Below, piece after piece: positions 1 to 64,000 of a stretch of 64,000 nt of DNA. Made by a program: the position numbers and the translations under genes. The notes beneath the pieces are model-generated. The model searched no databases. It had not been told where the DNA came from and saw only the letters and a program-made list of their open reading frames with translations. The stretch is from the NCBI RefSeq assembly GCF_002294725.1, contig NZ_NSFT01000003.1:186001-250000 (forward strand). The letters are read 5' to 3'. Source of the DNA: Mesorhizobium sp. WSM4313 (GTDB lineage Bacteria; Pseudomonadota; Alphaproteobacteria; Rhizobiales; Rhizobiaceae). How positions within the stretch are numbered: position 1 is the stretch's first letter; each line of letters begins with the position of its first letter.

Positions 1-337
1 CGTCTCGGATGATCTGGGAGACCTCGATCAGTCCTTCGAAATTGTTGGTGCGGCCCTGGCGGATGTCTTCCGTCTCGCGCAGCAGCCATAGGCCGATCGA
101 GATCAGGTTGGCGCGCAGTTCCTTGGGCAGGGCGTTGTCGCTGGAGCCGAGATCCTCGACGAAGGTGGTCCAGATGCGGTTGGTGAAATGCAGCGCCTCG
201 ACGGCTTCCATCGACTCGGTGCCAACGGCTGCTGCCGCTGCCAGCATGTCGATCGACCGGGTGAGCAGCTGCCGCTCCCGGTCCTTGGCATCGGCGACGG
301 AGTCGGTCTGGATGTCGGCGTAGGAGAATTGATACAT
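1..337 (-). CDS. flaF: FlaF, flagellar biosynthesis regulator (3' end cut by window edge)
   Basis: The frame starts with ATG at 337 and reads 112 codons to the window edge, ending in IIRD, so only the last few residues can be missing. The product begins MYQFSYADIQTDS and carries the FlaF-type segment ALHFTNRIWTTF. In alphaproteobacteria FlaF is a small cytoplasmic protein needed for flagellin production or secretion. It works with FlbT, which binds flagellin mRNA leaders; flbT is expected just left of the window. The gene follows flgE, flgK and flgL on the same strand, 31 bases after flgL, as in other rhizobia, and is probably their last-transcribed neighbour seen here. Confidence 0.88.
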   Translation of the reverse strand, partial: MYQFSYADIQTDSVADAKDRERQLLTRSIDMLAAAAAVGTESMEAVEALHFTNRIWTTFVEDLGSSDNALPKELRANLISIGLWLLRETEDIRQGRTNNFEGLIEVSQIIRD

Positions 338-368
338 CGTCGGCGCTCTGGCGTTCCGGTTTACGTGT

Positions 369-1418
369 TCAAGTCAGATAGTTCAGCAGGCTGAGCTGCT
401 GCAGACGCGCGGTCAAGGCGAAGGAGGTCTCGATATGCTGTGTCAGGTCGGCGACCCGGGTAGCGGCTTCCGCGGGATCGACGCCTTCGAGATCGACGAT
501 ATGCTTCTCGAACAGGTCGACTTGGGTTTTCATGCGGTCGCTGGCGTCGAATACGCGCTGCTGGGCAAGGCCCGTTTCGGCCCGCACCTGGGTAATGCCG
601 CCGATGGCTTCGCCGACCAGCGCCTGCGCGCGGCTGACGACCGCGTTCTGGGCGGCCTCGCTGATGCTGCCGGTAAGCAGGCTGCTGACCATGGCGGACG
701 CCATGGCGAGCTTGCGGATACCCTGTTCGTTGGCGCTGACCGAGGTCTGGGTGGTTTCGTTGAGCGAGATGCGGCTGGTGATCTGCTCATCGGTGGCGCT
801 CGACCAGTTGGCCTGCCAGCCGGCGCCCAGGAATTGCGGCTCGACTTTGGTGGTGATGAAGTCGTCCATCTGGGCAGCGGTGATGTTGGCCGCCGCCGGG
901 TCGGTTTGGGCAAAGCCGAAATAGCTCGAGAAGGCCGCATCGAAGGCGGCTTTGGCCGGCGAGCCAGTGGCGTTGAAATCGTCGATCGGCTTGACGTCGG
1001 TGTTGGTGCCGGCAAACAGATATTCGCCGTTGACGCTGGTGTTCAAAATACCCGTCATCTGCTGCAGCGCCGAGGCGCCGGCGGTCTGCAGGATGCTGGT
1101 CGAGGAGTCGCCCGACACGCCGCTGGTCAGTGCCGACAGGAAGCTCTGCGCGGCACCGGCGATCTGGCCGAGCGAATCCTGGGTCGATGTCAGTCGCGCG
1201 GTGACGAGCGCGTTGGAATCGACGATGCCGTTCAGCCGGTCGAGGTCGCGCTGGAAGGTGACGGCCTGGGTCGTGCGCCCGCCAAGCGCCAGACCGACAT
1301 CCGCGACCTTGCCGGTCGTGGATTCCGTCGTCGCCTTCACAAGGTCGGCCTGCATTTTCGCTTGCTGGTAACGCAGGGCGTTGGAGATGGCGGCTGAGGA
1401 AACGGCTGTCGCTTTCAT
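369..1418 (-). CDS. flgL: Flagellar hook-associated protein 3 FlgL
   Basis: The 349-residue product forms the hook-filament junction next to the filament. Its N terminus has a flagellin-like amphipathic helix (AISNALRYQQAKMQADLVKA), and the C terminus ends LQQLSLLNYLT, the D0-type coiled-coil ends shared by FlgL and flagellins. The middle carries the GEYLFAGTNTD segment typical of FlgL. It starts with ATG three bases after the flgK stop, so the two are very probably co-translated. Like other axial proteins it has no cleavable signal peptide and would leave through the flagellar type III apparatus. The order flgE-flgK-flgL-flaF matches other rhizobia. Confidence 0.93.
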   Translation of the reverse strand: MKATAVSSAAISNALRYQQAKMQADLVKATTESTTGKVADVGLALGGRTTQAVTFQRDLDRLNGIVDSNALVTARLTSTQDSLGQIAGAAQSFLSALTSGVSGDSSTSILQTAGASALQQMTGILNTSVNGEYLFAGTNTDVKPIDDFNATGSPAKAAFDAAFSSYFGFAQTDPAAANITAAQMDDFITTKVEPQFLGAGWQANWSSATDEQITSRISLNETTQTSVSANEQGIRKLAMASAMVSSLLTGSISEAAQNAVVSRAQALVGEAIGGITQVRAETGLAQQRVFDASDRMKTQVDLFEKHIVDLEGVDPAEAATRVADLTQHIETSFALTARLQQLSLLNYLT

Positions 1419-1421
1419 GAA

Positions 1422-2873
1422 TTATCCTACCGCGCTCATCAGGGCGTCCAGCATGTCGCTCACGGTCTTCATCATATGCGCCGAGGCCTGATAGGTGTGC
1501 TCGAGGTCGAGAAGCAGGGACATCTCCTGGTCGACATTGACCCCGGTATCGTTGGACAGCGCCTCGGCCGTTCGCGCTGCCAGCGCCTGCTTGCTGTCGG
1601 CGTTGGTCGAGGCCTGCTGGCGCACGCCTTCGAACCATCCGATGGCATTGGCCGCGTAATCGGAGACGCCGGAGCTGACGGCGATGCCGGCCGAGGCATC
1701 GAAGGCCATCGGCTGATCGAGCTTGTTGCCATAGCTGATCAGAAGGTCCGAATAGGATGCGTTGCCGGTGTTGACGACATAGGCCGCGCCGTTGGCGCCG
1801 CCGTCGCGCAACAGCGCGGGATTGCCGCCAGCGCTCGGATCGAAGGCGGCGTTGACGCCGATCGATCCGGCGAGGCCGTCGACCAGGGTGCCGGCGGCCG
1901 GGATTGCCGGCGCGCCGGACCATGTGAACAGGCCGGCCGCATTGGGCTGCGATGGCGCGGTTTCGGCAAATGCGGTGATAAGGCCGCGCGCGATCTCGTC
2001 GAGCTGGCTCTGCATGGTCGAGGCGACGCCGTCGCGCAGCTTCAGCAGGCCCGCAAGCTTGCCGTCGGCGGTCGCGTTGTCGCCAGTGCCGGCCGAGACC
2101 GGCACATTGTCGATGTAGACCGTGTTGCCGGGCGTGCCGGCCGAATAGCCGGCCGATGGCGCGAAGGTCACCGAGCGCGGCACGGTCTCGAACAGCGTCG
2201 TGCCGTCCTTGGTGGTGACGACCATGTCGTTGTCGCCGCGCGTGAAGGTCGATACCGGGACATATTCCGATATCTTCTTCAGGAGGGCGTCGCGCTGATC
2301 GAGCGCGTCGGACACGTCGGTGCCAGATCGCGTGCCGGAGATGACGGCCTTGTTGGCGTCCTGGAACTGGCCGAGCAGGGAGTTGAGGTCGTCGACGGCG
2401 GTGGCGATCTGGCTGTCGGCCTGGGTGCGGAAGTCCTGGATCGCCTTGGTGCCGCTGTTGAGAGAATTCACCACCTGCTTGGCGGCATCGATGACGCTGG
2501 TGCCGAGGGTCTGGTTCGATGGCGTCGTGGCGTAAAGCTGCAGAGATTGTTGCAGCTTGGCGATGGCCGTCGAGGGAGACGACGCGTTGTCGACCCCGTT
2601 GACCGACAGTTCGAGTTGATCCATGCCGTTGTAAAGCGCGCTCTGGCCGCTCCATGCCGACAGCGCCGAAAGGTTCTGGCGGAACAGGAGCTCGTTCGCG
2701 GCGCGTTGGATTTCCACCGCCCGGGCGCCCGGCGCCGTGCTGGTCACCACGGCGATGCGGCGGGTATAGTCAGGGTTCGACGCGTCGGCCACATTGCGCG
2801 ATACGACGCTGGTCTGCTTGGACGTGGCCAGGAGCGCCGATTGGGCAATGCTTAGTGCGGAGGAAAGCGACAT
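1422..2873 (-). CDS. flgK: Flagellar hook-associated protein 1 FlgK
   Basis: The 483-residue product is the first hook-filament junction protein. The N terminus (SSALSIAQSALLATSKQTSV then SRNVADASNPDYTRR) has the rod/hook-family NxxxxNPxY pattern, and the C terminus (LEHTYQASAHMMKTVSDMLD) is the paired D0 helix. The length is short to normal for FlgK, which varies in its central domains. The ATG at 2873 lies 29 bases after the flgE stop. Secretion would be through the flagellar export apparatus, since no Sec signal is present. Confidence 0.95.
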   Translation of the reverse strand: MSLSSALSIAQSALLATSKQTSVVSRNVADASNPDYTRRIAVVTSTAPGARAVEIQRAANELLFRQNLSALSAWSGQSALYNGMDQLELSVNGVDNASSPSTAIAKLQQSLQLYATTPSNQTLGTSVIDAAKQVVNSLNSGTKAIQDFRTQADSQIATAVDDLNSLLGQFQDANKAVISGTRSGTDVSDALDQRDALLKKISEYVPVSTFTRGDNDMVVTTKDGTTLFETVPRSVTFAPSAGYSAGTPGNTVYIDNVPVSAGTGDNATADGKLAGLLKLRDGVASTMQSQLDEIARGLITAFAETAPSQPNAAGLFTWSGAPAIPAAGTLVDGLAGSIGVNAAFDPSAGGNPALLRDGGANGAAYVVNTGNASYSDLLISYGNKLDQPMAFDASAGIAVSSGVSDYAANAIGWFEGVRQQASTNADSKQALAARTAEALSNDTGVNVDQEMSLLLDLEHTYQASAHMMKTVSDMLDALMSAVG

Positions 2874-2902
2874 GCTGATCTTTCACGGGCGGCGCCCGTC
2901 GT

Positions 2903-4156
2903 TTATCTCTTCAAGTTGACGAGGACGTCCATCAGGTCCGAGCCGGTCTGGAAGACCTTGGAATTGGCGGTGTAGCTGCGCTGCGCCGCAATCATGTTGG
3001 TCAGTTCCTCGGCGATATCGACGTTGGAGTTTTCGAGCGCCCCGGAGACGATGGAGCCGAGCTTGCCCTCATTGGCAAAGCCGATGTGGACGGCGCCGGA
3101 GTCGGTGCTCTGCACATAGACGTTGCCGGGCATCGCGGTGAGGTTGTCGGGGCTCTGAACATCGGCAAGCGGGATCTTGTAAAGCGCCTTGGTCGAGCCG
3201 TCCGCGAACTGAGCGTAGATGACGCCATCCTGGCCGATCTGAACCTTCTGGATGGAGCTCGGGGCGTTGCCGTTGACCTTGGCGTCGGCGACGGTGAAGC
3301 CGGTGCCGAGCTGGGTCAGCTTGGAGAGATCGAGGTTGAGGGTCTGGCCGCCCGGAACGGTGAAGGAGACGCCCGTGGTCGCGCCGGTGAGCTTGCCGGT
3401 GGTGGTGTCGAAGGTGAGGTTGGCCGATCCCAGCGCACCGCCGGTATAGGGGAAGGAGGTGCCGGGGGTCGCCTTCGACTGATCGAAGACCGAGACTTCC
3501 CATGTTCCGGTGCCGGTCTTGGTGAAATAGACGTCGAGCAGCTTCTTGTTGCCGAGATTGTCATAGGCGACCAGCGAGGTTTTCGACGTGTATTCGGCGG
3601 TCGCGCTGTTACTGGACGGCAGCGGACCGGAGGGCGGCGTCGCGCCCGCGGGCAGGTTGCCGGAGAACAGGCCCTCGGTGCTCGGCGTCGCCGTCATTTG
3701 CTGATCGGAGATCTGCACCGGCACGAGGCCCTCGAAGCCGTTGGCGGTCGCTGCCGGATCGCCATTGGCGTAGTCGTAGGCCATGAGCTGGTAGCCCGCG
3801 GCATTGACCAGCCGGCCCTGCGCATCCGGAACGAAGGAACCGGCGCGGGTGAGGTAGGGCGTGCCGCCGGCATCCTGGACGACGAAGAAGCCGTCGCCGT
3901 TGACGGCAAGATCGGACACCGAGGTGGTGTAGGTCATGACGCCTTGCGTGCTGACGGCCGAGCGGATCGCGGTGGTCACGCCACCGGAATTATAGGCGCC
4001 GCCGGTGCCGGGCATGATCAGTGACGAGAACTCGGCCGAAGAGCGCTTGTAGCCGGTGGTGTCGGAGTTGGCGATGTTGTCGGCCACCGCGGAGAGGCGG
4101 TTGGCCTGCGCGTTCATGCCGGAAACGCCGGTCCGCATCATTCCGTAGAGGCTCAT
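2903..4156 (-). CDS. flgE: Flagellar hook protein FlgE
   Basis: The 417-residue product is the hook subunit. It opens MSLYGMMRTGVSGMNAQANR and continues to DNIANSDTTGYKRS, the rod/hook N-terminal signature. It closes with MIAAQRSYTANSKVFQTGSD, the matching C-terminal helix. The length fits rhizobial FlgE. Directly upstream is a RIME-like repeat, and beyond it is ftcR, the orphan OmpR-type activator. In S. meliloti the homologue Rem activates class III flagellar genes. The hook length regulator gene fliK is in the same island. Confidence 0.95.
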   Translation of the reverse strand: MSLYGMMRTGVSGMNAQANRLSAVADNIANSDTTGYKRSSAEFSSLIMPGTGGAYNSGGVTTAIRSAVSTQGVMTYTTSVSDLAVNGDGFFVVQDAGGTPYLTRAGSFVPDAQGRLVNAAGYQLMAYDYANGDPAATANGFEGLVPVQISDQQMTATPSTEGLFSGNLPAGATPPSGPLPSSNSATAEYTSKTSLVAYDNLGNKKLLDVYFTKTGTGTWEVSVFDQSKATPGTSFPYTGGALGSANLTFDTTTGKLTGATTGVSFTVPGGQTLNLDLSKLTQLGTGFTVADAKVNGNAPSSIQKVQIGQDGVIYAQFADGSTKALYKIPLADVQSPDNLTAMPGNVYVQSTDSGAVHIGFANEGKLGSIVSGALENSNVDIAEELTNMIAAQRSYTANSKVFQTGSDLMDVLVNLKR

Positions 4157-4235
4157 CGATGGATCTCCGCAGTGCCTGGATAGCAGGCCGTAAAACTATG
4201 CCTCGTGTCTTGCGCGAGGCTGGCGCGGGATGGGC

Positions 4236-4363
4236 CTAGACCGCGATGGCGCTTCGTTGAATCGCCAACGCGCTCTGACTCTTCGTTGGAGCATGATCCT
4301 TGTCCGAAAACCGGTTCCCACTTTTTGCTTTCGCTGACCTTCGGTTCGGGATCACGCTCGAGG
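4236..4363. repeat. RIME-like intergenic mosaic repeat, copy 1
   Basis: The interval between ftcR and flgE is filled by a repeat of the type common between rhizobial genes. Its diagnostic core is GAGCATGATC, then TCCGAAAACCGGTTCCCAC, and a closing GGGATCACGCTC that pairs with the opening arm. About 20 extra bases interrupt the usual loop here. It may act as a transcription attenuator between ftcR and flgE, but nothing in the sequence proves this. Confidence 0.7.
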
Positions 4364-4370
4364 GCGGCCA

Positions 4371-5039
4371 TCAAAACACCAGCCGGTAGCCGAGGAACCT
4401 CTTGGAATCGATCGGATCGTGACCGAGCTTCTCGCGCAGCTTCTTGCGCAGCTTCGAGATGTGACTCTCAACAACGTTCTCCTCGACCTCCTCGTCGAAG
4501 ATGCCGTAGATGGCGTTGAAGACCTGGGTCTTGGTCACGCGCCGGCCGCGGTTGCCGGCCAGATATTCCAGGATGCGTCGCTCGCGCCGCGGCAACGGCA
4601 GCGGCTCGCCGTTGATCTCCGGATCGCGGCCATCCATGAAGATCCGCATCGACCCGACCTCGGTATAGGCGGCCTCTTCGGAGCCGCGGCGGCGGATGGC
4701 GGTGATGCGGGCGAGAATCTCACGGATATGCACCGGCTTGCGTACGACATCGTCGACGCCGCTTTCGAACAGCCGCAGCGTGTGCTCGAGCGAGTGATGT
4801 TCGCTCAGCGCGATCACCGGCGCGCCGGTGCGGTCGCGGATCTGGCGCGGCGATATCGCGCCTTCGCGGCAGTCGCCGATGAGAAAGGCCCTGACGGATC
4901 TGAGATCGGTGTCGGCGGCGGAACTCACCCACTCGCCGAACTCGCCTGGCGCAAAGCCGGCAGTGGCCACCCCCTCGCGATCGAAAAGTGAAGAGTAGCC
5001 CTCTGTCACGAGCTCTCGCTCGTCAACGATCACGATCAT
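4371..5039 (-). CDS. ftcR: Flagellar transcriptional regulator FtcR/Rem (OmpR family)
   Basis: The 222-residue product has a receiver-like N half (about 1-115) and an OmpR-type winged-helix DNA-binding C half (about 125-222, [20 protein letters not shown] and HISKLRKKL). Receiver residues are in place: D6/E7, D56, S79 and K101, so phosphorylation is possible although no kinase gene is adjacent. Homologues are FtcR of Brucella and Rem of S. meliloti, orphan regulators that activate late flagellar genes below VisNR. The ATG at 5039 is preceded by a GGAGG site 8 bases away. Its position between the transglycosylase gene and flgE is the conserved one. Confidence 0.92.
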
Positions 5040-5261
5040 CGGCCCGCCCTCCGAATCATTTCACTTGCCCCGTGGGGAAAGGCGTACCCGGCTCGATGAA
5101 TCCTGAAAAACCATCATTTCTTGTAGCTATTTTCTTGGGAGTTTTTTTGGGAGCCGTAATAAAAGCGGTTGCGCTGGTGTATTCGCGCCAACTGTTGGCC
5201 GACGAGTATCGGGGTCGGCGGATAGGCTGGCGAAGGTCGACCGGCTTCTCACGTACAACAA
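5040..5261. other. Intergenic region upstream of ftcR
   Basis: This stretch is noticeably richer in A and T than its surroundings and most likely holds the ftcR promoter. I could not assign a convincing -35/-10 pair. A plus-strand open frame from ATG 5098 would encode a hydrophobic segment, but it has no clear ribosome binding site and runs antisense into the transglycosylase gene, so it is not called as a gene. Confidence 0.4.
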
Positions 5262-5858
5262 CTACTGATTGCAGAAGGTGCTGGCATTCGGAGTCCATTT
5301 GCCGAAGCCGGTGGCGACCATGTTGGCGATGACGCGGCAGACATAGACCTTCTGCGCGGGGTCGTTGTCGGGGCCGGCATGATAGCGGGCGACGGCCATT
5401 GACCAGGTCATGTGCCGGGCATGCAGGCTGACCAGGAAGCGCGCCGCGTAGTCGACATTGCGATGCGGGTCGAGCATGTCCTCGACGCTGCGGAACTGCG
5501 CGCCGTGATAGCGATGGTTGATCTGCATGCAGCCGAGATCGATCAGCGTCTTGCCCTCGCGACGCGCGTTCTCGAATGCGGCGAGCGCTTCGCCGCGGCT
5601 GCGAGGAAACACGGCTTTTCCTTCTATATTCAAGGCATTAGGCTGAAGGCTGCCCTTCTTTCCGGTCTCGGTCAGGCCGACGGCGTACAGGATTCCGGCG
5701 GGCACCCCGTAGCGATCGGCGGCGCGCAGGATCTCCGGCTCGCAGGGATTGGCTGCGGCGCTGGCCGCGCCGGCAGCGAAACTAGATATACATATCGTCG
5801 TCAGCACGCTCGCGAAGAGGCGAAGCAGCTCGACCGAATTCCTGTGCGCCATCGCCAT
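5262..5858 (-). CDS. Periplasmic lytic transglycosylase (SLT domain) of the motility cluster
   Basis: From the MAMAHRN start the product is 198 residues, with a Sec signal peptide (about 1-36, hydrophobic core LFASVLTTICISSFAAG). An SLT fold follows: catalytic-type Glu64 in GLTETG, GCMQIN at 109-114 and ARYHAG at 157-162. It should cleave peptidoglycan glycan strands, presumably to let the rod through or to seat the stator. The start at 5858 is preferred because AAGGAAC precedes it and longer frames are basic low-complexity sequence; it overlaps the end of fliK by 77 bases. It is not MotE, which is encoded at 17068-17679. Four cysteines in the mature part suggest disulfides. Confidence 0.85.
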   Translation of the reverse strand: MAMAHRNSVELLRLFASVLTTICISSFAAGAASAAANPCEPEILRAADRYGVPAGILYAVGLTETGKKGSLQPNALNIEGKAVFPRSRGEALAAFENARREGKTLIDLGCMQINHRYHGAQFRSVEDMLDPHRNVDYAARFLVSLHARHMTWSMAVARYHAGPDNDPAQKVYVCRVIANMVATGFGKWTPNASTFCNQ

Positions 5859-7131
5859 TGTTCCTTCCCGGTTGCCGGCCGCCGCCCGCGCCGTTGCTGC
5901 CCGAGTTCCCAGGCTGGAACGAAGGCTGGTCACGGCCTGTCGACATCGGCATGGCGCTGGTTGCGTCGGCGCGGCTGGCCGCATGCACTGCTATTGAGGG
6001 TTGCAGTATGGTGACCTTGTCGACGTCGAAGCCGAGGCTGCGCATCGACTTGACGACGGCGTCGCTGTCGGCGGTGAGACGGCGGTATGCCTCGTGTGTC
6101 TCGGGCTTCATCTCAATCGAAAGTCGCTCCCCCGAGAGCCGCAGGCTGGCGACAACCGATCCGAGTTCCGAAGGGTGCAGCTCGATCTTCAGCACGTGTG
6201 TCGGAACGGCAACAGAATTGGTCGTCTGGGAGCCCGTCGAGGCGCTTGCAAAGGCTTGCTGGAAGCCATTGTCGGAGGCAAGCCCTTCAACCAGCGCCGA
6301 TGCCGTCTGGCCGATCGGATTTTGCGCCGGCGCCGGGAAGCTCTGCTGGCTGACGACTTCCATGCGTCCGGCGGAAGAAGACGGCTTGCCCGGAGTCTGC
6401 TGCGCGGCCGACTGCGATTGCAGCGAAGCCTTGGATGCGGAAGCCGGCCGCCAGCCTTGCGGCGGCAACGGGCTACCGGCCGCCGGATCATCCCCTTGCG
6501 CCGGCAAGGCATCGGCATCACGCCGGCCCGGCATATCGAGAGCCATTTGCGCCTTCACCGGCTTTAGCCCAAAATCGGGCCCGGAATCGTCCGCTGCCGT
6601 CGAACGGGTGGATCGCGACAGCGGCTCGGCGGAACTGTCGATCGCCGTGCGCTTGCCGGCGCGCAGCCGCAGTTCCAGCGATCCGTGGTCGCCGGCGGCT
6701 TCTTCACCATCAGCGCCGCCCGCGCCCGACGATTGCGCGAAATGCTTCATGTCGCCCAGCGCCATCAGCAACGGCAAGCGGTCCTGCAGCGGCGTGGAAT
6801 CATCGGCTTGCGCCGCGGTATCCTTATCCGCGGTCTGCTTCGCGGATAAGGATTGCCCGTCGGTCTTCGCGGACTTTCCCGTCGCCTTCTGCGAACCGGT
6901 TTTCCCCTGCCGGTCCTGGTCCGGCTCATGCCTGCCGGCATTGGCCGGCAAGAGCCTTGCCGGATGCGCGTTCGGCATTACCGGTTCGGCCGTGTGCTTG
7001 TCCTGTGGGCTCTCGGTCCCATGCACCATCTTGCCGAAATTCTGATCCCCATCCTTGTCGCCGGCAGTGTGCTGCCGGGACTGGGACTGTGTCGAAGCAA
7101 AGCCCGGCAAGGTCTGGTTGACGCTGGTCAT
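5782..7131 (-). CDS. fliK: Flagellar hook-length control protein FliK (formerly MotD)
   Basis: The 449-residue product has a long hydrophilic low-complexity N-terminal two thirds, the ruler-like region. A C-terminal Flg_hook domain follows, recognisable by ELHPSELGSVVASLRLSGER and the following SIEMKPETHEAYRRL. FliK measures the hook and switches export from hook to filament substrates through FlhB. In S. meliloti this gene was first called motD and later reassigned as fliK. The ATG at 7131 overlaps the motC stop by 4 bases (ATGA), and the 3' end overlaps the transglycosylase start, so stator, ruler and muramidase genes are translationally chained. Confidence 0.92.
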   Translation of the reverse strand: MTSVNQTLPGFASTQSQSRQHTAGDKDGDQNFGKMVHGTESPQDKHTAEPVMPNAHPARLLPANAGRHEPDQDRQGKTGSQKATGKSAKTDGQSLSAKQTADKDTAAQADDSTPLQDRLPLLMALGDMKHFAQSSGAGGADGEEAAGDHGSLELRLRAGKRTAIDSSAEPLSRSTRSTAADDSGPDFGLKPVKAQMALDMPGRRDADALPAQGDDPAAGSPLPPQGWRPASASKASLQSQSAAQQTPGKPSSSAGRMEVVSQQSFPAPAQNPIGQTASALVEGLASDNGFQQAFASASTGSQTTNSVAVPTHVLKIELHPSELGSVVASLRLSGERLSIEMKPETHEAYRRLTADSDAVVKSMRSLGFDVDKVTILQPSIAVHAASRADATSAMPMSTGRDQPSFQPGNSGSNGAGGGRQPGRNNGDGAQEFGRAASPLRERADDDMYI

Positions 7132-8693
7132 TTTGGGGCTGCTCCGAGGAGTTGGTCGATCTGGTCGAGCTGACGCCGCGTGCTGGTGACCGCCGCATCG
7201 ATCGGGTCTTGCATATCGGGCGTCGCCGGTGCGGATGCCTTAACCACCGGCGCGGCGCCGGTCGGAGCCGGAGCGGCCGCCGGGGTTCCAGCCGATGCTT
7301 GCGCGGGCTGCGGGAAAGGGGGCGGCGAAGCGGCGGGCGGCGTGTCTTTCTCCTGGTCGCTCGGCGCGACCGGCGGATCGCTCACCGCGACCGCCGGATC
7401 GCGTGCCGCGATCGGTGGCTGGTCGGGCATCGCTCCTTCAACGGGAGGCAAGTCGGCATTGGCCGGGTCGGCTGCGGCCTCGGTCGCGGATTTCCCTCTG
7501 TCGCCTCTTGCAACGATTGTCGGTGCGGCTTCGGCATTTGCGGGCGCTTTCACCGGCGCCATCACTTCGCCCGCCACGGCCTGCGCGGCGTCGAGCAGGT
7601 CGCGGTCGCTTTGCGAAAGCTTGCCGCGATCGATCTTGCCGAGCTTGGCGCGCACTTCATCGACATTGGCCGATGTCATGGTGGAAAGGCTCGAATAGAG
7701 CTGAGTGCGCGGGTCGTCCCGGCTGCCGCTGCCGTTGCGGCCCAGCTCGGCCTTCGCCGAGGCGAAAGCCGAGAGTTCCGTCATCCCGTCGATCGCGGCA
7801 CGGCGTGCGATGCGCAGGTAGATCACTTTCTCGCGCTCGGGATCCATCATCGAGGTGATGTCGGCGATCTTGTCCTGGCTGATCGCCATGTGCAGCGTAA
7901 TGACGCCGGAAACAAAGGCATCGGCGAACTGGCTGGCGTAAGGCGAATAGAGGTAGGACGCGACATACTGGGTCGAGGCCAGCGCGAAACGGGCGGCATC
8001 GCCCCGCGCGGCCGCCATGCCCACGGAGCGGCGAAGCGCTGCCTCCTCGACCAGCGTGCCGGGGCTAAGCAGGCGCGCCTCGTCGAGCAGGTTCAGCGCT
8101 GCCGCAGGGTCATCGGTCGCAAGCAGCGAACCCTTGACCAGCGCCAGGAAGGCGCCGAGGTCGGCGGGCACGCCCATCGGATCGATCGGCTTCAGCATAT
8201 CGATCGCCTCGGCCGGCCGGCCGCTCAGATAGGCGACGACGCCTTTGGCGATGGCCAGGCTTTGCGGGTCGGTTACCGCGCGCGAAGCCGCCGCCGCGAC
8301 CGTCACCGGGTTGCCGCCGCTCATGCCGTAGACGAGCAAAGCGCGGAAGTTCTTCGGCTCCTTGAAATCCTCGGCATCGGCATTGCGCATCCGGGCGTCG
8401 ATCATTTCGAGGAGTTTTGCCTGCATCGGCAGCGCGGCATGATCGCCGCCGGCAATACGATCCTGGATCAGCTGCAGCGAACGCACCAGCTGATAGGGTT
8501 GCAGGGCGTCCTGCGCCAAGGCCGCCGATGACGGCCCGGCAACGAACAGCGCCAGCGCCAGCGCCGTTCCGGGAAAAGCGTGAGGTGGTTTTCCATTCGG
8601 AATTGCGCCTAGGCAAAGAGGTGGAGCGGTTCGCCGTTTCGCTGAAACGGCGAGGCGCTCCATAGCATGGCCGATGACGGTCCTGGCCCTCAT
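7128..8693 (-). CDS. motC: Chemotaxis/motility protein MotC
   Basis: MotC is a rhizobial periplasmic protein that binds the periplasmic part of MotB and is needed for rotation. The mature part starts after a hydrophobic signal core (TALALALFVAGPSSAALAQ). It is helical at first (LVRSLQLIQDRIAGGDHAAL) and ends in a Pro/Ala-rich tail of about 150 residues. The start is unusual: ATG 8693 overlaps the motB stop (ATGA), and the only other usable start is ATG 8663. Between them and the signal core lies a RIME-like repeat read in frame, giving an n-region of about 32-42 residues rich in Arg/Lys/Pro. No ATG, GTG or TTG lies after 8663 and before the core. Function is secure; the N terminus is not. Confidence 0.88.
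   Translation of the reverse strand: MRARTVIGHAMERLAVSAKRRTAPPLCLGAIPNGKPPHAFPGTALALALFVAGPSSAALAQDALQPYQLVRSLQLIQDRIAGGDHAALPMQAKLLEMIDARMRNADAEDFKEPKNFRALLVYGMSGGNPVTVAAAASRAVTDPQSLAIAKGVVAYLSGRPAEAIDMLKPIDPMGVPADLGAFLALVKGSLLATDDPAAALNLLDEARLLSPGTLVEEAALRRSVGMAAARGDAARFALASTQYVASYLYSPYASQFADAFVSGVITLHMAISQDKIADITSMMDPEREKVIYLRIARRAAIDGMTELSAFASAKAELGRNGSGSRDDPRTQLYSSLSTMTSANVDEVRAKLGKIDRGKLSQSDRDLLDAAQAVAGEVMAPVKAPANAEAAPTIVARGDRGKSATEAAADPANADLPPVEGAMPDQPPIAARDPAVAVSDPPVAPSDQEKDTPPAASPPPFPQPAQASAGTPAAAPAPTGAAPVVKASAPATPDMQDPIDAAVTSTRRQLDQIDQLLGAAPK
8567..8663. repeat. RIME-like repeat, copy 2, inside the motC 5' reading frame
   Basis: Two palindromes make the element. The first is an 18-base arm hairpin at 8623-8661 (GGAGCG and CGCCGTTTC facing GAAACGGCG and CGCTCC, with 3-base mismatches between). 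The second runs from TTCCGGGAAAA to TTTTCCATTCGGAA at 8567-8602, the usual RIME core of AATTCCG, GGAAAACC and CTTTTCC. Unlike the other copies it is not in a gap: it sits between the motB stop and the motC signal-peptide core, and is open in the motC frame. Confidence 0.75.
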
Positions 8694-10108
8694 CCGCCGG
8701 CCGCCATCAGGATTTCGATGCGTCGGTTCGCGGCAGCCATCGGATCGGAGGCGATCTTTGGCTGCCGGTCGGCGAAGCCCGCGACCTCGGTGATGCGGCT
8801 TTCGTCGACGCCCCCGCGCACCAGCATATAGTAGGCCGAATGGGCGCGCGCGGTGGACAGCCGCCAGTTGTCGTAAGTGTCGCTGCGAAACGGCCGCGCG
8901 TCCGTGTGGCCGCTGATGGTGATGGTGCCCTTCTTCTCGTTGACGATGCGGCCGATCTTTTCCATCGCCAGCACCAGCTCGCGGCGTGGCATGGCCGAGC
9001 CGATCTCGAACATGCCGAAATCGAGCTGGTCGGTGATCGAAATGACGACGCCCTTGTCGGTGGCCTCGACCGAGACGCCGTCGGCCAGCTTTTCGCCCGG
9101 CAGGAATGCCTTGGCGAGCTCCTTCTTGATATCCGCCGCTTCCTGAAGAGCGGCTTTGCTCGGCGCCTTGTCGCCTTTGTCGGCGGCTTGCTCGGGTTCG
9201 GCCTTTTCTGCCTTCGCGCTTTCGGCTTTGGTGTCGGCCGCTGCAGCCTCGCGCTTGTCGACTTCAGCTTTCCCGCGTTGGGCTTTCTCGGTTTTGTCTG
9301 CTTCGCCCGACGCCTTCTCGGCGTCGCCTTGCGCGGCCTTTGGCCCGCTCTTGGCGTCGGTCTTTTGCGGGGTTGCCAGCGGCTCCAGCGGCGCGGCCGT
9401 CAGGGCAGGAGCGGCCGGAACGACCTTCACCTTCGGCACCGCGACGGCGGCGACCTTCTCGCCAGGCTTGACCGGATCGCCTTCGATCCTGGCGCGTTCG
9501 GCGGTGGCCTCGGCGCCAGGCGCCGCCACTTGCTGCGACCAGAAATCCGGCGCGAACGGATCGCGGTAGGATTCGCCGCCGGATGCGCCGGTTGCCGGAC
9601 CTGCCGCCTGGGCGCCGCCTTCGCCCTTGGCGCTGACGTTCTGCATCACGCCCGTATCGGCGGCGATCTCCGCCAGCACCGCGTAGGGATCGGCAAACAG
9701 CTTTTCATCGGAGAGCTGGGCATCCTGCGCCCCGGCCTTGGTCTGGCGGCGTTCGGAGGAACCGGCGCCGCCCTTGCCGTCATCGCCCGCCTTGGTCGCG
9801 CCCTGCTGCGGGTTGTCCGCGGTCAGCCCGACCTTGCTCGGGCCGTCGCCGAGGTCTTCCAGGCCCTTGCGGCTGGAGTTGCGATCGATCAGCTCGACCG
9901 GGTTGAAATAGCTGGCGACGGCCGCCTTGGTCTGCTCGTTGGCGGCGTTGATCAGCCACATGACGAGGAAGAAGCACATCATCGCCGTCATGAAGTCGGC
10001 GAAGGCGATCTTCCACACGCCACCATGGTGACCGTCGTCATGACCGTCGTGATTGCGCTTGACGATGATGATCTCGTGCCGGGGGTCGGCATGGTCGACG
10101 GCGCTCAT
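8690..10108 (-). CDS. motB: Flagellar stator protein MotB
   Basis: From MSAVDHADPR the product is 472 residues. A single membrane helix (about 34-54) contains FADFMTAMMCFFLVMWL, with Asp38 in the place of the proton-binding Asp32 of E. coli MotB. A very long Ala/Lys/Glu/Pro-rich linker follows (about 110-320), then an OmpA-like peptidoglycan-binding domain with ISGHTDARPF near residue 395. The start at 10108 overlaps the upstream gene by ATGA and is preferred over a frame 10 codons longer. MotB anchors the MotA proton channel to peptidoglycan; in rhizobia MotC contacts its periplasmic part. The linker is much longer than in enteric MotB (about 308 residues in total). Confidence 0.95.
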   Translation of the reverse strand: MSAVDHADPRHEIIIVKRNHDGHDDGHHGGVWKIAFADFMTAMMCFFLVMWLINAANEQTKAAVASYFNPVELIDRNSSRKGLEDLGDGPSKVGLTADNPQQGATKAGDDGKGGAGSSERRQTKAGAQDAQLSDEKLFADPYAVLAEIAADTGVMQNVSAKGEGGAQAAGPATGASGGESYRDPFAPDFWSQQVAAPGAEATAERARIEGDPVKPGEKVAAVAVPKVKVVPAAPALTAAPLEPLATPQKTDAKSGPKAAQGDAEKASGEADKTEKAQRGKAEVDKREAAAADTKAESAKAEKAEPEQAADKGDKAPSKAALQEAADIKKELAKAFLPGEKLADGVSVEATDKGVVISITDQLDFGMFEIGSAMPRRELVLAMEKIGRIVNEKKGTITISGHTDARPFRSDTYDNWRLSTARAHSAYYMLVRGGVDESRITEVAGFADRQPKIASDPMAAANRRIEILMAAGG

Positions 10109-10731
10109 GACAGGACCTCCGACAAGGACGCCGACCACTCGGCGATACGCGTCTCGAACACGGTTTCGTCGATGGTGACGGTCAGGTCGAAGCCCGGCGC
10201 CTCGGTGAAGTCGAGATTGGCGGCGCGGGATCCGAGCGCCGCCTGCAGCGGCTCGAACAGCGACAACGGCCCGCGGACAGCGATGCGCACGGCCTCGCTG
10301 TCGGCGATCGCCGCACTGATGGCGCGGGAAAGGGCGGCGAGCGAACGCTGCTGCAGGTCGTCGCTGAGAAGGCCGCCGACGATACGGGCGACGGTTGCGC
10401 CGGCAAGCTCGGCAACGCGCTGCTCCATGGCCTCGATGCGCGTGGCGACGGCGGCGCCGAGATCGCCGCCGAAGCTCTCAAGGAAAGTTTGCGCGGCCTG
10501 GTCGCTGGCCTGGCGCTCGGCGTCGAGCGCTGCCTGATGGGCCAGCGCGAGGCGCGCCTCGAGCGCTGCCTCCGCGTCGGCCACGGCCTCGGCGATCAGC
10601 GCGCCGATATCGGCCTGCGGCTCCGGCGCGGCCGGCAGATGCTCGGCGTCGCGCGCGGTCGGCGCCTGATTGGCACGCGGCGTGCGCGAACCAAAATCGG
10701 GCAGGAGATCGAAGAGGGCTGCGGAGGCCAT
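10105..10731 (-). CDS. FliH-like flagellar export stator protein
   Basis: The 208-residue product is Ala/Glu-rich with a long predicted helix (about 45-110: LIAEAVADAEAALEARLALA). A compact C-terminal half follows (about 115-208) with VARIVGGLLSDDL and a beta-rich end. This is the layout of FliH/HrpE-type proteins, which tether the FliI ATPase to the C ring. The gene lies between fliF and motB, 3 bases after the fliF stop and overlapping motB by ATGA. No other fliH candidate is in the window although fliI is present. FliH is poorly conserved, so I leave the symbol empty; the match rests on architecture and place. Confidence 0.65.
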   Translation of the reverse strand: MASAALFDLLPDFGSRTPRANQAPTARDAEHLPAAPEPQADIGALIAEAVADAEAALEARLALAHQAALDAERQASDQAAQTFLESFGGDLGAAVATRIEAMEQRVAELAGATVARIVGGLLSDDLQQRSLAALSRAISAAIADSEAVRIAVRGPLSLFEPLQAALGSRAANLDFTEAPGFDLTVTIDETVFETRIAEWSASLSEVLS

Positions 10732-10734
10732 GGC

Positions 10735-12393
10735 CTAACCCACGGCTTCCGGGACGGCTGCCCATTTGCGCAGAATCTGCGCGGTGCGCTCCTCGTTGAG
10801 GTCGACCATGCGGGCAAGCCGGTCCTGCGGCGCCGGCCGGATTTTCTGGCGCAGGTCATCGAGCGGGGTTGCACCGGCGCGCGCGCCGGGCAGGGCGCCG
10901 GCCGGGGCCTCGGCGGTGATCGCGGCGACCGGCGCATCGGGGGTCGGCAAGGAACGCTGCACGTCGTCGAAGCTCGGGCCGGCAATGGCCGCAGGCCTTG
11001 CCGACGCCGTCAGCGCGGCGGCCATCGGCTTGAGGCCGAAGAACGCCACCAGGAAGACGACGACGATGAAGGCGCCGGCATTGATCAGCGTGCCGGTATA
11101 GGTGCCGATCGAGGCGAGAATGCCCGGCTGATCTATCGGCTCGCCGTCGAGGCCGTTGATGAATTCGACCGCCGAGACGTCGATGATGTCGCCGCGCTTG
11201 TCGTCGAAGCCGGTCGCCGAGGCGACCATCTTCTGGATATCGGCGACTCGCTTGGCGATCTGCTCCGGCGTGGCGTCCTTGCCGAGGATGGTCTTCAGGC
11301 GATCCTGGTTGACGACGACCGCGATCGACATCTTGTTGACCGTGTAACCGTTGGAGACGGTGGCGATCTTCTTGGAATTGATCTCGTAGTTCGTGATCTC
11401 TTCCTTGCGGTCGTTCTGCGATGTGGATTGCGGGCCCTCGGTGGTGGTGGTCTGCGTCTCGGGCAGGTTCTGCTCGACGCTGGTCGGGGTCGAAGCCTGC
11501 TTCTGGTTGCTGGCCTCGTTGGTCTTCACCGACTGCACCGAACGCTCGACGCGCGAGTTCGGATCGAAGATCGTCTCCTCGGTCTGGCGCGTGTCGGTGT
11601 TGACGTCGGCCTTGACGCTGGCGCGGAAATTGTCCGGGCCGAGATAAGGGGTGAGCGCGCGGCGGATGTTGTCGCCGATCTGCGCCTCGACCGTCTGCTC
11701 GACGCCCAGCGTGCGCGCGGCGCTCGTGTTGGACGGGTCGTCGCCGGCGGCCAAAAGGTTGCCGTTGGAATCGAGCACGGTGACCTTGTCGGCCGAGAGG
11801 CCGGGAACGGCCGCGGCGACGAGGTGGCGGATCGACATGGCGCTCTTCTCGGCATCGCTGCCCGCATAGCGGATGACCACCGAGGCGGAGGGCTGCTGCT
11901 CGTCGCGACGGAAATTGGCACGCTCGGACATGACGATGTGGACTCGAGCCGCCTTGACGCCGGAGATCGACTGGATGGTGCGCGCGATCTCGCCTTCCAG
12001 GGCGCGCACGCGGGTGATCTGCTGCATGAAGGAGGTGAGGCCGAGCGAGCCGACATTGTCGAACAGCTCATAGCCGGCGTTGGCGCTGGTCGGCAGGCCT
12101 TTCTCGGCAAGCAGCATGCGCGCCTGCGCGGTGGTGCCGGCCGGTACCATCACGGATGTGCCGTCGGAGCCGACGTCGAAGCCGATGCCGGCGTCGGCCA
12201 GCACCAGTCCGATCTGATTGACGTCGGAACGCTCGAGGCCGACATAGAGCGTCTCATAGGCCGGACGGTTGAGATAGACCGACGCGATGCCGATGACGGC
12301 CATGACCAGGGCCGCGATGCCGCCCATGAGCGCCAGACGCCTCACGCCGAAGCTCTTCAAATTCGCGATGACGCTCTGGATCTGTTCCGGCAC
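10735..12393 (-). CDS. fliF: Flagellar MS-ring protein FliF
   Basis: The 552-residue product has an N-terminal membrane helix (about 22-44, LMGGIAALVMAVIGIASVYL) and two ring-building motif regions (YETLYVGLERSDVNQIGLVL; RVHIVMSERANFRRDEQQPS). A Gln/Thr-rich hypervariable stretch follows, then a second helix near 430-450 (GAFIVVVFLVAFFGL) and a cytoplasmic tail (LARMVDLNEERTAQILRKW) of the kind that binds FliG. It assembles the MS ring on which switch and export gate are built. The gene starts the leftward operon fliF-fliH-motB-motC-fliK, just after the terminator of the first flagellin gene. Confidence 0.95.
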   Translation of the reverse strand: MPEQIQSVIANLKSFGVRRLALMGGIAALVMAVIGIASVYLNRPAYETLYVGLERSDVNQIGLVLADAGIGFDVGSDGTSVMVPAGTTAQARMLLAEKGLPTSANAGYELFDNVGSLGLTSFMQQITRVRALEGEIARTIQSISGVKAARVHIVMSERANFRRDEQQPSASVVIRYAGSDAEKSAMSIRHLVAAAVPGLSADKVTVLDSNGNLLAAGDDPSNTSAARTLGVEQTVEAQIGDNIRRALTPYLGPDNFRASVKADVNTDTRQTEETIFDPNSRVERSVQSVKTNEASNQKQASTPTSVEQNLPETQTTTTEGPQSTSQNDRKEEITNYEINSKKIATVSNGYTVNKMSIAVVVNQDRLKTILGKDATPEQIAKRVADIQKMVASATGFDDKRGDIIDVSAVEFINGLDGEPIDQPGILASIGTYTGTLINAGAFIVVVFLVAFFGLKPMAAALTASARPAAIAGPSFDDVQRSLPTPDAPVAAITAEAPAGALPGARAGATPLDDLRQKIRPAPQDRLARMVDLNEERTAQILRKWAAVPEAVG

Positions 12394-12511
12394 GATTCAA
12401 CCGCTCCCAGCATGACTGTCCGCCGGAAGACTAGACCGCGAAGCTTGTGCGAGGATGATAGGCGTGCCGCCGAAGGTCCAGCAAAGCGTCGACCCGGCTC
12501 TTATCCAAAAA

Positions 12512-12543
12512 CGAAAAAGGCCGCGCCCGTGGCGCGGCCTTTC
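12512..12543 (-). terminator. Rho-independent terminator of the 12567-13637 flagellin gene
   Basis: A 9-bp perfect stem, GGCCGCGCC (12519-12527) with GGCGCGGCC (12531-12539), is followed on the minus strand by a broken U tract (TTTTTCGTTTTT). It lies 24-55 bases after the flagellin stop and before fliF, so it should separate the abundant flagellin transcript from the basal-body operon. Confidence 0.88.
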
Positions 12544-12566
12544 GCCGGTCGGAATATTTCTGCCGA

Positions 12567-13637
12567 TTAGCCGTTCTTGAACAGCGCCAGGATCGACTGC
12601 GAGGAGCTGTTGGCGATCGACAGCGACTGGATGCCGAGCTGCTGCTGCACCTGCAGCGCCTGAAGGCGGGTCGATTCCTTGTTCATGTCGGCATCGACGA
12701 GCTGGCCGACGCCGCGGTCGATGGAGTCCATCAGGCTCTGGGTGAAGGTCTTCTGCAGGTCGATCGAGCTCTTGGCGGCGCCGAGCACGGTGGCGGCGTC
12801 GGTAAGCTGACTCATGACGTTGTCGATCTTGGTGACCATCTGGGTGATGATGTCGTCGGTCACGCCCGTTGCCGTGATGTCGAGATTGAAGGCGGAGACG
12901 TTGTCGATCTTGACGGGCGAGCCCGACACAGCGGCCTGGCCCGCGGTGTTGGCGGCGATGTCGGTGGCGCCGCCGGCGATCGAGGCCGCGTAAGCGGCAT
13001 CATATGCCGACTGGTCCGCAGCGGTGGAATAGATCGAAGTCTTGCGATCGAGAATGCCCTGGTTCTTGACGGCCGTTGCGAGGCCGGAATCGAACAGCTT
13101 GGTGCTCTCGACATTGATGTCGATGGTTCCGAGCGAGATGGCGCCGGACGAGGAGCGGTTGAACGAGGAGACGATCTGGGCGTCGGGCTGGACACCGTCA
13201 TTGGCGGCGGCGACTTGGGTCGACGTGACCGAAAGGTAATTCGAACCGGAGAAGGTGGCGGCATCGGCGAAGGACTTCATCTGCGCCTGAAGCGAGGTGA
13301 TTTCCGTCTGCGTCTTGGCTTTGTTGGCACCCGATTGGCCGACGCTCGAAAGCAGCTTGGTCTTGATCTGGCCGATCGTCGAAAGGACGTTGTTCATACC
13401 AGTGTAGGCTGTATCGACTTTCGAGGCGCCGAGGCCGAGCGCGTCCTGCACCGTGGAGAGTGCTTGATTGTCGGACCGCATGGTGGTGGCGATCGACCAG
13501 TAGGCGGCGTTGTCGGCGGCCTCGGAAACCCGATAGCCGGTCGAGATCCGGGCCTGCGTCTGCTCGAGCGATTTGTTGGTGGCGTTGAGGCTTTGAAGTG
13601 CAGTCAACGCCGCAGCGTTCGTCATGATGCTCGCCAA
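12567..13637 (-). CDS. Flagellin (TTG start)
   Basis: The 356-residue flagellin has the D0/D1 ends: N-terminal ASIMTNAAALTALQSLNAT, through ISTGYRVSEAADNAAYWSIA, and C-terminal VGQLVDADMNKESTRLQALQ with QQQLGIQSLSIANSSSQSIL. The central part (about 150-240) is variable. The start is TTG at 13637, supported by AAGGAG 8 bases upstream and by exact alignment with MASIMTN of the paralogue at 14880, where the codon is ATG. Flagellin leaders in alphaproteobacteria are bound by FlbT. Which of flaA-flaD this is cannot be decided here. It has its own leader and terminator, so it is probably monocistronic. Confidence 0.95.
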   Translation of the reverse strand: MASIMTNAAALTALQSLNATNKSLEQTQARISTGYRVSEAADNAAYWSIATTMRSDNQALSTVQDALGLGASKVDTAYTGMNNVLSTIGQIKTKLLSSVGQSGANKAKTQTEITSLQAQMKSFADAATFSGSNYLSVTSTQVAAANDGVQPDAQIVSSFNRSSSGAISLGTIDINVESTKLFDSGLATAVKNQGILDRKTSIYSTAADQSAYDAAYAASIAGGATDIAANTAGQAAVSGSPVKIDNVSAFNLDITATGVTDDIITQMVTKIDNVMSQLTDAATVLGAAKSSIDLQKTFTQSLMDSIDRGVGQLVDADMNKESTRLQALQVQQQLGIQSLSIANSSSQSILALFKNG

Positions 13638-13728
13638 GAAACTCGCTCCTTCTCAAAAGCCGGCATGCCACACAGGCCGGGATCGGCCCGTCCATCGGTT
13701 GCGATCATGCCGGTGGGCCGATTCGACA

Positions 13729-13770
13729 ACCTAAGTGATTGGTTAACCATACCTAGCGCGATATGGTTAA
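13729..13770 (-). promoter_or_regulatory. Candidate regulatory site upstream of the first flagellin gene
   Basis: On the minus strand the sequence reads TTAACC-N6-TTAGGT (13729-13746). The same pair with N7 spacing lies upstream of the other flagellin gene. Overlapping it is a perfect 9-bp inverted repeat, TTAACCATA (13743-13751) and TATGGTTAA (13762-13770), with a 10-base spacer. It lies about 92-133 bases from the start codon. I infer a promoter or activator site; no matching factor is known to me. Confidence 0.4.
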
Positions 13771-13838
13771 TGGCCTGTTAAAAGTAGGCTTCGGAGAAGT
13801 TAAGGAACGAGGGTTGCGCGAGCCTTGAGCAAACGCAA

Positions 13839-13867
13839 ATCGGGCCGCGCTTTTGGCGCGGCCCGAT
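13839..13867 (-). terminator. Rho-independent terminator of the 13894-14880 flagellin gene
   Basis: A perfect 12-bp stem ATCGGGCCGCGC (13839-13850) with GCGCGGCCCGAT (13856-13867) and a 5-base loop lies 27 bases past the stop codon. Bases after the stem on the minus strand are TTGCGTTT, a weak U tract. The stem resembles the terminator of the other flagellin gene. Confidence 0.82.
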
Positions 13868-13893
13868 GCTTTGGTCCGGTCAGTATGAAGCGA

Positions 13894-14880
13894 TCAGCCG
13901 CGGAAGAGCGACAGGATCGACTGCGACGAGCCGTTGGCGATCGACAGCGCCTGGACGCCAAGCTGCTGCTGAACCTGCAGCGCCTGGAGGCGGGTCGATT
14001 CCTTGTTCATGTCGGCATCGACGAGCTGGCCGACACCGCGATCGATGGAGTCCATCAGGCTCGAGGTGAAGGTCTTCTGCAGGTTGATCGAGCTCTTGGC
14101 GGCGCCGAGCTTGGTGGCGGCGTTCGTCATGTCCTTGAGCGCGGCGTCGACGACGTTCATCATCTGCTGGATCTGAGCGTCGCTGGCAGCGGTGGTGCCC
14201 GAGAAGATGGCCAGGCTGGCAACCGAATAGGTATCGCCGGCTGCCGGAGCTGCACCCAAGGTCGGGTTCTGAGCCGTGGCGGTCGTCGCGCCGGTGGTGC
14301 CGAGGCGAGCCGCATCGAGGATACCCTTCGAGGTCGGGGCAGCGCCCGAGTCATAGAGCTTGATGCTTTCCACATTGACGTCGATCGTCGAGATCGAAAC
14401 CGCGCCAGCGGCGCTGCGGTTGAAGGCCGAGACGATCTTGACGTCCGCCGCCGTGCCTGAAGCCGTCGAGACGGACAGCATGTTGGTGCCGGAGAAGGTG
14501 GCGCCGTCGGCATAGGCCTTCAGCTGCTTCTGAAGAGCGGCGATTTCGACCTGGGTCTTTTCCTTCGAAGCATCCGTCTGGCCGTAGGAAGCGGTCAGCT
14601 TCTGCTGGATCTGGTTGATGGTCGTGATCGCGCTGTCCATGCCGGTGTAGGCGGTGTCGACCTTCGAGGCGCCGAGGCCGAGCGCGTCCGAAACGGTGGA
14701 CATGGCCTGGTTGTCGGAGCGCATCGTGGTGGCAATCGACCAGTAAGCGGCGTTGTCGGAAGCCTGGGAAACGCGATAACCCGTCGAGATGCGGGACTGG
14801 GTGGTGTCGAGGTTCTTCTGGGTGGCGTTCAAGCTCTGCAGCGCGGTCAGCGCCGAGGCATTGGTCATGATACTGGCCAT
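13894..14880 (-). CDS. Flagellin
   Basis: The 328-residue flagellin is a close paralogue of the gene at 12567-13637. Both ends are nearly identical (MASIMTNASALTALQSLNAT; STRLQALQVQQQLGVQALSI), while the central region (about 150-240) differs and is shorter. It lacks a cleavable signal and is a filament subunit exported by the flagellar apparatus. Rhizobia build complex filaments from several flagellins, so the pair may form a mixed filament. A 245-base leader region upstream contains a hairpin and the motif shared with the other copy. Confidence 0.95.
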   Translation of the reverse strand: MASIMTNASALTALQSLNATQKNLDTTQSRISTGYRVSQASDNAAYWSIATTMRSDNQAMSTVSDALGLGASKVDTAYTGMDSAITTINQIQQKLTASYGQTDASKEKTQVEIAALQKQLKAYADGATFSGTNMLSVSTASGTAADVKIVSAFNRSAAGAVSISTIDVNVESIKLYDSGAAPTSKGILDAARLGTTGATTATAQNPTLGAAPAAGDTYSVASLAIFSGTTAASDAQIQQMMNVVDAALKDMTNAATKLGAAKSSINLQKTFTSSLMDSIDRGVGQLVDADMNKESTRLQALQVQQQLGVQALSIANGSSQSILSLFRG

Positions 14881-14916
14881 GGTACTCGTACCTTATTTTT
14901 ACACGGATTTTTTTGA

Positions 14917-14937
14917 CATACCGGCATGTCCGGTATG
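14917..14937 (-). promoter_or_regulatory. Inverted repeat in the flagellin mRNA leader
   Basis: A perfect 8-bp inverted repeat, CATACCGG-CATGT-CCGGTATG, lies 37-57 bases before the flagellin ATG and would form a hairpin in the leader. The other flagellin leader carries the same CATGCCGG octamer (13660-13667) without the full hairpin. FlbT is known in Caulobacter and Brucella to act on flagellin 5' leaders, so an RNA target is possible; this is inference. Confidence 0.4.
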
Positions 14938-15019
14938 ACGGTGCGGCATCATGCCAATGACCGCTCAATTGGGTCACCCGCCATCTGCAGGCGACTATGG
15001 CGGCAAGTTGCTACCAAAG

Positions 15020-15038
15020 ACCTAAATCGGACGGTTAA
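15020..15038 (-). promoter_or_regulatory. Candidate regulatory site upstream of the second flagellin gene
   Basis: On the minus strand this reads TTAACC-N7-TTAGGT, about 140-158 bases before the start codon. It matches the site at 13729-13746 upstream of the other flagellin gene except for one base of spacing. Nearby is a short palindrome CAGCTTG-CT-CAAGCTG (15067-15082). No recognised sigma factor motif was assigned. Confidence 0.35.
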
Positions 15039-15125
15039 TCGAAAATAATGTTGGAAGATTTGCGCGCAGCTTGCTCAAGCTGTCGAGGCGTGGCGCGGCA
15101 TGCTTGTGCGGTCCGGCGGGAACGA

Positions 15126-15857
15126 TCAGGTGAAGGATCGTACCAGGCTGCCGACCAGAAGGTTCCAGCCGTCGATCAGCACGAAGAACAGGATCTTGAA
15201 CGGCAGCGATACCACCGTCGGCGGCAGCATCATCATGCCCATGGCCATGGTGACGGTGGCGACGATCAGGTCGATGACGAGGAAGGGCAGGACGATGAGG
15301 AAGCCAATCTCGAAGCCGCGGCGGATCTCCGAGATCATGAAGGCCGGCACCAGGATGCGCAGGTCGACAGTCTCGCGCGAGACGGTCTGGCCGCGCTCGC
15401 GAGCGAGGTCGGCGAAGAGGTCGAAATCCTTGTCGCGCACATTGTGCAGCATGAAGTCGCGGAACGGGCCGGAAATCTTCTCGAACGCCTCGCCCTGCGT
15501 GATCTGGTTGTCCATCAGCGGCTTGACGCCGGTGTTCCAGGCCTGGTCGAAGGTCGGCGCCATGACATAGAACGTCATGAACAGCGACAGCGAGATCAGG
15601 ATCAGGTTGGCCGGCGTCGATTGCAGGCCGATGCCGGCGCGCAGAATCGAGAAGGCGATGACGAAGCGGGTGAAGCTCGTCACCATGATCAAAAGGCCCG
15701 GGGCCACCGAGAGCACGGTGAGCAGGCCGAACATCTGAATCAGATAGCCGACGGTCGTGCCGTCGGCCTTTCCGATGCCGCCAAGATCGAGCTGCTGAGC
15801 CGCGGCGACGGACGTGGTGACGACGATGAGCGCCGTGGCTATGAGGAACTTTCTCAT
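15126..15857 (-). CDS. fliP: Flagellar export gate protein FliP
   Basis: The 243-residue product begins with a signal peptide (MRKFLIATALIVVTTSVAAA), as FliP proteins do. Membrane helices lie near 42-65, 82-103, 183-212 and 218-240. The signatures FVIAFSILRAGIGLQSTPAN and MMMLPPTVVSLPFKILFFVL are diagnostic. FliP is a core subunit of the export gate with FliQ and FliR, which are not in the window. The ATG at 15857 overlaps the fliL stop by ATGA, making this the last gene of the flgB-to-fliP block. Confidence 0.96.
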   Translation of the reverse strand: MRKFLIATALIVVTTSVAAAQQLDLGGIGKADGTTVGYLIQMFGLLTVLSVAPGLLIMVTSFTRFVIAFSILRAGIGLQSTPANLILISLSLFMTFYVMAPTFDQAWNTGVKPLMDNQITQGEAFEKISGPFRDFMLHNVRDKDFDLFADLARERGQTVSRETVDLRILVPAFMISEIRRGFEIGFLIVLPFLVIDLIVATVTMAMGMMMLPPTVVSLPFKILFFVLIDGWNLLVGSLVRSFT

Positions 15858-16348
15858 TCGAGCAGCATCGTCCTGACGAGAACCTGTTTGACGTGGCCGC
15901 CGCTGCGCAGCGCCGCGCGCTCCTCGAGATCGGCCTTGAGATGCTGGTAGCCGCTGGCGCCTTCTATCTGATGCAGCTTGAGCGTGCGCACATAGGCGAG
16001 CAGGTCCTGGTGGATCTGCTCGGTCATCTCCTGCGGCTGCGGGGCATCGTAGAGCAGCGACGCCTCCAGCCGGATCCAGACTTCCGACGGCGAGGCGAGA
16101 TTGGTGGTGATCGGCGCCAGCTGCACCAGCGCTGGCCCGGCGCCCACCTTGCCGCCTTCGGCGGGTTTTTCCGCGGCACCGGCGTTTTCCGGAGCTGCGG
16201 GCACCGCTGCCGGCGTTTCGCCTTGCTTGAGATAGCCGCCAGAAAGCCAACCCATGCCGACGGCCGCGCCGGTCATGGCCAACAGCATGGCGAGCTGGAT
16301 CGCCAGGGAAGGTCCCTTCTTGGGCTGGATTTGCTCGACATTTGCCAC
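15854..16348 (-). CDS. fliL: Flagellar basal body-associated protein FliL
   Basis: The 164-residue product has a short cytoplasmic tail, one membrane helix (about 17-37, [19 protein letters not shown]), a Pro/Ala-rich linker and a periplasmic FliL domain (about 75-164). The domain ends VRTMLLE after the helix MTEQIHQDLLAYVRTLKLHQ. FliL surrounds or supports the stator and affects torque. The gene sits between flgH (18 bases upstream) and fliP (ATGA overlap), the usual rhizobial order. Confidence 0.92.
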   Translation of the reverse strand: MANVEQIQPKKGPSLAIQLAMLLAMTGAAVGMGWLSGGYLKQGETPAAVPAAPENAGAAEKPAEGGKVGAGPALVQLAPITTNLASPSEVWIRLEASLLYDAPQPQEMTEQIHQDLLAYVRTLKLHQIEGASGYQHLKADLEERAALRSGGHVKQVLVRTMLLE

Positions 16349-16366
16349 GGCAGCGCTCTCCCGGCC

Positions 16367-17071
16367 CTAGAAAGGAAGAACCTGGTCGAGGATCTGCTGG
16401 CCATAGGCAGGCTGCTGGACCTCGCTCACACGGCCACGGCCGCCATAAGAAATGCGCGCCTCGGCGATGCGCTCGTAGGGGATGGTGTTTTCCGCGCCGA
16501 TGTCGGACGGACGGACCATGCCGGCGATTGTCAGCACCCGAAGCTCGTAATTGACGCGGACCTCCTGCGAGCCCCTGATCATCAGATTGCCGTTGGGCAG
16601 CACGTCTGTCACGACAGCGGCGACATTGAGCTCGAGATTTTCCGAACGTTTGATCTCCCCATCGGCATTGGTCTCGGTGCTGGAGCTCAGGCCGGCGTCG
16701 CCCTTGCCGCTGGTGCTTGCCTTTTCCCATCCGAGATTGATGTCATAGCCAAGCTTGCGCGCGGCGGTGCGGCTGCGGTCGTTCTGGTTCTTGAAATTGG
16801 CCTTGTCGTTGAGCCTGATGTTGACGGTCAGGATGTCGCCGGCGCGCAGCGCGCGCGGGTCGGTAAACAGCCGGCTCTGGCGATCGTCCCACAGCGAGAA
16901 TTTCTTCGGCCGGGAGACAGGCGGCTCGGGGTAGCTGTAAGGGCCGGAACCACCTTCGCCGATGCCGGAGCCGACCGGCGACAAAGCGGGCTCCCTGCCG
17001 ACCTCCCTGAGATCGGTACCGCAGCCGGCCAGGGTGGCGAGGGCGATCAGGGCCAGCAATTTCAACTTCAT
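16367..17071 (-). CDS. flgH: Flagellar L-ring lipoprotein FlgH
   Basis: The 234-residue product is a lipoprotein with lipobox LAGC (Cys17) after a short signal. The FlgH domain follows, with SLWDDRQSRLFTDPRALRAGDI and TVNIRLNDKANFKNQNDRSR. The C terminus ends in QQILDQVLPF, typical of FlgH. It forms the outer-membrane L ring around the rod with the FlgI P ring. The ATG at 17071 overlaps the motE stop by ATGA. Confidence 0.95.
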   Translation of the reverse strand: MKLKLLALIALATLAGCGTDLREVGREPALSPVGSGIGEGGSGPYSYPEPPVSRPKKFSLWDDRQSRLFTDPRALRAGDILTVNIRLNDKANFKNQNDRSRTAARKLGYDINLGWEKASTSGKGDAGLSSSTETNADGEIKRSENLELNVAAVVTDVLPNGNLMIRGSQEVRVNYELRVLTIAGMVRPSDIGAENTIPYERIAEARISYGGRGRVSEVQQPAYGQQILDQVLPF

Positions 17072-17679
17072 GACGGATCAACCCTTCGCGCCGCGCTGGC
17101 CATGATGCCGGTGAGCGTCGCCGCCGCCTTCTGGTCCATTTCGTTCAGGATGACGCCGGCCTTGCGCGAATCGAGCTTCATCAGGATGGCCGCCGCGAGC
17201 TCGGCGTTGACCATCGCCAGACGTTCGGCGGCGGCATCGGGCTTCATGCCGGCATAGATCTTGACGACGCCGTCTTCGGCACGCGCCAGGAACACTTCGC
17301 GGCGTTTCAGCCATTCCTCGTATTCGGCCCGCTTTGCCTCCAGCGCTTTCATGCGCTCGTCGATGCCGGCCTGCAGCTGCTTCAATTCCTCGGCCTGGAG
17401 AGCGTAGCGGCGGTCGCGCGCGGCGTCCGCGATGTTGGAACAGAAGCGCTGGATCTCGCTTTCGTCCGGCGCCTTGCCGCCTGCGAGCGCAGCCGGCTGA
17501 AGCGGCGCATTTTCATGTGTGAGCTGTGCCGGCTGAACCGGCGCCTGACCGCCCGGCAACACCTGTCGTACCTCGTCCGCATGGGCAGCGGTGCCGCCAA
17601 GCAGAGCAACCATTGCTGCGATGGCCCGGAAGCTCAGGTGACGGCGGGGTGTTAGGGAGGAAAGCGCGATCATCGGCAT
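17068..17679 (-). CDS. motE: MotE, periplasmic chaperone for MotC
   Basis: The 203-residue product has a signal peptide (about 1-34, core AIAAMVALLGGTAAHA), a Pro/Gln-rich stretch, a coiled coil (about 93-130: LQAEELKQLQAGIDERMKAL) and a C-terminal MgtE-N-like domain (IYAGMKPDAAAERLAMVNAE). S. meliloti MotE is a periplasmic chaperone for MotC, reported to act as a disulfide-linked dimer; here the mature part has one cysteine, Cys80, which fits an intermolecular bond. The place between flgI and flgH is the conserved one. The client gene motC is about 8 kb away in another operon. Confidence 0.85.
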   Translation of the reverse strand: MPMIALSSLTPRRHLSFRAIAAMVALLGGTAAHADEVRQVLPGGQAPVQPAQLTHENAPLQPAALAGGKAPDESEIQRFCSNIADAARDRRYALQAEELKQLQAGIDERMKALEAKRAEYEEWLKRREVFLARAEDGVVKIYAGMKPDAAAERLAMVNAELAAAILMKLDSRKAGVILNEMDQKAAATLTGIMASAARRVDPS

Positions 17680-17681
17680 GC

Positions 17682-18920
17682 CTATTGGAGAACCAGATCG
17701 GCCTGCAAGGCGCCGGCCGATTTGATGCCTTGCAGGATGGCGATGATGCCGTCGGGCTTCACGCCGAGGCGATTGAGGCCCGAGACCAGCGTTTCGAGGT
17801 CGGGACCGTCGAGCACGGCAACGCGGGCGTCGGGCCGGCTCGCCTCGATGGCGGTGAAGGGCTCGACGGCGGTGTGACCCCTGGAGAAGGGTTCCGGCTG
17901 AACCACCTTCGGCGCTTCGGTGATGCGCACGGTGAGGGTGCCGTGGCTGATCGCCACGCGCGAGATCCTGACATTGCTGCCGATGACGATGGTGCCGGTG
18001 CGCTCGTCGATGACGACGCGGGCAGGGGCGTCGGATTCGACGACGAGATTTTCGATCTCGGCATAAAAACGCGCGGCCGAGACATTCCTCGGCCGCCTGA
18101 TCTGCACCGTGCGGGCATCGCGTTCGGCGGCGACCCGCATGCCGAAGCGCTGCGAGGTGTAGTCGTTGATGGCGTCGGCGATGCGGATGGCGGTCGAGAA
18201 ATCGGGATTGCGCAATTGCAGCGTCAACACGCCCTGGTCATCGAACTCGGCCGGCACCGAGCGCTCGACGATGGCGCCGTTCGGCACGCGGCCGGCGGTC
18301 GGCACGCCTTGCGTCAACTGCTCGGCCTGGCCCTGGGCGGTGAAACCGCCGACGATCACCGAGCCCTGCCCGACGGCATAGATCTCGCCGTCGGCCGCCT
18401 TCAGCGGCGTCATCACCAGCGTGCCGCCGGCGAGCGAGGTGGCGTCGCCCATCGAGGAGACGTCGATGTCGATACGGCTGCCCGACTGGACGAAGGGCGG
18501 CATGTTGGCGGTGACGATGACGGCCGCCACGTTCTTGGCGCGCGCTCGGCCGTCTTCGGTGGCAATGCCGAGATTCTCCAGCATGGCCCGGATCGACTGT
18601 TCGGTGAACGGCGAGTTGCGCAGGCTGTCGCCGGTTCCGGCGAGGCCGATGACCAGTCCATAGCCGACGAGCTGGTTGTCGCGCGCGCTCTGCAGCTGGG
18701 CGATGTCCTTGATGCGCGCCGCGACCTGACCGGGCGGCAGCGTGCTTGGCCCGGTCGAGACCCGGAACATGCGCTGGGTGGTGGCCGGATCGTATTCCGG
18801 ATCGTCGTAGACACCGCCGTTTTTCTGCGCGAGCTCCCGCTTGGCCTTGGGCGTCAGCCCATCCGCGAATGCCGGCTGCAGGCCGATGGCGGCGCTCAGC
18901 AGAAGAACAAAGGCGCGCAT
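17682..18920 (-). CDS. flgI: Flagellar P-ring protein FlgI
   Basis: The product is about 412 residues with a signal peptide (LLLSAAIGLQPAFA). FlgI signatures follow: RIKDIAQLQSARDNQLVGYG, VIGLAGTGDSLRNSPFTEQS and NVAAVIVTANMPPF, ending in ILQGIKSAGALQADLVLQ. An insert of about 40 residues follows the signal peptide (KAKRELAQKNGGVYDDPEYD), longer than in enteric FlgI. It forms the periplasmic P ring. The ATG at 18920 shares one base with the flgA stop (TGATG); a GTG one codon earlier is also possible. Confidence 0.95.
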   Translation of the reverse strand: MRAFVLLLSAAIGLQPAFADGLTPKAKRELAQKNGGVYDDPEYDPATTQRMFRVSTGPSTLPPGQVAARIKDIAQLQSARDNQLVGYGLVIGLAGTGDSLRNSPFTEQSIRAMLENLGIATEDGRARAKNVAAVIVTANMPPFVQSGSRIDIDVSSMGDATSLAGGTLVMTPLKAADGEIYAVGQGSVIVGGFTAQGQAEQLTQGVPTAGRVPNGAIVERSVPAEFDDQGVLTLQLRNPDFSTAIRIADAINDYTSQRFGMRVAAERDARTVQIRRPRNVSAARFYAEIENLVVESDAPARVVIDERTGTIVIGSNVRISRVAISHGTLTVRITEAPKVVQPEPFSRGHTAVEPFTAIEASRPDARVAVLDGPDLETLVSGLNRLGVKPDGIIAILQGIKSAGALQADLVLQ

Positions 18921-19444
18921 CACGAAGCGCCGACCTTGATGGTGCCGTCGGCCATCACCGTGCCGGAGATGATCTTGCCGCTGTCGGTGTTGCGGATCCT
19001 GATCTGGTCACCGGCAGCACCTGGCTGCAGCGTGACGCCGGCGGCCGAAATGGTGAGCGCGCCGGCGGTGAAATAGACCTGGACGGAAGCGCCCTGCTCG
19101 ACCAGCCAGGCGTCGCGGATGGCAGTCACCGGGATGTAGCGGCCGGGCAGCAGCGTGCGCTTGGCAACCTTGCCCTGAAGCTCCTCCGAGCGCGTCGCCA
19201 TGCCGTCCGGCTTGTGCTTGCCGGGGATGAGCGTCACCTGCTTGAGCGAGGCGGGCTCGATGGTCTCGCCGGGATAGATGACCCGGTTGGGGATCAGCAC
19301 GGCCTCGCCGACGACCTGGCCGGCGGCGATCTGGTTTGCCGACTGGCCGGTCGGGTCCTGCGCCAAAGCCGGCGTGCCGGCGGCCACCAGGACGGTGGCC
19401 AGCACGGCGCGACGGAGTGCGGAGGAGATCGGCCAGGCCATCAT
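18920..19444 (-). CDS. flgA: P-ring assembly chaperone FlgA
   Basis: The 174-residue product has a signal peptide ending TPALAQ and an SAF-type C-terminal domain (LPGRYIPVTAIRDAWLVEQG; ADGTIKVGAS end). FlgA is the periplasmic chaperone for FlgI, whose gene overlaps its stop codon. Two adjacent ATG codons (19444, 19441) could both serve. flgG ends four bases upstream, so flgG-flgA-flgI are translationally chained. Confidence 0.93.
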   Translation of the reverse strand: MMAWPISSALRRAVLATVLVAAGTPALAQDPTGQSANQIAAGQVVGEAVLIPNRVIYPGETIEPASLKQVTLIPGKHKPDGMATRSEELQGKVAKRTLLPGRYIPVTAIRDAWLVEQGASVQVYFTAGALTISAAGVTLQPGAAGDQIRIRNTDSGKIISGTVMADGTIKVGAS

Positions 19445-19447
19445 CCG

Positions 19448-20236
19448 TTACCTGATGTTCTTTGAGACCACCGAGGCCATGTCGTCGGCGGCCTGGATGA
19501 CCTTGGAATTCATTTCGTAGGCGCGCTGCGCCGAAATCAGCTCGGTGATTTCCTTCACCGGATCGACGTTGGAGGATTCGAGATAGCCCTGCTGGATCGT
19601 GGCGAAGCCCGGATCGCCGGGGACGCCCACATTGGCCGGGCCTGAGGCGGCCGTTTCCTGGAAGAGGTTGTCGCCGAGCGGCGCCAGGCCCGCCTCGTTG
19701 GCGAAGTTGGCGATTTGAAGCTGGCCGAGCAGCTGGAGGTCCGTCTGGCCCTGGATGCGGGCGAAGACCTGGCCTGTCTTGTTGACGATCACCTCGACCG
19801 CGTCGGTCGGCACAGAGATGGCCGGAATGACATTGGCGCCGTCGACCGTCACGAGCTGCCCGGTGGCGTTGGTGTTGAAGGCGCCGGCGCGGCTGTAGAG
19901 CGTGGCTCCATCGGCGCCCTCGATCTGGAACCAGCCCCTGCCGGTCAACGCCAGGTCGAAGCTGTTGCCGGTGCTGGTCAGCTCGCCTTGCGTGTGGACG
20001 TTGCGCACCGCCGTCGTCTTGACGCCAAGACCGATCGAGACGCCTTCCGGCACCAGCGAGGTGTTGGAACGGTTGGGCACCCCTTGGGTGCGGTCGACCT
20101 GGTAGAGCAGGTCGGAGAATTCGGCCCGCGCCCGCTTGTAGCCGGTGGTGTTGATGTTGGCGATGTTGTTGGCGATGACTTCCAGGTTGGTCTGCTGGGC
20201 ATTCATGCCGGTGGCGGCGATGGCAAGGGCTTTCAT
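19448..20236 (-). CDS. flgG: Flagellar distal rod protein FlgG
   Basis: The 262-residue product is full length for FlgG. It starts [20 protein letters not shown] and continues to [20 protein letters not shown], and ends [20 protein letters not shown], the paired rod helices. The internal segment [20 protein letters not shown] is typical of FlgG. It forms the distal rod beneath the hook. Neighbours are fliE (4 bases upstream) and flgA. Confidence 0.96.
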
Positions 20237-20240
20237 GACG

Positions 20241-20570
20241 CTAGATACTCATGCGGCTGATTTCGAGATAGGCCGAGACGACTTTGTCGCGGATCGCGAT
20301 GGTGGTCTGCAGCGCCTGCTGGGCGCTCAGCACCGCATCGACAACCTGGCGCGTATCGGCGTCGCCCTTCAGGGCCTGTATCGACATCTGCTCGGCGCCC
20401 TGCAGGGTGTTGACGGTCTTCGTCGCCGCTTGGCTGAGCACCTCGGCGAAGCTGCTGCCGACGCTTTCGCCGGTCTGCGTTCCGACGCCGCCCTGCAGCA
20501 GGTTCGGTGACGCCTGCTCCGCCCCATCAACCGCCGTTTTGAATTGTATTGCCCCGATACCGCCGATCAT
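20241..20570 (-). CDS. fliE: Flagellar hook-basal body complex protein FliE
   Basis: The 109-residue product has the FliE C-terminal helices ([20 protein letters not shown], ending [10 protein letters not shown]), and its length matches the family. FliE joins the MS ring and export gate to the rod. Its ATG shares a base with the flgC stop (TAATG), and flgB-flgC-fliE-flgG is the classic proximal rod order. Confidence 0.95.
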
Positions 20571-20986
20571 TACTGGTTCCTCATCAGGTCGATGGTCATG
20601 GAAATCAGATCGCGAGCCTGCTTGATGACCTGCAGGTTGGCTTCATAGGAGCGGTTCGCCTCGCTCATGTCGGCCATTTCGACCAATGTGTTGACGTTGG
20701 GCATCTTGACGTACCCTTTGGCGTCGGCGGCTTCGTTGCCGGGCTGGAATTCGATCGGGAAGTCCGAAGGATCGCGGGAGATCGCGTTGACTTCCACCAG
20801 CGAGCCGCCGGTTGCGCGGTCGACCTCGGACTGGAAGGTGATGGTCTTGCGGCGATAGGGATCGGCGCCGGGCGTGCTGCCGGTCGACTGGGCGTTGGCA
20901 AGGTTCTCCGAGACCACGCGCAGCCGCTCGGACTGGGCGCCAAGGCCGGATGCCGCGACTTTGAGGGCTGCAGTCAGCGCATCCAT
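20570..20986 (-). CDS. flgC: Flagellar proximal rod protein FlgC
   Basis: The 138-residue product starts [20 protein letters not shown] and continues to [20 protein letters not shown]. It closes [20 protein letters not shown] and [19 protein letters not shown], the FlgC signature. It is a proximal rod subunit. flgB ends three bases upstream and fliE follows with a one-base overlap. Confidence 0.96.
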
Positions 20987-20988
20987 GA

Positions 20989-21369
20989 TCAGCTCTTCAC
21001 CACCATCGTCATCATCGAGTGGAAGGCCTTGACGATCGCCGTGTTGAGCTCGAAGGAGCGGCGAACCTCGCCGGCTTTCATCAACTCCTGTTCGAGAACC
21101 ACGGTGTTCTTCGACGGCATGATCGCGCCGTCAGGGTCCTCGGGCTTGACGTTGAAGCCGGCATTGGCCGCTTTGGCGCCAAGGTGGCCACTCTGCGTGG
21201 CGGCAAGCGTCACCGCGGTCCGCTCGAGGAGCTTTTCGAAGGGCTCGACGTCATTGGCGATGTAGCCGGGGGTGTTGGCATTGGCGATGTTGGAGGCAAT
21301 CGCCGACTGGCGCACGGCCAGCCATTGCGACTGCCGCGTGGCGAGATCGAAAAGATTTACGGGTTCCAT
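20989..21369 (-). CDS. flgB: Flagellar proximal rod protein FlgB
   Basis: From [20 protein letters not shown] the product is 126 residues, normal for FlgB. The motif [20 protein letters not shown] and the C-terminal [18 protein letters not shown] are characteristic. A start nine codons further upstream is open but less likely. A RIME-like repeat separates the gene from the fliI-linked genes, so transcription may be attenuated or restarted here. Confidence 0.95.
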
Positions 21370-21452
21370 GGGAATCTCCCGGGCAAGTACGCGCAAGACT
21401 AGGCGGCCAGTCTTGCGTGGACCTTGCGCGGGGTGGGCTTGCGCCCTGGAGC

Positions 21453-21560
21453 CGGATGATTTCAGGTCTATGGACCTGAAATCTGAATCCTCTTCTAAAT
21501 CAAGGAATAGAGCACGACGTCGTCCGAAAACCGCTTCACACTTTTCGGCATCATGCTCTA
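21453..21560. repeat. RIME-like intergenic mosaic repeat, copy 3
   Basis: Two palindromes lie in the gap before flgB. A perfect 11-bp stem GATTTCAGGTC/GACCTGAAATC with a 4-base loop occupies 21458-21483. A second arm pair TAGAGCA...TGCTCTA at 21508-21560 encloses the core GTCCGAAAACCGCTTCACAC. Both modules are typical of rhizobial mosaic elements. Confidence 0.75.
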
Positions 21561-21564
21561 GCGG

Positions 21565-22341
21565 CTACTTCGAGAGCTGGATCACCTTATCGGCGCTGGT
21601 GACGATCACCCATTTGCCGCCGCGCTGCTCGATCGAGGCGACGCGGCTGGAATCCGGCAGGACGGAGCCGCGCTGCACGATCCACAGACCGGTATCGTCC
21701 TCGATCATCGCGCGGCCGTTGGCGGCATGCACCATCTTGAATTCCGAAGCGGCGGCCGGGAAGGGCTGTTCGCCAGGCGCCGGCGCGGGGTCGTCCTGCA
21801 CCGTTCCGGTGGCAAACAGGTCGATATCGGCATTTGGAATGTCCTTGACCGTCAGCGGCCCGCTGCGTTCGGCCACAACGCCGCCACCCTCGCGTCCGGA
21901 ATTGCTGCCGCTGCCGCCGAACTTGATGGCCTGAACGCCGAACTGCTCCTGGTTGAAGAAAATGTACCAGGGAAACAAGGCGCAGATCAGCCCGAGCGTG
22001 ATGCCGAGCGCGGCGATGACGAAATCGCTGCGGCGATCCGCGCTCTTGTCGGCGAGGCGCGGGAACTGGGCTTTCGGCGGCTCAGGCCACTCGGTGTGAG
22101 GAAAAAGCCCGTCGAGCAACGAATCGCGACTGGCCTGTGCCATATCGGCGGTCGCCCTCGGCGGATGCGGCCTGTTGGCTCTGTTTAGAAGAGCCGTCGC
22201 CTTCTCCGTCCTGGCGCGCGCGGCTCTGTTCCTGGCAATTCTTGCTTCATCGGCAGCGGCTTTCTCCGCCGCCTCGGCCTCGGCAAGCATGTCGCGCAAC
22301 ATGCGCTCGGTGTATTGGAGCTCAGTCTCCTTGATCGCCAT
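21565..22341 (-). CDS. Unassigned flagellar-cluster membrane protein (coiled coil, TM, periplasmic beta domain)
   Basis: I do not recognise a named family. The 258-residue product has an N-terminal charged helix or coiled coil (about 5-55, MLRDMLAEAEAAEKAAADEA) and one membrane helix (about 107-129, VIAALGITLGLICALFPWYI). A Gly/Ser linker follows, then a C-terminal beta-rich domain (about 200-258: LWIVQRGSVLPDSSRVASIE, WVIVTSADKVIQL). That last domain recalls the small homology-region domains of PilP/GspC proteins, a weak resemblance. Its start lies 20 bases inside fliI, so the two are translationally coupled, and the predicted topology puts the coiled coil in the cytoplasm beside FliI. It ends four bases from a RIME-like repeat. 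Confidence 0.8.
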   Translation of the reverse strand: MAIKETELQYTERMLRDMLAEAEAAEKAAADEARIARNRAARARTEKATALLNRANRPHPPRATADMAQASRDSLLDGLFPHTEWPEPPKAQFPRLADKSADRRSDFVIAALGITLGLICALFPWYIFFNQEQFGVQAIKFGGSGSNSGREGGGVVAERSGPLTVKDIPNADIDLFATGTVQDDPAPAPGEQPFPAAASEFKMVHAANGRAMIEDDTGLWIVQRGSVLPDSSRVASIEQRGGKWVIVTSADKVIQLSK

Positions 22342-23728
22342 TCAGCTTCCCCTTGAGGTGGCGGGCGAGGTCGGCGAACGGATCGGCCGATGCGCGGTCT
22401 CTCGGCGATTGCGTGAGCGCCTCATAGATCAGCGGCACCTGGCGCACCGCGATGTCGAGCTCGGCATCGGCGCCGCTCTGGTAAGCGCCCAGCAGACGGA
22501 TGTCGCGCGTGTCCTCGAAGCGCGCGATCATCGATTTCAGCCTTGTCACCAGGATGCGCTGCTCCGCGCTCCAAGCCTTGTCGGCGAGGCGCGAGATCGA
22601 CGACAGCGGATTGACCGGCGGATAACGACCCTGCTCGGCAAGCGCGCGGTCGAGCACGACGTGGCCGTCGAGGATGCCGCGCACCGAATCGGCGACCGGA
22701 TCGTTGTGGTCGTCGCCGTCGACCAGCACGGAAATGATGGCGGTGATCGAACCCTTGCCTTCGGCCCCCGGCCCGGCTCGTTCGAGCAGCTTCGGCAGGT
22801 CGGTGAAGACCGAGGCCGGATAGCCGCGCGCGACCGGCGGCTCGCCGGTTCCCGTCGCCACCTCACGCAGCGCATGGGCGAAGCGGGTGATGGAATCCAG
22901 CACCAGCAGCACGCGATGGCCCTGGTCGCGGAAATGCTCTGCCACGCACATGGCGGTGTCGGGCGCGCGCCGGCGCATCATGGCGCTTTCGTCGCTGGTG
23001 GCGACGACGGCGACGGTCTTGGCCATGCTCTGGGCGCCGATCGTATCCTCGAGGAATTCGCGCACCTCGCGGCCGCGCTCGCCGATCAGCGCCACGACCA
23101 CCGTATCGAAGGCCTCGGCGCCGGCCAGCATCGCAAGCAGCGTCGACTTGCCGACGCCGGAGCCGGCGAAGATGCCGAGCCGCTGGCCGAAGCAGAGCGG
23201 CGTGAAGATGTCTATGACCCTGACGCCGGTGAGGAAGCCGGTGCCGACGCGCTGACGCGCCAGGGCGCCGGGCGTCGCGCGATGCGCGACCTCGGCGGCA
23301 TTCGGCCTGATCAGCGGCGGTCCGCCGTCAATGACGCGGGTCAAGGCATCGATGGCGCGCCCGCGCCAGGAAACATGCGGTGCGACCGCGAGCGGGCCGC
23401 GGCGGAAAACGACGTCGCCGATGCCGGCGTCGGCGCTGCGCTCGAAAGGCGCGACCACCACCTCGTCGCTGCCGATCTTGACGATCTCGCCGCGGCGTGC
23501 GCCGGCCTTGCCGCGCTGCTCGACGATGTCGCCGAGCCTGGCAATCCCGGACAGGCCGCGGACCTTGTAATGCGTCGGCGAGATCTCGACGACGCGGCCG
23601 CCGCGTGAAAGCAGCGCCTGCGGATCGTCGAACCGCCGCCAGACGCGTTCGAGCGCGACCAGCCTGTCGGTCCGTTCGGTGGCCGGCGGGTTGTCGGAAG
23701 CGCGCAACAGGGACGAGCCGGTCGTCAT
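22322..23728 (-). CDS. fliI: Flagellum-specific ATP synthase FliI
   Basis: The 468-residue product is a rotary-type ATPase. Walker A is AGSGVGKS (188-195), the catalytic region is GERGREVREF (Glu217 and Glu221), Walker B is VLLVLDS with Asp278, and ASVFTDLPKLLERAG is typical of FliI. It unfolds or feeds substrates to the export gate with FliH. The start lies four bases after flgF; its 3' end overlaps the unassigned membrane protein gene by 20 bases. Confidence 0.96.
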   Translation of the reverse strand: MTTGSSLLRASDNPPATERTDRLVALERVWRRFDDPQALLSRGGRVVEISPTHYKVRGLSGIARLGDIVEQRGKAGARRGEIVKIGSDEVVVAPFERSADAGIGDVVFRRGPLAVAPHVSWRGRAIDALTRVIDGGPPLIRPNAAEVAHRATPGALARQRVGTGFLTGVRVIDIFTPLCFGQRLGIFAGSGVGKSTLLAMLAGAEAFDTVVVALIGERGREVREFLEDTIGAQSMAKTVAVVATSDESAMMRRRAPDTAMCVAEHFRDQGHRVLLVLDSITRFAHALREVATGTGEPPVARGYPASVFTDLPKLLERAGPGAEGKGSITAIISVLVDGDDHNDPVADSVRGILDGHVVLDRALAEQGRYPPVNPLSSISRLADKAWSAEQRILVTRLKSMIARFEDTRDIRLLGAYQSGADAELDIAVRQVPLIYEALTQSPRDRASADPFADLARHLKGKLNGDQGD

Positions 23729-23732
23729 GCCG

Positions 23733-24455
23733 TCACTTCGAGCCGAGCGTCTTGATCGCGTCGTCGGTGGAGGAATCGGTCTGCCGCATCAGCGCCGCCG
23801 TGTTCTCGAAAGCGCGCTGCACCTGGATCAGCCGAGTCATTTCCAGCACCGGGTTGACGTTCGACTCTTCCAGAAACCCTTGGGCGATACCGACGTCCGA
23901 GCGGTCGGTGACGGGTTCGGGCGTGCGCGCCGGAACGACACCCGAATTGCCATAGCGGACGAAATTCTCGCCGGGGTCGAAATTGTAGAGGCCGATCGCG
24001 CCGACCAGTTGATCGTTCTGCCTGAGCGAGCCGTCGGCGCCCGCCTTGGGCGGGCCGTTGCGCGGATCGAGCTGGATCGGGGCGCCGCCGCCGTCCAGGA
24101 CGGGGTAGCCTTCGATCGACATCAATTCGCCGTTCTCGTTCATGGAGAAGCGGCCGTCGCGCGTCATCACCGTGCCGGCGGGCGTCTCGATGGCGAACCA
24201 GGCGTCGCCCTGGACGGCGAAGTCGAACGGGTTGCCGGTTTCGGTCAGCGCGCCATGCGCGCCGGAAAGATAGGTCTTGCCGGAGGAGGCGAAGGAAACC
24301 GACTTCGGCCCGGTGCCCGAAACCATATCCTCGAATTTCACGCCGGTGGCGCGAAAGCCGATTGTCGAGGCGTTGGCTACGTTGTCGGCGATGGTGTCGA
24401 GACGGCGCTCGAGCGCGATCTGCGAGGAAAGGGCGACGTAAAGGCTATCCTGCAT
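23733..24455 (-). CDS. flgF: Flagellar proximal rod protein FlgF
   Basis: The 240-residue product opens MQDSLYVALSSQIALERRLD and continues to DNVANASTIGFRATGVKFED. It ends NPVLEMTRLIQVQRAFENTA, the rod-protein C-terminal signature. The size and central GNPFDFAVQGDAWFAIETPA fit FlgF rather than FlgG. The ATG lies seven bases after the DUF1217 gene. Confidence 0.95.
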   Translation of the reverse strand: MQDSLYVALSSQIALERRLDTIADNVANASTIGFRATGVKFEDMVSGTGPKSVSFASSGKTYLSGAHGALTETGNPFDFAVQGDAWFAIETPAGTVMTRDGRFSMNENGELMSIEGYPVLDGGGAPIQLDPRNGPPKAGADGSLRQNDQLVGAIGLYNFDPGENFVRYGNSGVVPARTPEPVTDRSDVGIAQGFLEESNVNPVLEMTRLIQVQRAFENTAALMRQTDSSTDDAIKTLGSK

Positions 24456-24462
24456 GATCTTC

Positions 24463-25584
24463 TCAGAACTTCAACTGCTGCATGGCCATCATCAAATCGG
24501 TGGAGATGCCGACACTGGTCGGCTGCGCGAAGAGCACACTGACAGACGTCACCGCCGTCGAGGTCGGGTGGTTGATCTCGTACATGCTGGTGAAGCGAGT
24601 CAGGAATTTGGTGAGCTTGTCCGGATCGATGAAGTCCTTGATGTCGAGCTTCTGCTCAAATAGCTGCGCCTGCTTGTCGATATCGGCGGTGGCGAAGGAA
24701 TCGGGCAGGCCGAGCGCGGTGCGGACCACGCTGGCTAAAGCGGTGTCGGCGAGCACGTCGTACCAGCTGGTGATGTCGGGTGCCTTGCGCTGGAAATAGA
24801 GCGCCAGCCGCACGCCTTCATTGGTCTTGCCGGCATCCTCCTCCAGCGTCTGGCGCATGTACATGTCGACGGTCGGCTGCTGCGCCGGAACATAGGTGGT
24901 GGCATTTGCGCCGTACTGCTCGAAGTTGAGGGCCGAGGCCAGCCCGGCATAGGCCTTGTTGGTCTGCTTGTTGGCAACGCTGTCCGGATCGCGCACACCG
25001 CCCTCAAGGACCTGCCTGATCAGGTCCTTGTCTTCGGTGGCGGAGTCGAGACCGAACGCGGCCAGCGCGTAGGTGTAGAGGCGGTCGTTCGACATCAGGT
25101 CGTCGACCGATTTCACCTTGGTGATGTTGGCGAGATAATATGTCGTCTCGCCCTTCACATAGTCCGAATCCGGGTCGAGACCGGCGATCTCAGCCTGCAT
25201 TGCGTAGTTCTTCGTGACCAGCTGCTGCGCCGGATTGTAGACCGTCGCATCGGCGCCATCCGCCGCGAAGTTGAAAGCGCGGACGAATTGGGCGTAGCGC
25301 TTGTCGGTCAGCTTGTTGGCGAAGCTGTCGGGATTGGAGACGCCTTCCTTCAGCGCCTTGACCATAAAGGCCTTGGCATAGTCCATGTTCTCCAGCCCGT
25401 AGGCCTTCATGGCGTATTTGAACAGGCGGTCGTTGTTGACGAAATCGTCGATCGATTTCACCTTGGTGATGTTGGCCAGATAGTATTGGGTATCGCGATC
25501 GACCGTCGGCTGCTGCTCGATGCGGGCGATAGACTTAGGGATGTCTTTGGCGATCAACTGGTAGCTGATGTAGGTGCTAAGCAA
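24463..25584 (-). CDS. DUF1217 flagellar-cluster protein with three tandem repeats (TTG start)
   Basis: The 373-residue product consists of three helical repeats of about 77 residues at roughly 34-110, 149-225 and 262-338. The block YYLANITKVKS occurs exactly twice (34-44 and 149-159); the third copy is diverged. The end (LFAQPTSVGISTDLMMAMQQ) is separate. It matches the DUF1217 family, found next to rod genes in rhizobia and of unknown function. No Sec signal or membrane helix is seen, so it is cytoplasmic or exported by the flagellar route. The start is TTG at 25584 with GGAGG 9 bases upstream; an ATG between them is out of frame. It heads the leftward flgF-fliI operon, divergent from motA. 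Confidence 0.88.
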   Translation of the reverse strand: MLSTYISYQLIAKDIPKSIARIEQQPTVDRDTQYYLANITKVKSIDDFVNNDRLFKYAMKAYGLENMDYAKAFMVKALKEGVSNPDSFANKLTDKRYAQFVRAFNFAADGADATVYNPAQQLVTKNYAMQAEIAGLDPDSDYVKGETTYYLANITKVKSVDDLMSNDRLYTYALAAFGLDSATEDKDLIRQVLEGGVRDPDSVANKQTNKAYAGLASALNFEQYGANATTYVPAQQPTVDMYMRQTLEEDAGKTNEGVRLALYFQRKAPDITSWYDVLADTALASVVRTALGLPDSFATADIDKQAQLFEQKLDIKDFIDPDKLTKFLTRFTSMYEINHPTSTAVTSVSVLFAQPTSVGISTDLMMAMQQLKF

Positions 25585-25732
25585 AGGGCATGCCTCCGGC
25601 CGAAGCTATCCCCGCACAATAGCGTCACTTCCTTGCGCGAAGCTGAATCGCGTTCGATGCCTTCGATTCAAGCCTCACACAAGGCACGAGGACTATCCCT
25701 GATCCACGATGTGACATGCGGAAGGACCTGTC
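25585..25732. promoter_or_regulatory. Divergent promoter region between the DUF1217 gene and motA
   Basis: This 148-base gap must contain promoters for both the leftward flgF-fliI operon and the rightward motA operon. Ribosome sites are visible at both ends (GGAGG for the TTG at 25584; GAAGGACC for the GTG at 25733). I could not assign -10/-35 elements with confidence. VisNR or FtcR control is expected from other rhizobia. Confidence 0.5.
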
Positions 25733-26608
25733 GTGGGCATTCTGATCGGACTTGTGGTGACGCTCGGCTGCGTTCTCGGCGGCTTCATGGCCATGGGCGG
25801 CCATCTGCATGTGCTGCTGCAGCCGTGGGAAGCGGTGGTGATCTGCGGCGCCGCGCTCGGCACCTTCCTCGTCGCCAATCCGATGAAGACGGTCAAGGAT
25901 ACCGGCAAGGGCATTCTCGAAGCCTTCAAGCAGGCGGTGCCGAAGGAGCGCGACTACCTCGAGACGCTGGGCGTCCTGCACAGCCTGATGCGCGAGCTGC
26001 GCTCGAAGTCGCGCAGCGAGGTCGAGGCGCATATCGACAATCCGGAGGAGTCGGCCATCTTCCAGGCCTTTCCGACCGTGCTGAAGAACCACGACCTGAC
26101 CCATTTCATCTGCGACTACTGCCGCATCATCATCATCGGCAACGCTCGCTCGCATGAGATCGAGGCGCTGATGGACGAGGAGATCCAGACGATCCGTACC
26201 GACAAGCTGAAGGCCTATCACGCGATGGTCGCGGTCGGCGACGGCCTGCCGGCGCTGGGCATCGTCGCGGCCGTGCTCGGCGTGGTGAAGGCGATGGGTG
26301 CGCTGGACCAGTCGCCGGAAATCCTCGGCGGCCTGATCGGCGCGGCACTCGTCGGAACCTTCCTCGGCATCTTCCTGTCCTATGCGGTGGTCGGTCCGGT
26401 TGCCACGAAGATCAAGACGGTGCGCGAAAAGAAGAACCGCCTCTACATCATCGTCAAGCAGACGCTGCTTGCGTATATGAACGGGGCCCTGCCGCAGGTG
26501 GCGATCGAATTCGGCCGCAAGACCATATCCTCTTACGAACGTCCGACGATCGATGCGGTGGAGCAGAGCACCATGAACGCCGGCACCGCCGAGAAGAAGG
26601 CGGCCTGA
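25733..26608 (+). CDS. motA: Flagellar stator protein MotA (GTG start)
   Basis: The 291-residue product has four membrane segments: about 1-22, 33-50, then two near 168-190 ([20 protein letters not shown]) and 200-225 ([20 protein letters not shown]). The conserved proline of the channel lies in DGLPALG. A cytoplasmic loop of about 110 residues contacts FliG. The GTG start is supported by AAGGA seven bases upstream. motA heads an operon with the three switch genes, while its partner motB lies in the separate fliF operon, an arrangement typical of rhizobia. Confidence 0.96.
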
Positions 26609-26642
26609 GCATGCTCCATCGCAGACAGGGCCGCCTGCCGTC

Positions 26643-27578
26643 ATGACCAGTCCGGCCAGTCCGTCAGAAACGCGGGCCTTGATCATCGAGCGGCTCGTCG
26701 GCGACAGCGGCGAGGCGGCGCAGGTGATCGGCGTCGGCCGCGGCATGGCCGAGCGGGCGCTGCCGTTGCTGCAGAAGGCGCTTGTCGCAGAACTCGGCGC
26801 GGCGGTGACCGTCGATCTGCAAGTGGTAGAGGTCGGCCGCGTTCCAGAGGCGCGGTCGCGCGCCGGCGATGCCTTCGCGCTGACCATCGTATCCTCGCCG
26901 GCCTCGGCCGACGCCATGACGCTGGTGATGGATGCGCATGCGGTGGCCGTCATGGTGAGCGCGCTGTTCGGCGGCGATCCCGACCAGCCGGTGGCGCCGA
27001 TCGAGCGCGACCTGTCGCAGATCGAGGCCGATGTCGCGACCATGGTGTTCCAGGAGGTCGCGGCGGCGCTCAACGGATCCGGCAAGCGCTCGCTCGAGCT
27101 GCGCCTGCCGGTGCCAAAGGCGACGTCGGGCGGCGAAGCGAGGCGGCGCGTGCTGCGCGACGGCGCCGCGGTCCGCATCGTGTTCGGTGTCTCCACGCCG
27201 ACCGATACCGGCACCATCACGGTGATGATTCCGCAGCGCGTCCTTCTGTCTACGCGCGGAGCCACCGCCAGAACCGAAGAAGGCGAAGCCAGTGAATTCG
27301 ACTGGCGGGCCCGCTTCTCCGAAGAGGTGATGCGCTCGACCGTCCGGCTCGAAGCGACGATGCCGCTCGCCCGGCTGACGCTCGGCGACCTCGCCGCGTT
27401 CGAGCCCGGCCAGGTGATCGAATTGGAGGAGAACGCCCAGCTCAACGCCAAGCTCAGCGCCCGCGACAAGACCCTGTTTGTCTGCGAGTTCGGCAAGCTG
27501 GGACAGAACTACACCGTCCGCATCAGCCATCCGCATGATGCCGGGCAGGATTTCATCGACGGACTGTTGCCGGGCTGA
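26643..27578 (+). CDS. fliM: Flagellar motor switch protein FliM
   Basis: The 311-residue product contains a CheC-like middle region (about 40-200) and a C-terminal SpoA domain (about 215-311: RSTVRLEATMPLARLTLGDL, then GQVIELEENAQLNAKL). It lacks the N-terminal EIDALL-type peptide that binds CheY-P in enteric FliM. It starts MTSPASPSETRALIIERLVG instead, so the CheY contact must differ. The gene follows motA by 34 bases. Confidence 0.9.
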   Translation: MTSPASPSETRALIIERLVGDSGEAAQVIGVGRGMAERALPLLQKALVAELGAAVTVDLQVVEVGRVPEARSRAGDAFALTIVSSPASADAMTLVMDAHAVAVMVSALFGGDPDQPVAPIERDLSQIEADVATMVFQEVAAALNGSGKRSLELRLPVPKATSGGEARRRVLRDGAAVRIVFGVSTPTDTGTITVMIPQRVLLSTRGATARTEEGEASEFDWRARFSEEVMRSTVRLEATMPLARLTLGDLAAFEPGQVIELEENAQLNAKLSARDKTLFVCEFGKLGQNYTVRISHPHDAGQDFIDGLLPG

Positions 27579-27608
27579 CGCCAGGCACGGGATTCATGGA
27601 GACGACAG

Positions 27609-27989
27609 ATGGCAAAAACCAAGGTGGAAGCCGAACCCGATCAGCCCGACGAGCAGCTCGACCGCGCCATCGAGGAACTGCGCGGCGTGCTGCGGGAAGA
27701 GGAGAGGCGTCCGGACGCCGCCCTTCAGTCGAGCGCCAATTCCTCGATCATCATGACCATTCCGGTCGACGTCCAGATCATCCTCGGCAGCACGGAGATG
27801 CCGGTGTCGGAGCTGATGGCGCTGCAGAAGGGTTCCACGGTCGCGCTCAATCGCCGTATCGGCGAGCCGGTCGACGTCGTGGTCAACGGCCGCAGAATAG
27901 CGCGCGGCGAGATCACGGTGCTGGAAAGCGATCCGACGCGTTTCGGGATCCGGCTCACCGAAATCATCGCCGCGACGAAGAGCGCCTGA
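27609..27989 (+). CDS. fliN: Flagellar motor switch protein FliN
   Basis: The 126-residue product has an acidic N-terminal helix ([20 protein letters not shown]) and a SpoA domain (about 45-120: [40 protein letters not shown]). This is normal for FliN, the cytoplasmic base of the C ring, which also docks FliH. It lies between fliM and fliG in the switch operon. Confidence 0.96.
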
Positions 27990-28032
27990 GAATGGCCGGC
28001 GGGCGGACCAATCGGCAGCGAGGACAACACGC

Positions 28033-29055
28033 ATGACGACGGCATTGGCGCTCACACGTCCGCAAAAGGCGGCGGCCATATTGGTGGCCATGGGCAAGCC
28101 CGCGGCCAGCCGCCTGCTCAAATTCTTCAAACAGGACGAGCTGAAGGCGCTGATCGAGGGCGCGCGTCTCCTACGCACCATTCCGCAGGCTGATCTGGAA
28201 CGGATCGTCGCCGAGTTCGAAGCCGAGTTCACCGAGGGCGCCGGCCTGCTCGATTCAGCCGACCGGATGGACACGATCCTCAACGAATCGCTGTCGCCCG
28301 AGGAAATGAGCGCCATCATGGGCGACAAGAAATTCGAGCCTGTCCCGGAAGGACCTGCGCCGATATGGCCGGACCTAGAAAAGCTCGAGCCGGCGCGCCT
28401 TGGCAGCTTCCTTGCGGGCGAGCATCCGCAGACATCGGCCATGGTGCTGTCGAAGCTTGCGCCGCAGACAGCCGCTAACGTGCTGCTCACCATGGAAAAA
28501 CCGATGCGCAGCCAGATCATCAAGCGCATGGTGACAATGGCCAACATCCCGGACGCGGCATCGCGGATCGTCGAGAACCAGCTGCGCGTGAGCGTGCTGT
28601 CGCAGAAAGCCAGCCGGGACACCACTGCCGGCCAGGAGCGCGTCGCCAGCATGCTCAATGAAATGGCGAAGCCGGAACTGGACGACCTTATGCAGGACCT
28701 GGAGGAAGCCGGCACGCCAGATCTCGCCGGCGTCAGGTCGCGGCTGTTCGCCTTCGACGATCTGCCGCTGCTGCCGCAAAAAGCCCGGGTTCTGCTGTTC
28801 GACGGATTGTCGACGGAGCTCGTCACGCTGGCGCTGCGCGGCGCGCCGCCGGAACTCGCCGAATCGGTGCTCTCGGCGATCGGCGCACGCTCCCGCCGCA
28901 TGATCGAATCCGAGCTCGGACAAGGATCGGAAGGCATTGCCCTTGCCGACATCATGGCGGCGCGCAAGAGCATATCGGTCGCGGCCATCCGGCTGTCGCG
29001 CGAAGGGGCTTTCGAGCTGCCCTCGACGCAGACCGCCACCGCCGAAGCCGCCTGA
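28033..29055 (+). CDS. fliG: Flagellar motor switch protein FliG
   Basis: The 340-residue product has the three armadillo-like domains of FliG: N-terminal FliF-binding (TRPQKAAAILVAMGKPAASR), middle (LAGEHPQTSAMVLSKLAPQT) and C-terminal torque domain (SRLFAFDDLPLLPQKARVLL). The charged FDDLP segment contacts MotA. The length matches enteric FliG (331). It lies 43 bases after fliN. Confidence 0.96.
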   Translation: MTTALALTRPQKAAAILVAMGKPAASRLLKFFKQDELKALIEGARLLRTIPQADLERIVAEFEAEFTEGAGLLDSADRMDTILNESLSPEEMSAIMGDKKFEPVPEGPAPIWPDLEKLEPARLGSFLAGEHPQTSAMVLSKLAPQTAANVLLTMEKPMRSQIIKRMVTMANIPDAASRIVENQLRVSVLSQKASRDTTAGQERVASMLNEMAKPELDDLMQDLEEAGTPDLAGVRSRLFAFDDLPLLPQKARVLLFDGLSTELVTLALRGAPPELAESVLSAIGARSRRMIESELGQGSEGIALADIMAARKSISVAAIRLSREGAFELPSTQTATAEAA

Positions 29056-29079
29056 CGATCATAGCCCGGTCAGGACGCC

Positions 29080-30162
29080 ATGGCTGAAGCGGTCGACAAG
29101 GATTCCAAAACAGAGGAAGCCACAGAAAAGAAGATCCGCGACACGATCGAACAGGGCAAGCTGCCCCATTCGCGTGAGACCGCGATCTTTGCCTCCTTCC
29201 TCGCCATACTGGTTTTCGCCGTCTTCTACGCCAAGGACGCGATCGTCGATCTCGGCATGTTCCTGTCGACGTTCCTGGAAAAGCCGGAAGCCTGGCCGAT
29301 GGACACCGAGACCGACGTCATCTCGCTCTACAAGCAGGTCTTGGTCGAGATCGGCGGCGCTGTCGTCAGCCTGCTGGTGCTGCTGACGGTTGCCGGCATC
29401 GGCGCCTCGGTGTTCCAGAACATGCCGCAAATCGTCGGCGAGCGGATCAGGCCGCAACTGTCGCGCATCTCGATCGCCAAGGGCTGGAGCCGGATGTTCG
29501 GCGTGCAGGGCTGGGTCGAATTCCTGAGATCGCTGGCCAAGCTCGGCTTCGCTATCGCGGTGTTGACCTTCACGCTCTCGGAAGATCATCGCAAGCTGCT
29601 CGCCGGCATGATCACCAATCCAGCCTCGTTCGGCCTGGTCATACGCGGCATCTTCGTCGACATATTGGTGGCGATCGTCTTCGTCATGGGGCTGATCGCG
29701 GTGGTCGACATCGTCTGGTCGCGTTTCCACTGGCGGCGTGACCTGCGCATGACCAAGCAGGAAGTCAAGGACGAGCTGAAGCAGTCGGAAGGCGATCCGA
29801 TCGTCAAGTCGCGGCTGCGCTCGCTGGCGCGCGACCGGGCGCGCAAACGCATGATGACGGCCGTGCCGCGCGCGACGCTGGTGATCGCCAATCCGACGCA
29901 CTATTCGATCGCGCTGAAATATGTGCGCGAGGAGGATTCCGCGCCGATCGTGCTGGCCAAGGGACAGGACCTGGTGGCGCTCAAGATCCGTGAGATCGCC
30001 AGGGAGAACAACATCCCGATCTTCGAGGACGTGGCGCTCGCGCGCTCCATGTACAAGCAAGTTTCGGTTGATAGCGTGATCCCATCGCAATTCTATCAGG
30101 CGGTCGCCGAGTTGGTGCGGATCGTCTACTCGAAGAAGGCAGCGCGAAAAGCAACCCAATGA
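29080..30162 (+). CDS. flhB: Flagellar export switch protein FlhB
   Basis: The 360-residue product opens with the FlhB tail (AEAVDKDSKTEEATEKKIRD) and has four membrane helices (about 32-52, 88-112, 152-166, 188-212). It carries the autocleavage motif NPTH at 271-274 in VIANPTHYSIALKY. Cleavage between Asn271 and Pro272 allows the FliK-triggered switch in export specificity. It is read 25 bases after fliG and followed 17 bases later by an unassigned gene. Confidence 0.96.
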   Translation: MAEAVDKDSKTEEATEKKIRDTIEQGKLPHSRETAIFASFLAILVFAVFYAKDAIVDLGMFLSTFLEKPEAWPMDTETDVISLYKQVLVEIGGAVVSLLVLLTVAGIGASVFQNMPQIVGERIRPQLSRISIAKGWSRMFGVQGWVEFLRSLAKLGFAIAVLTFTLSEDHRKLLAGMITNPASFGLVIRGIFVDILVAIVFVMGLIAVVDIVWSRFHWRRDLRMTKQEVKDELKQSEGDPIVKSRLRSLARDRARKRMMTAVPRATLVIANPTHYSIALKYVREEDSAPIVLAKGQDLVALKIREIARENNIPIFEDVALARSMYKQVSVDSVIPSQFYQAVAELVRIVYSKKAARKATQ

Positions 30163-30179
30163 ACGGACGCCGCTAACCC

Positions 30180-30617
30180 ATGGACCGGCAACCACACGCC
30201 AATTCCCGCGAGCTGATCGTCGCCAGCGCCATCGAGCCCGTGGTGGGCGAATTGAGGCTCATCGACGTTGCCGACTATATCGCCTTCATCCGGCTTGAGC
30301 ATTTCGCCTGCCTCTCGGACCTAGTGGATTCGGCGGCCGAGCTCTACTTCCGGCCGGGCATGCTGCGGCTCGGCCATGGCGGCGAGGCGCATGTCGACTG
30401 GAGCGGCAGCCCGCGCATCGTGCTCGACCTCGAGCTTCGGCCGCGCGGCGTGACGGTCTATTTCCAGCTTACGCTGATCGAGCACGAGGCAGCTGTGACG
30501 GTCAACTACGTGTCGTTCGAGAAGCCTGGCGAGACGCCCGAGCACAACACGGCCTTGCTCGAGGACGCGATCGAAGAGGCTCGCATCCGCAGGACCGAGC
30601 CGCTGGCATTCCCCTGA
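30180..30617 (+). CDS. Conserved hypothetical protein downstream of flhB
   Basis: The 145-residue product is not a family I recognise. It has an N-terminal helical segment (ELRLIDVADYIAFIRLEHFA, DLVDSAAELYFRPGMLRLGH) and a beta-rich centre (PRIVLDLELRPRGVTVYFQL, AAVTVNYVSFEK). It has no signal peptide or membrane helix and no cysteines beyond one. It is probably cytoplasmic and co-transcribed with flhB, being 17 bases downstream with the same strand and codon use. A RIME-like repeat follows it before convergent visR. Confidence 0.7.
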   Translation: MDRQPHANSRELIVASAIEPVVGELRLIDVADYIAFIRLEHFACLSDLVDSAAELYFRPGMLRLGHGGEAHVDWSGSPRIVLDLELRPRGVTVYFQLTLIEHEAAVTVNYVSFEKPGETPEHNTALLEDAIEEARIRRTEPLAFP

Positions 30618-30640
30618 GATTGATAGCAGGCGAGCCAACC

Positions 30641-30746
30641 TAAAGCGCGTCGCAATCTTTTGGATTCGCTCCCTGCGCTTTAGGCTTTTGATTTTGCGCA
30701 TGTCTTTGCCCCGAAACCAGTTCCCACTTTCGGGAGACATGCTTTA
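30641..30746. repeat. RIME-like intergenic mosaic repeat, copy 4
   Basis: The gap between the convergent flhB-operon gene and visR is filled by a two-module element. A TAAAGCG...CGCTTTA palindrome (30641-30682) is followed by GCATGTC, the core CCGAAACCAGTTCCCAC and the closing GACATGC (30698-30742). Either hairpin could help end transcription from both sides. Confidence 0.75.
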
Positions 30747-30778
30747 GCCGCGGCATGTTCAGCGCCGCAGGCGTGACG

Positions 30779-31549
30779 TCACTCGATCAAGCCGAGCCGC
30801 AACGCCTTGGCGACCGCCTGGTTGCGGTTCACCGCGTTGAGCTTCTGCGTCGACTGGGTGAGGTACTGGTTGGCGGTATGCACCGAGAGCTTGAGGAGCT
30901 TGGCGATCTCCTCGCTGGTGTTGCCGTTGGCGGTCAGCTTCAGGCATTCCAGCTCGCGCTTGGAGATTGAACGCGCCCTGCCGGTGTCGCCGGGGCGGAT
31001 GCGGGCGACCGCCGCGAAAAGCGCGAAGGAGCGGGCGTGGATCTCGCACAGCGTTTCGTCGGACAGCGCGATCTCCGAGCCGAGAAAGACGACCAGACCG
31101 CATTGGCCGCGATCGGCATGCACCGGAAAGGCGATGCCGTTGGTGCCGGGCGCCAGCGGCGTGGTCGGCTCCGCCCAGGCGAGCGAGTGGAAGACCTGCC
31201 GCGATCCGGCGCTGCCGTCGTCGGCCCACCAACGCGGCGCCGTCGAGAGCCGGCTGTGGCGCACCATGTCCTCGCCATTGGCGCCGGAGATGAACTTGGT
31301 CGCGACCGCGGTGCCGGGATAGTCGGAATCGAAACACGCCACGAGACGTTCGCGCTCGGGCGAGGGGCTGACGAAATAGAGGCCGAACGCCGAGGCATTG
31401 ATATCGACCGCAATCCAGCGGCAGCGACGCACGGCATCCGGAATGGTGACCGCTTGATGGGTCTCCGAGCCGAGCGAGAAGGCGCCGAACGGATTGCGCT
31501 GATCGTTGAAAAGGGCGGCGGCCGCCTCTTTGACCTGTGCGTGCTTCAA
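30779..31549 (-). CDS. visR: LuxR-family motility regulator VisR
   Basis: The 256-residue product has an N-terminal ligand-binding-like domain (about 1-185) and a C-terminal LuxR helix-turn-helix (about 190-256: SKRELECLKLTANGNTSEEI, then LSVHTANQYL). VisR and VisN act together at the top of the S. meliloti flagellar hierarchy and are thought to form a heterodimer. The ATG overlaps the visN stop by ATGA, consistent with equimolar translation. Confidence 0.92.
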   Translation of the reverse strand: MKHAQVKEAAAALFNDQRNPFGAFSLGSETHQAVTIPDAVRRCRWIAVDINASAFGLYFVSPSPERERLVACFDSDYPGTAVATKFISGANGEDMVRHSRLSTAPRWWADDGSAGSRQVFHSLAWAEPTTPLAPGTNGIAFPVHADRGQCGLVVFLGSEIALSDETLCEIHARSFALFAAVARIRPGDTGRARSISKRELECLKLTANGNTSEEIAKLLKLSVHTANQYLTQSTQKLNAVNRNQAVAKALRLGLIE

Positions 31550-32256
31550 ATGATGCCGCTCCTGATCGCGGTCGCGATCGCCATCGCGCGGTTGCTGGCC
31601 GCGAACTTCTGGATGGCGTGCGTGATGTAGCTGTTGACGGTGTTCGACGAGACGCCGAGGATGACAGCCACCTCATCGGTGGTCTTGCCTTCCGAGACCC
31701 AGAACAGGCACTCGCGTTCGCGGTCCGACAGCGGATCCTGCATGGATGCCGCCGCGATCAGCTGCGGGATGCTGGAAAGCGCATAGCAGCATTTGAGCTG
31801 TGCCTTCATCAGCGCAGCCAGGTCGATCCTGCCTGCCTCGGCGGCCGAGAACAGCACGAACAGGCGCTGCCGGCCGACATTGAGCCGCAGCGAATAGATT
31901 TCGGCGTGGCCGAGCACGTCGAGCAGGCGGGCTTCCTCGCCGGTCAGCAACGCGCCGGCGTCGGGCGCGTGCGCCGCCACCAACGGCTTCGGGCGTACGC
32001 CCGGCGCCACGGTCAAGGGGCCCAGCGCCAAATTGGCGATCAGCCTTTTGCCGATCAGCTCTATGGCGTCGAAGATCCAGTTGGAGGAGACGATGCGCGC
32101 ATCGTTACGGTCCTGGTCATGCACGATGGCGACCAGCATGTAGCTGTCGGCGCCGATATCGGCGGCGAGCTGCATGAAGAAGCTGGTGAGATCGCCGCGC
32201 GACGTCAGGCGCGAGCCTGAAGCGTCGGGTTGGAGAAGCGCGGCGGGACTGCTCAT
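31546..32256 (-). CDS. visN: LuxR-family motility regulator VisN
   Basis: From MSSPAALLQPDASG the product is 236 residues; a GTG at 32352 would add 32 residues of low-confidence basic sequence. The N half is a sensor-like domain and the C end a LuxR helix-turn-helix (SDRERECLFWVSEGKTTDEV, LGVSSNTVNSYITHAI). Neither candidate start has a strong ribosome site. With VisR it should control rem/ftcR and hence the whole island. A candidate promoter lies at 32490-32518, which implies a leader of over 200 bases. Confidence 0.9.
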   Translation of the reverse strand: MSSPAALLQPDASGSRLTSRGDLTSFFMQLAADIGADSYMLVAIVHDQDRNDARIVSSNWIFDAIELIGKRLIANLALGPLTVAPGVRPKPLVAAHAPDAGALLTGEEARLLDVLGHAEIYSLRLNVGRQRLFVLFSAAEAGRIDLAALMKAQLKCCYALSSIPQLIAAASMQDPLSDRERECLFWVSEGKTTDEVAVILGVSSNTVNSYITHAIQKFAASNRAMAIATAIRSGII

Positions 32257-32489
32257 TTTAATTCTTGGATTCTTGCCGGAATCGATCCTTGTGCCCGGTG
32301 CTGGCGAAGCCAACGGCCGGACCCGAAACGCGTCACGTTTACGAAGACACACTCACGGGCGCGAACGGCGCCCAACCGCGCCGAATCCTTCTAGGGAACG
32401 CGAAACCGTCCGCGTCTGGTGCCGGCCTGACGCCGGACTCGAGACTTTGGGTGGTCGCCGCGCCCCCGTGGACCGGCTGATTCGGGTCT

Positions 32490-32518
32490 AATCTACCCGC
32501 AGATGAATCTGACATCAA
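32490..32518 (-). promoter_or_regulatory. Candidate sigma-70 promoter of visNR
   Basis: On the minus strand TTGATG (32518-32513) and TAGATT (32495-32490) are separated by 17 bases, a good housekeeping match. Immediately upstream is a perfect 6-bp inverted repeat CGATTT-GACA-AAATCG (32522-32537), which could be an operator. The rest of the 32257-32687 gap shows no gene; it holds the long visN leader and the terminator of the next gene. Confidence 0.45.
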
Positions 32519-32635
32519 ACGCGATTTGACAAAATCGAATCCGATGGACTCGCATTGCGACTCAGCAGCCGGTCTTCGCGTTATTTGGCGGTAGTTCAAA
32601 GCTGAATTGAGCCGATGATTTCGAGGCGAGGTCGT

Positions 32636-32668
32636 AAAAAAATACGCCCCCGGTTGCATCCGGGAGCG
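32636..32668 (-). terminator. Rho-independent terminator of the acetylpolyamine amidohydrolase gene
   Basis: On the minus strand a stem CGCTCCCGG (one mismatch) with CCGGGGGCG and a 6-base loop is followed by TATTTTTTT. It begins about 20 bases past the stop codon of the gene at 32688-33719. Confidence 0.85.
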
Positions 32669-32687
32669 CATGGCCTTGAACAGGGGC

Positions 32688-33719
32688 TTAGCGATCCTCG
32701 AAGCCGGTCAGCACGCCGACGGCGTTGATGCCGATCTCTTCCACGGCGTAGCCGCCTTCCATGACGAACAACGTCGGCAGGCCGAGCTTGGCGATACGGC
32801 GACCGATCTTGGGATAGTCGACGCTCTTCAGCTTGAACTGGCTGATCGGGTCCTTCTCGAAAGTGTCGACGCCGAGCGAGACGATGACGACATCGGGGGC
32901 GTAGGCCGTGAGCTTGGCGCAGGCGTCCTCCAGCGACGCGCTCCAGCCGTCCCAATCGGTGCCGAAAGGCATCGGATAATTGATGTTGAAACCTTCGCCT
33001 TCGCCTTCGCCGCGCTCGTCGGCATGGCCAAGGAAGAACGGATACTCGACCATCGGGTTACCATGCAGGTTGAGCACCTGGACGTCGCCGCGGCGATAGA
33101 AGATCTCCTGCGTGCCGTTGCCGTGATGGTAGTCGACATCGAGAATGGAGACACGGCTTGCGCCGTGGTCGCGGAACCACTGCGCGACCACGGCGGCGTT
33201 GTTGATGAAGCAATAGCCGCCCATGAAGGCAGCGCCGGCATGATGTCCAGGCGGGCGGCAAAGCGCGAAGGCGCTGCGTTCGCCGTCCTTGACCAGGGCG
33301 GCGGCGGTCAGCGCCACGTCATAGGAGGACTTGATCGCCGCCCAGGTGCCTTCGACGAAGGTGGCGCCGGCATCGAAGGAGTAATAGCCGAGCAAGGCAT
33401 CGATGCGCTTCGGCGGCACGTCGCCGCGCAGGCCGCGCGTCGGCCAGGTGAAGCCCATGGCCGATCCAGTGAAGCCGGCGGCGACCCATTCCGGCCATAC
33501 CGTCGGCAGGAAGTCGATGTAGGGGGCTTCATGCACACGTTTTGCGGCGGCGAGGTCGTGCTCGGTCGGTCCGATGATCGGCCCGAGTTTCTCGCTCTCC
33601 ACCCGCGCCTTGATGAATTCGGCCCGCGACGGCTTCTCGAAACCCGGCACGATGGCCGACGTGACCAGTTCCATCTGGCCTGAATGGCCGGCATGAAGTG
33701 GCGAATAGACAGTTTTCAT
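32688..33719 (-). CDS. Acetylpolyamine amidohydrolase (histone deacetylase superfamily)
   Basis: The 343-residue product is a zinc deacetylase. Catalytic-type residues are His159 and His160 in RPPGHHAG, the zinc ligands Asp196 and His198 in LDVDYHHGNG, and Asp285 in SLGVDTF. Spacing and length closely follow Mycoplana ramosa acetylpolyamine amidohydrolase (341 residues). It should remove acetyl groups from acetylated spermidine, putrescine or cadaverine in the cytoplasm. A TetR gene lies upstream on the same strand, and a PotABCD-type importer follows on the other strand, which supports a polyamine role over histone-like targets. Confidence 0.88.
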   Translation of the reverse strand: MKTVYSPLHAGHSGQMELVTSAIVPGFEKPSRAEFIKARVESEKLGPIIGPTEHDLAAAKRVHEAPYIDFLPTVWPEWVAAGFTGSAMGFTWPTRGLRGDVPPKRIDALLGYYSFDAGATFVEGTWAAIKSSYDVALTAAALVKDGERSAFALCRPPGHHAGAAFMGGYCFINNAAVVAQWFRDHGASRVSILDVDYHHGNGTQEIFYRRGDVQVLNLHGNPMVEYPFFLGHADERGEGEGEGFNINYPMPFGTDWDGWSASLEDACAKLTAYAPDVVIVSLGVDTFEKDPISQFKLKSVDYPKIGRRIAKLGLPTLFVMEGGYAVEEIGINAVGVLTGFEDR

Positions 33720-33761
33720 GGAAACTCCCCTGGAAATGCGAAATCGGTTGGAAGTGCGAAA

Positions 33762-34451
33762 TCACTCGAGATTGAGATGAGGGCTGACCAGAGCGAGCCA
33801 CATGGCTTCCACATCGTCCTCGATGAGGTCGTATGTCCTGCGATCCCTCTTCAGCCCGACAAGCCGGCAGACATGGCCGACTTCCATCATCAGCACGCCG
33901 AGCCGGCTGGCGACCTTGTCTTCGAGAGACGGATTCACATGCTGCAGCCACGCGGCGTAAAGGGCGACGATCTCTTTGTCGTATTCGTCCTGGATCGGCC
34001 TCAGGTCGGCGTTGCCGGATATGGCCTCGATCACCGGCATCAGCGTGGCGTTCTCGAGATAGAGCCTCGATGTGTCGGCGAAGAGCTTGCGCACCTCGCG
34101 CCGAAACTCGTCACGGTTGGTCGGCCGGGGGACGTTGATGCGTTTCCGGATCACCTCGGGAAAAGACGACAGCCAGCGCCGGGCCAGGTCCAGAAGAATG
34201 GCTTCCTTGTTGGGAAAGTACTGATAGACGGAGCCCACCGACAGGCCCGCGCGCTGCGCGATGGCGAGCGTCGTCGGCGTTCTGGTTCCTTGCTCTCGCG
34301 TCAGGATCAGGGCCGCATCGAGAATCCTGTCGACCACCTTGCTTGACCGTTGTTGCCGCGGCTGCTTGCGCGGTTCGAGCGCTATTCTGGTCTTGCGGTC
34401 GAGACTGCGCTTCACTGCTTGTTGCCCCCGTTCCCCGCTCGGCCTCGCCAT
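33762..34451 (-). CDS. TetR-family transcriptional regulator
   Basis: From MARPSGERGQQAVK the product is 229 residues. The N-terminal helix-turn-helix (about 38-85: VVDRILDAALILTREQGTRT, AGLSVGSVYQYFPNKEAILL) is a clear TetR signature. The C-terminal ligand domain is not recognisable to a specific inducer. It is read 42 bases before the acetylpolyamine amidohydrolase gene, and divergently from the amidohydrolase and transporter genes. It most likely controls this cluster, with a polyamine or an acetyl or amide derivative as ligand. Confidence 0.88.
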   Translation of the reverse strand: MARPSGERGQQAVKRSLDRKTRIALEPRKQPRQQRSSKVVDRILDAALILTREQGTRTPTTLAIAQRAGLSVGSVYQYFPNKEAILLDLARRWLSSFPEVIRKRINVPRPTNRDEFRREVRKLFADTSRLYLENATLMPVIEAISGNADLRPIQDEYDKEIVALYAAWLQHVNPSLEDKVASRLGVLMMEVGHVCRLVGLKRDRRTYDLIEDDVEAMWLALVSPHLNLE

Positions 34452-34665
34452 CGGCGTGCGGTGCAGTCCACAGTACATTCTAAATCCGGCATGTTGACAA
34501 ACGCGAATAATCAGTCGCATTCTTTATCCACGCTGTCTTCCACGATAACAAGGGGAATTTCGAAGACGGCGCATCGGCATCGATTTGTCCCACGGCGCTG
34601 TCCATATGGAGCGGCGGCTCGTTGGGTCTGGCGTTGCCGATCCCTCAGCAAAATGTGGAGTCGCG
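34452..34665. promoter_or_regulatory. Divergent regulatory region between the TetR gene and the amidohydrolase gene
   Basis: A TTGACA at 34494-34499 could be the rightward -35 box, and on the minus strand TTGTTA followed 17 bases later by GATAAA could serve the TetR gene. A spaced inverted repeat GTCTTC (34535-34540) with GAAGAC (34562-34567) is a possible operator. All are weak, motif-only calls. Confidence 0.3.
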
Positions 34666-36333
34666 ATGTCGGTTGCGGATGGTGGTGCGGATCTTGTGGT
34701 CGTCAACGGCCGCGTGCTGACCATGGACAATGACAATCCCGCTGCCGAGGCCGTTGCCGTCAAGGACGGCGCCATCATCGCCATTGGCAGCCGCGCTTCC
34801 ATCGAGGAGCTCAAAGGTCCGACGACAAAGGTCGTCGATGCACAGGGCGGCTCCGTCCTGCCGGGCTTCATCGAGGCGCATATGCATCTGTTCGGCGGCG
34901 TGGCCGAGCTCGACAATCTGCATCTGGCGGGCGTGCACGGCTTCGAGGCGCTGCGCGACGCGATCCAGGATTTCGCGGCGAAGCGCCCGGACGCCAGGCT
35001 TCTGATCGGCGCCGGCGTCGACTATGCCATCCTGCCGGAGCCGGTGACGCGCCACGATCTCGACCGCATCATTCCCGACCGTCCGTTCGCCATGTCGGCT
35101 TCGGACCACCACACGATGTGGGCGAACACCAAGGCGCTGGAAGAGGCCGGCTTGCTCCAGGGTAGGCAGGTCGGACAGGGCAATGAGATCGTCATGGGCG
35201 CTGACGGGCTTGCCGCCGGCGAGCTGCGCGAAAGCGAGGCATTCGGTCCGGTCCTCGACCATTACGGGGCGAGCCGGGCGCGGCTTGGCCTCGAGGGCGC
35301 CGAGCCGGATCCATCTCCTTCGGAGAACGAATTGGCGGCCGATCGCGATCTGATGCATCGCGGCCTTGAATGGTGCGCCAAGCATGGCATCACCTCGATC
35401 CAGAACATGGACGGCAATCTCTACCAGCTCGAGCTGCTGGCCGGGCTGGAAAAAGAGGGGCGGCTCCTTTGCCGCACCAAGATCCCGTTCCACTTCAAGA
35501 ATTTCATGAAGCTGGACATGCTTGAGAAAGCCTCGCGGATGGCCGCGAGCTACAATTCCGAGTGGCTGTCGTCCGGCATGGTCAAGCTCTTCTATGACGG
35601 CGTGCTGGATTCCTGGACGGCGGTGATGGTCGACGACTATGCCGATCGGCCCGGATGGCGGGGCGAGCCGCTGTTTTCGCCTGAACATTTCGCCGAGGTG
35701 GCGGTCGAGGCCGACAGGCGCGGGCTGCAGATTGCCGTGCATTCGATCGGCGACGGCGCCGTGCGGGCAGTGCTCGACGGCTACCAGGCGGCGCTGAAGA
35801 AGAACGGTCGGCGCGACAGCCGGCATCGCGTCGAGCATATCGAGGTGATCACGGCCGCCGACGTGCCGCGCTTCGCCGAGCTCGGCGTGTTGGCGTCGAT
35901 GCAGCCGGCGCATCCGCCCGGCGCACTGAACTTCCCGCTCGAGCCGACGATCTCGCGCATCGGCCGCGACAAGTGGCCGTTGAGCTATGCCTGGCGCACG
36001 CTGAAAAACGCCGGCGCGCGCGTGGTGTTCGCTTCCGACTGGCCGGTCTCGCCGGTCGATCCGATCCTGTCGATCCAGGCGGCAGTGATGCGCAAGCCTT
36101 GGGCAGAAGGCATGCCGGACCAGAGCTTCTCGTTGCAGGAGGCAATAGAGGGCTACACGCTCGAGGGCGCTTATGCGGAGTTCAATGAACATCGCAAGGG
36201 CCGCCTCAAAACCGGATATCTCGCCGATATCGTCGTTTTGTCGGCCGATATCGAGGCGACCGCGCCGGAGGCGCTGCACACCGTGCATCCGGTGACCACC
36301 ATCTGTGGAGGGAGGATCACCTACCAAGCCTGA
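34666..36333 (+). CDS. YtcJ-like metal-dependent amidohydrolase (amidohydrolase family 3)
   Basis: From MSVADGGADLVVVNGRVLTM the product is about 555 residues. It has the urease-type metal site HMHLF after PGFIEA, a later AVHSIGDGAVRAVL segment with a metal-type His, RHRVEHIEVI, and the final FASDWPVSPVDP. This is the YtcJ/Ade-like family, which hydrolyses amides, carbamates or cyclic amides; the exact substrate is not predictable. The start at 34666 has GTGGAG upstream. The location before a polyamine-type importer suggests an imported amide as substrate. Confidence 0.85.
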   Translation: MSVADGGADLVVVNGRVLTMDNDNPAAEAVAVKDGAIIAIGSRASIEELKGPTTKVVDAQGGSVLPGFIEAHMHLFGGVAELDNLHLAGVHGFEALRDAIQDFAAKRPDARLLIGAGVDYAILPEPVTRHDLDRIIPDRPFAMSASDHHTMWANTKALEEAGLLQGRQVGQGNEIVMGADGLAAGELRESEAFGPVLDHYGASRARLGLEGAEPDPSPSENELAADRDLMHRGLEWCAKHGITSIQNMDGNLYQLELLAGLEKEGRLLCRTKIPFHFKNFMKLDMLEKASRMAASYNSEWLSSGMVKLFYDGVLDSWTAVMVDDYADRPGWRGEPLFSPEHFAEVAVEADRRGLQIAVHSIGDGAVRAVLDGYQAALKKNGRRDSRHRVEHIEVITAADVPRFAELGVLASMQPAHPPGALNFPLEPTISRIGRDKWPLSYAWRTLKNAGARVVFASDWPVSPVDPILSIQAAVMRKPWAEGMPDQSFSLQEAIEGYTLEGAYAEFNEHRKGRLKTGYLADIVVLSADIEATAPEALHTVHPVTTICGGRITYQA

Positions 36334-36411
36334 CGATGGCATAGGAATTGCTTAATTGAATGGGGACTCGGGATCGAGTCACTGCTGCGCAGTTGCCAAG
36401 CCGACCGGCTT

Positions 36412-37578
36412 GTGGTGACAATCAAAACAGGAACACACCTGCCGACAAGAGCAGGCGCTCTCAATGGGGTAATCGTGCCGGAACAACCGGGTAAGAACGC
36501 GATCGAAGTTCGCGGTGTTCGCAAGGTTTTCGGAACCGGCGAAAACCAGGTAGCCGCCCTCGACACGGTATCGGTGTCGATCCGCGAGAACGAGTTTTTC
36601 ACACTGCTCGGCCCCTCCGGATGCGGAAAGACGACGCTGCTGAGATTGATTGCCGGCTTCGATTTCCCAACCGCCGGCGAAATTCTGCTGCACGGCCAGG
36701 ACATCGCGCCGCTGCCGCCCTACAAACGCCCGGTCAACACCGTCTTCCAAAGTTATGCGCTCTTCCCGCATATGACGGTGGCGCAGAATATCGGCTTCGG
36801 ACTGGAGATGCTGGGCAAGCCGAAAGCCGAGATCGAGGCGCGCGTCGCCCAGATGCTGAAGCTGGTCAAGATGGAGGCGCTGAAGGCCCGCCGCACCAGC
36901 CAGATTTCAGGCGGCCAGCAGCAGCGCGTGGCGCTGGCCCGGGCGCTGGCGCCGCAGCCGAAAGTGCTCTTGCTCGACGAGCCGCTCTCGGCGCTGGACT
37001 ACAAGCTGCGCAAGGAAATGCAGATCGAGCTGAAGCGGCTGCAGAACGAGACCGGCATCACCTTCATCTTCGTCACCCATGACCAGGAGGAAGCGCTGAC
37101 CATGTCCGACCGCATCGCGGTGATGTCGGCCGGCAAGATCCTGCAGGTCGGCACGCCGCGCGACATCTATGACCGGCCTGCCGAACGCTTCGTCGCCGAC
37201 TTCATCGGCGAGACGAACTTCCTGCCCGGCACTGTGGTGTCGAAGCAGGGCGGCGTGGCGACGGTCAAATTCGCCAGCAGCGCCACGATTAGTGCCGGCT
37301 ATCCAGAAGGCTTCAATCCGACCGGCGAGGTGACGCTGGTGGTGCGTCCCGAGCATGCCGATCTGGTACCCGATCCGACCAAGGGCACGATTACCGGCAC
37401 GCTCTCCAACATCGTCTATTTCGGCACCGACACCCATTTCCACGTAAAACTCGACGGGGACGGCGAGAATTTCATCGTGCGCCACCAGAACAGCCGTTCG
37501 AGCGCGGTGACCTACGAGACCGGCGCCAAGGTCGGCATCCAGTTCGAGGAGGACGCCGCCCGCGTCCTGAAAGACTGA
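36412..37578 (+). CDS. potA: Polyamine ABC transporter ATP-binding protein (PotA-type)
   Basis: The 388-residue product has Walker [12 protein letters not shown], the Q-loop region [10 protein letters not shown], signature SGGQQQR and Walker [15 protein letters not shown]-terminal TOBE domain ends [14 protein letters not shown], as in PotA/PotG. The start is uncertain: GTG 36412 has no clear ribosome site, and GTG 36475 would remove a 21-residue extension and start nearer the domain. The stop shares a base with the potB ATG (TGATG). A short hairpin GACTCG-GGAT-CGAGTC lies at 36365-36380 upstream. Confidence 0.9.
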
Positions 37579-38525
37579 TGACGACAGCTGCTCTCTCCTC
37601 AGCCCCGCTCTCCAAGGCCGCGTTGTTTGAAGCCCAGGCGGTGAAAACCAGCGCGCGGCGCAACCGGCTCTTGTCACTGCCGGCGCTGATCATCATCGGC
37701 ATTTTCGGCGTGCTGCCGCTGGTCATCATCTGCGTCTATTCATTCCTGGTCGCTGCGCCTTATGGCGGCGTGCAGTGGCAGTTCTCGACCGACGCCTATC
37801 TGAACTTCCTGTTCCAGCGCGACATTTTCGACGACACGCTGCAGTTCACGCCGGACTTCCTGATCATCTATCTGCGCTCCTTCCTGTTCGCGGTGGTGAC
37901 GACGATCATCTGCCTGCTGCTCGGCTTTCCGACCGCCTATTTCATGGCGACGCGGCCGCCGGCGCAGCGCAACTGGTGGGTGCTTCTGATTACCATCCCG
38001 TTCTGGTCGAACCTCCTGGTCCGCACGCTGGCGATCATGTTCATCATCCGCGACGAGGGGCTGATCAACAATGCGCTTCTGGCGCTCGGCGTGATCGATA
38101 GGCCGATCACGATGCTCTACACCAATTTCGCCATCCAGCTCGGCCTGCTCTACGCCTTCCTGCCGTTCATGGTGCTGCCGCTCTATTCGAGCCTGGAAAA
38201 GCTCGACTTCCGCCTGGTTGAGGCAGCCTACGATCTTTACGCGACGCGCCGGCAGGTGCTGTGGCGGGTGATCATCCCCCTGTCCAAGCCCGGCATCATC
38301 GCCGGCTGCCTGCTCGTCTTTATTCCGGCGCTCGGCGCTTATGTGACGCCGCTGATCCTGGGCGGCGGCGTGCACCTGATGATCGGCGATCTCATCGCGC
38401 AGCAATTCGGTTCGGGCCGCAACTGGCCGCTCGGCTGCGCGCAGGCGCTGATTCTGATGGCGGCGGTGCTGGTGGCGCTGTACTTCTATGTCCGCAATAC
38501 GTCGGGCAAGGTGCAGCATGGCTGA
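37578..38525 (+). CDS. potB: Polyamine ABC transporter permease (PotB-type)
   Basis: The 315-residue product has six predicted membrane helices. The first is ALIIIGIFGVLPLVIICVYS; the others include SFLFAVVTTIICLLLGFPTA. The EAA loop is EAAYDLYATRRQVLWRVIIP. It pairs with the product of the next gene to form the channel. It overlaps potA by one base and potC by eight. Confidence 0.93.
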   Translation: MTTAALSSAPLSKAALFEAQAVKTSARRNRLLSLPALIIIGIFGVLPLVIICVYSFLVAAPYGGVQWQFSTDAYLNFLFQRDIFDDTLQFTPDFLIIYLRSFLFAVVTTIICLLLGFPTAYFMATRPPAQRNWWVLLITIPFWSNLLVRTLAIMFIIRDEGLINNALLALGVIDRPITMLYTNFAIQLGLLYAFLPFMVLPLYSSLEKLDFRLVEAAYDLYATRRQVLWRVIIPLSKPGIIAGCLLVFIPALGAYVTPLILGGGVHLMIGDLIAQQFGSGRNWPLGCAQALILMAAVLVALYFYVRNTSGKVQHG

Positions 38526-39330
38526 GCCTCGCGTCATGGACATCAAGGACCAGCCGGGCTTCCGCTCGATCGCTATCATCTGCTTGCTGGTGCTTTATAT
38601 ACCGGTGCTGATCCTGATGATCTTCTCGTTGAACAGCGGCTCGCTGGTCACGCATTGGGAAGGCGTCACGCTCAAATGGTATGGCAGCGCCTTCCTCAAC
38701 CAGGAGTTCCACAGCGCTGCGAAGAACACGCTGATCATCTCGGTGACCGCGACGATAGTCTCGACCATCTGCGCGACGCTGGCCGCGATCGGCATGACGC
38801 GGGTGAAGCCATGGCGCGGGCTCGCCGCGGCCTTCATGGTCATCAACCTGCCGCTGATGGTGCCGGAGATCATCACGGCGGTGGCGACGCTCTCGTTCTT
38901 CGCGCTGATCGCCGGCACGCTCGGGCTGAATTTCGGCATCGGCAATTTGATCCTCGCCCACACCGTGTTCTGTATCCCCTTCGCCTATATGCCGATCAGG
39001 GCGCGGCTCGAGGACATGGACCTGACGCTGGAATACGCGGCGGCAGATCTCTATGCGACGCCGTGGAACGCCTTCAAGCGCATCACGCTGCCGCTTTTGG
39101 TTCCCGGCATCATGTCGGGCGCGGCGCTGGCCTTCATCGTCTCCTTCGACGATTTCACCATCACGCAACTCGTCGCCGGCCCCGGCCAGACGACGCTGCC
39201 CCTCTACATCTGGAACCAGATCCGGCGGCCGATGACGCCGGAGATCAACGCCATCTCGACCATCTTGCTCCTGGTGTCGATCCTGTTCGTTTCGGTCTCG
39301 TTCCTGATCGCGCGGCGGCGAGCAAAATGA
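38518..39330 (+). CDS. potC: Polyamine ABC transporter permease (PotC-type)
   Basis: From MAEPRVMDIKDQ the product is 270 residues with six membrane helices and the EAA loop EYAAADLYATPWNAFKRITL. Later segments include ISFDDF-like IVSFDDFTITQLVAGPGQTT, strongly typical of PotC/PotI. The ATG at 38518 lies inside the end of potB, so the two are coupled. Confidence 0.93.
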   Translation: MAEPRVMDIKDQPGFRSIAIICLLVLYIPVLILMIFSLNSGSLVTHWEGVTLKWYGSAFLNQEFHSAAKNTLIISVTATIVSTICATLAAIGMTRVKPWRGLAAAFMVINLPLMVPEIITAVATLSFFALIAGTLGLNFGIGNLILAHTVFCIPFAYMPIRARLEDMDLTLEYAAADLYATPWNAFKRITLPLLVPGIMSGAALAFIVSFDDFTITQLVAGPGQTTLPLYIWNQIRRPMTPEINAISTILLLVSILFVSVSFLIARRRAK

Positions 39331-39375
39331 TCCGCGAGCTCCAACACAACAATGGGAAGGCAAGGAGAACATAAA

Positions 39376-40404
39376 ATGTCTGGAAAGATGATGGCGGCCG
39401 TGTCCGCGGCCGTTCTGCTATGGGCAGTGCCGGCGCTCGCCGACGGCGAACTGCACATCTACAATTGGGGCGACTACACCAACCCCAAGCTGATCGAAAA
39501 ATTCGAGAAGCAGTACAACGTCAAGGTGACGCTGGACGACTACGATTCCAACGAAACCATGCTGTCCAAGGTGCGCGCCGGCAATTCCGGCTACGACATC
39601 GTCGTGCCGTCCGACTACACTGTGAAGATCATGATCGAAGAAGGCCTGCTCGAAAAAACCGAGCCCAACGCGATGCCGAACGGCAAGAACATCGATCCGC
39701 GCTTCCTCAACATTTATTGGGACGACGGCCGCCATTATACCGTGCCGTGGCAATTCGGCACGACCGCGTTCTCCGTCAATACGGACAAGTTCAAGGGCGA
39801 CATCAACACGTTGGCCATCCTGTTCAATCCCCCCGATGAACTGAAGGGCCAGATCAACATGCTGGACGACGTCAACACCGTCATGCATGCGGCCGAGCGC
39901 TATGCCGGCGTGCCGCGCTGCGGCGCCGACAAGGCCAATTTGAAGAAAATCAACGACATCCTAACGGCCGCCAAGCCGTCGTGGAAAACCTTCAGTTACG
40001 ACACCATCACCAAGATCACCTCCGGCGACGTCATCGTCTCGGAGCAGTGGAACGGCGCCAGCTACCGTTCGCGGCAGAAGACTCCGGCGATCAAATATGC
40101 CTATCCGAAGGAAGGCATCGAAGGTTGGATGGACAATGTCGCGGTGCTGAAGGGCGCCAAGAACCTCGAAAACGCGAAGCTGTTCCAGGACTTCGTCATG
40201 GCGCCTGAGAACGCGGCGCTGATCTCCGAGTTTGCCGGTTACGACAACGGCATCGCCGGCAGCCATAAATTCCTGCCGCCGGAGTTTGCCAACTCGCCGG
40301 AAATCAGCCCTCCGGCCGGCTCGCCGACGCCGGAATTCGTACCGCCATGCCCGCCGGACGTGGTGGAGATCTACAACAAGATCTGGACCAACCTGCGCAA
40401 ATAA
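39376..40404 (+). CDS. Polyamine ABC transporter substrate-binding protein (PotD/PotF-type)
   Basis: From MSGKMMAAVSAAVLLW the product is 342 residues with a Sec signal cleaved near ALA|DG. It continues LHIYNWGDYTNPKLIEKFEK and DIVVPSDYTVKIMIEEGLLE, the PotD/PotF signature; the acidic and aromatic residues that grip the amine chain fit polyamine or amine binding. AAGGAG lies about nine bases before the ATG. The C-terminal tail is Pro-rich with a cysteine (VPPCPPDVVEIYNK). It completes an ABC importer with the three genes before it. Confidence 0.92.
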   Translation: MSGKMMAAVSAAVLLWAVPALADGELHIYNWGDYTNPKLIEKFEKQYNVKVTLDDYDSNETMLSKVRAGNSGYDIVVPSDYTVKIMIEEGLLEKTEPNAMPNGKNIDPRFLNIYWDDGRHYTVPWQFGTTAFSVNTDKFKGDINTLAILFNPPDELKGQINMLDDVNTVMHAAERYAGVPRCGADKANLKKINDILTAAKPSWKTFSYDTITKITSGDVIVSEQWNGASYRSRQKTPAIKYAYPKEGIEGWMDNVAVLKGAKNLENAKLFQDFVMAPENAALISEFAGYDNGIAGSHKFLPPEFANSPEISPPAGSPTPEFVPPCPPDVVEIYNKIWTNLRK

Positions 40405-40462
40405 AACAGCGCGGCGCATGGAAGGAGGGGAGGCTCCGGCCTCCCTTTCTTGTGACTGGTTC

Positions 40463-40511
40463 TGTGCATATCGTTCTGCGAAAAACCGCTTACGCATTTG
40501 GGCGACATGCA
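40463..40511. repeat. RIME-like repeat fragment, copy 5
   Basis: A shortened element, GCATATCG ... CGACATGC enclosing GAAAAACCGCTTACGCATTTGG, separates the transporter operon from the first serine hydrolase gene. Only the core module is present, and it ends just before the AGGAGG of that gene. Confidence 0.6.
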
Positions 40512-40525
40512 TCGAGGAGGAAATC

Positions 40526-41722
40526 TTGTCGTCCTATCGCAACTCCGATCCGCGGCTGCCGATCATGCAGGGCTCGCCGCCAAAGCTGGTGCCGCCGAAG
40601 CTCGACTGGGATCGGCCGCCCTGGAACCGCTGGGCCTTCCAGCACATCCGCGAATTTCTGCCGACCGTCGAGGTGTGGCGCGGCAGCGGCCATCGCCATC
40701 GCCTCGAGCGCGCGGAGGTGGACCTCGACGATCTGCCGGTGGCCGACAGCAACGGTGCGCCGACGTCACTCGCGGGCCTGCTCGACGAGACCTATGCCGA
40801 CGGCTTCCTGGTGCTGAAGGACGGCAGGATCGCCTATGAGCGTTATTTCAACGGCATGGACGAGCGCACGCTGCATCTGTCGCAATCGATGGCGAAGTCG
40901 GTCACCGGAGCGGTGTGTGGCATCCTGGTTGGCCGCGGCCTGATCGATCCGGGCAAGCTGGTCACCGACTATCTGCCGGAGCTTGTCGAGACCGGCTGGG
41001 CCGGCGCCACGGTGCAGCAGGTGCTCGACATGACGACGGGCGTGCGCTTTTCCGAAGAATACACCGACCGCTATTCCGAGATCGGCCAGGTCGATGTCGC
41101 GACCGGCTGGAAGCCGATCCCGCCGGGCAGCGATCCGGACTTCGAGTGGCCGTCGCATCTGTTCGAGCTGATCCTGCGGCTGAAGGACAGAGTGCGCCCG
41201 CATGGCGAGGCGTTCGAATACCGCTCGATCGAGACCGACGTGCTCGCCTTCATCATGGAGCGGGTGAGCGGCAAGCGCCTGGCGCAGCTCGTCTCGGAAG
41301 AGCTCTGGCAGAAGCTCGGCGCCGACGAGAGCGCCTGCTTCACCGTCGATAGCGCCGGCTATGCGCTGGCCGATGGCGGCTTCAATGCGACGCTGCGCGA
41401 CTATGGCCGCTTCGGGCAATTGATCCTCGACAATGGCGGCGGCGTGATCCCGGCCGACTGGATCGAGGCGACACGCAGCGGCAAACACGGGCCGAATTTC
41501 AGCCCGAGCCTTCCCGACGGCAGCTACCGCAACCAGTTCTGGATCGAGGATTCGCGCTCACGCTCGCTGATGTGCCGCGGCGTGTTCGGCCAATTGATCC
41601 ACATGAGCTGGGAACACAGGATGGTCGTTGTGAAGCTTTCGAGCTATCCGGATTTCGTCAATTCCGCCTATTCGGTGGCGACGCAGAAGGCGGTGCATGC
41701 CATCGCCGCCGCGCTGACCTGA
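40526..41722 (+). CDS. Serine hydrolase, 6-aminohexanoate-dimer hydrolase (NylB)/class C beta-lactamase family (TTG start)
   Basis: The start is TTG at 40526, with a perfect AGGAGG five bases upstream; the open frame extends further but with no coding character. The 398-residue product has the nucleophile motif SMAK in LSQSMAKSVTGAVCG and a later tyrosine motif in EYRSIETDVLAFIM. The layout and length are those of NylB-type hydrolases (392 residues). Such enzymes cut linear amides. No signal peptide is seen, so an antibiotic beta-lactamase role is unlikely. Position after a polyamine importer suggests an amide of an amine as substrate; this is inference. Confidence 0.85.
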   Translation: MSSYRNSDPRLPIMQGSPPKLVPPKLDWDRPPWNRWAFQHIREFLPTVEVWRGSGHRHRLERAEVDLDDLPVADSNGAPTSLAGLLDETYADGFLVLKDGRIAYERYFNGMDERTLHLSQSMAKSVTGAVCGILVGRGLIDPGKLVTDYLPELVETGWAGATVQQVLDMTTGVRFSEEYTDRYSEIGQVDVATGWKPIPPGSDPDFEWPSHLFELILRLKDRVRPHGEAFEYRSIETDVLAFIMERVSGKRLAQLVSEELWQKLGADESACFTVDSAGYALADGGFNATLRDYGRFGQLILDNGGGVIPADWIEATRSGKHGPNFSPSLPDGSYRNQFWIEDSRSRSLMCRGVFGQLIHMSWEHRMVVVKLSSYPDFVNSAYSVATQKAVHAIAAALT

Positions 41723-41751
41723 AACCGCAAAACAAGATCCGGGAGAGCATC

Positions 41752-42930
41752 ATGAGCGGCAAGACCGCGTTCGAGGCCAGATACGGCTTTGCCCGCAAGG
41801 ATGTGCGGCTCGACAACTGGCGGCTTTCGCCGTTCAACCGATGGTCGTTCCAGAATGTCGGCGAGCTGGTGCCGAGCGCGCATATCGCGGCGGCGCCCGC
41901 CGGCGAGAGCCAAGCGAAATCGCTCGGCGCATTGCTTGAGGAAAAAATATCGCTCGCCGGTGGCAGCGAGACCGTCGAGGGTTTCCTGAAGCGTTCCGAC
42001 ACGGACGGGCTGACGATCCTGAAAGCCGGCAAGCTGGTCGGCGACTGGTCGGCGCCGCATATGCCGTTCGGAGCGCGCCACATCATCTTTTCGATCAGCA
42101 AGTCGGTGACGGCGATTCTCGCAGGCATACTGGAAGGCGAGGGGTTGTTCGATCCCAACGCGCCGGTAACGCACTACATCCCTGAAGCCAAGGGCTCAGC
42201 CTATGGCGACGCGAGCGTGCGCAACGTGCTCGACATGACGGTGAGCCTCGATTTCGAGGAAGCCTATCTCGATCCGGAAAGCGCCTTCGCCCGCTACCGC
42301 CGCTCGACGCTGTGGAATCCCGGCGGCGGGTCCGAGAGCCTCACCGCGTTCCTGATGACCATCCAGCGGCTTGCCGAGCCGCATGGCCAGACCTATCGCT
42401 ACCGTTCGCCCAATTCAGACGTGCTCGGCATCCTGATCGAACGGGCTTCCGGCAGGCGTGTCAGCGACCTGCTCAGCGAGAAACTGTGGCAGCCGCTCGG
42501 TGCTGGAAGCGAAATGTCGGTGACCGTCGACATGGAAGGCACGGCGCGCACCGCCGGTGGCATGTCGATGACGCCGCGCGACCTTGTCCGCATCGGCGAC
42601 ATGATGCGGCAGGGCGGCATCGCCAATGGCCGCCGCATCGTGCCGGAAGCCTGGGTGCGCGACACGGTGGCCACCGGCGGCAGCCATGAAGCCTGGCAAC
42701 GCGGCACGATGGCGTTCCTGTTCCCGAAGGGACGCTACCGCAACAAATGGTATCAGACCGGCCACGACAGCGGCGCCTTCTGCGGCATCGGCATTCACGG
42801 CCAGTGGCTTTACGTCAATCCGAAGACGGACGTGGTCATCGCCAAGATGTCGTCGCAGCCGGAACCGGTGGACGACAAGCTGGATGGGGACATCGTGGCG
42901 TTCTTCGAAGCGTTGAGCGGCATGGTTTGA
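41752..42930 (+). CDS. Serine hydrolase, NylB/class C beta-lactamase family, second tandem copy
   Basis: The 392-residue product is a paralogue of the preceding gene, 29 bases downstream. The nucleophile motif is SISK in IIFSISKSVTAILAG and the tyrosine motif lies in YRYRSPNSDVLGIL. The open frame extends left, but ATG 41752 has GGGAG upstream and aligns with the family start. It lacks a signal peptide. Two diverged copies in a row suggest two related substrates or a heteromeric enzyme. Confidence 0.85.
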   Translation: MSGKTAFEARYGFARKDVRLDNWRLSPFNRWSFQNVGELVPSAHIAAAPAGESQAKSLGALLEEKISLAGGSETVEGFLKRSDTDGLTILKAGKLVGDWSAPHMPFGARHIIFSISKSVTAILAGILEGEGLFDPNAPVTHYIPEAKGSAYGDASVRNVLDMTVSLDFEEAYLDPESAFARYRRSTLWNPGGGSESLTAFLMTIQRLAEPHGQTYRYRSPNSDVLGILIERASGRRVSDLLSEKLWQPLGAGSEMSVTVDMEGTARTAGGMSMTPRDLVRIGDMMRQGGIANGRRIVPEAWVRDTVATGGSHEAWQRGTMAFLFPKGRYRNKWYQTGHDSGAFCGIGIHGQWLYVNPKTDVVIAKMSSQPEPVDDKLDGDIVAFFEALSGMV

Positions 42931-43052
42931 GCCGGTCAGAGGCTGGTTCCAACAGCTGTTTTCTGTGGACCTTCGGCGCGTGACGAAACCGTTGCGGTTG
43001 GCGCAGCGGTTCTCCCGTCCTATGGTCGCCGCTCTTTTCCGCAGGGACCAGC

Positions 43053-45374
43053 ATGGCATCGGACATCAAGCGCATCGCAGCAATCATCGCGGCCGAGATC
43101 GGCGCGCGGCCGGAACAGGCAGCGGCGGCAATCGGGCTGCTCGACGAAGGCGCGACAGTCCCCTTCGTGGCGCGTTACCGCAAGGAAGTCACCGGCGGGC
43201 TCGACGATACGCAGCTGCGCGACCTTTCCGAGCGGCTCGCCTATCTGCGTGAGCTCGATGCGCGGCGCGAGACCATCGTCAGCTCCATCCGCGAGCAGGG
43301 CAAGCTTACCGAGGAGCTGGAAGCCAAGATCCGGGCGGCCGCCACAAAGGCGGAGCTCGAGGACATCTATCTGCCCTACAAGCCGAAGCGGCGCACCAAG
43401 GCCGAAATCGCCAAGGAGCGTGGGCTTGGGCCGCTCGCAGAGGCGATCCTCGCCGATCGCTCGAAAATTCCGGCCGAGCTTGCGCTCGCCTATGTCACGG
43501 AAGAGGTGGCCGACGCCAAGGCGGCGCTTGAAGGCGCGCGAGACATCCTGTCGGAGCAGTTCGCCGAAAATGCCGATCTGGTCGGCAAGCTGCGCGCCTA
43601 TATGAAGGAACGCGCCTTCCTGCGCGCAAAAGTCGTCGACGGCAAGCAGGAGGCCGGCGCGAAATTCTCCGACTATTTCGACCATGTCGAGCGCTGGGCA
43701 GGCGTGCCCAGCCACCGCGCCCTGGCCATGCTGCGCGGCCGCAACGAGGAAGTGCTGTCGCTCGACATCGAGGTCGATGCCGACGATCAATCGCCGGTGA
43801 AGCCGGTCGATCGCATGATCGCCAACGCCTATGCGATCGGCGCGACGCTGCCCGGCGATAAATGGCTGATGGAGGTAGCCGGTTGGACCTGGCGGATAAA
43901 ACTGTCGCTGCATCTGACGCTTGACCTGATGCGCGACCTGCGCGAGCGGGCCGAGGAAGAGGCGATCCATGTCTTTGCCCGCAACCTGAAGGACCTGCTG
44001 CTGGCCGCGCCCGCCGGCTCGCGGCCGACCATGGGGCTCGATCCAGGCATCCGCACCGGAGTCAAGGTTGCGGTGGTCGACGGCACCGGCAAGCTGGTGG
44101 CGACCACCACCGTCTATCCGTTCCCGCCAAGGAACGACGTGCGCGGCACGCAGGCCGAGCTCGCCGCCCTCATCCGCCAGCACAAGGTCGAGCTGATCTC
44201 GATCGGCAACGGTACCGGCAGCCGAGAGACCGAGAAGCTGGTGGCCGACATGCTTTCGGACCTGCCGGCAGGTGCCGGGCCGAAGCCGCTCAAGGTGATC
44301 GTCAGCGAGGCTGGCGCCTCGGTCTATTCGGCCTCGGCGACGGCAGCGGCAGAATTCCCGGGCCTGGATGTGTCGCTGCGCGGCGCGGTGTCGATAGCAC
44401 GGCGCCTGCAGGACCCGCTGGCCGAGCTGGTCAAGATCGAGCCGAAGTCGATCGGCGTCGGCCAGTATCAGCACGATGTCGACCAGTACCGGCTCGGCCG
44501 TTCGCTGGAAGCCGTGGTCGAGGATGCGGTGAACGCCGTCGGTGTCGACCTCAACACGGCGTCGGCGCCGCTTTTGGCGCGCGTGTCGGGACTTGGGCCG
44601 TCGCTGGCCGAGGCGATCGTTGCGCATCGCGACGCGGCCGGGCCGTTTGCCAGCCGTAAGGACCTGCTCAAGGTGGCGCGGCTCGGGCCGCGCGCATTCG
44701 AGCAAAGTGCCGGCTTCCTGCGCATTCCGAACGGGACAGAGCCGCTCGATGCGTCATCGGTGCATCCGGAAGCCTATGGTGTGGCCAAGAAAATCGTCGC
44801 CGCTTGCGGCCGCGACGTGCGCGCGCTGATGGGGGACAGCGCGGCGCTGAAGGCGCTCGACCCGCGCGTCTTCGTCGACGAGCGTTTCGGCCTGCCGACT
44901 GTGCGCGACATCATCGCCGAGCTGGAAAAACCCGGACGCGACCCGCGCCCCGGCTTCAAGACGGCGACCTTTGCCGAGGGTGTCGACGACATCAAGGATT
45001 TGAAGCCGGGCATGCTGCTCGAAGGCACAGTTACCAATGTCGCCGCCTTCGGCGCTTTCGTCGATATTGGCGTGCACCAGGATGGGCTGGTGCATGTCTC
45101 GCAACTGGCCGACCGCTTCATCAAGGACGCGCATGAAGTGGTGAAGGCCGGCGATGTCGTGAAGGTGCGGGTCGTCGATGTCGACATCAAGCGCAAGCGC
45201 ATCGGCCTTTCGATGCGCAAGGATGGCGGCGAGGGCGGGGCGCCCCGTGGCGGCGAGCGCGATCACGGCGGCAGCAAGCCGGCGCCGCGCTCGCCAGCGC
45301 CGCAGCGCCAGCCGGAGCGGCCGTCGCAGGGCGCGCTCGGTGCGGCGCTCGCCGAGGCGATGAAGCGCAAATAG
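43053..45374 (+). CDS. tex: Transcription accessory protein Tex (YqgF/HhH/S1)
   Basis: The 773-residue product has the Tex N-terminal helical region ([20 protein letters not shown]), a YqgF-like RNase H fold (about 325-460, [20 protein letters not shown]), helix-hairpin-helix motifs and a C-terminal S1 RNA-binding domain (about 650-720: [20 protein letters not shown]). A low-complexity Gly/Arg/Pro tail ends the protein. Tex binds nucleic acid and affects transcription. Its stop is directly adjacent to that of the convergent lysR gene. Confidence 0.97.
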
Positions 45375-46286
45375 CTACCACGCCAGGACAGCCGGCTCCT
45401 TGCCGATCTGACCCAGCAGCCAGTCGCGAAAACTGGCGACCGGCGGGTGGCCGCGCTTGTCGTGCGGCACGACGAGGTAATAGGCGCTGCGGCTTTGCAT
45501 CGGCGTGCCCGGCGCCGGCACCAGCTGGCCGCGCTGCAACTCGCCGGCAATCAGGATTTCCGGCAGCAGCGCCACGCCGAGACCCGCCATGCAGGCCTGG
45601 GCGACGGTGCCGAACTGCTCGAACTGCATGCCGGGCCCGGTCGGGGCCTCAAGCCCCTGATGCTCGAACCACTCGCTCCAGGCGCCGGGGCGGGTCGCCA
45701 TATGCAGCAGCGGCAGACGGCTGATGTCGGCCGGCATGGCGATGGCGCGGCTGGCCAAAAATTCGGGCGAAACCACCGGCATTACGGTCTCGCGCATCAA
45801 GAGCGTGCAATCGGCGTCCGGCCAGTCGGGCATGCCGTGATGGATGGCGGCATCCAGCCGCTCGCGGGCGAAGTCGAAGCGTCCGATGCGGGTGGCGAAG
45901 TTGATGGTGATGTCGGGATGGCGGGCGACGAAATCCGGGATCAGCGGCATCAGCCAGCGTGTGCCGAAGGTCGGCAGGATGGCCAGGTTGAGAACGCCGC
46001 TATGCCGATTGCTCATCAATCCAAGCGCTGCGTCGCGCAATTGGCCAAGCGCCGAGCGCACCGCTTCGGCATAGATCTCGCCGGGCGGCGACAGCCGGAC
46101 GTTGCGGCTGTCGCGTTCGAACAGCCGGCGACCGAATTGCTCTTCTAGGAGGCTGATCTGCCGGCTGACAGCCCCTTGCGTCAGGTGGAGCTCACGCGCG
46201 GCGGCGGTGAAGGAGCCGAGACGCGCAACCGCTTCGAAGGCGGCGAGGGCGGCGGTGTTGGGTAGAAGGCGGCGCTGGACATTCAT
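45375..46286 (-). CDS. LysR-family regulator (GcvA/GcdR-type) divergent from gcdH
   Basis: The 303-residue product has an N-terminal LysR helix-turn-helix (about 10-70: FEAVARLGSFTAAARELHLT, GAVSRQISLLEEQFG) and a periplasmic-binding-like effector domain. GcvA-type regulators next to glutaryl-CoA dehydrogenase genes are called GcdR and are thought to activate them with glutarate-related ligands. The ATG at 46286 faces gcdH, and the 106-base gap holds a LysR-type box. Its last base abuts tex, leaving no room for separate terminators. Confidence 0.9.
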   Translation of the reverse strand: MNVQRRLLPNTAALAAFEAVARLGSFTAAARELHLTQGAVSRQISLLEEQFGRRLFERDSRNVRLSPPGEIYAEAVRSALGQLRDAALGLMSNRHSGVLNLAILPTFGTRWLMPLIPDFVARHPDITINFATRIGRFDFARERLDAAIHHGMPDWPDADCTLLMRETVMPVVSPEFLASRAIAMPADISRLPLLHMATRPGAWSEWFEHQGLEAPTGPGMQFEQFGTVAQACMAGLGVALLPEILIAGELQRGQLVPAPGTPMQSRSAYYLVVPHDKRGHPPVASFRDWLLGQIGKEPAVLAW

Positions 46287-46304
46287 GATCCATTACTAAC
46301 GCTC

Positions 46305-46322
46305 ATTGATCCGTGATGCAAT
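46305..46322. promoter_or_regulatory. LysR-type box between lysR and gcdH
   Basis: ATTG-N10-CAAT (46305-46322) is a dyad that contains a T-N11-A LysR box. It lies 22 bases before a possible gcdH promoter (TTGATT 46328-46333, N17, GATAAG 46351-46356). A site here would let the regulator control both itself and gcdH. Motif-only call. Confidence 0.45.
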
Positions 46323-46392
46323 TTCGTTTGATTTTTTGCACGCGGAGTCCGATAAGCCGGCCATCTCAACAATATGTCGGGAGATCGAGGCC

Positions 46393-47589
46393 ATGGCCGC
46401 CGAGAAGAACGCCTTCGTGTGGAACGATCCTTTCCTGATCGAGGACCAGCTTTCCGAGGATGAGCGCATGGTGCGCGACGGCGCGGCCGCTTTCGCGGCC
46501 GACAAGCTGGCGCCGCGCATCGAGGAAGCCTATGCCGAAGAGAAGACCGATCCATCGATCTTCCGCGAGATGGGCGAAGCGGGCCTGCTCGGCATCACCA
46601 TTCCGGAAGAATATGGCGGGCTCGGCGCCAACTATGTGACTTACGGCCTGGTGGCGCGCGAAGTCGAGCGGATCGATTCCGGCTACCGCTCGATGATGAG
46701 CGTGCAATCCTCGCTGGTCATGTATCCGATCCATGCCTATGGCTCGGAAGCGCAGCGCAAGAAATACCTGCCGAAGCTGGCGTCGGGCGAATGGATCGGC
46801 TGTTTCGGGCTCACCGAGCCGGACGCCGGCTCCGATCCAGGCGGCATGAAGACGCGCGCCGAGAAGACGGCGAACGGCTACAGGCTCTCCGGCTCCAAGA
46901 TGTGGATCTCGAACGCGCCGATCGCCGACGTCTTCGTCGTGTGGGCGAAGCTGAAGGGCGACAGCGGCAAGGACGAGATCCGCGGCTTCGTGCTGGAAAA
47001 GGGCATGAAGGGACTGTCGGCGCCGAAGATCGGCGGCAAGTTGTCGTTGCGGGCGTCAATCACCGGCGAGGTGGTGCTGGAAGGCGTCGAGGTCGGCGAA
47101 GACGCGTTGCTGCCCAACGCCAAGGGCCTCGGCGGTCCGTTCGGCTGCCTCAACCGGGCGCGCTACGGCATCTCCTGGGGAGCGATGGGCGCGGCCGAGG
47201 ATTGCTGGCACCGGGCGCGGCAATACGGCCTCGACAGAAAACAGTTTGGCAAGCCGCTCGCCGGCACGCAATTGTTCCAGAAGAAGCTCGCCGACATGCA
47301 GACCGAGATCGCGCTCGGACTGCAGGGCTCGCTGCGCGTCGGCCGGCTGATGGACGAAGGCAAGATGGCGCCGGAAATGATCTCGATCGTCAAGCGCAAC
47401 AATTGCGGCAAGGCGCTCGACATCGCCCGCCAGGCCCGCGACATGCATGGCGGCAACGGCATCCAGATCGGCTATCACGTGATGCGCCACGCGCAGAACC
47501 TGGAGACGGTCAACACCTACGAAGGGACGCATGATGTGCATGCGCTGATCCTCGGAAGGGCGCAGACGGGGATCCAGGCGTTTTTCTAA
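46393..47589 (+). CDS. gcdH: Glutaryl-CoA dehydrogenase
   Basis: From [20 protein letters not shown] the product is 398 residues of the acyl-CoA dehydrogenase fold. FAD-site segments are [16 protein letters not shown] and [15 protein letters not shown], and the catalytic glutamate is in [20 protein letters not shown], as in GcdH. It oxidises and decarboxylates glutaryl-CoA to crotonyl-CoA in lysine, tryptophan or cadaverine breakdown. The start at 46393 is favoured because the upstream extension has no homology-like sequence. An ALDH7 gene at 60222 could serve the same route. Confidence 0.92.
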
Positions 47590-47660
47590 GCCGGTAAGGC
47601 TGCTTAAATTAGGTGCAGCGCAACATCTCTGCTTGGAGAATGGCCAGCATCTATGTCAGG

Positions 47661-47684
47661 GTTCGGCGAATTGAAACGCCGAAC
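47661..47684 (+). promoter_or_regulatory. Hairpin just upstream of the transglutaminase-DUF2126 start
   Basis: A perfect 8-bp inverted repeat GTTCGGCG-AATTGAAA-CGCCGAAC ends 11 bases before the ATG at 47696, next to the weak ribosome site CCGGGG. It could mask or expose the site, or end transcription from gcdH. No U tract follows, so a terminator is less likely. Confidence 0.4.
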
Positions 47685-47695
47685 TCCGGGGCACC

Positions 47696-50600
47696 ATGGC
47701 AATTCAGGCAGCCGTTCATCACCTGACCCATTACAAATATGACCGGCCGGTGGTGCTCGGTCCCCAGGTGATCAGGCTGCAGCCGGCGCCGCATTCTCGC
47801 ACCAAGGTGCTCAGCCATTCGCTGAAGGTCGAGCCGGCAAACCACTTCGTCAATCTGCAGCAGGATCCCTACGGCAACTTCCTCGCCCGCTTCGTCTTTC
47901 CGGAGCCGGTGACGGAACTGAAGATCGAAGTCGACCTCGTCGCCGACATGACGGTCTATAATCCGTTCGACTTTTTTGTCGAGGAGAGCGCCGAGACCTT
48001 TCCGTTCGACTATCCCGAAGAGATCAGGGAAGACCTCGCCATCTACCGCGCGCCGGAGCCAGCCGGGCCGCTGTTGTCGAAATTCCTGGCAAGCATCGAC
48101 CGCAGCCCGACAAACACCGTCAATTTCCTCGTCGACCTCAATGCAAGGCTGCAGCGCGAGATCGCCTACATCGTGCGCATGGAGACCGGCGTCTACTCGC
48201 CGGAAGAGACACTGGCCGCGGCCAAGGGTTCGTGCCGGGATTCGAGCTGGCTCTTTGTGCAGATCCTGCGCAATCTCGGCATCGCCGCGCGCTTCGTCTC
48301 CGGCTACTTGATCCAGCTCAAGCCGGATCTCGTCTCGCTCGACGGACCGCCGGGAACCGCTATCGACTTCACCGACCTGCATGCCTGGTGCGAGGTCTAT
48401 ATTCCCGGCGCCGGCTGGATCGGCTTCGATCCGACCTCCGGCCTGCTCACCGGCGAAAGCCATGTGCCGCTGGCGGCGACGCCGCATTTCCGCAATGCCG
48501 CGCCGATCTCCGGCATGGCGAGCTTCGCCAATGTCGATTTCAACTTCGACATGCGCGTCGACCGGATTGCCGAGCATCCGCGCATCACCAAGCCGTTCTC
48601 GGACGAAAGCTGGGAGGCGCTCGATCGACTGGGTGAAAAAGTCGACGCGGTGCTGAAAGACGGCGACGTGCGGCTCACCATGGGCGGCGAGCCGACCTTC
48701 GTGTCGATCGACGATTTCGAGTCCGCCGAATGGAACACGGCTGCCGTCGGTCCGACCAAGCGCGACAAGGCGGATGAGTTGATCCGCCGGCTGCGCGAGC
48801 GGTTCGCGCCGGGCGGCTTCCTGCATTACGGCCAGGGCAAGTGGTATCCGGGCGAGAGCCTGCCGCGCTGGACCTTCTCGCTCTACTGGCGCACCGACGG
48901 CGAGCCGGTGTGGCGCGATCCGTCGCTGATCGCGCGGGAAAAGAGTGGCGCTGCCGTGGGACCGGAGCAGGCCGAGAGCCTGCTCACGGCGATCGCCGGC
49001 GAGCTCGGCATCGACAAAGCGATGGTGGGCGAGGCCTATGAGGATCCGGGCGAGTGGCTGCTCAAGGAAGGCAAGCTGCCGGACAATGTCGATCCTTCCA
49101 ATTCGAAGCTGGAAGACCCTGAAGAGCGGAGCCGCATGGCGCGCGTCTTCGAGCGTGGCCTGACCAAGCCGTCAGGCTATGTGCTGCCGGTGCAGCGCTG
49201 GAACAGCCAGGCCGCTGGACAGCGCTGGCGCTCGGAAAAATGGAAGACCAGGCGCGGGCGCCTGTTTCTGGTGCCGGGCGACTCTCCAGTCGGCTACCGC
49301 TTGCCGCTCGGTACGTTGCCCTATGTTCCGCCGGCGCAATTCCCTTACATCGTGCCCGTCGACCCCTCAGTGCCACGTGGCCCGCTGCCTGCGCGCGCCG
49401 AAATCCTGCCGGAAGCTCCGGCCGGCGGCGCGGACGAAATGGCGCGTCAGCAGGCTGAGGCCTCCTTCACCGCCGCCACGGCCCAGCAGGACCGGGTCGA
49501 GCAGCGACTGACCGAGATCGGCGGCGCGGTGCGGACCGCACTCACCGTCGAGCCGCGCGACGGCAGGCTCTGTGTGTTCATGCCGCCGGTCGAAGCGCTG
49601 GAGGATTATCTCGAACTGGTGGCGGCGGCGGAAAATGCTGCCAAGGCCATCGGGTTGCCGGTGCATATCGAGGGCTATGCTCCGCCGCACGACCCGCGCC
49701 TCAACGTCATCCGCGTCGCGCCGGATCCAGGCGTCATCGAGGTCAACATCCACCCGGCCGCCAACTGGCAGGAATGTGTCACGACAACCACAGCCATTTA
49801 CGAGGAAGCGCGGCAGTCGCGGCTCGGTACCGACAAGTTCATGATCGACGGCCGCCACACCGGCACCGGCGGCGGCAATCATGTCGTGGTCGGCGGCGCG
49901 ACGCCCAATGACAGCCCGTTCCTGCGCCGGCCAGACCTTCTGAAGAGCCTGGTGCTGCAATGGCAGCGGCATCCGTCCCTGTCCTACCTGTTTTCGGGCC
50001 TGTTCATCGGCCCGACCAGCCAGGCGCCGCGCATCGACGAGGCGCGGCACGATTCGCTCTACGAACTGGAGATCGCGCTGGCGCAGGTGCCGCATCCCGA
50101 GAAGGGCGAGGCGCCCTTGCCATGGCTGGTCGACCGGCTGTTCCGCAATCTCTTGACCGACGTGACCGGCAACACGCACCGTTCGGAAATCTGCATCGAC
50201 AAACTGTTCTCGCCGGATGGCCCGACCGGCCGGCTCGGGCTGGTCGAGTTCCGCGGCTTCGAGATGCCGCCCAATGCGCGCATGAGCCTCGCGCAGCAAT
50301 TGCTGGTGCGCGCGATCATCGCCCGCGCCTGGAGGAACCCGCTCGACGGACGCTTCGTGCGCTGGGGCACCTCGCTGCACGACCGTTTCATGCTGCCGCA
50401 CTACGTCTGGGCGGATTTCCTCGACGTGCTGGAGGATCTGAAGCTGAACGGCTTCGATTTCCGCCCCGAATGGTTCGCGGCCCAGCTCGAATTCCGTTTC
50501 CCGTTCTGCGGCGAGGTCCAACATGCCGGCGTCAAGCTGGAGTTGAGGCAGGCGCTAGAGCCGTGGCATGTGATGGGCGAGCAGGGCGCTATCGGCGGCA

Positions 50601-51046
50601 CGGTCCGCTTCGTCGATTCCTCGGTCGAGCGGCTGCAGGTGCGAACCGAAGGCCTCAATCCGGAGCGTCACGCCATCGTCTGCAACGGCCGCCTCGTGCC
50701 GATGAAGGTCACCGACAATCGCGAGGTCGCGGTGGCCGGCGTTCGCTTCAAGGCTTGGCAGCCGGCGTCGGGCCTGCATCCGGCGCTGCCGGTCAACACG
50801 CCGCTGGTCTTCGACATCTATGACCGCTGGTCGGGCCGCTCGGTCGGCGGCTGCGTCTACCATGTCGCGCATCCGGGCGGCCGCAACTACGACACCTTCC
50901 CAGTCAACGGCAACGAGGCCGAGGCGCGACGGCTTGCCCGGTTCGAACCGCGCGGCCACACGCCGGGCGGCTATGTGCTGCGTGACGAAGAAGCTGCTGA
51001 AGAGTTCCCCATGACCCTTGACCTCAGGCAGCCGGCGAGATTCTGA
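47696..51046 (+). CDS. Transglutaminase-like protein fused to DUF2126 (putative amidoligase)
   Basis: The 1116-residue product has an N-terminal beta domain (about 1-90) and a transglutaminase-like core with triad Cys180 (KGSCRDSSW), His229 (DLHAWCEVY) and Asp245 (WIGFDPTSG). A long DUF2126 region follows (about 320-1110). DUF2126 is described in Pfam as a putative amidoligase; recognisable segments are [33 protein letters not shown] and [13 protein letters not shown]. No signal peptide is seen, so it acts in the cytoplasm. The next gene starts six bases downstream. The predicted chemistry is peptide bond making or breaking; no substrate is known. Confidence 0.9.
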
Positions 51047-51052
51047 TCGACA

Positions 51053-53464
51053 ATGGCCAAGGGGAATCAGAGACGGGTGGGCGGCAGGCCGCGGGCGCCG
51101 AGCCTGCTGGAAAGCTACCGACCGATCGAAGGCGTCGTCGACGAGATGGTCGACGCGGCCGGCAGCCCGCGCCCGGCCTGGCGCTCCTTCATCGACGCGC
51201 TCGACGATCTCGGGGCGGATCGGCTCGGGCAGCGGTTTGCCCGCGCCGACCAGTATCTGCGCGATGCCGGCGTCTATTACCGTGTCTATGAGCAGGCTGG
51301 CGCCAATGAGCGGGAGTGGCCGCTCGCGCATGTCCCGCTGCTGATCGACGAGAAGGAATGGGCCGAGATCAGCGCCGGCCTCGTCCAGCGCGCCGACCTG
51401 TTCGAGGCGATCCTGTCCGACATTTACGGGCCGAACCGGTTGGTCGAGAAAGGCATTCTGCCGGCCGGCCTGATTGCAGCCAGCCCGGAATATCTGCGCC
51501 CGATAGCCGGCGTCCGGCCGGCCAACGGGCATTTTCTGCATATGGTCGCCTTCGAGCTCGGCCGTGGCCCGGACGGCCGCTGGTGGGTGCTGGGCGATCG
51601 CACCCAGGCGCCGTCGGGCGCAGGCTTCGCGCTGGAGAACCGCGTCGCCACAACGCGCGCGCTGTCGGATATCTATGGCGAGATGCATGTGCATCGGCTT
51701 GCCGGCTTTTTCCGCCGCTTCCGCGACGCGCTGAACGCTATGGCAAGGGAGTCGGGCGGCCGCGTCGCCATCCTGACGCCGGGACCGCTCAACGAAACCT
51801 ATTACGAGCACGCCTATATCGCCCGCTATCTGGGCATCATGCTGCTCGAGGGCGAGGACCTGACCGTTTCCGGCGGCAGGCTGATGGTGCGAACCGTTTC
51901 CGGCCTGATGCCGATCGGCGTCCTGTGGCGGAGGCTCGATGCCGCTTTCGCCGATCCGCTGGAGCTCAGGCCGGACTCGCAGATCGGCACACCGGGATTG
52001 GTCGAGGCAATCCGGCGCGGCTCCGTATCGGCCGTCAATGCGCTGGGTTCGGGCCTGATGGAGACGCGGGCATTGCTGTCGTTCCTGCCCAGGATCGCGC
52101 GAGAACTGCAAGGTGACAATCTCAAGCTGCCGAGCATCGCCACCTGGTGGTGCGGGCAAGAGGCGGAGCGCGCGCATGTGCTGGCCAATATCGACCGCAT
52201 GGTGGTCGGCCCGGCGCTCTCGACCCGGCTTGCCTTCGAGGACGATGGCGCGACCCGGCTCGGCTCGTCCCTTTCGGCCGGCGAGCGGGCCGAGCTCATC
52301 GCGCGCATCGAGGCGGACGGCGCCGGCTTCGTCGGGCAGGAAGCCGTGACGTTGTCGACCACGCCGGTGTTCGTCGACGGCTTGCTGGAGCCGCGGCCTG
52401 CCAGCCTGCGCGTCTATCTGGCGCGCACGCCGGAAGGCTGGACGGTGATGCCCGGCGGCTTCGCCCGTGTCGGATTTTCGCTCGACCCGACGGCGATCGC
52501 CATGCAGCGCGGCGGCCAGGCGGCGGATGTCTGGGTGGTCAGCGACAGGCCGGTCGAGCGCGAGACATTGTTGCCGCAAGAGCATGACGGCTTCACCCGC
52601 ACCATGCCGGGCAGCCTGCCCAGCCGCGCGGCCGAGAACCTGACCTGGCTCGGACGCTATATCGAGCGCTCCGAAGACACGGTGCGCGTGCTGCGCGCCT
52701 ATCACGTGCGGCTTGCCGAGACGTCCGATCCGGATATGCCGCTGCTTGCCGATATCAGGGACTATCTGGAACCGTTCGGCATCGACGTCGAAACGGCGAT
52801 ACCACCGGGGTTGATCGGCACTTTGGACAGCGCGGTCTACAGCGCCGGCCAGATTCGCGACCGCTTCTCTCCCGATGGCTGGCTGGCGCTGAAGGATCTG
52901 TCCAAGACCATCCACAAATTCGCGGAGACGGTCGCGCCCGGAGACGACGCGACGCGTGCGATGACGGTGATGCTGCGCAAGCTTGCCGGCTTTTCCGGCC
53001 TGCTGCACGAGAACATGTACCGCTTCACCGGTTGGCGCTTCCTGGAGATCGGCCGCAGGCTGGAACGCGGCATCCAGATCGCGCGCACGCTCAGCCAGCT
53101 GACAAGGAATGAGGTGCCGGAAGGGGCGCTGGACATGATGCTGGAGATCGGCGACAGCGTCATGACCCATCGCCGGCAATATCCGGTGCAGGCCGGGCGG
53201 CACACGGTTATCGACCTGCTCGCGCTCGACCCGCTCAATCCTCGCTCGATCTTGTTCCAGCTGGAGCGGCTGAAGGCCGAGATCGGCATGCTGCCTTCGA
53301 TCGGCGGCGAGGGGCACATGTCACCCGCCGCCAAGGAGATCCTGCGGCTCAACACGGCAATAGCCGTCATGGAGCCATCGGACATGAGCGCCAAGGCGCT
53401 CGACGACCTCGCCGGCCAGATCGGCGATCTCTACAACAGCCTCTCCAAGGCCTATTTCGGTTAG
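51053..53464 (+). CDS. Circularly permuted ATP-grasp (type 2) fused to alpha-E domain
   Basis: The 803-residue product joins two families usually encoded separately. Residues about 1-490 are a circularly permuted ATP-grasp (LLIDEKEWAEISAGLVQRAD; GDRTQAPSGAGFALENR; ILTPGPLNETYYEHAYIARY). Residues about 500-803 are an alpha-E helical domain (LPSRAAENLTWLGRYIERSE). Comparative work on amidoligases (Iyer, Aravind and colleagues) grouped these with transglutaminase-like proteins as likely peptide-forming systems. It is translated right after the DUF2126 gene and followed by a second transglutaminase gene. Cytoplasmic; substrate unknown. Confidence 0.92.
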   Translation: MAKGNQRRVGGRPRAPSLLESYRPIEGVVDEMVDAAGSPRPAWRSFIDALDDLGADRLGQRFARADQYLRDAGVYYRVYEQAGANEREWPLAHVPLLIDEKEWAEISAGLVQRADLFEAILSDIYGPNRLVEKGILPAGLIAASPEYLRPIAGVRPANGHFLHMVAFELGRGPDGRWWVLGDRTQAPSGAGFALENRVATTRALSDIYGEMHVHRLAGFFRRFRDALNAMARESGGRVAILTPGPLNETYYEHAYIARYLGIMLLEGEDLTVSGGRLMVRTVSGLMPIGVLWRRLDAAFADPLELRPDSQIGTPGLVEAIRRGSVSAVNALGSGLMETRALLSFLPRIARELQGDNLKLPSIATWWCGQEAERAHVLANIDRMVVGPALSTRLAFEDDGATRLGSSLSAGERAELIARIEADGAGFVGQEAVTLSTTPVFVDGLLEPRPASLRVYLARTPEGWTVMPGGFARVGFSLDPTAIAMQRGGQAADVWVVSDRPVERETLLPQEHDGFTRTMPGSLPSRAAENLTWLGRYIERSEDTVRVLRAYHVRLAETSDPDMPLLADIRDYLEPFGIDVETAIPPGLIGTLDSAVYSAGQIRDRFSPDGWLALKDLSKTIHKFAETVAPGDDATRAMTVMLRKLAGFSGLLHENMYRFTGWRFLEIGRRLERGIQIARTLSQLTRNEVPEGALDMMLEIGDSVMTHRRQYPVQAGRHTVIDLLALDPLNPRSILFQLERLKAEIGMLPSIGGEGHMSPAAKEILRLNTAIAVMEPSDMSAKALDDLAGQIGDLYNSLSKAYFG

Positions 53465-53587
53465 AGCATTTCCAGCGAAAAGGATCGCCTTCAATGCTCT
53501 ATCTCTCTGTTTTTGCGCAATTCCGGACGCAAGGCTACGGCGAAGCCGCCGAGCCCAACGGCTGCGCTTTTTTGCTGGAATTGCCCT
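53464..53587. repeat. RIME-like intergenic mosaic repeat, copy 6
   Basis: The only gap within the three-gene amidoligase set is filled by this element. GAGCATT...AATGCTC (53464-53500) and GCGCAATTCCGGACG...GCTGGAATTGC (53516-53585) are its two modules. The second has about 35 extra bases (AAGGCTACGGCGAAGCCG and on) in the loop. It begins on the last base of the preceding stop codon and ends just before the next ATG. Confidence 0.75.
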
Positions 53588-53588
53588 A

Positions 53589-54473
53589 ATGCTCTACGAC
53601 ATCAAACTCCATTTGCATTACGACTACGCCGCTGCCGCCGGTGGCGGACGGCACCAGGTGCGCGTCATGCCGCAGACGATCGCCGGAGTGCAGCGCGTGA
53701 TCGCCGCCTCGCTGTCGTTCCAGCCGTCGCCGGCCGAGCGTGCCGATTTTTCCGATTTCTTCGGGAACAACGTCACCTCGATCGCTTTTCGCGACGCGCA
53801 TGAGACGCTCGACATCCGCATGAGCGCGCGCGTGTCTGTCTCGCGGCCCGAGCCAGGTCTCGATGTCTCGCCCGATATAAGCGGGCTGAGGTCGGAGCTC
53901 GATCTGGTACGCTCGCTATTGCCGTCCGCGCCGCATCATTTCCTCGCCGCCAGCGACCATGCCGGCATCGATGCGGCGATCACGGCCTATGCGCGGGAAA
54001 GCCTGGCCGGCTCAGCGGTGGCAACGGCGGCCGATCTCTGCAACCGCATCCATCGCGATTTCACCTATGACGGCAAGGCAACCACGGTGCAGACGCGGGC
54101 AAGCGACGCCTTCGCGCTGAAACGCGGCGTCTGCCAGGATTTCTCGCATATCATGATCGCCGGCCTGCGCGGGCTTGGCATTCCCGCCGGTTATGTCAGC
54201 GGCTTTTTGCGCACGATCCCGCCCAAGGGCAAGCCTCGGCTCGAGGGCGCCGATGCCATGCATGCCTGGGTCAAGGCCTGGTGCGGACGCGATGCCGGCT
54301 GGCAGGAGTTCGACCCGACCAACGGCATAAGGGCGAGCAACGACCATATCACGGTCGGCTACGGCCGCGACTATTCCGACGTCGCGCCGATCGTCGGCGT
54401 GTTGAAGACCACCGGCGGCCAGGTCGGCGAGCAAGCGGTCGACGTCATTCCGGTCGTCGTCGAAAAGGTGTAA
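53589..54473 (+). CDS. Transglutaminase-like cysteine protease-fold protein
   Basis: The 294-residue product has an N-terminal beta domain (MLYDIKLHLHYDYAAAAGGG) and a transglutaminase core with Cys182 (KRGVCQDFSH), His225 (DAMHAWVKAW) and Asp242 (WQEFDPTNGI). It is the shorter sibling of the N domain of the 47696 gene. Bacterial members mostly act as peptidases or amidases rather than cross-linkers. It has no signal peptide. It belongs to the same predicted operon, although a RIME-like repeat lies before it. Confidence 0.92.
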   Translation: MLYDIKLHLHYDYAAAAGGGRHQVRVMPQTIAGVQRVIAASLSFQPSPAERADFSDFFGNNVTSIAFRDAHETLDIRMSARVSVSRPEPGLDVSPDISGLRSELDLVRSLLPSAPHHFLAASDHAGIDAAITAYARESLAGSAVATAADLCNRIHRDFTYDGKATTVQTRASDAFALKRGVCQDFSHIMIAGLRGLGIPAGYVSGFLRTIPPKGKPRLEGADAMHAWVKAWCGRDAGWQEFDPTNGIRASNDHITVGYGRDYSDVAPIVGVLKTTGGQVGEQAVDVIPVVVEKV

Positions 54474-54583
54474 CGACAACCCGATTGCCCGTGGGCGCTT
54501 CTCAAATGCGCCTGCCGTCAGTATCCTGGGCACGGGATTGACGGGGGCGCGCGCCTGCGTGGGCGTGGCGCGCGGAGATAGAT

Positions 54584-55519
54584 TTGGAAGCGGTAAGCGT
54601 CATCATACCAGCACATGATGCGGCTCGGACGATTGCCCGGACGCTCGCTTCACTGGTTTCGGAAAAAGAAGTTATCGGCGAGGTGCTGCTGGTTGACGAT
54701 TCGTCGTCCGACGCCACCGCGGCCGTCGCGTCGGATTTGTCCTTGCAGTGCGGGTTGCCGCTGTGCGTCGTCAAATCGAGCTGCCGTGACGCCGGCGGCT
54801 CCAGGAATCTGGCTCTGGAGCAGGCCCGCTTTCCCTGGATCTATCTGATCGATGCCGACGATATTCATCTCGAAGGCGGCCTGCGCGCACTGCTGGCCAA
54901 GGCCGTAGGGGATCGAGGAGCGGACATGGTGGTCGGCGCCTACCGCCGACAGGTCGGCGGCGAGGAGCGGTCGACCAAGCTGCCGGGCGGCTACACGAAG
55001 AGCGGACCGGCCAATGCCTGCGCCTATCTCGAAGGGCGGATACGGTCGATCGCAGTCGGCAGCGCGCTGGTGTCGCGGCGGGTTGTCGGCGACACGAGGT
55101 TCCCCACCGGGCTCGCCTATGACGAGGACACGCTGTTTTGGGCGCGCCTGATGGCCAAAGCCTCGCTTGCGGTCCTGACGCGACCGATCTTCATCTATTT
55201 CGTCTCGGCGGAGCGTTCCGACGATCGTTTCACGATCAGGCCCGCCGCTTGCTTTCTCGAATGGCGCCTGGCGCTGCGCCGGCTCCGGTCCTGCGGCATC
55301 GCGGAGCGGTCGCTCAAGACCAGGGAAGGCCTCGTCGCCTTGAAGATCGCGCGCGTTCATTATGCGCGCGGTGATTTCGACATGGCGGGAAGATTCCTCA
55401 GCGTGGCCGAAGCTGCGCCACGGACGGGCGCGGCTGTCTGGCGGTGCATGCGCTATCGGCTGAAGATCGCGTTGCGGCGCCGGTTCTGGGCGCCGGCCGC
55501 CCAATTGCAACGCGCCTGA
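54584..55519 (+). CDS. Family 2 glycosyltransferase (TTG start)
   Basis: The 311-residue product has a GT-A fold: VSVIIPAHDAARTIARTLAS, the nucleotide-binding LLVDDSSSD, and the metal site YLIDADDIHLEGG. There is no membrane helix, so it uses a soluble or membrane-associated acceptor. The start is TTG at 54584 with GGAG about eight bases upstream. It is the first of three glycosyltransferase genes joined by overlaps (TGATG and ATGA). The acceptor could be a surface polysaccharide, or flagellin given the neighbouring island; neither is shown by sequence. Confidence 0.87.
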   Translation: MEAVSVIIPAHDAARTIARTLASLVSEKEVIGEVLLVDDSSSDATAAVASDLSLQCGLPLCVVKSSCRDAGGSRNLALEQARFPWIYLIDADDIHLEGGLRALLAKAVGDRGADMVVGAYRRQVGGEERSTKLPGGYTKSGPANACAYLEGRIRSIAVGSALVSRRVVGDTRFPTGLAYDEDTLFWARLMAKASLAVLTRPIFIYFVSAERSDDRFTIRPAACFLEWRLALRRLRSCGIAERSLKTREGLVALKIARVHYARGDFDMAGRFLSVAEAAPRTGAAVWRCMRYRLKIALRRRFWAPAAQLQRA

Positions 55520-56391
55520 TGGCCGCAAGGCCGGATCTCGCGGTCGTGGTGATTGGTTTGCGGGCACCCGCCTCACTGGCGGCTGCGGTAAGGTCGGTGC
55601 TCGACCAGAATGTTCCGCTCGAGATCGTGGTGGTGAATTCCGGCGGCGGCGACGCCATGGCGCTGCTTGCCGATTGCGGCATCGGCGTAACTGTCATCGA
55701 TGTCGAGGAGCGGTTGTTTGCCGGGGCCGCGCGAAATCGCGGCATCGCTGCAACGCAGGCTCCGTTCATCGCCTTTCTCGCGGATGATTGCCTGGCCTGT
55801 CCGCAATGGGCCGAAATCCGGCTGCAGCGTCACCGGGAGGGTGCCGCGGCTGTGGCGAGCGCCGTCCTCAACAGCCATCCGCGCAATCTAGTCGCCTGCG
55901 CGGCGCATCTCGTCACCTATATGCGACGCCTGCCCGGTCTCCCGGCCGGGAAGGCGCAGTGCTACGGCGTTTCGTTCGACCGGAAGTTGTTCGAGCGATA
56001 TGGAGCGTTCGACGAGGGGCTGAAGTCCGGAGAAGACACCGAATTCATGGCCAGACTGCCGGAGGCTCTGCGGCCGGTCTGGGAACCGAGGGTCCTGACC
56101 GTTCACCGCAACGAGATGAGCTTGTCCGGCTTGCTTGCCGACCAGTATCGCCGCGGGCGCCGCTATGGCGCCTATCTCCGGTCCCTCGACACCGGAAAAC
56201 CCATGCGTCCGTTCCGAAAGGTGTTCCGCGACCGGCGCAATGTCGGCAAGCTGATCAAGGAGGGGTTGTCCGGCAAGGACAGGACCTTCGCAAGGCTGTC
56301 GCTGCCGATCGTGTGGCTGGCATTGTTCGCCAAATCGCTGGGGGCGTCCGCCGGCGCCCGGCATGGCGACACGACGGAGGACCGGCGATGA
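55519..56391 (+). CDS. Family 2 glycosyltransferase, second of three
   Basis: From MAARPDLAVVVIGLRAPASL the product is 290 residues. It has VVVIGLR-type strand starts, RLFAGAARNRGIAATQAPFI and the DxD-like FLADDCLACPQW. An acceptor-side EDTEFMARL follows. The ATG at 55519 shares one base with the previous stop. The C-terminal part is basic and ends near a short hydrophobic stretch (LPIVWLALFAKSLGA), perhaps a membrane anchor. Confidence 0.85.
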   Translation: MAARPDLAVVVIGLRAPASLAAAVRSVLDQNVPLEIVVVNSGGGDAMALLADCGIGVTVIDVEERLFAGAARNRGIAATQAPFIAFLADDCLACPQWAEIRLQRHREGAAAVASAVLNSHPRNLVACAAHLVTYMRRLPGLPAGKAQCYGVSFDRKLFERYGAFDEGLKSGEDTEFMARLPEALRPVWEPRVLTVHRNEMSLSGLLADQYRRGRRYGAYLRSLDTGKPMRPFRKVFRDRRNVGKLIKEGLSGKDRTFARLSLPIVWLALFAKSLGASAGARHGDTTEDRR

Positions 56392-57131
56392 TCACCATCG
56401 AGATGAAGCCGCCGCGTCGGCGGCGCGGCCGATGGTTTTGGTCACAGCGCAAAATCGTCGCCGTTTTCAGCTACCGCTACGATCAGCATCTCGTGCCCGA
56501 CCTTATCGCCAATCTCGAGCCTGTCGTCGACGGCTGGATCGCCTATGACGACCGCGCCTCGGAGGGGCTTTTCAGCAGCGAGCCGCAGAGGCGGCGTGCG
56601 CTTATCGCCGCGGCCCATGAGGCCGGCGCCGATTGGGTTCTGGCCATGGATCCTGATGAAAGGCTGGAACAAGCCGTTGCCGGCCGGATCGGCCGCCTGA
56701 CCAGCGGGTCCAGGCGCATCGCCTGGGGGTTCCGCTGTCGGGAGCTGTATACGCCGGCCAGCTACAGGATCGACGGTCGCTGGGGCCAGAAGATGCAGCA
56801 CAGGCTTTTTGCCGCCTATCCCCCTGACCGTTATCGATCGAAAGAACTGCACGGCGCCTGGTTTCCCGACGATATCGGCTTCAGGCTCGAGGATAGCGGT
56901 CTCAATCTTTATCATTTGAAGATGATCGAGCCAAAGCGGCGCGCAGCGCGTCGCGACCTCTACAATTGCCTCGACCCGGATCGCCGGCTGCAGCAGATCG
57001 GCTACGACTATCTGGCGGACGAGTCGGGAATGGTTCTCGAGGCCGTGCCGGCCGGGCGAGAGTACGTTCCCGCTCATGCCGACGACGGCGGGCTCTGGAT
57101 GGCGGATCTCTCCGCCATGCGGCGGGACTGA
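56388..57131 (+). CDS. Glycosyltransferase family 2-like protein, third of three
   Basis: The 247-residue product opens with a basic patch (PPRRRRGRWFW), then VAVFSYRYDQHLVPDLIANL and DWVLAMDPDERLEQAVAGRI, the latter holding the DPDE metal-type site. This resembles glycosyltransferases with glycosidic or aglycone acceptors in polysaccharide clusters. It overlaps the preceding gene by ATGA and precedes topoisomerase IB by 63 bases. Confidence 0.78.
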   Translation: MITIEMKPPRRRRGRWFWSQRKIVAVFSYRYDQHLVPDLIANLEPVVDGWIAYDDRASEGLFSSEPQRRRALIAAAHEAGADWVLAMDPDERLEQAVAGRIGRLTSGSRRIAWGFRCRELYTPASYRIDGRWGQKMQHRLFAAYPPDRYRSKELHGAWFPDDIGFRLEDSGLNLYHLKMIEPKRRAARRDLYNCLDPDRRLQQIGYDYLADESGMVLEAVPAGREYVPAHADDGGLWMADLSAMRRD

Positions 57132-57194
57132 AAGCTGTTTCGGAACCAGCCGCCGGTTACGCGGCTTATCTACGGGAACTTCCGTGGAGCCATC

Positions 57195-58286
57195 ATGCTG
57201 CAACAATCGCGATCCTGCGTCGACCGGCCGGCAGGCGAGGACCGAAGCCGGAAAGACGGTGCGCAGGATTCGGCCGAGCGCGCGTCGCTCAGCTATGTCA
57301 GCGACACCGATCCCGGCGTCCGACGATTGAGAAAAGGCAAGGGATTTTCCTATGTCGGTCCGAACGGGCGCAAGGTCAGCGCGGAGACACTTGCCCGCAT
57401 CAAGGCGATCGTCATTCCGCCGGCCTGGACGGATGTATGGATATCCCCCGATCCGGACGGCCACATCCAGGCAACAGGTCGGGATCAGCGGGGCCGCAAG
57501 CAGTACCGCTATCACCCGCAATGGACCGAGGAACGCGACGGCGTCAAATATTCCAGCCTCGTCGCCTTCGCGGAAAGCCTGCCTGCCCTCAGGCGGCAGA
57601 TCGATGCCGATCTGCGCCGCCACGGGCTGCCGATGGAGCGCGTCGTCGCCTCGGTGGTCTGGTTGCTCGACAACACCATGATCCGGATAGGCAACGCGGC
57701 CTATGCGCGCGACAACAAGAGTTTCGGACTGACCACGCTGCGTGACCGCCATGTCGAGATCACGGGCTCCAGCCTACGCTTCGCCTTCAAGGGCAAATCG
57801 GGCAAGGAATGGAAGCTGAAGCTGGCCGATCGCCGCATCGCCAAGGTCGTGCGCGGCGCCCAGGATCTGCCGGGACAGAAGCTGTTCCAATATCTCGACG
57901 AGGACGGCGACCGGCGGCCGGTGCGCTCGGAGGACGTCAACCGCTATATTCGCGAGGCATCCGGCGCTGAATTCAGCTCAAAGCATTTCCGCACCTGGGG
58001 CGGCACGATCCATGCAGCGTCGCTGTTTGCCGGGACCGAGCTGCCGGAAAGCAAAACGCAGCAAAACCGGGTCATCAACAGCGTCGTCGACAAGGTCGCC
58101 GAGCGGTTGGGCAACACCCGTGCCGTCTGTCGCAAATGCTACATCCACCCGCTGGTGTTCGAGGCGTGGAGCAACGGGCGCCTGCTCGACGAAATGGCCG
58201 AAGCCAATAAGCGCAAGCGCGTCATACCCGGTCTCGACGAGGAAGAAACGCTGGTGCTCAGATGGCTGCAGGCGCGCGGCGCCTGA
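57195..58286 (+). CDS. DNA topoisomerase IB (poxvirus type)
   Basis: The 363-residue product has the N-terminal domain (SYVSDTDPGVRRLRKGKGFS; IKAIVIPPAWTDVWISPDPD) and a tyrosine-recombinase-like catalytic domain. Candidate active-site residues are Arg164 (IRIGN), Lys201 (FKGKSG), Arg266 (FRTWGG) and nucleophile Tyr316 (RKCYIHP). It relaxes supercoils by single-strand cleavage with a 3' phosphotyrosine. Bacterial copies like this are common in alphaproteobacteria and are not essential. A TCGATAAA/TTTATCGA palindrome (58322-58341) follows. Confidence 0.93.
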   Translation: MLQQSRSCVDRPAGEDRSRKDGAQDSAERASLSYVSDTDPGVRRLRKGKGFSYVGPNGRKVSAETLARIKAIVIPPAWTDVWISPDPDGHIQATGRDQRGRKQYRYHPQWTEERDGVKYSSLVAFAESLPALRRQIDADLRRHGLPMERVVASVVWLLDNTMIRIGNAAYARDNKSFGLTTLRDRHVEITGSSLRFAFKGKSGKEWKLKLADRRIAKVVRGAQDLPGQKLFQYLDEDGDRRPVRSEDVNRYIREASGAEFSSKHFRTWGGTIHAASLFAGTELPESKTQQNRVINSVVDKVAERLGNTRAVCRKCYIHPLVFEAWSNGRLLDEMAEANKRKRVIPGLDEEETLVLRWLQARGA

Positions 58287-58321
58287 CAGGCGGTTGCGGA
58301 GATCGTCAAGTCAGTGATCCC

Positions 58322-58341
58322 TCGATAAATTTTTTTATCGA
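58322..58341. terminator. Palindrome after topoisomerase IB
   Basis: A perfect 8-bp stem TCGATAAA-TTTT-TTTATCGA lies 36 bases past the stop codon. Its own loop and right arm supply seven T residues, so it could end the topoisomerase transcript. It also sits just upstream of the candidate ECF promoter at 58347. Confidence 0.5.
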
Positions 58342-58346
58342 CCTGG

Positions 58347-58373
58347 TGTCGGGAAGGGTCCTAGTGTCGCGTC
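58347..58373 (+). promoter_or_regulatory. Candidate ECF42-type promoter of the DGPF/sigma factor operon
   Basis: TGTCGG (58347-58352), a 17-base spacer and CGTC (58370-58373) resemble the TGTCG-type -35 and CG(A/T)C-type -10 reported for ECF42 sigma factors. The site lies 24 bases before the ATG of the DGPF gene, which is followed by the sigma factor gene itself, as expected for autoregulation. Motif-only call. Confidence 0.55.
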
Positions 58374-58396
58374 CTTTGATACGGAAAGGACCTGCC

Positions 58397-58771
58397 ATGC
58401 TTTACGCCATCCTCTGCTACGCCTCCGAAGACGTCGTCTGCTCCTGGAGCAAGGAACAGGACGACGAGGTCATGGCAAAGCTCCTCAACGTGCAGGACAA
58501 ATACGCCAAGGCGGGCCGGCTGGGGCCGGTGGCGCGCCTGTTGCCGACGACGGCGGCCACGACGCTGCGAAAGGTCAAAGGGGAATCGATCGTGCTCGAC
58601 GGCCCATTCGCCGAGACCAAGGAACAATTCCTCGGCTTCTACACGCTCGAATGCAACGATCTCGACGAAGCCGTCGAATTCGCGCGCGAGCTTTCCGAAG
58701 TCAATCCGAGCGGCGGCTCCTACGAGATCCGGCCGGTTTCGGTATTCAATCCGACAAAGGTCGCGGTATGA
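58397..58771 (+). CDS. DGPF/YciI-like protein
   Basis: The 124-residue product is a YCII/DGPF family protein: VLDGPFAETKEQFLGFYTLE contains the DGPF motif with its His/Asp-type surroundings, and the start MLYAILCYASEDVVCSWSKE is typical. Such small dimeric proteins accompany ECF41/ECF42 sigma factors, with unknown biochemistry. AAAGGA six bases before the ATG supports the start. The stop overlaps the sigma gene ATG (ATGA). Confidence 0.9.
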   Translation: MLYAILCYASEDVVCSWSKEQDDEVMAKLLNVQDKYAKAGRLGPVARLLPTTAATTLRKVKGESIVLDGPFAETKEQFLGFYTLECNDLDEAVEFARELSEVNPSGGSYEIRPVSVFNPTKVAV

Positions 58772-60042
58772 CGGAACTCGCCTGGATAAACGCCGCGATC
58801 AGCAATGCCCGCCCGCAGGCGATGGGCGCGCTGCTGCGCTACTTCCGCGACCTCGACGCCGCGGAAGAGGCTTTCCAGGACGCATGCCTGAGGGCGCTCA
58901 ACAACTGGCCGAAGAACGGGCCGCCACGCGATCCCGCGGCCTGGCTGATCTTCGTCGGACGCAACAGCGGCATCGACGCCGTGCGCAAGCGCGCCAAGCA
59001 GGCGCCGATGCCGGAAGAGGACCAGATTTCCGATCTCGAGGATGCCGAAGGCGATATGGCCGAGCGGCTGGACGGCGCGCATTATCGCGACGATATCCTG
59101 CGGCTTCTGTTCATCTGCTGCCATCCGGATCTGCCGGCGACGCAGCAGATCGCGGTGGCGCTGCGCATCGTGTCCGGCCTCACCGTCAAGCAGATCGCGC
59201 GCGCCTTTCTCGTCGGCGAGAGCGCCATGGAACAGCGCATCACCCGCGCCAAGGCGCGCATTGCCGATGCCGGCGTGCCGTTCGAGACGCCGGGCGCGGT
59301 TGAGCGCTCGGAGCGGCTCGCCGCAGTCTCCGCAATGGTCTATCTGATCTTCAACGAGGGCTATTCGAGCAATGGCGGCGAGGCGCCGGCTCGCGCGCCG
59401 CTGTGCGAGGAGGCGATCCGGCTCGCCCGGCTGCTGCTCAGGCTGTTCCAGCAGGAACCTGAAATCATGGGGCTGACGGCGCTGCTGCTTCTCCAGCATG
59501 CGCGGGCACCGGCGCGTTTCGACGAAGACGGCGAGATCGTGCTGCTCGAGGACCAGGACCGCTCGCTCTGGAGCCGCAAGATGATCGACGAGGGCTTGGC
59601 GCTGGTCGACAAGGCGCTGCGCCACCGCAAGCCCGGCCCTTATCAGGTGCAGGCGGCGATCGCAGCGCTGCATGCGCGGGCGGCGACGGCCGAGGATACC
59701 GACTGGACCGAGATCGACCTGCTCTATGGTCTGCTGGAGCAGATGCAGCCGTCGCCGGTGGTAACGCTCAACCGCGCCGTCGCGGTCAGCAAGGTGCGCG
59801 GCCCGGAAGCCGCACTTGCCATGATCGAGCCGCTGGAAGAGCGGCTGTCGGGCTATTTTCACTTCTTTGGGCTGAGGGGCGGGCTGCTGATGCAGCTTGG
59901 GCGCAACGACGAGGCGCGCATCGCCTTCGACCGCGCCATCGCCCTGGCCAACACCGCGGCCGAGGCGGCGCATATCCGCATGCATATCGACCGGCTGATC
60001 AAGGAAAGCACTGAGAAGTCTTCCTTCCAAAAAGCGCGCTGA
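58768..60042 (+). CDS. ECF42-group sigma factor with TPR-like C-terminal extension
   Basis: The 424-residue product is a sigma-70 family ECF protein. Region 2 spans about 10-75 (LDAAEEAFQDACLRALNNWP, WLIFVGRNSGIDAVRKRAK) and region 4 about 115-165 (LTVKQIARAFLVGESAMEQR). A helical extension of over 200 residues follows (TPR-like: RIAFDRAIALANTAAEAAHI). This long extension plus the DGPF neighbour is the hallmark of ECF42, where the extension, not an anti-sigma factor, controls activity. No anti-sigma gene is next to it. The probable autoregulated promoter is at 58347. Confidence 0.92.
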   Translation: MTELAWINAAISNARPQAMGALLRYFRDLDAAEEAFQDACLRALNNWPKNGPPRDPAAWLIFVGRNSGIDAVRKRAKQAPMPEEDQISDLEDAEGDMAERLDGAHYRDDILRLLFICCHPDLPATQQIAVALRIVSGLTVKQIARAFLVGESAMEQRITRAKARIADAGVPFETPGAVERSERLAAVSAMVYLIFNEGYSSNGGEAPARAPLCEEAIRLARLLLRLFQQEPEIMGLTALLLLQHARAPARFDEDGEIVLLEDQDRSLWSRKMIDEGLALVDKALRHRKPGPYQVQAAIAALHARAATAEDTDWTEIDLLYGLLEQMQPSPVVTLNRAVAVSKVRGPEAALAMIEPLEERLSGYFHFFGLRGGLLMQLGRNDEARIAFDRAIALANTAAEAAHIRMHIDRLIKESTEKSSFQKAR

Positions 60043-60221
60043 TCCGGCTTCGCCGTCTGGCCCAATTTCGCAATCCGGCCTTGGACCATGCCGGGGTAGC
60101 GGTTTTCCCCCGAAACGCGTAATGCCACGCCATGAAAGCGCCCGGCTGTGCCCGACGGCACGGACATGGCGCATGGCTTCCACGCCCGTCCCATGAGCGG
60201 CGGGATATGAAAGGGACAAAA
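60043..60221. promoter_or_regulatory. Leader region of the ALDH7 gene with nested inverted repeats
   Basis: The 179-base gap contains CGCCATG (60128-60134) pairing with CATGGCG (60165-60171), and inside it GTGCC-CGAC-type pairing with GGCAC (60048-type core at 60148-60161). This could be a leader hairpin or an operator. No promoter consensus was assigned and no small gene was found. Confidence 0.3.
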
Positions 60222-61736
60222 ATGACGTTAGCGAAGGAAACCGCTTCACTTCTTGAGAAACTGGGCGTCGCCAAAGATGCGCTTTCGGGGGGCGACCTGA
60301 TCGTGCGCAGCCCGGTGACGGGCGAACAGATCGCGGCGCTGAAGTCGATCTCGGCCGCCGACGCCGGCAAGGCCATCGATGCCGCGCACAAGGCTTTCCA
60401 GGCCTGGCGGCTGGTGCCGGGGCCAAAGCGCGGCGAGCTGGTGCGCCTGCTCGGCGAGGAGCTGCGCGCGCATAAGGACGAGCTTGGCCGGCTGGTGTCG
60501 ATCGAGGTCGGCAAGATCCCGTCCGAGGGGCTGGGCGAAGTCCAGGAGATGATCGACATCTGCGATTTCGCCGTCGGCCTTTCCCGGCAACTCTATGGCC
60601 TCACCATCGCCACCGAGCGCCCCGGACACCGCATGATGGAGACCTGGCATCCGCTCGGCGTCGTCGGGGTGATCTCGGCCTTCAATTTCCCGGTTGCCGT
60701 TTGGTCTTGGAACTCGGCGCTGGCCTTCGTCTGCGGCGACGCGGTGGTGTGGAAACCGTCGGAAAAGACGCCGCTGACGGCGCTTGCCTGCGAGGCGATC
60801 TTCAAGCGCGCCGCCAAGCGTTTCGGCACTGATGCGCCGGCAGGACTGCTCCAGGTGCTGATCGGCGACCGCGCCGCCGGCGAGGTGCTGGTGGATCATC
60901 CGAAGGTGCCGCTGGTCTCGGCCACCGGCTCGACCCGCATGGGCCGCGAGGTCGGCCCCAGGCTCGCCAGGCGTTTTGCGCGCGCCGTGCTTGAGCTCGG
61001 CGGCAACAATGCCGGCATCGTCACGCCCACCGCCGATCTCGACATGGCGCTGCGGGCGATTGCCTTCGGCGCCATGGGCACGGCCGGCCAACGTTGCACC
61101 ACGTTGCGGCGCCTGTTCGTGCATGACAGCGTCTATGACGCGCTCTTGCCGCGGCTGAAGAAGGCCTATCAGTCCGTCTCGGTCGGCAATCCGCTGGAGG
61201 GCAAGGCGCTGGTCGGTCCGCTGATCGACAAGGCGGCCTTCGACAACATGCAGAAGGCATTGAAGGAGGCTGAAGCGCATGGCGGCAAGGTGACCGGCGG
61301 CACGCGGGTCGAGAACGGCCACCCGGACGCCTATTATGTGCATCCGGCACTGGTCGAGATGCCTGCCCAGGTCTCGCCGGTGACGGAAGAGACCTTCGCG
61401 CCGATCCTCTATGTGATGAAATACTCCGATTTCGACGAGGCGCTGGAGCAGCACAATGCCGTGGGCGCCGGCCTGTCATCGTCGATCTTCACGCGCGACC
61501 TGCAGGAATCAGAGCGCTTCCTAGGCGTCGACGGTTCGGATTGCGGCATCGCCAACGTCAATATCGGCACTTCGGGCGCGGAGATCGGCGGCGCCTTCGG
61601 CGGCGAGAAGGAGACGGGCGGCGGCCGCGAGAGCGGCTCGGACGCCTGGAAGGCGTATATGCGCCGCGCCACCAACACGGTGAACTATTCCAAGGCGCTG
61701 CCGTTGGCGCAGGGCGTGTCGTTCGACATCGATTGA
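60222..61736 (+). CDS. ALDH7-family aldehyde dehydrogenase (alpha-aminoadipic semialdehyde dehydrogenase)
   Basis: From MTLAKETASLLEKLGV the product is 504 residues. It has SAFNFPVAVWSWNSALAFVC, the catalytic LELGGNN region and catalytic cysteine in GTAGQRCTTLRRLF, an ALDH7 (antiquitin/Pcd/AmaB) signature. Such enzymes oxidise alpha-aminoadipic semialdehyde (piperideine-6-carboxylate) to aminoadipate in lysine breakdown. AAAGGG precedes the ATG at 60222; an ATG five codons earlier is also possible. With gcdH 13 kb away it fits lysine catabolism. Confidence 0.88.
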   Translation: MTLAKETASLLEKLGVAKDALSGGDLIVRSPVTGEQIAALKSISAADAGKAIDAAHKAFQAWRLVPGPKRGELVRLLGEELRAHKDELGRLVSIEVGKIPSEGLGEVQEMIDICDFAVGLSRQLYGLTIATERPGHRMMETWHPLGVVGVISAFNFPVAVWSWNSALAFVCGDAVVWKPSEKTPLTALACEAIFKRAAKRFGTDAPAGLLQVLIGDRAAGEVLVDHPKVPLVSATGSTRMGREVGPRLARRFARAVLELGGNNAGIVTPTADLDMALRAIAFGAMGTAGQRCTTLRRLFVHDSVYDALLPRLKKAYQSVSVGNPLEGKALVGPLIDKAAFDNMQKALKEAEAHGGKVTGGTRVENGHPDAYYVHPALVEMPAQVSPVTEETFAPILYVMKYSDFDEALEQHNAVGAGLSSSIFTRDLQESERFLGVDGSDCGIANVNIGTSGAEIGGAFGGEKETGGGRESGSDAWKAYMRRATNTVNYSKALPLAQGVSFDID

Positions 61737-61810
61737 GGACGAAGCGACGGGTCGCCCGCGAGCTGACCCGGCTCGAGATCAGGCCATGCGGGCGGAAGGC
61801 GAGCGATTGC

Positions 61811-62887
61811 TCAGAAAGCCTTGCCGGTGGCCGGATCGAAGAGGCGGAGCGCGTCCGCATCGAAGACGAACGCGCATGGCTGACCCTTGGCGACGCGGGC
61901 GCGCGGCGGCAAGGTCGCCGTCAAGTTCTGCGCGCCGATCCGGGCCGTGGTGACCTGTTCGGGACCGGTCAGTTCGACGACGTCGATCTCGACCGGCAGC
62001 GACAGATCCGCGCCGCTGCCCGGCCCCAGCCGGAGCGCTTCCGGCCTCACTCCGGCAATGACCTGAGCACCGTCGCGGCCCGCTTTGGCGTAGCGCGCCG
62101 GCAGCGCCAGTCGCGCATCGGTGCCGGCAATGGCGAGCTTGCCGTCCTCGACAAAAGCTTCCAGCATGTTCATCGCAGGCGCGCCGACGAAGCCTGCCAC
62201 ATAGAGTGTCGCCGGATGGTTGTAGATCTCTTCCGGCGTGCCGAGCTGCTCGATGCGACCGTCGCGCATGACGGCGATGCGGGTCGCCAGCGTCATCGCC
62301 TCAATCTGGTCGTGGGTGACGTATACGACCGTGGTGCGCAGCATCTCGTGCAGGCGCTTCAACTCGGTGCGCATCTCGAGCCGCAGCTTGGCGTCGAGGT
62401 TGGAGAGCGGTTCGTCGAACAGGAAGACCTGCGGCTTGCGCACCAACGCCCGGCCGATGGCGACGCGCTGGCGCTGGCCGCCGGAGAGCTGCCCGGGCTT
62501 GCGGTCGAGCAGGTTCTCGATTTGCAAAAGCTTCGCCGCCTCGCGCACCGCCTTGTCGCGCTCGGCGACGGGAACCTTGCGCATCTCCAGCCCGAAGCCG
62601 ATGTTGCGGCTCACCGTCAGGTTCGGATAGAGCGCGTAGGACTGGAAGACCATGGCGATGTCGCGGTTCTTCGGATGCACGCCAAGCACGGACCGGCCGC
62701 CGATCAACACGTCGCCGCTGGTCGCCTCGGCAAGACCAGCGATGATGTTGAGCAAGGTCGACTTGCCACAGCCGGAGGAGCCCAGCAGCACCAGGAATTC
62801 GCCGTTCTCGAGCGCGATGTCGATGCCTTTCAGCGTTTCGACGCTGCCGTAATTCTTGCGGATATCGCGGATTTCAAGCGCGCTCAT
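61811..62887 (-). CDS. Sugar ABC transporter ATP-binding protein (UgpC/MsmK-type)
   Basis: From MSALEIRDIRKNYGSVETLK the product is 358 residues, with Walker [21 protein letters not shown], signature LSGGQRQR and Walker B VFLFDEPLSNLDAK. A C-terminal MalK-type TOBE region is present (VRPEALRLGPGSGADL). This places it with carbohydrate importers of the CUT1 type. It overlaps the upstream kinase gene by 14 bases; the rest of the importer would lie right of the window. It converges on the ALDH7 gene. Confidence 0.9.
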   Translation of the reverse strand: MSALEIRDIRKNYGSVETLKGIDIALENGEFLVLLGSSGCGKSTLLNIIAGLAEATSGDVLIGGRSVLGVHPKNRDIAMVFQSYALYPNLTVSRNIGFGLEMRKVPVAERDKAVREAAKLLQIENLLDRKPGQLSGGQRQRVAIGRALVRKPQVFLFDEPLSNLDAKLRLEMRTELKRLHEMLRTTVVYVTHDQIEAMTLATRIAVMRDGRIEQLGTPEEIYNHPATLYVAGFVGAPAMNMLEAFVEDGKLAIAGTDARLALPARYAKAGRDGAQVIAGVRPEALRLGPGSGADLSLPVEIDVVELTGPEQVTTARIGAQNLTATLPPRARVAKGQPCAFVFDADALRLFDPATGKAF

Positions 62888-63812
62888 GGATGGCTTCCTC
62901 GAAGAAAATCGGCCCGCCATAATCGCGGGGCAGGGTGGAAATGGCCCGCGATGCCACCTGAACAGCCGCTGCAAGGCAACGTGCCAGAGCGTGCTCCCGA
63001 GCAAGCGCCGCCAGAAAGGCGCCGTTGAAGACATCGCCGGCGCCGATAGTGTCGACGACGTTGACGCGTGGCGCGGTCGCATCGATGATCTGGCCGTCCG
63101 GGCCGATAGCGATCGCGCCCTCGGGTCCGCGCTTGACGACCACGGTCGCGGCTTTTTTCATGCCGTCGCGGATCTTGCGTGCCGCGTCCGTGGGATTCTT
63201 CAACCCCGCCAGCGTCGTCGTCTCGACCTCGTTGAAGAGCGCAAGCTCGCAACGCGACAGCCAGGCGCGCGCCGCGGCACAATTTTGCGCCGTCCAGCCA
63301 TCCATCGGCCAGCCGGTGTCGAGCGCGACGGCGATGCGGTGTGCCTCCGCCCAATCGAAAAAAGCATCGTACTGGCGCGTGAGGTCGTCGGTCAGGAAGG
63401 AGCCGCAAAGCAGCGCGTAGCCGCCCGAGAGCCGCTTGCCGTCCAGAACCGAAAGCACGTCGTCGAGATTGAAGCGCGGCAGGTGACCGCGGGTGGTGAA
63501 GAAGGTGCGTTCGCCGTCCGGATGGGTCATGCCGACCGACAGCGTCGTGCCCTCCGTGTGGACCGGCCATCTCGCGGCGCGGCCCCCGAATGCTTCGCGC
63601 AGCCAGCGCCCGAACTGGTCGTCGCCAAGATTGGCGGCAATCTCGAAATCGATGCCCAGCGCCTGCCAGGCAAGCGCCGTGTTACCGGCCTGGCCGCCGA
63701 CACGCAGGTCGTCGTGGTCGACGACGGTCTCCGTGCCCGCCTTCGGCCATGGCGCGACCGGCCCGACGATCAGGTCGACGTTGACGTTGCCGATCACCGC
63801 GAGCGGCCGCAT
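62874..63812 (-). CDS. PfkB-family carbohydrate kinase
   Basis: From MRPLAVIGNVNVDLIVGPVA the product is 312 residues. It has the PfkB glycine pair GGQAGNTALA and the C-terminal signature VVDTIGAGDVFNGAFLAALA with the catalytic Asp in GAGD. The substrate is not predictable. It sits between a SIS-domain gene (one-base TGATG overlap) and a UgpC-type ATPase gene. A kinase plus SIS pairing recalls fructoselysine or amino-sugar pathways, which is inference only. Confidence 0.9.
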   Translation of the reverse strand: MRPLAVIGNVNVDLIVGPVAPWPKAGTETVVDHDDLRVGGQAGNTALAWQALGIDFEIAANLGDDQFGRWLREAFGGRAARWPVHTEGTTLSVGMTHPDGERTFFTTRGHLPRFNLDDVLSVLDGKRLSGGYALLCGSFLTDDLTRQYDAFFDWAEAHRIAVALDTGWPMDGWTAQNCAAARAWLSRCELALFNEVETTTLAGLKNPTDAARKIRDGMKKAATVVVKRGPEGAIAIGPDGQIIDATAPRVNVVDTIGAGDVFNGAFLAALAREHALARCLAAAVQVASRAISTLPRDYGGPIFFEEAIHERA

Positions 63813-64000
63813 CACTCGCTCCTGGTGATCTTGGTGGTGCGCACCGGCGTTCCGGCATTCTCGACGCGGGAATCGGCGAACGCGATCATCAGGCTTTGCG
63901 CCACCGGCAGCATGGCAAAGATCGCCGCCAGTCCGGACGCGGGCTTGAACCTCAATGTGACGGCGCCTGCGACCGGCGGTTTGCCCGAAGCATCGAACAC
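63812..64000 (-). CDS. SIS-domain sugar isomerase or deglycase (5' part outside window)
   Basis: The last 62 codons of a gene enter from the right edge; the apparent start at 64000 is only the window limit. The end (LPVAQSLMIAFADSRVENAG then TPVRTTKITRSE) matches the C-terminal end of GlmS/AgaS-like SIS-domain proteins, which isomerise or deaminate phosphorylated amino sugars or split Amadori phosphates (FrlB). Its stop overlaps the kinase start. Confidence 0.65.
   Translation of the reverse strand: MFDASGKPPVAGAVTLRFKPASGLAAIFAMLPVAQSLMIAFADSRVENAGTPVRTTKITRSE

Follow-up and report, generated by a model that had tools for sequence, protein, structure and literature searches.

We have studied a three-gene operon (A-B-C) of Mesorhizobium sp. 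WSM4313, and find that the product of its central gene has lost residues of its ATP site while purifying selection still acts upon it, and thus looks like a maintained pseudoenzyme. Judged from the sequences, the operon would hold at most one ligase, the putative DUF2126 domain of gene A, and it probably belongs to a larger system.

Results

The A-B-C operon and its conservation

The window, by which we mean the whole stretch of 64,000 nt that was analyzed, comprises positions 186,001-250,000 of the forward strand of contig NZ_NSFT01000003.1 (assembly GCF_002294725.1). The three genes (Table 1) are separated by 6 bp (A-B) and 124 bp (B-C). Their Pfam domains are PF08379, PF01841 and PF09899 in A, PF14403/PF04174 and PF04168 in B, and PF08379 and PF01841 in C, in agreement with the positions and domains of the three successive genes of the original prediction.

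Table 1. Features of the A-B-C operon, numbered from the first nucleotide of the window
Feature	Position	Strand	Description	Basis
Gene A	47696..51046	+	1116 aa; transglutaminase-like (residues 6-246) and DUF2126, putative amidoligase (278-1111)	Pfam
Gene B	51053..53464	+	803 aa; circularly permuted ATP-grasp (95-473) with degenerate ATP/Mg site, and alpha-E (522-802)	Pfam
Gene C	53589..54473	+	294 aa; stand-alone transglutaminase-like, triad C182/H225/D242	Pfam
B, degenerate Mg-site motif	51587..51601	+	V-L-G-D-R (residues 179-183); V-L-E-D-N in intact paralogues
B, lost lysine and Gly-rich loop	52208..52231	+	Residues 386-393; G386 is K in intact paralogues

DUF2126 was found in 92 of the 299 Pseudomonadota genomes sampled, about one third. 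Loci were taken from these 92 genomes at about one per genus (two for two genera), excluding G049 and G152, which lie at contig edges. Among the 53 loci of these more distant relatives, A, B and C are contiguous on the same strand in 40; for this survey, four gene positions that a length filter had removed (L131, L159, L147 and L153) were added manually. Around relatives of B, 80 loci, some truncated by contig ends, contain 72 A-like ORFs spanning at least 90% of A. Taken together, the 72 ORFs and the 40 contiguous loci indicate clustering far above chance. The genes had been described as one operon; it is a conserved unit, and the three are evidently not seldom together, since 47 of the 53 loci carry all of them.

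Genes A and C

The alignments held 43 of the 53 A proteins (that of the window and 52 others), 47 of the 50 C proteins, 22 of the 24 intact ATP-grasps and all 48 B proteins. The papain-fold catalytic residues of A and C, which were originally described as intact, are invariant: the triad C180/H229/D245 in 43/43 A proteins, and that of C in 47/47. On this evidence both papain-fold domains look active. The closest solved structure for C is 3isr, and A is under purifying selection. B occurs in the absence of DUF2126 in 11 genomes, and in 10 of these C lies beside it; this persistence points to a role for B-C that is independent of DUF2126.

All three proteins look cytosolic, as had been predicted from the lack of a signal peptide. 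The best 19-residue Kyte-Doolittle mean starting within the first 25 residues is -0.05 for A, 0.22 for B and 0.92 for C; by this measure, a crude test of N-terminal hydrophobicity rather than a signal-peptide predictor, none has a hydrophobic N-terminal segment.

Protein A matches PF09899 (DUF2126) above the curated cut-off, with 1351 bits over model positions 3-826 of 826. The description of DUF2126 as an amidoligase fold rests on the Pfam name. Using hhalign, no significant match of DUF2126 to glutamine synthetase was obtained with 19 and then 57 rows, nor any match to GCS2 (30 rows) or Amidoligase_2 (3 rows), and a Pfam scan of 43 DUF2126 members gave not even a weak glutamine synthetase match. 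AlphaFold2 models, from input loci that were nearly all from Mesorhizobium, were of low confidence, with a mean pLDDT of 34 for A and 43 for B.

The ATP site of B is degenerate

B is clearly related to the permuted ATP-grasp proteins, matching PF14403 and PF04174 at 460 and 290 bits respectively, and is homologous to 3N6X across its ATP-grasp part (E=1.3e-134). In the 23 intact-type (Anbu-type) relatives the Mg motif, the ATP lysine and the Gly-rich loop are all present in every case. By contrast, neither the ExN motif nor the loop's glycine pair is kept by any B protein (0/48 for each), and the lysine is kept by just 12/48, with the B protein of the window among those lacking it. The same is true of B from genomes without DUF2126 (ExN 0/11, paired glycines 0/11), such that none of 59 B proteins overall has either the full Glu-Asn pair of the Mg motif or the paired glycines. 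The lost residues are those that are conserved in the intact paralogue and that match the Mg-ATP site; in the best profile alignment, which is statistically weak, D318/E330/N332 of E. coli Gss align with D162/E175/N177 of the intact family.

Other features have been retained. D or E is found at the first Mg position in 48/48 B proteins, R445 in 47/48 and D483 in 46/48, and there is a new, mostly conserved motif D-R-x-Q-A-P-S-G; the loop positions are scarcely conserved among B proteins. The alpha-E part matches PF04168 (186 bits) and keeps the ER motifs E538-R539 and E671-R672 in at least 47/48 proteins, and it lacks several residues that are invariant in stand-alone alpha-E. Over six relatives, dN/dS is 0.14-0.26 for the ATP-grasp part and 0.10-0.27 for alpha-E. 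The original prediction had two working ATP-dependent ligases in the operon, and named loss of ATP-site residues as evidence to the contrary; just such a loss is seen in the ATP-grasp of B, and that part of the prediction is not supported.

An intact-type ATP-grasp accompanies DUF2126 in all sampled genomes

In the survey of 299 genomes, an intact-type permuted ATP-grasp is present in 92/92 of those positive for DUF2126, whereas DUF2126 is found in 0/127 genomes lacking the ATP-grasp. It is because DUF2126 was never found without this ATP-grasp that we regard the operon as probably belonging to a larger system. The A-B-C cluster of the window contains neither an intact ATP-grasp nor an Anbu gene; in this genome both are carried by a second operon, L003. 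Permuted ATP-grasp is likewise present in 113/115 Anbu-positive genomes. Given the presence of the ATP-grasp, Anbu is independent of DUF2126, occurring in 58/92 genomes with DUF2126 and 55/80 without (p=0.52, Fisher test, which ignores phylogeny).

The Anbu operon, as found in Yersinia bercovieri, in P. putida (PP_2685-2688) and at L003, resembles that of the window in its order of ATP-grasp, alpha-E and transglutaminase, encoded as homologous proteins. It differs in that the window has ATP-grasp and alpha-E fused, with loss of the ATP site, lacks Anbu, and adds the transglutaminase-DUF2126 protein upstream.

Nitrogen control in relatives

NtrC dependence of the orthologous genes is reported for Burkholderia in the accessible part of one study, where expression of I35_5080-5083 in a B. 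cenocepacia ntrC mutant was lowered 8.2, 9.4, 9.4 and 6.0 fold (PMC5491218). I35_5083 is the A orthologue by synteny, based on the gene order of another B. cenocepacia strain. The only sigma-54-like site in this region with at most one mismatch lies 66 bp upstream of the point at which the first gene is inferred to begin. In P. putida, PP_2686-2688 of the related Anbu operon are induced by nitrogen limitation, in the accessible part of the report by 11-15 fold in the wild type and 14-20 fold in an rpoN mutant; for PP_2685 (Anbu) the wild-type increase was a mere 1.12 fold (PMC7801951). The equal rise in the rpoN mutant counts against sigma-54 dependence in P. putida. In these sources, regulation is shown only for Burkholderia (NtrC) and P. 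putida (nitrogen limitation); the accessible part of a Caulobacter ntrC paper does not name the genes of the system. On an A. caldus plasmid, ntrB/ntrC, an aliphatic amidase and a permease lie within the same 23 kb.

Within 350 bp before A, sigma-54 sites with up to two mismatches were found for 10/53 genes on the forward strand and 10/53 on the reverse, some of the latter belonging to divergent intact ATP-grasp genes, against a mean of 1.75 for letter shuffles; with up to one mismatch the values for the 53 genes were 3, 4 and 0.05. Before the intact ATP-grasp itself there were sites in 10/24 forward, 1 reverse and 0.90 shuffled. For the window, sigma-54 control was rejected: no -24/-12 promoter lies upstream of A, with no site of up to two mismatches in the 500 bp before it, nor was one found before the L003 operon. 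Nitrogen control in Mesorhizobium is thus unsupported.

Neighboring genes

Apart from family genes and likely wrong-frame ORFs, the recurrent neighbors were a response-regulator-like gene at 5 loci and a Peptidase_Mx-like zinc metallopeptidase, in a survey with a crude gene caller that is likely to have missed genes. A further search located the metallopeptidase in 9/58 sources, and at 0 of 80 Mesorhizobium-like loci. A role in anti-phage defence was rejected, as PADLOC assigned A, B and C to 0 families. Phage carriage was likewise rejected, with matches to B in 4 of 50,697 phage records, at 26-30% identity.

Discussion

The association of these genes is itself old, reportedly going back to Iyer, Abhiman, Burroughs and Aravind in 2009, who are said to have linked permuted ATP-grasp, a permuted GS-like ligase, which we take to be DUF2126, alpha-E, and papain-fold and Ntn-fold peptidases in one network. 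To this the present analysis adds counts of co-occurrence and the synteny in Burkholderia. No product or phenotype for A-B-C was found in the literature searched.

Our preferred explanation, put forward tentatively and with appreciable doubt, is that A-B-C salvages nitrogen by means of an amide ligase coupled with an amidase in the cytosol, with B as a non-catalytic partner. DUF2126, as the only ligase of the operon, would spend ATP in coupling an amine (of an amino acid, polyamine or peptide) with a carboxylate, and the transglutaminase-like domain attached to it in A, together with C, would cleave or transfer like bonds. B would carry out no ligation; it may bind substrate or product and dock on partner proteins, acting as a regulatory or delivery subunit, perhaps docked on the intact ATP-grasp/alpha-E pair. 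The purpose would be to salvage or hold scarce nitrogen, as suggested by the requirement of the Burkholderia orthologues for NtrC and the induction of the P. putida Anbu operon on nitrogen limitation; the result with the rpoN mutant slightly lowers our confidence in the explanation. Also weighing against it are the persistence of B-C in genomes without DUF2126, the negative profile comparisons of DUF2126 with glutamine synthetase, the lack of a sigma-54 site before A in the window and, in the accessible part of one Anbu paper, the lack of a specific complex with Anbu when the operon proteins of Y. bercovieri were used in a pull-down.

A rather unlikely alternative is peptide tagging, reportedly a prediction of Iyer et al. 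(2009), in which the ligases would build a small peptide or attach it to proteins, its removal or processing falling to the transglutaminase-like enzymes and Anbu. It draws on the near-universal company of the permuted ATP-grasp in Anbu-positive genomes and, in the accessible parts of two Anbu papers, on the grouping of Anbu with ATP-grasp, alpha-E and transglutaminase and the tagging idea described there, and on the release of phosphate from ATP by the Y. bercovieri ATP-grasp (PMC5666114, PMC6376114). Yet the ATP-grasp of the operon itself lacks the ATP-site residues, Anbu is unlinked to DUF2126 and missing from 34/92 DUF2126 genomes, and no recurrent small peptide gene was seen in a survey of ORFs of at least 100 aa. 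In those accessible parts, moreover, Anbu acted neither as a peptidase nor as an amidase on the substrates tried.

The presence of ligase-like and amidase-like domains within a single protein would also suit a pathway that makes, instead of salvaging nitrogen, a small secondary metabolite or storage compound, for instance a gamma-glutamyl amide or a short peptide of non-ribosomal origin, which the transglutaminase-like enzymes edit. Induction of the related P. putida genes alongside nitrate and urea genes is consistent with this, as is a link of a COG2308 regulatory region to nodule competition in Sinorhizobium meliloti, reported in the accessible part of that source (PMC8407117). We regard it as unlikely; exporter, resistance, carrier and tailoring genes were not recognized as recurrent neighbors in the crude gene survey. 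Very unlikely, in our estimation, is that B works as a ligase through a re-built ATP site, which would restore the two-ligase picture. An unusual site could be made from the residues that B retains (the first Mg position, R445, D483 and, in some proteins, the lysine), and the new motif might contribute, but the absence of the full Mg-motif Glu-Asn pair and of the paired glycines from all 59 B proteins, together with the poor conservation of the loop, argues otherwise.

A more elaborate scheme than nitrogen salvage by a single couple seems to us quite improbable: B would be a silenced, fused paralogue serving as a regulatory or substrate-passing subunit of a hetero-complex, in which one amide bond would be formed by DUF2126 and a different one by the intact ATP-grasp encoded at the second locus, both to be undone by the papain-fold domains in a reversible, nitrogen-controlled conjugation cycle. 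We know of no such reversible amide-conjugation cycle described in bacteria.

The proposed couple has parallels. In the gamma-glutamyl-amine routes (PuuA, GMAS), an amine is ligated by a GS-like enzyme when nitrogen is limiting, and hydrolysis of a papain-like kind comes next; for DUF2126, no profile similarity to glutamine synthetase or GCS2 was found. E. coli glutathionylspermidine synthetase/amidase (Gss, 2io7), in which a papain-fold amidase and an amide ligase share one protein, is similar to the proposed layout of A. The ligase families differ, and the likeness is functional, with no sequence-level homology claimed; the Mg motif of Gss maps, by a weak alignment, to the intact permuted ATP-grasp, and is absent from B.

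Should B prove not to be a ligase, the places to look for the ATP-dependent step would be DUF2126 and the intact ATP-grasp encoded by the second operon, and assays of B would have to treat it as a partner rather than as an enzyme. The link to nitrogen limitation in Burkholderia and Pseudomonas provides a growth condition under which to search for the product.

Organization and Conservation of the Operon

The genes A, B and C (the letters are also used for orthologues in relatives) are successive in the window (see table). On their 5′ side are genes for a LysR regulator and an acyl-CoA dehydrogenase, and on their 3′ side glycosyltransferases and topoisomerase IB. Elsewhere in the genome, locus L003 is a classical operon of intact ATP-grasp, stand-alone alpha-E, transglutaminase-like protein and Anbu proteasome homologue. 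Among the best 80 relatives of gene B, with identities of 73-99%, 76 are labelled Mesorhizobium.

Genes of the A-B-C operon, with domains assigned using Pfam
Gene	Domains	Length (aa)	Position	Strand
A	transglutaminase-like region + DUF2126	1116	47696-51046	+
B	circularly permuted ATP-grasp + alpha-E	803	51053-53464	+
C	second transglutaminase-like protein	294	53589-54473	+

DUF2126 (PF09899) is present in 92 of 299 sampled Pseudomonadota genomes. Gene order was surveyed at 53 DUF2126 loci, about one per genus. The original prediction held that the three genes belong together, and they were indeed found jointly at 47 loci, as contiguous A-B-C on the same strand at 40 and otherwise arranged at seven. 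No B-C pair was found near A at the other six, at one of which A itself is split or diverged. The trio also occurs on an Acidobacteriota plasmid. Comparison with six Mesorhizobium-like relatives each gave dN/dS = 0.08-0.28 for the domains of A, B and C. The prediction had further described the family association as established by comparative genomics; it is already old, and is named in two Anbu papers (PMC5666114, PMC6376114).

A number of individual loci were also observed. At L163 (genome G218) A is split over two ORFs or strongly diverged, with neither B nor C found nearby. An Enterobacter roggenkampii plasmid (L084, NZ_CP116251.1, 6603-15794) carries intact ATP-grasp, alpha-E, A, B and C, flanked on both sides by insertion-sequence transposase genes, with arsC close by. 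Of 58 sources scanned, nine have a Peptidase_Mx-like metallopeptidase gene inside the retrieved sequence (L156, at 13419-14609, L085, L121, L122, L125, L138, L147, L159 and L166), the L156 copy alone being confirmed by Pfam (zinc ribbon plus Peptidase_Mx). The recurrence of a response-regulator-like gene at five loci (L118, L152, L155, L162 and L165) may be due to chance, such genes being common. Two Acinetobacter phage MD-2021a records (H43 and H44, 232 kb and 305 kb) have annotated DUF404 and DUF403 genes; these are possibly bacterial contigs.

The ATP-Grasp of B Has Lost Its Putative Ligand Residues

B matches the solved permuted ATP-grasp 3N6X across its ATP-grasp part (E = 1.3e-134). We aligned 48 B proteins and, as a reference, stand-alone ATP-grasps of the kind found in Anbu operons (22 sequences, later 23). 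The residues that are invariant in the latter and fit the ATP-grasp signature are lost from B. Glu175 is replaced by Gly, Ser or Ala in 41/48 and Asn177 by Arg or His in 46/48; Lys383 is retained in 12/48. No B protein has Glu and Asn together, and the loop's paired glycines are present in none. The 11 B proteins of genomes lacking DUF2126 likewise have neither, nor the lysine (0/11 each). Residues D318, E330 and N332 of E. coli glutathionylspermidine synthetase/amidase (Gss), which we take to be Mg and ATP ligands, fall on D162, E175 and N177 in the best profile alignment (E = 0.04, not significant alone), supporting the assignment of the lost residues as Mg and ATP ligands.

Conservation extends over the rest of the B fold, where the old motif has mostly given way to a new one, D-R-x-Q-A-P-S-G; B therefore has the appearance of a maintained pseudoenzyme. 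In its alpha-E part the ER motifs are retained, but other residues invariant in stand-alone alpha-E have been lost. In a maximum-likelihood tree, computed with a quick method and rooted at its midpoint, one side of a branch supported at 100% consists of the intact ATP-grasps; two long rows have an uncertain position. B proteins without A are dispersed among those with A.

The two ATP-dependent ligases originally proposed, alongside two transglutaminase-like domains, are thus not both sustained: with the ATP-grasp of B devoid of its putative Mg and ATP residues, the operon would encode at most one, DUF2126. The alignment of A proteins contains the motifs E851-x-R853 and G723 to H729, which presumably resemble those of glutamine synthetase; profile comparison of DUF2126 for glutamine synthetase similarity gave nothing. 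Iyer 2009 reportedly placed DUF2126 in the glutamine synthetase fold; together with the Pfam name 'putative amidoligase' this makes the fold assignment a putative one. The same work may already mention the degenerate B copy. A literature search by name and COG/Pfam number found no functional study of DUF2126 or B in the text available.

A Core with Two Optional Modules

Permuted ATP-grasp is present in 172/299 genomes and Anbu homologues in 115/299. Every DUF2126-positive genome (92/92) has a permuted ATP-grasp scoring as the intact kind (best E ≤4.3e-131, against 3.2e-112 for the best of the 48 B proteins with the same model), intactness being read from residues in 23 sequences and elsewhere from the score. 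DUF2126 occurs in none of the 127 ATP-grasp-negative genomes. At least two ATP-grasp copies are found in 87/92 DUF2126-positive genomes versus 11/207 others; the five positive genomes with a single copy all lack B, and the 11 multi-copy negative genomes all have a B-type protein, adjoined by a C-like gene in ten. Among ATP-grasp-positive genomes Anbu is independent of DUF2126 (58/92 versus 55/80, p = 0.52). These counts suggest a core, intact ATP-grasp plus alpha-E, to which two optional modules may be added: one is Anbu, the other B-C, which usually comes with A. Two Mesorhizobium loci (L284 and L285, genomes G170 and G172) retain B and C with A missing, and neither DUF2126 nor Anbu was found in these genomes.

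A Link to Nitrogen in Some Relatives

In a study of a Burkholderia cenocepacia ntrC mutant, I35_5080 to 5083 (DUF404/407, DUF403, transglutaminase-like and large transglutaminase-like, respectively) are down 8.2, 9.4, 9.4 and 6.0 fold (PMC5491218). Another B. cenocepacia strain has the order intact ATP-grasp, alpha-E, transglutaminase, A, B, C, so that by synteny I35_5083 is assigned as the A orthologue. The sole sigma-54-like site with ≤1 mismatch on either strand of 21.4 kb lies there 66 bp upstream of where the first gene is inferred to begin. An Acidithiobacillus caldus plasmid (L086, NZ_CP005987.1, 1843-22166) has DUF2126, ATP-grasp, alpha-E and two Anbu homologues within 23 kb, together with ntrB, ntrC, a Cache-domain protein, a porin, a permease and an aliphatic amidase. 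Here A is divided into separate ORFs for its transglutaminase and DUF2126 parts, and no fused B was found on this stretch. Marine metagenomes show urea genes co-varying with alpha-E, ATP-grasp and transglutaminase-like domains (PMC3597751).

In Pseudomonas putida, either nitrogen limitation or nitrate induces the Anbu operon, PP_2685-2688, according to three reports (PMC8050072, PMC7801951, PMC3325844). PP_2686-2688 rise equally in the rpoN mutant and the wild type, and PP_2685 barely rises in the wild type (PMC7801951), which argues against sigma-54 dependence in this species. Sigma-54-like sites (≤2 mismatches) precede 10/53 A genes, nine at −53 to −90, with an equal number in the reverse-strand control; before intact ATP-grasps there are 10/24 forward versus 1 reverse. 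No such site was found before the operon in the window or at L003, so the idea that nitrogen controls the copy in the window lacks support.

Discussion

The sequence data establish the anatomy, the residue loss in B, the conservation and the co-occurrence. The reaction of the ligase, what B does and, for Mesorhizobium, a purpose in nitrogen supply are inferred. Our best reading, offered tentatively and with a good deal of doubt, is that the putative DUF2126 ligase of A would form an amide bond using ATP, coupled to the attached putative amidase, with B acting as a non-catalytic partner of the couple. The proposed joining of amide ligase and amidase would resemble that in Gss, and its purpose may be nitrogen salvage.
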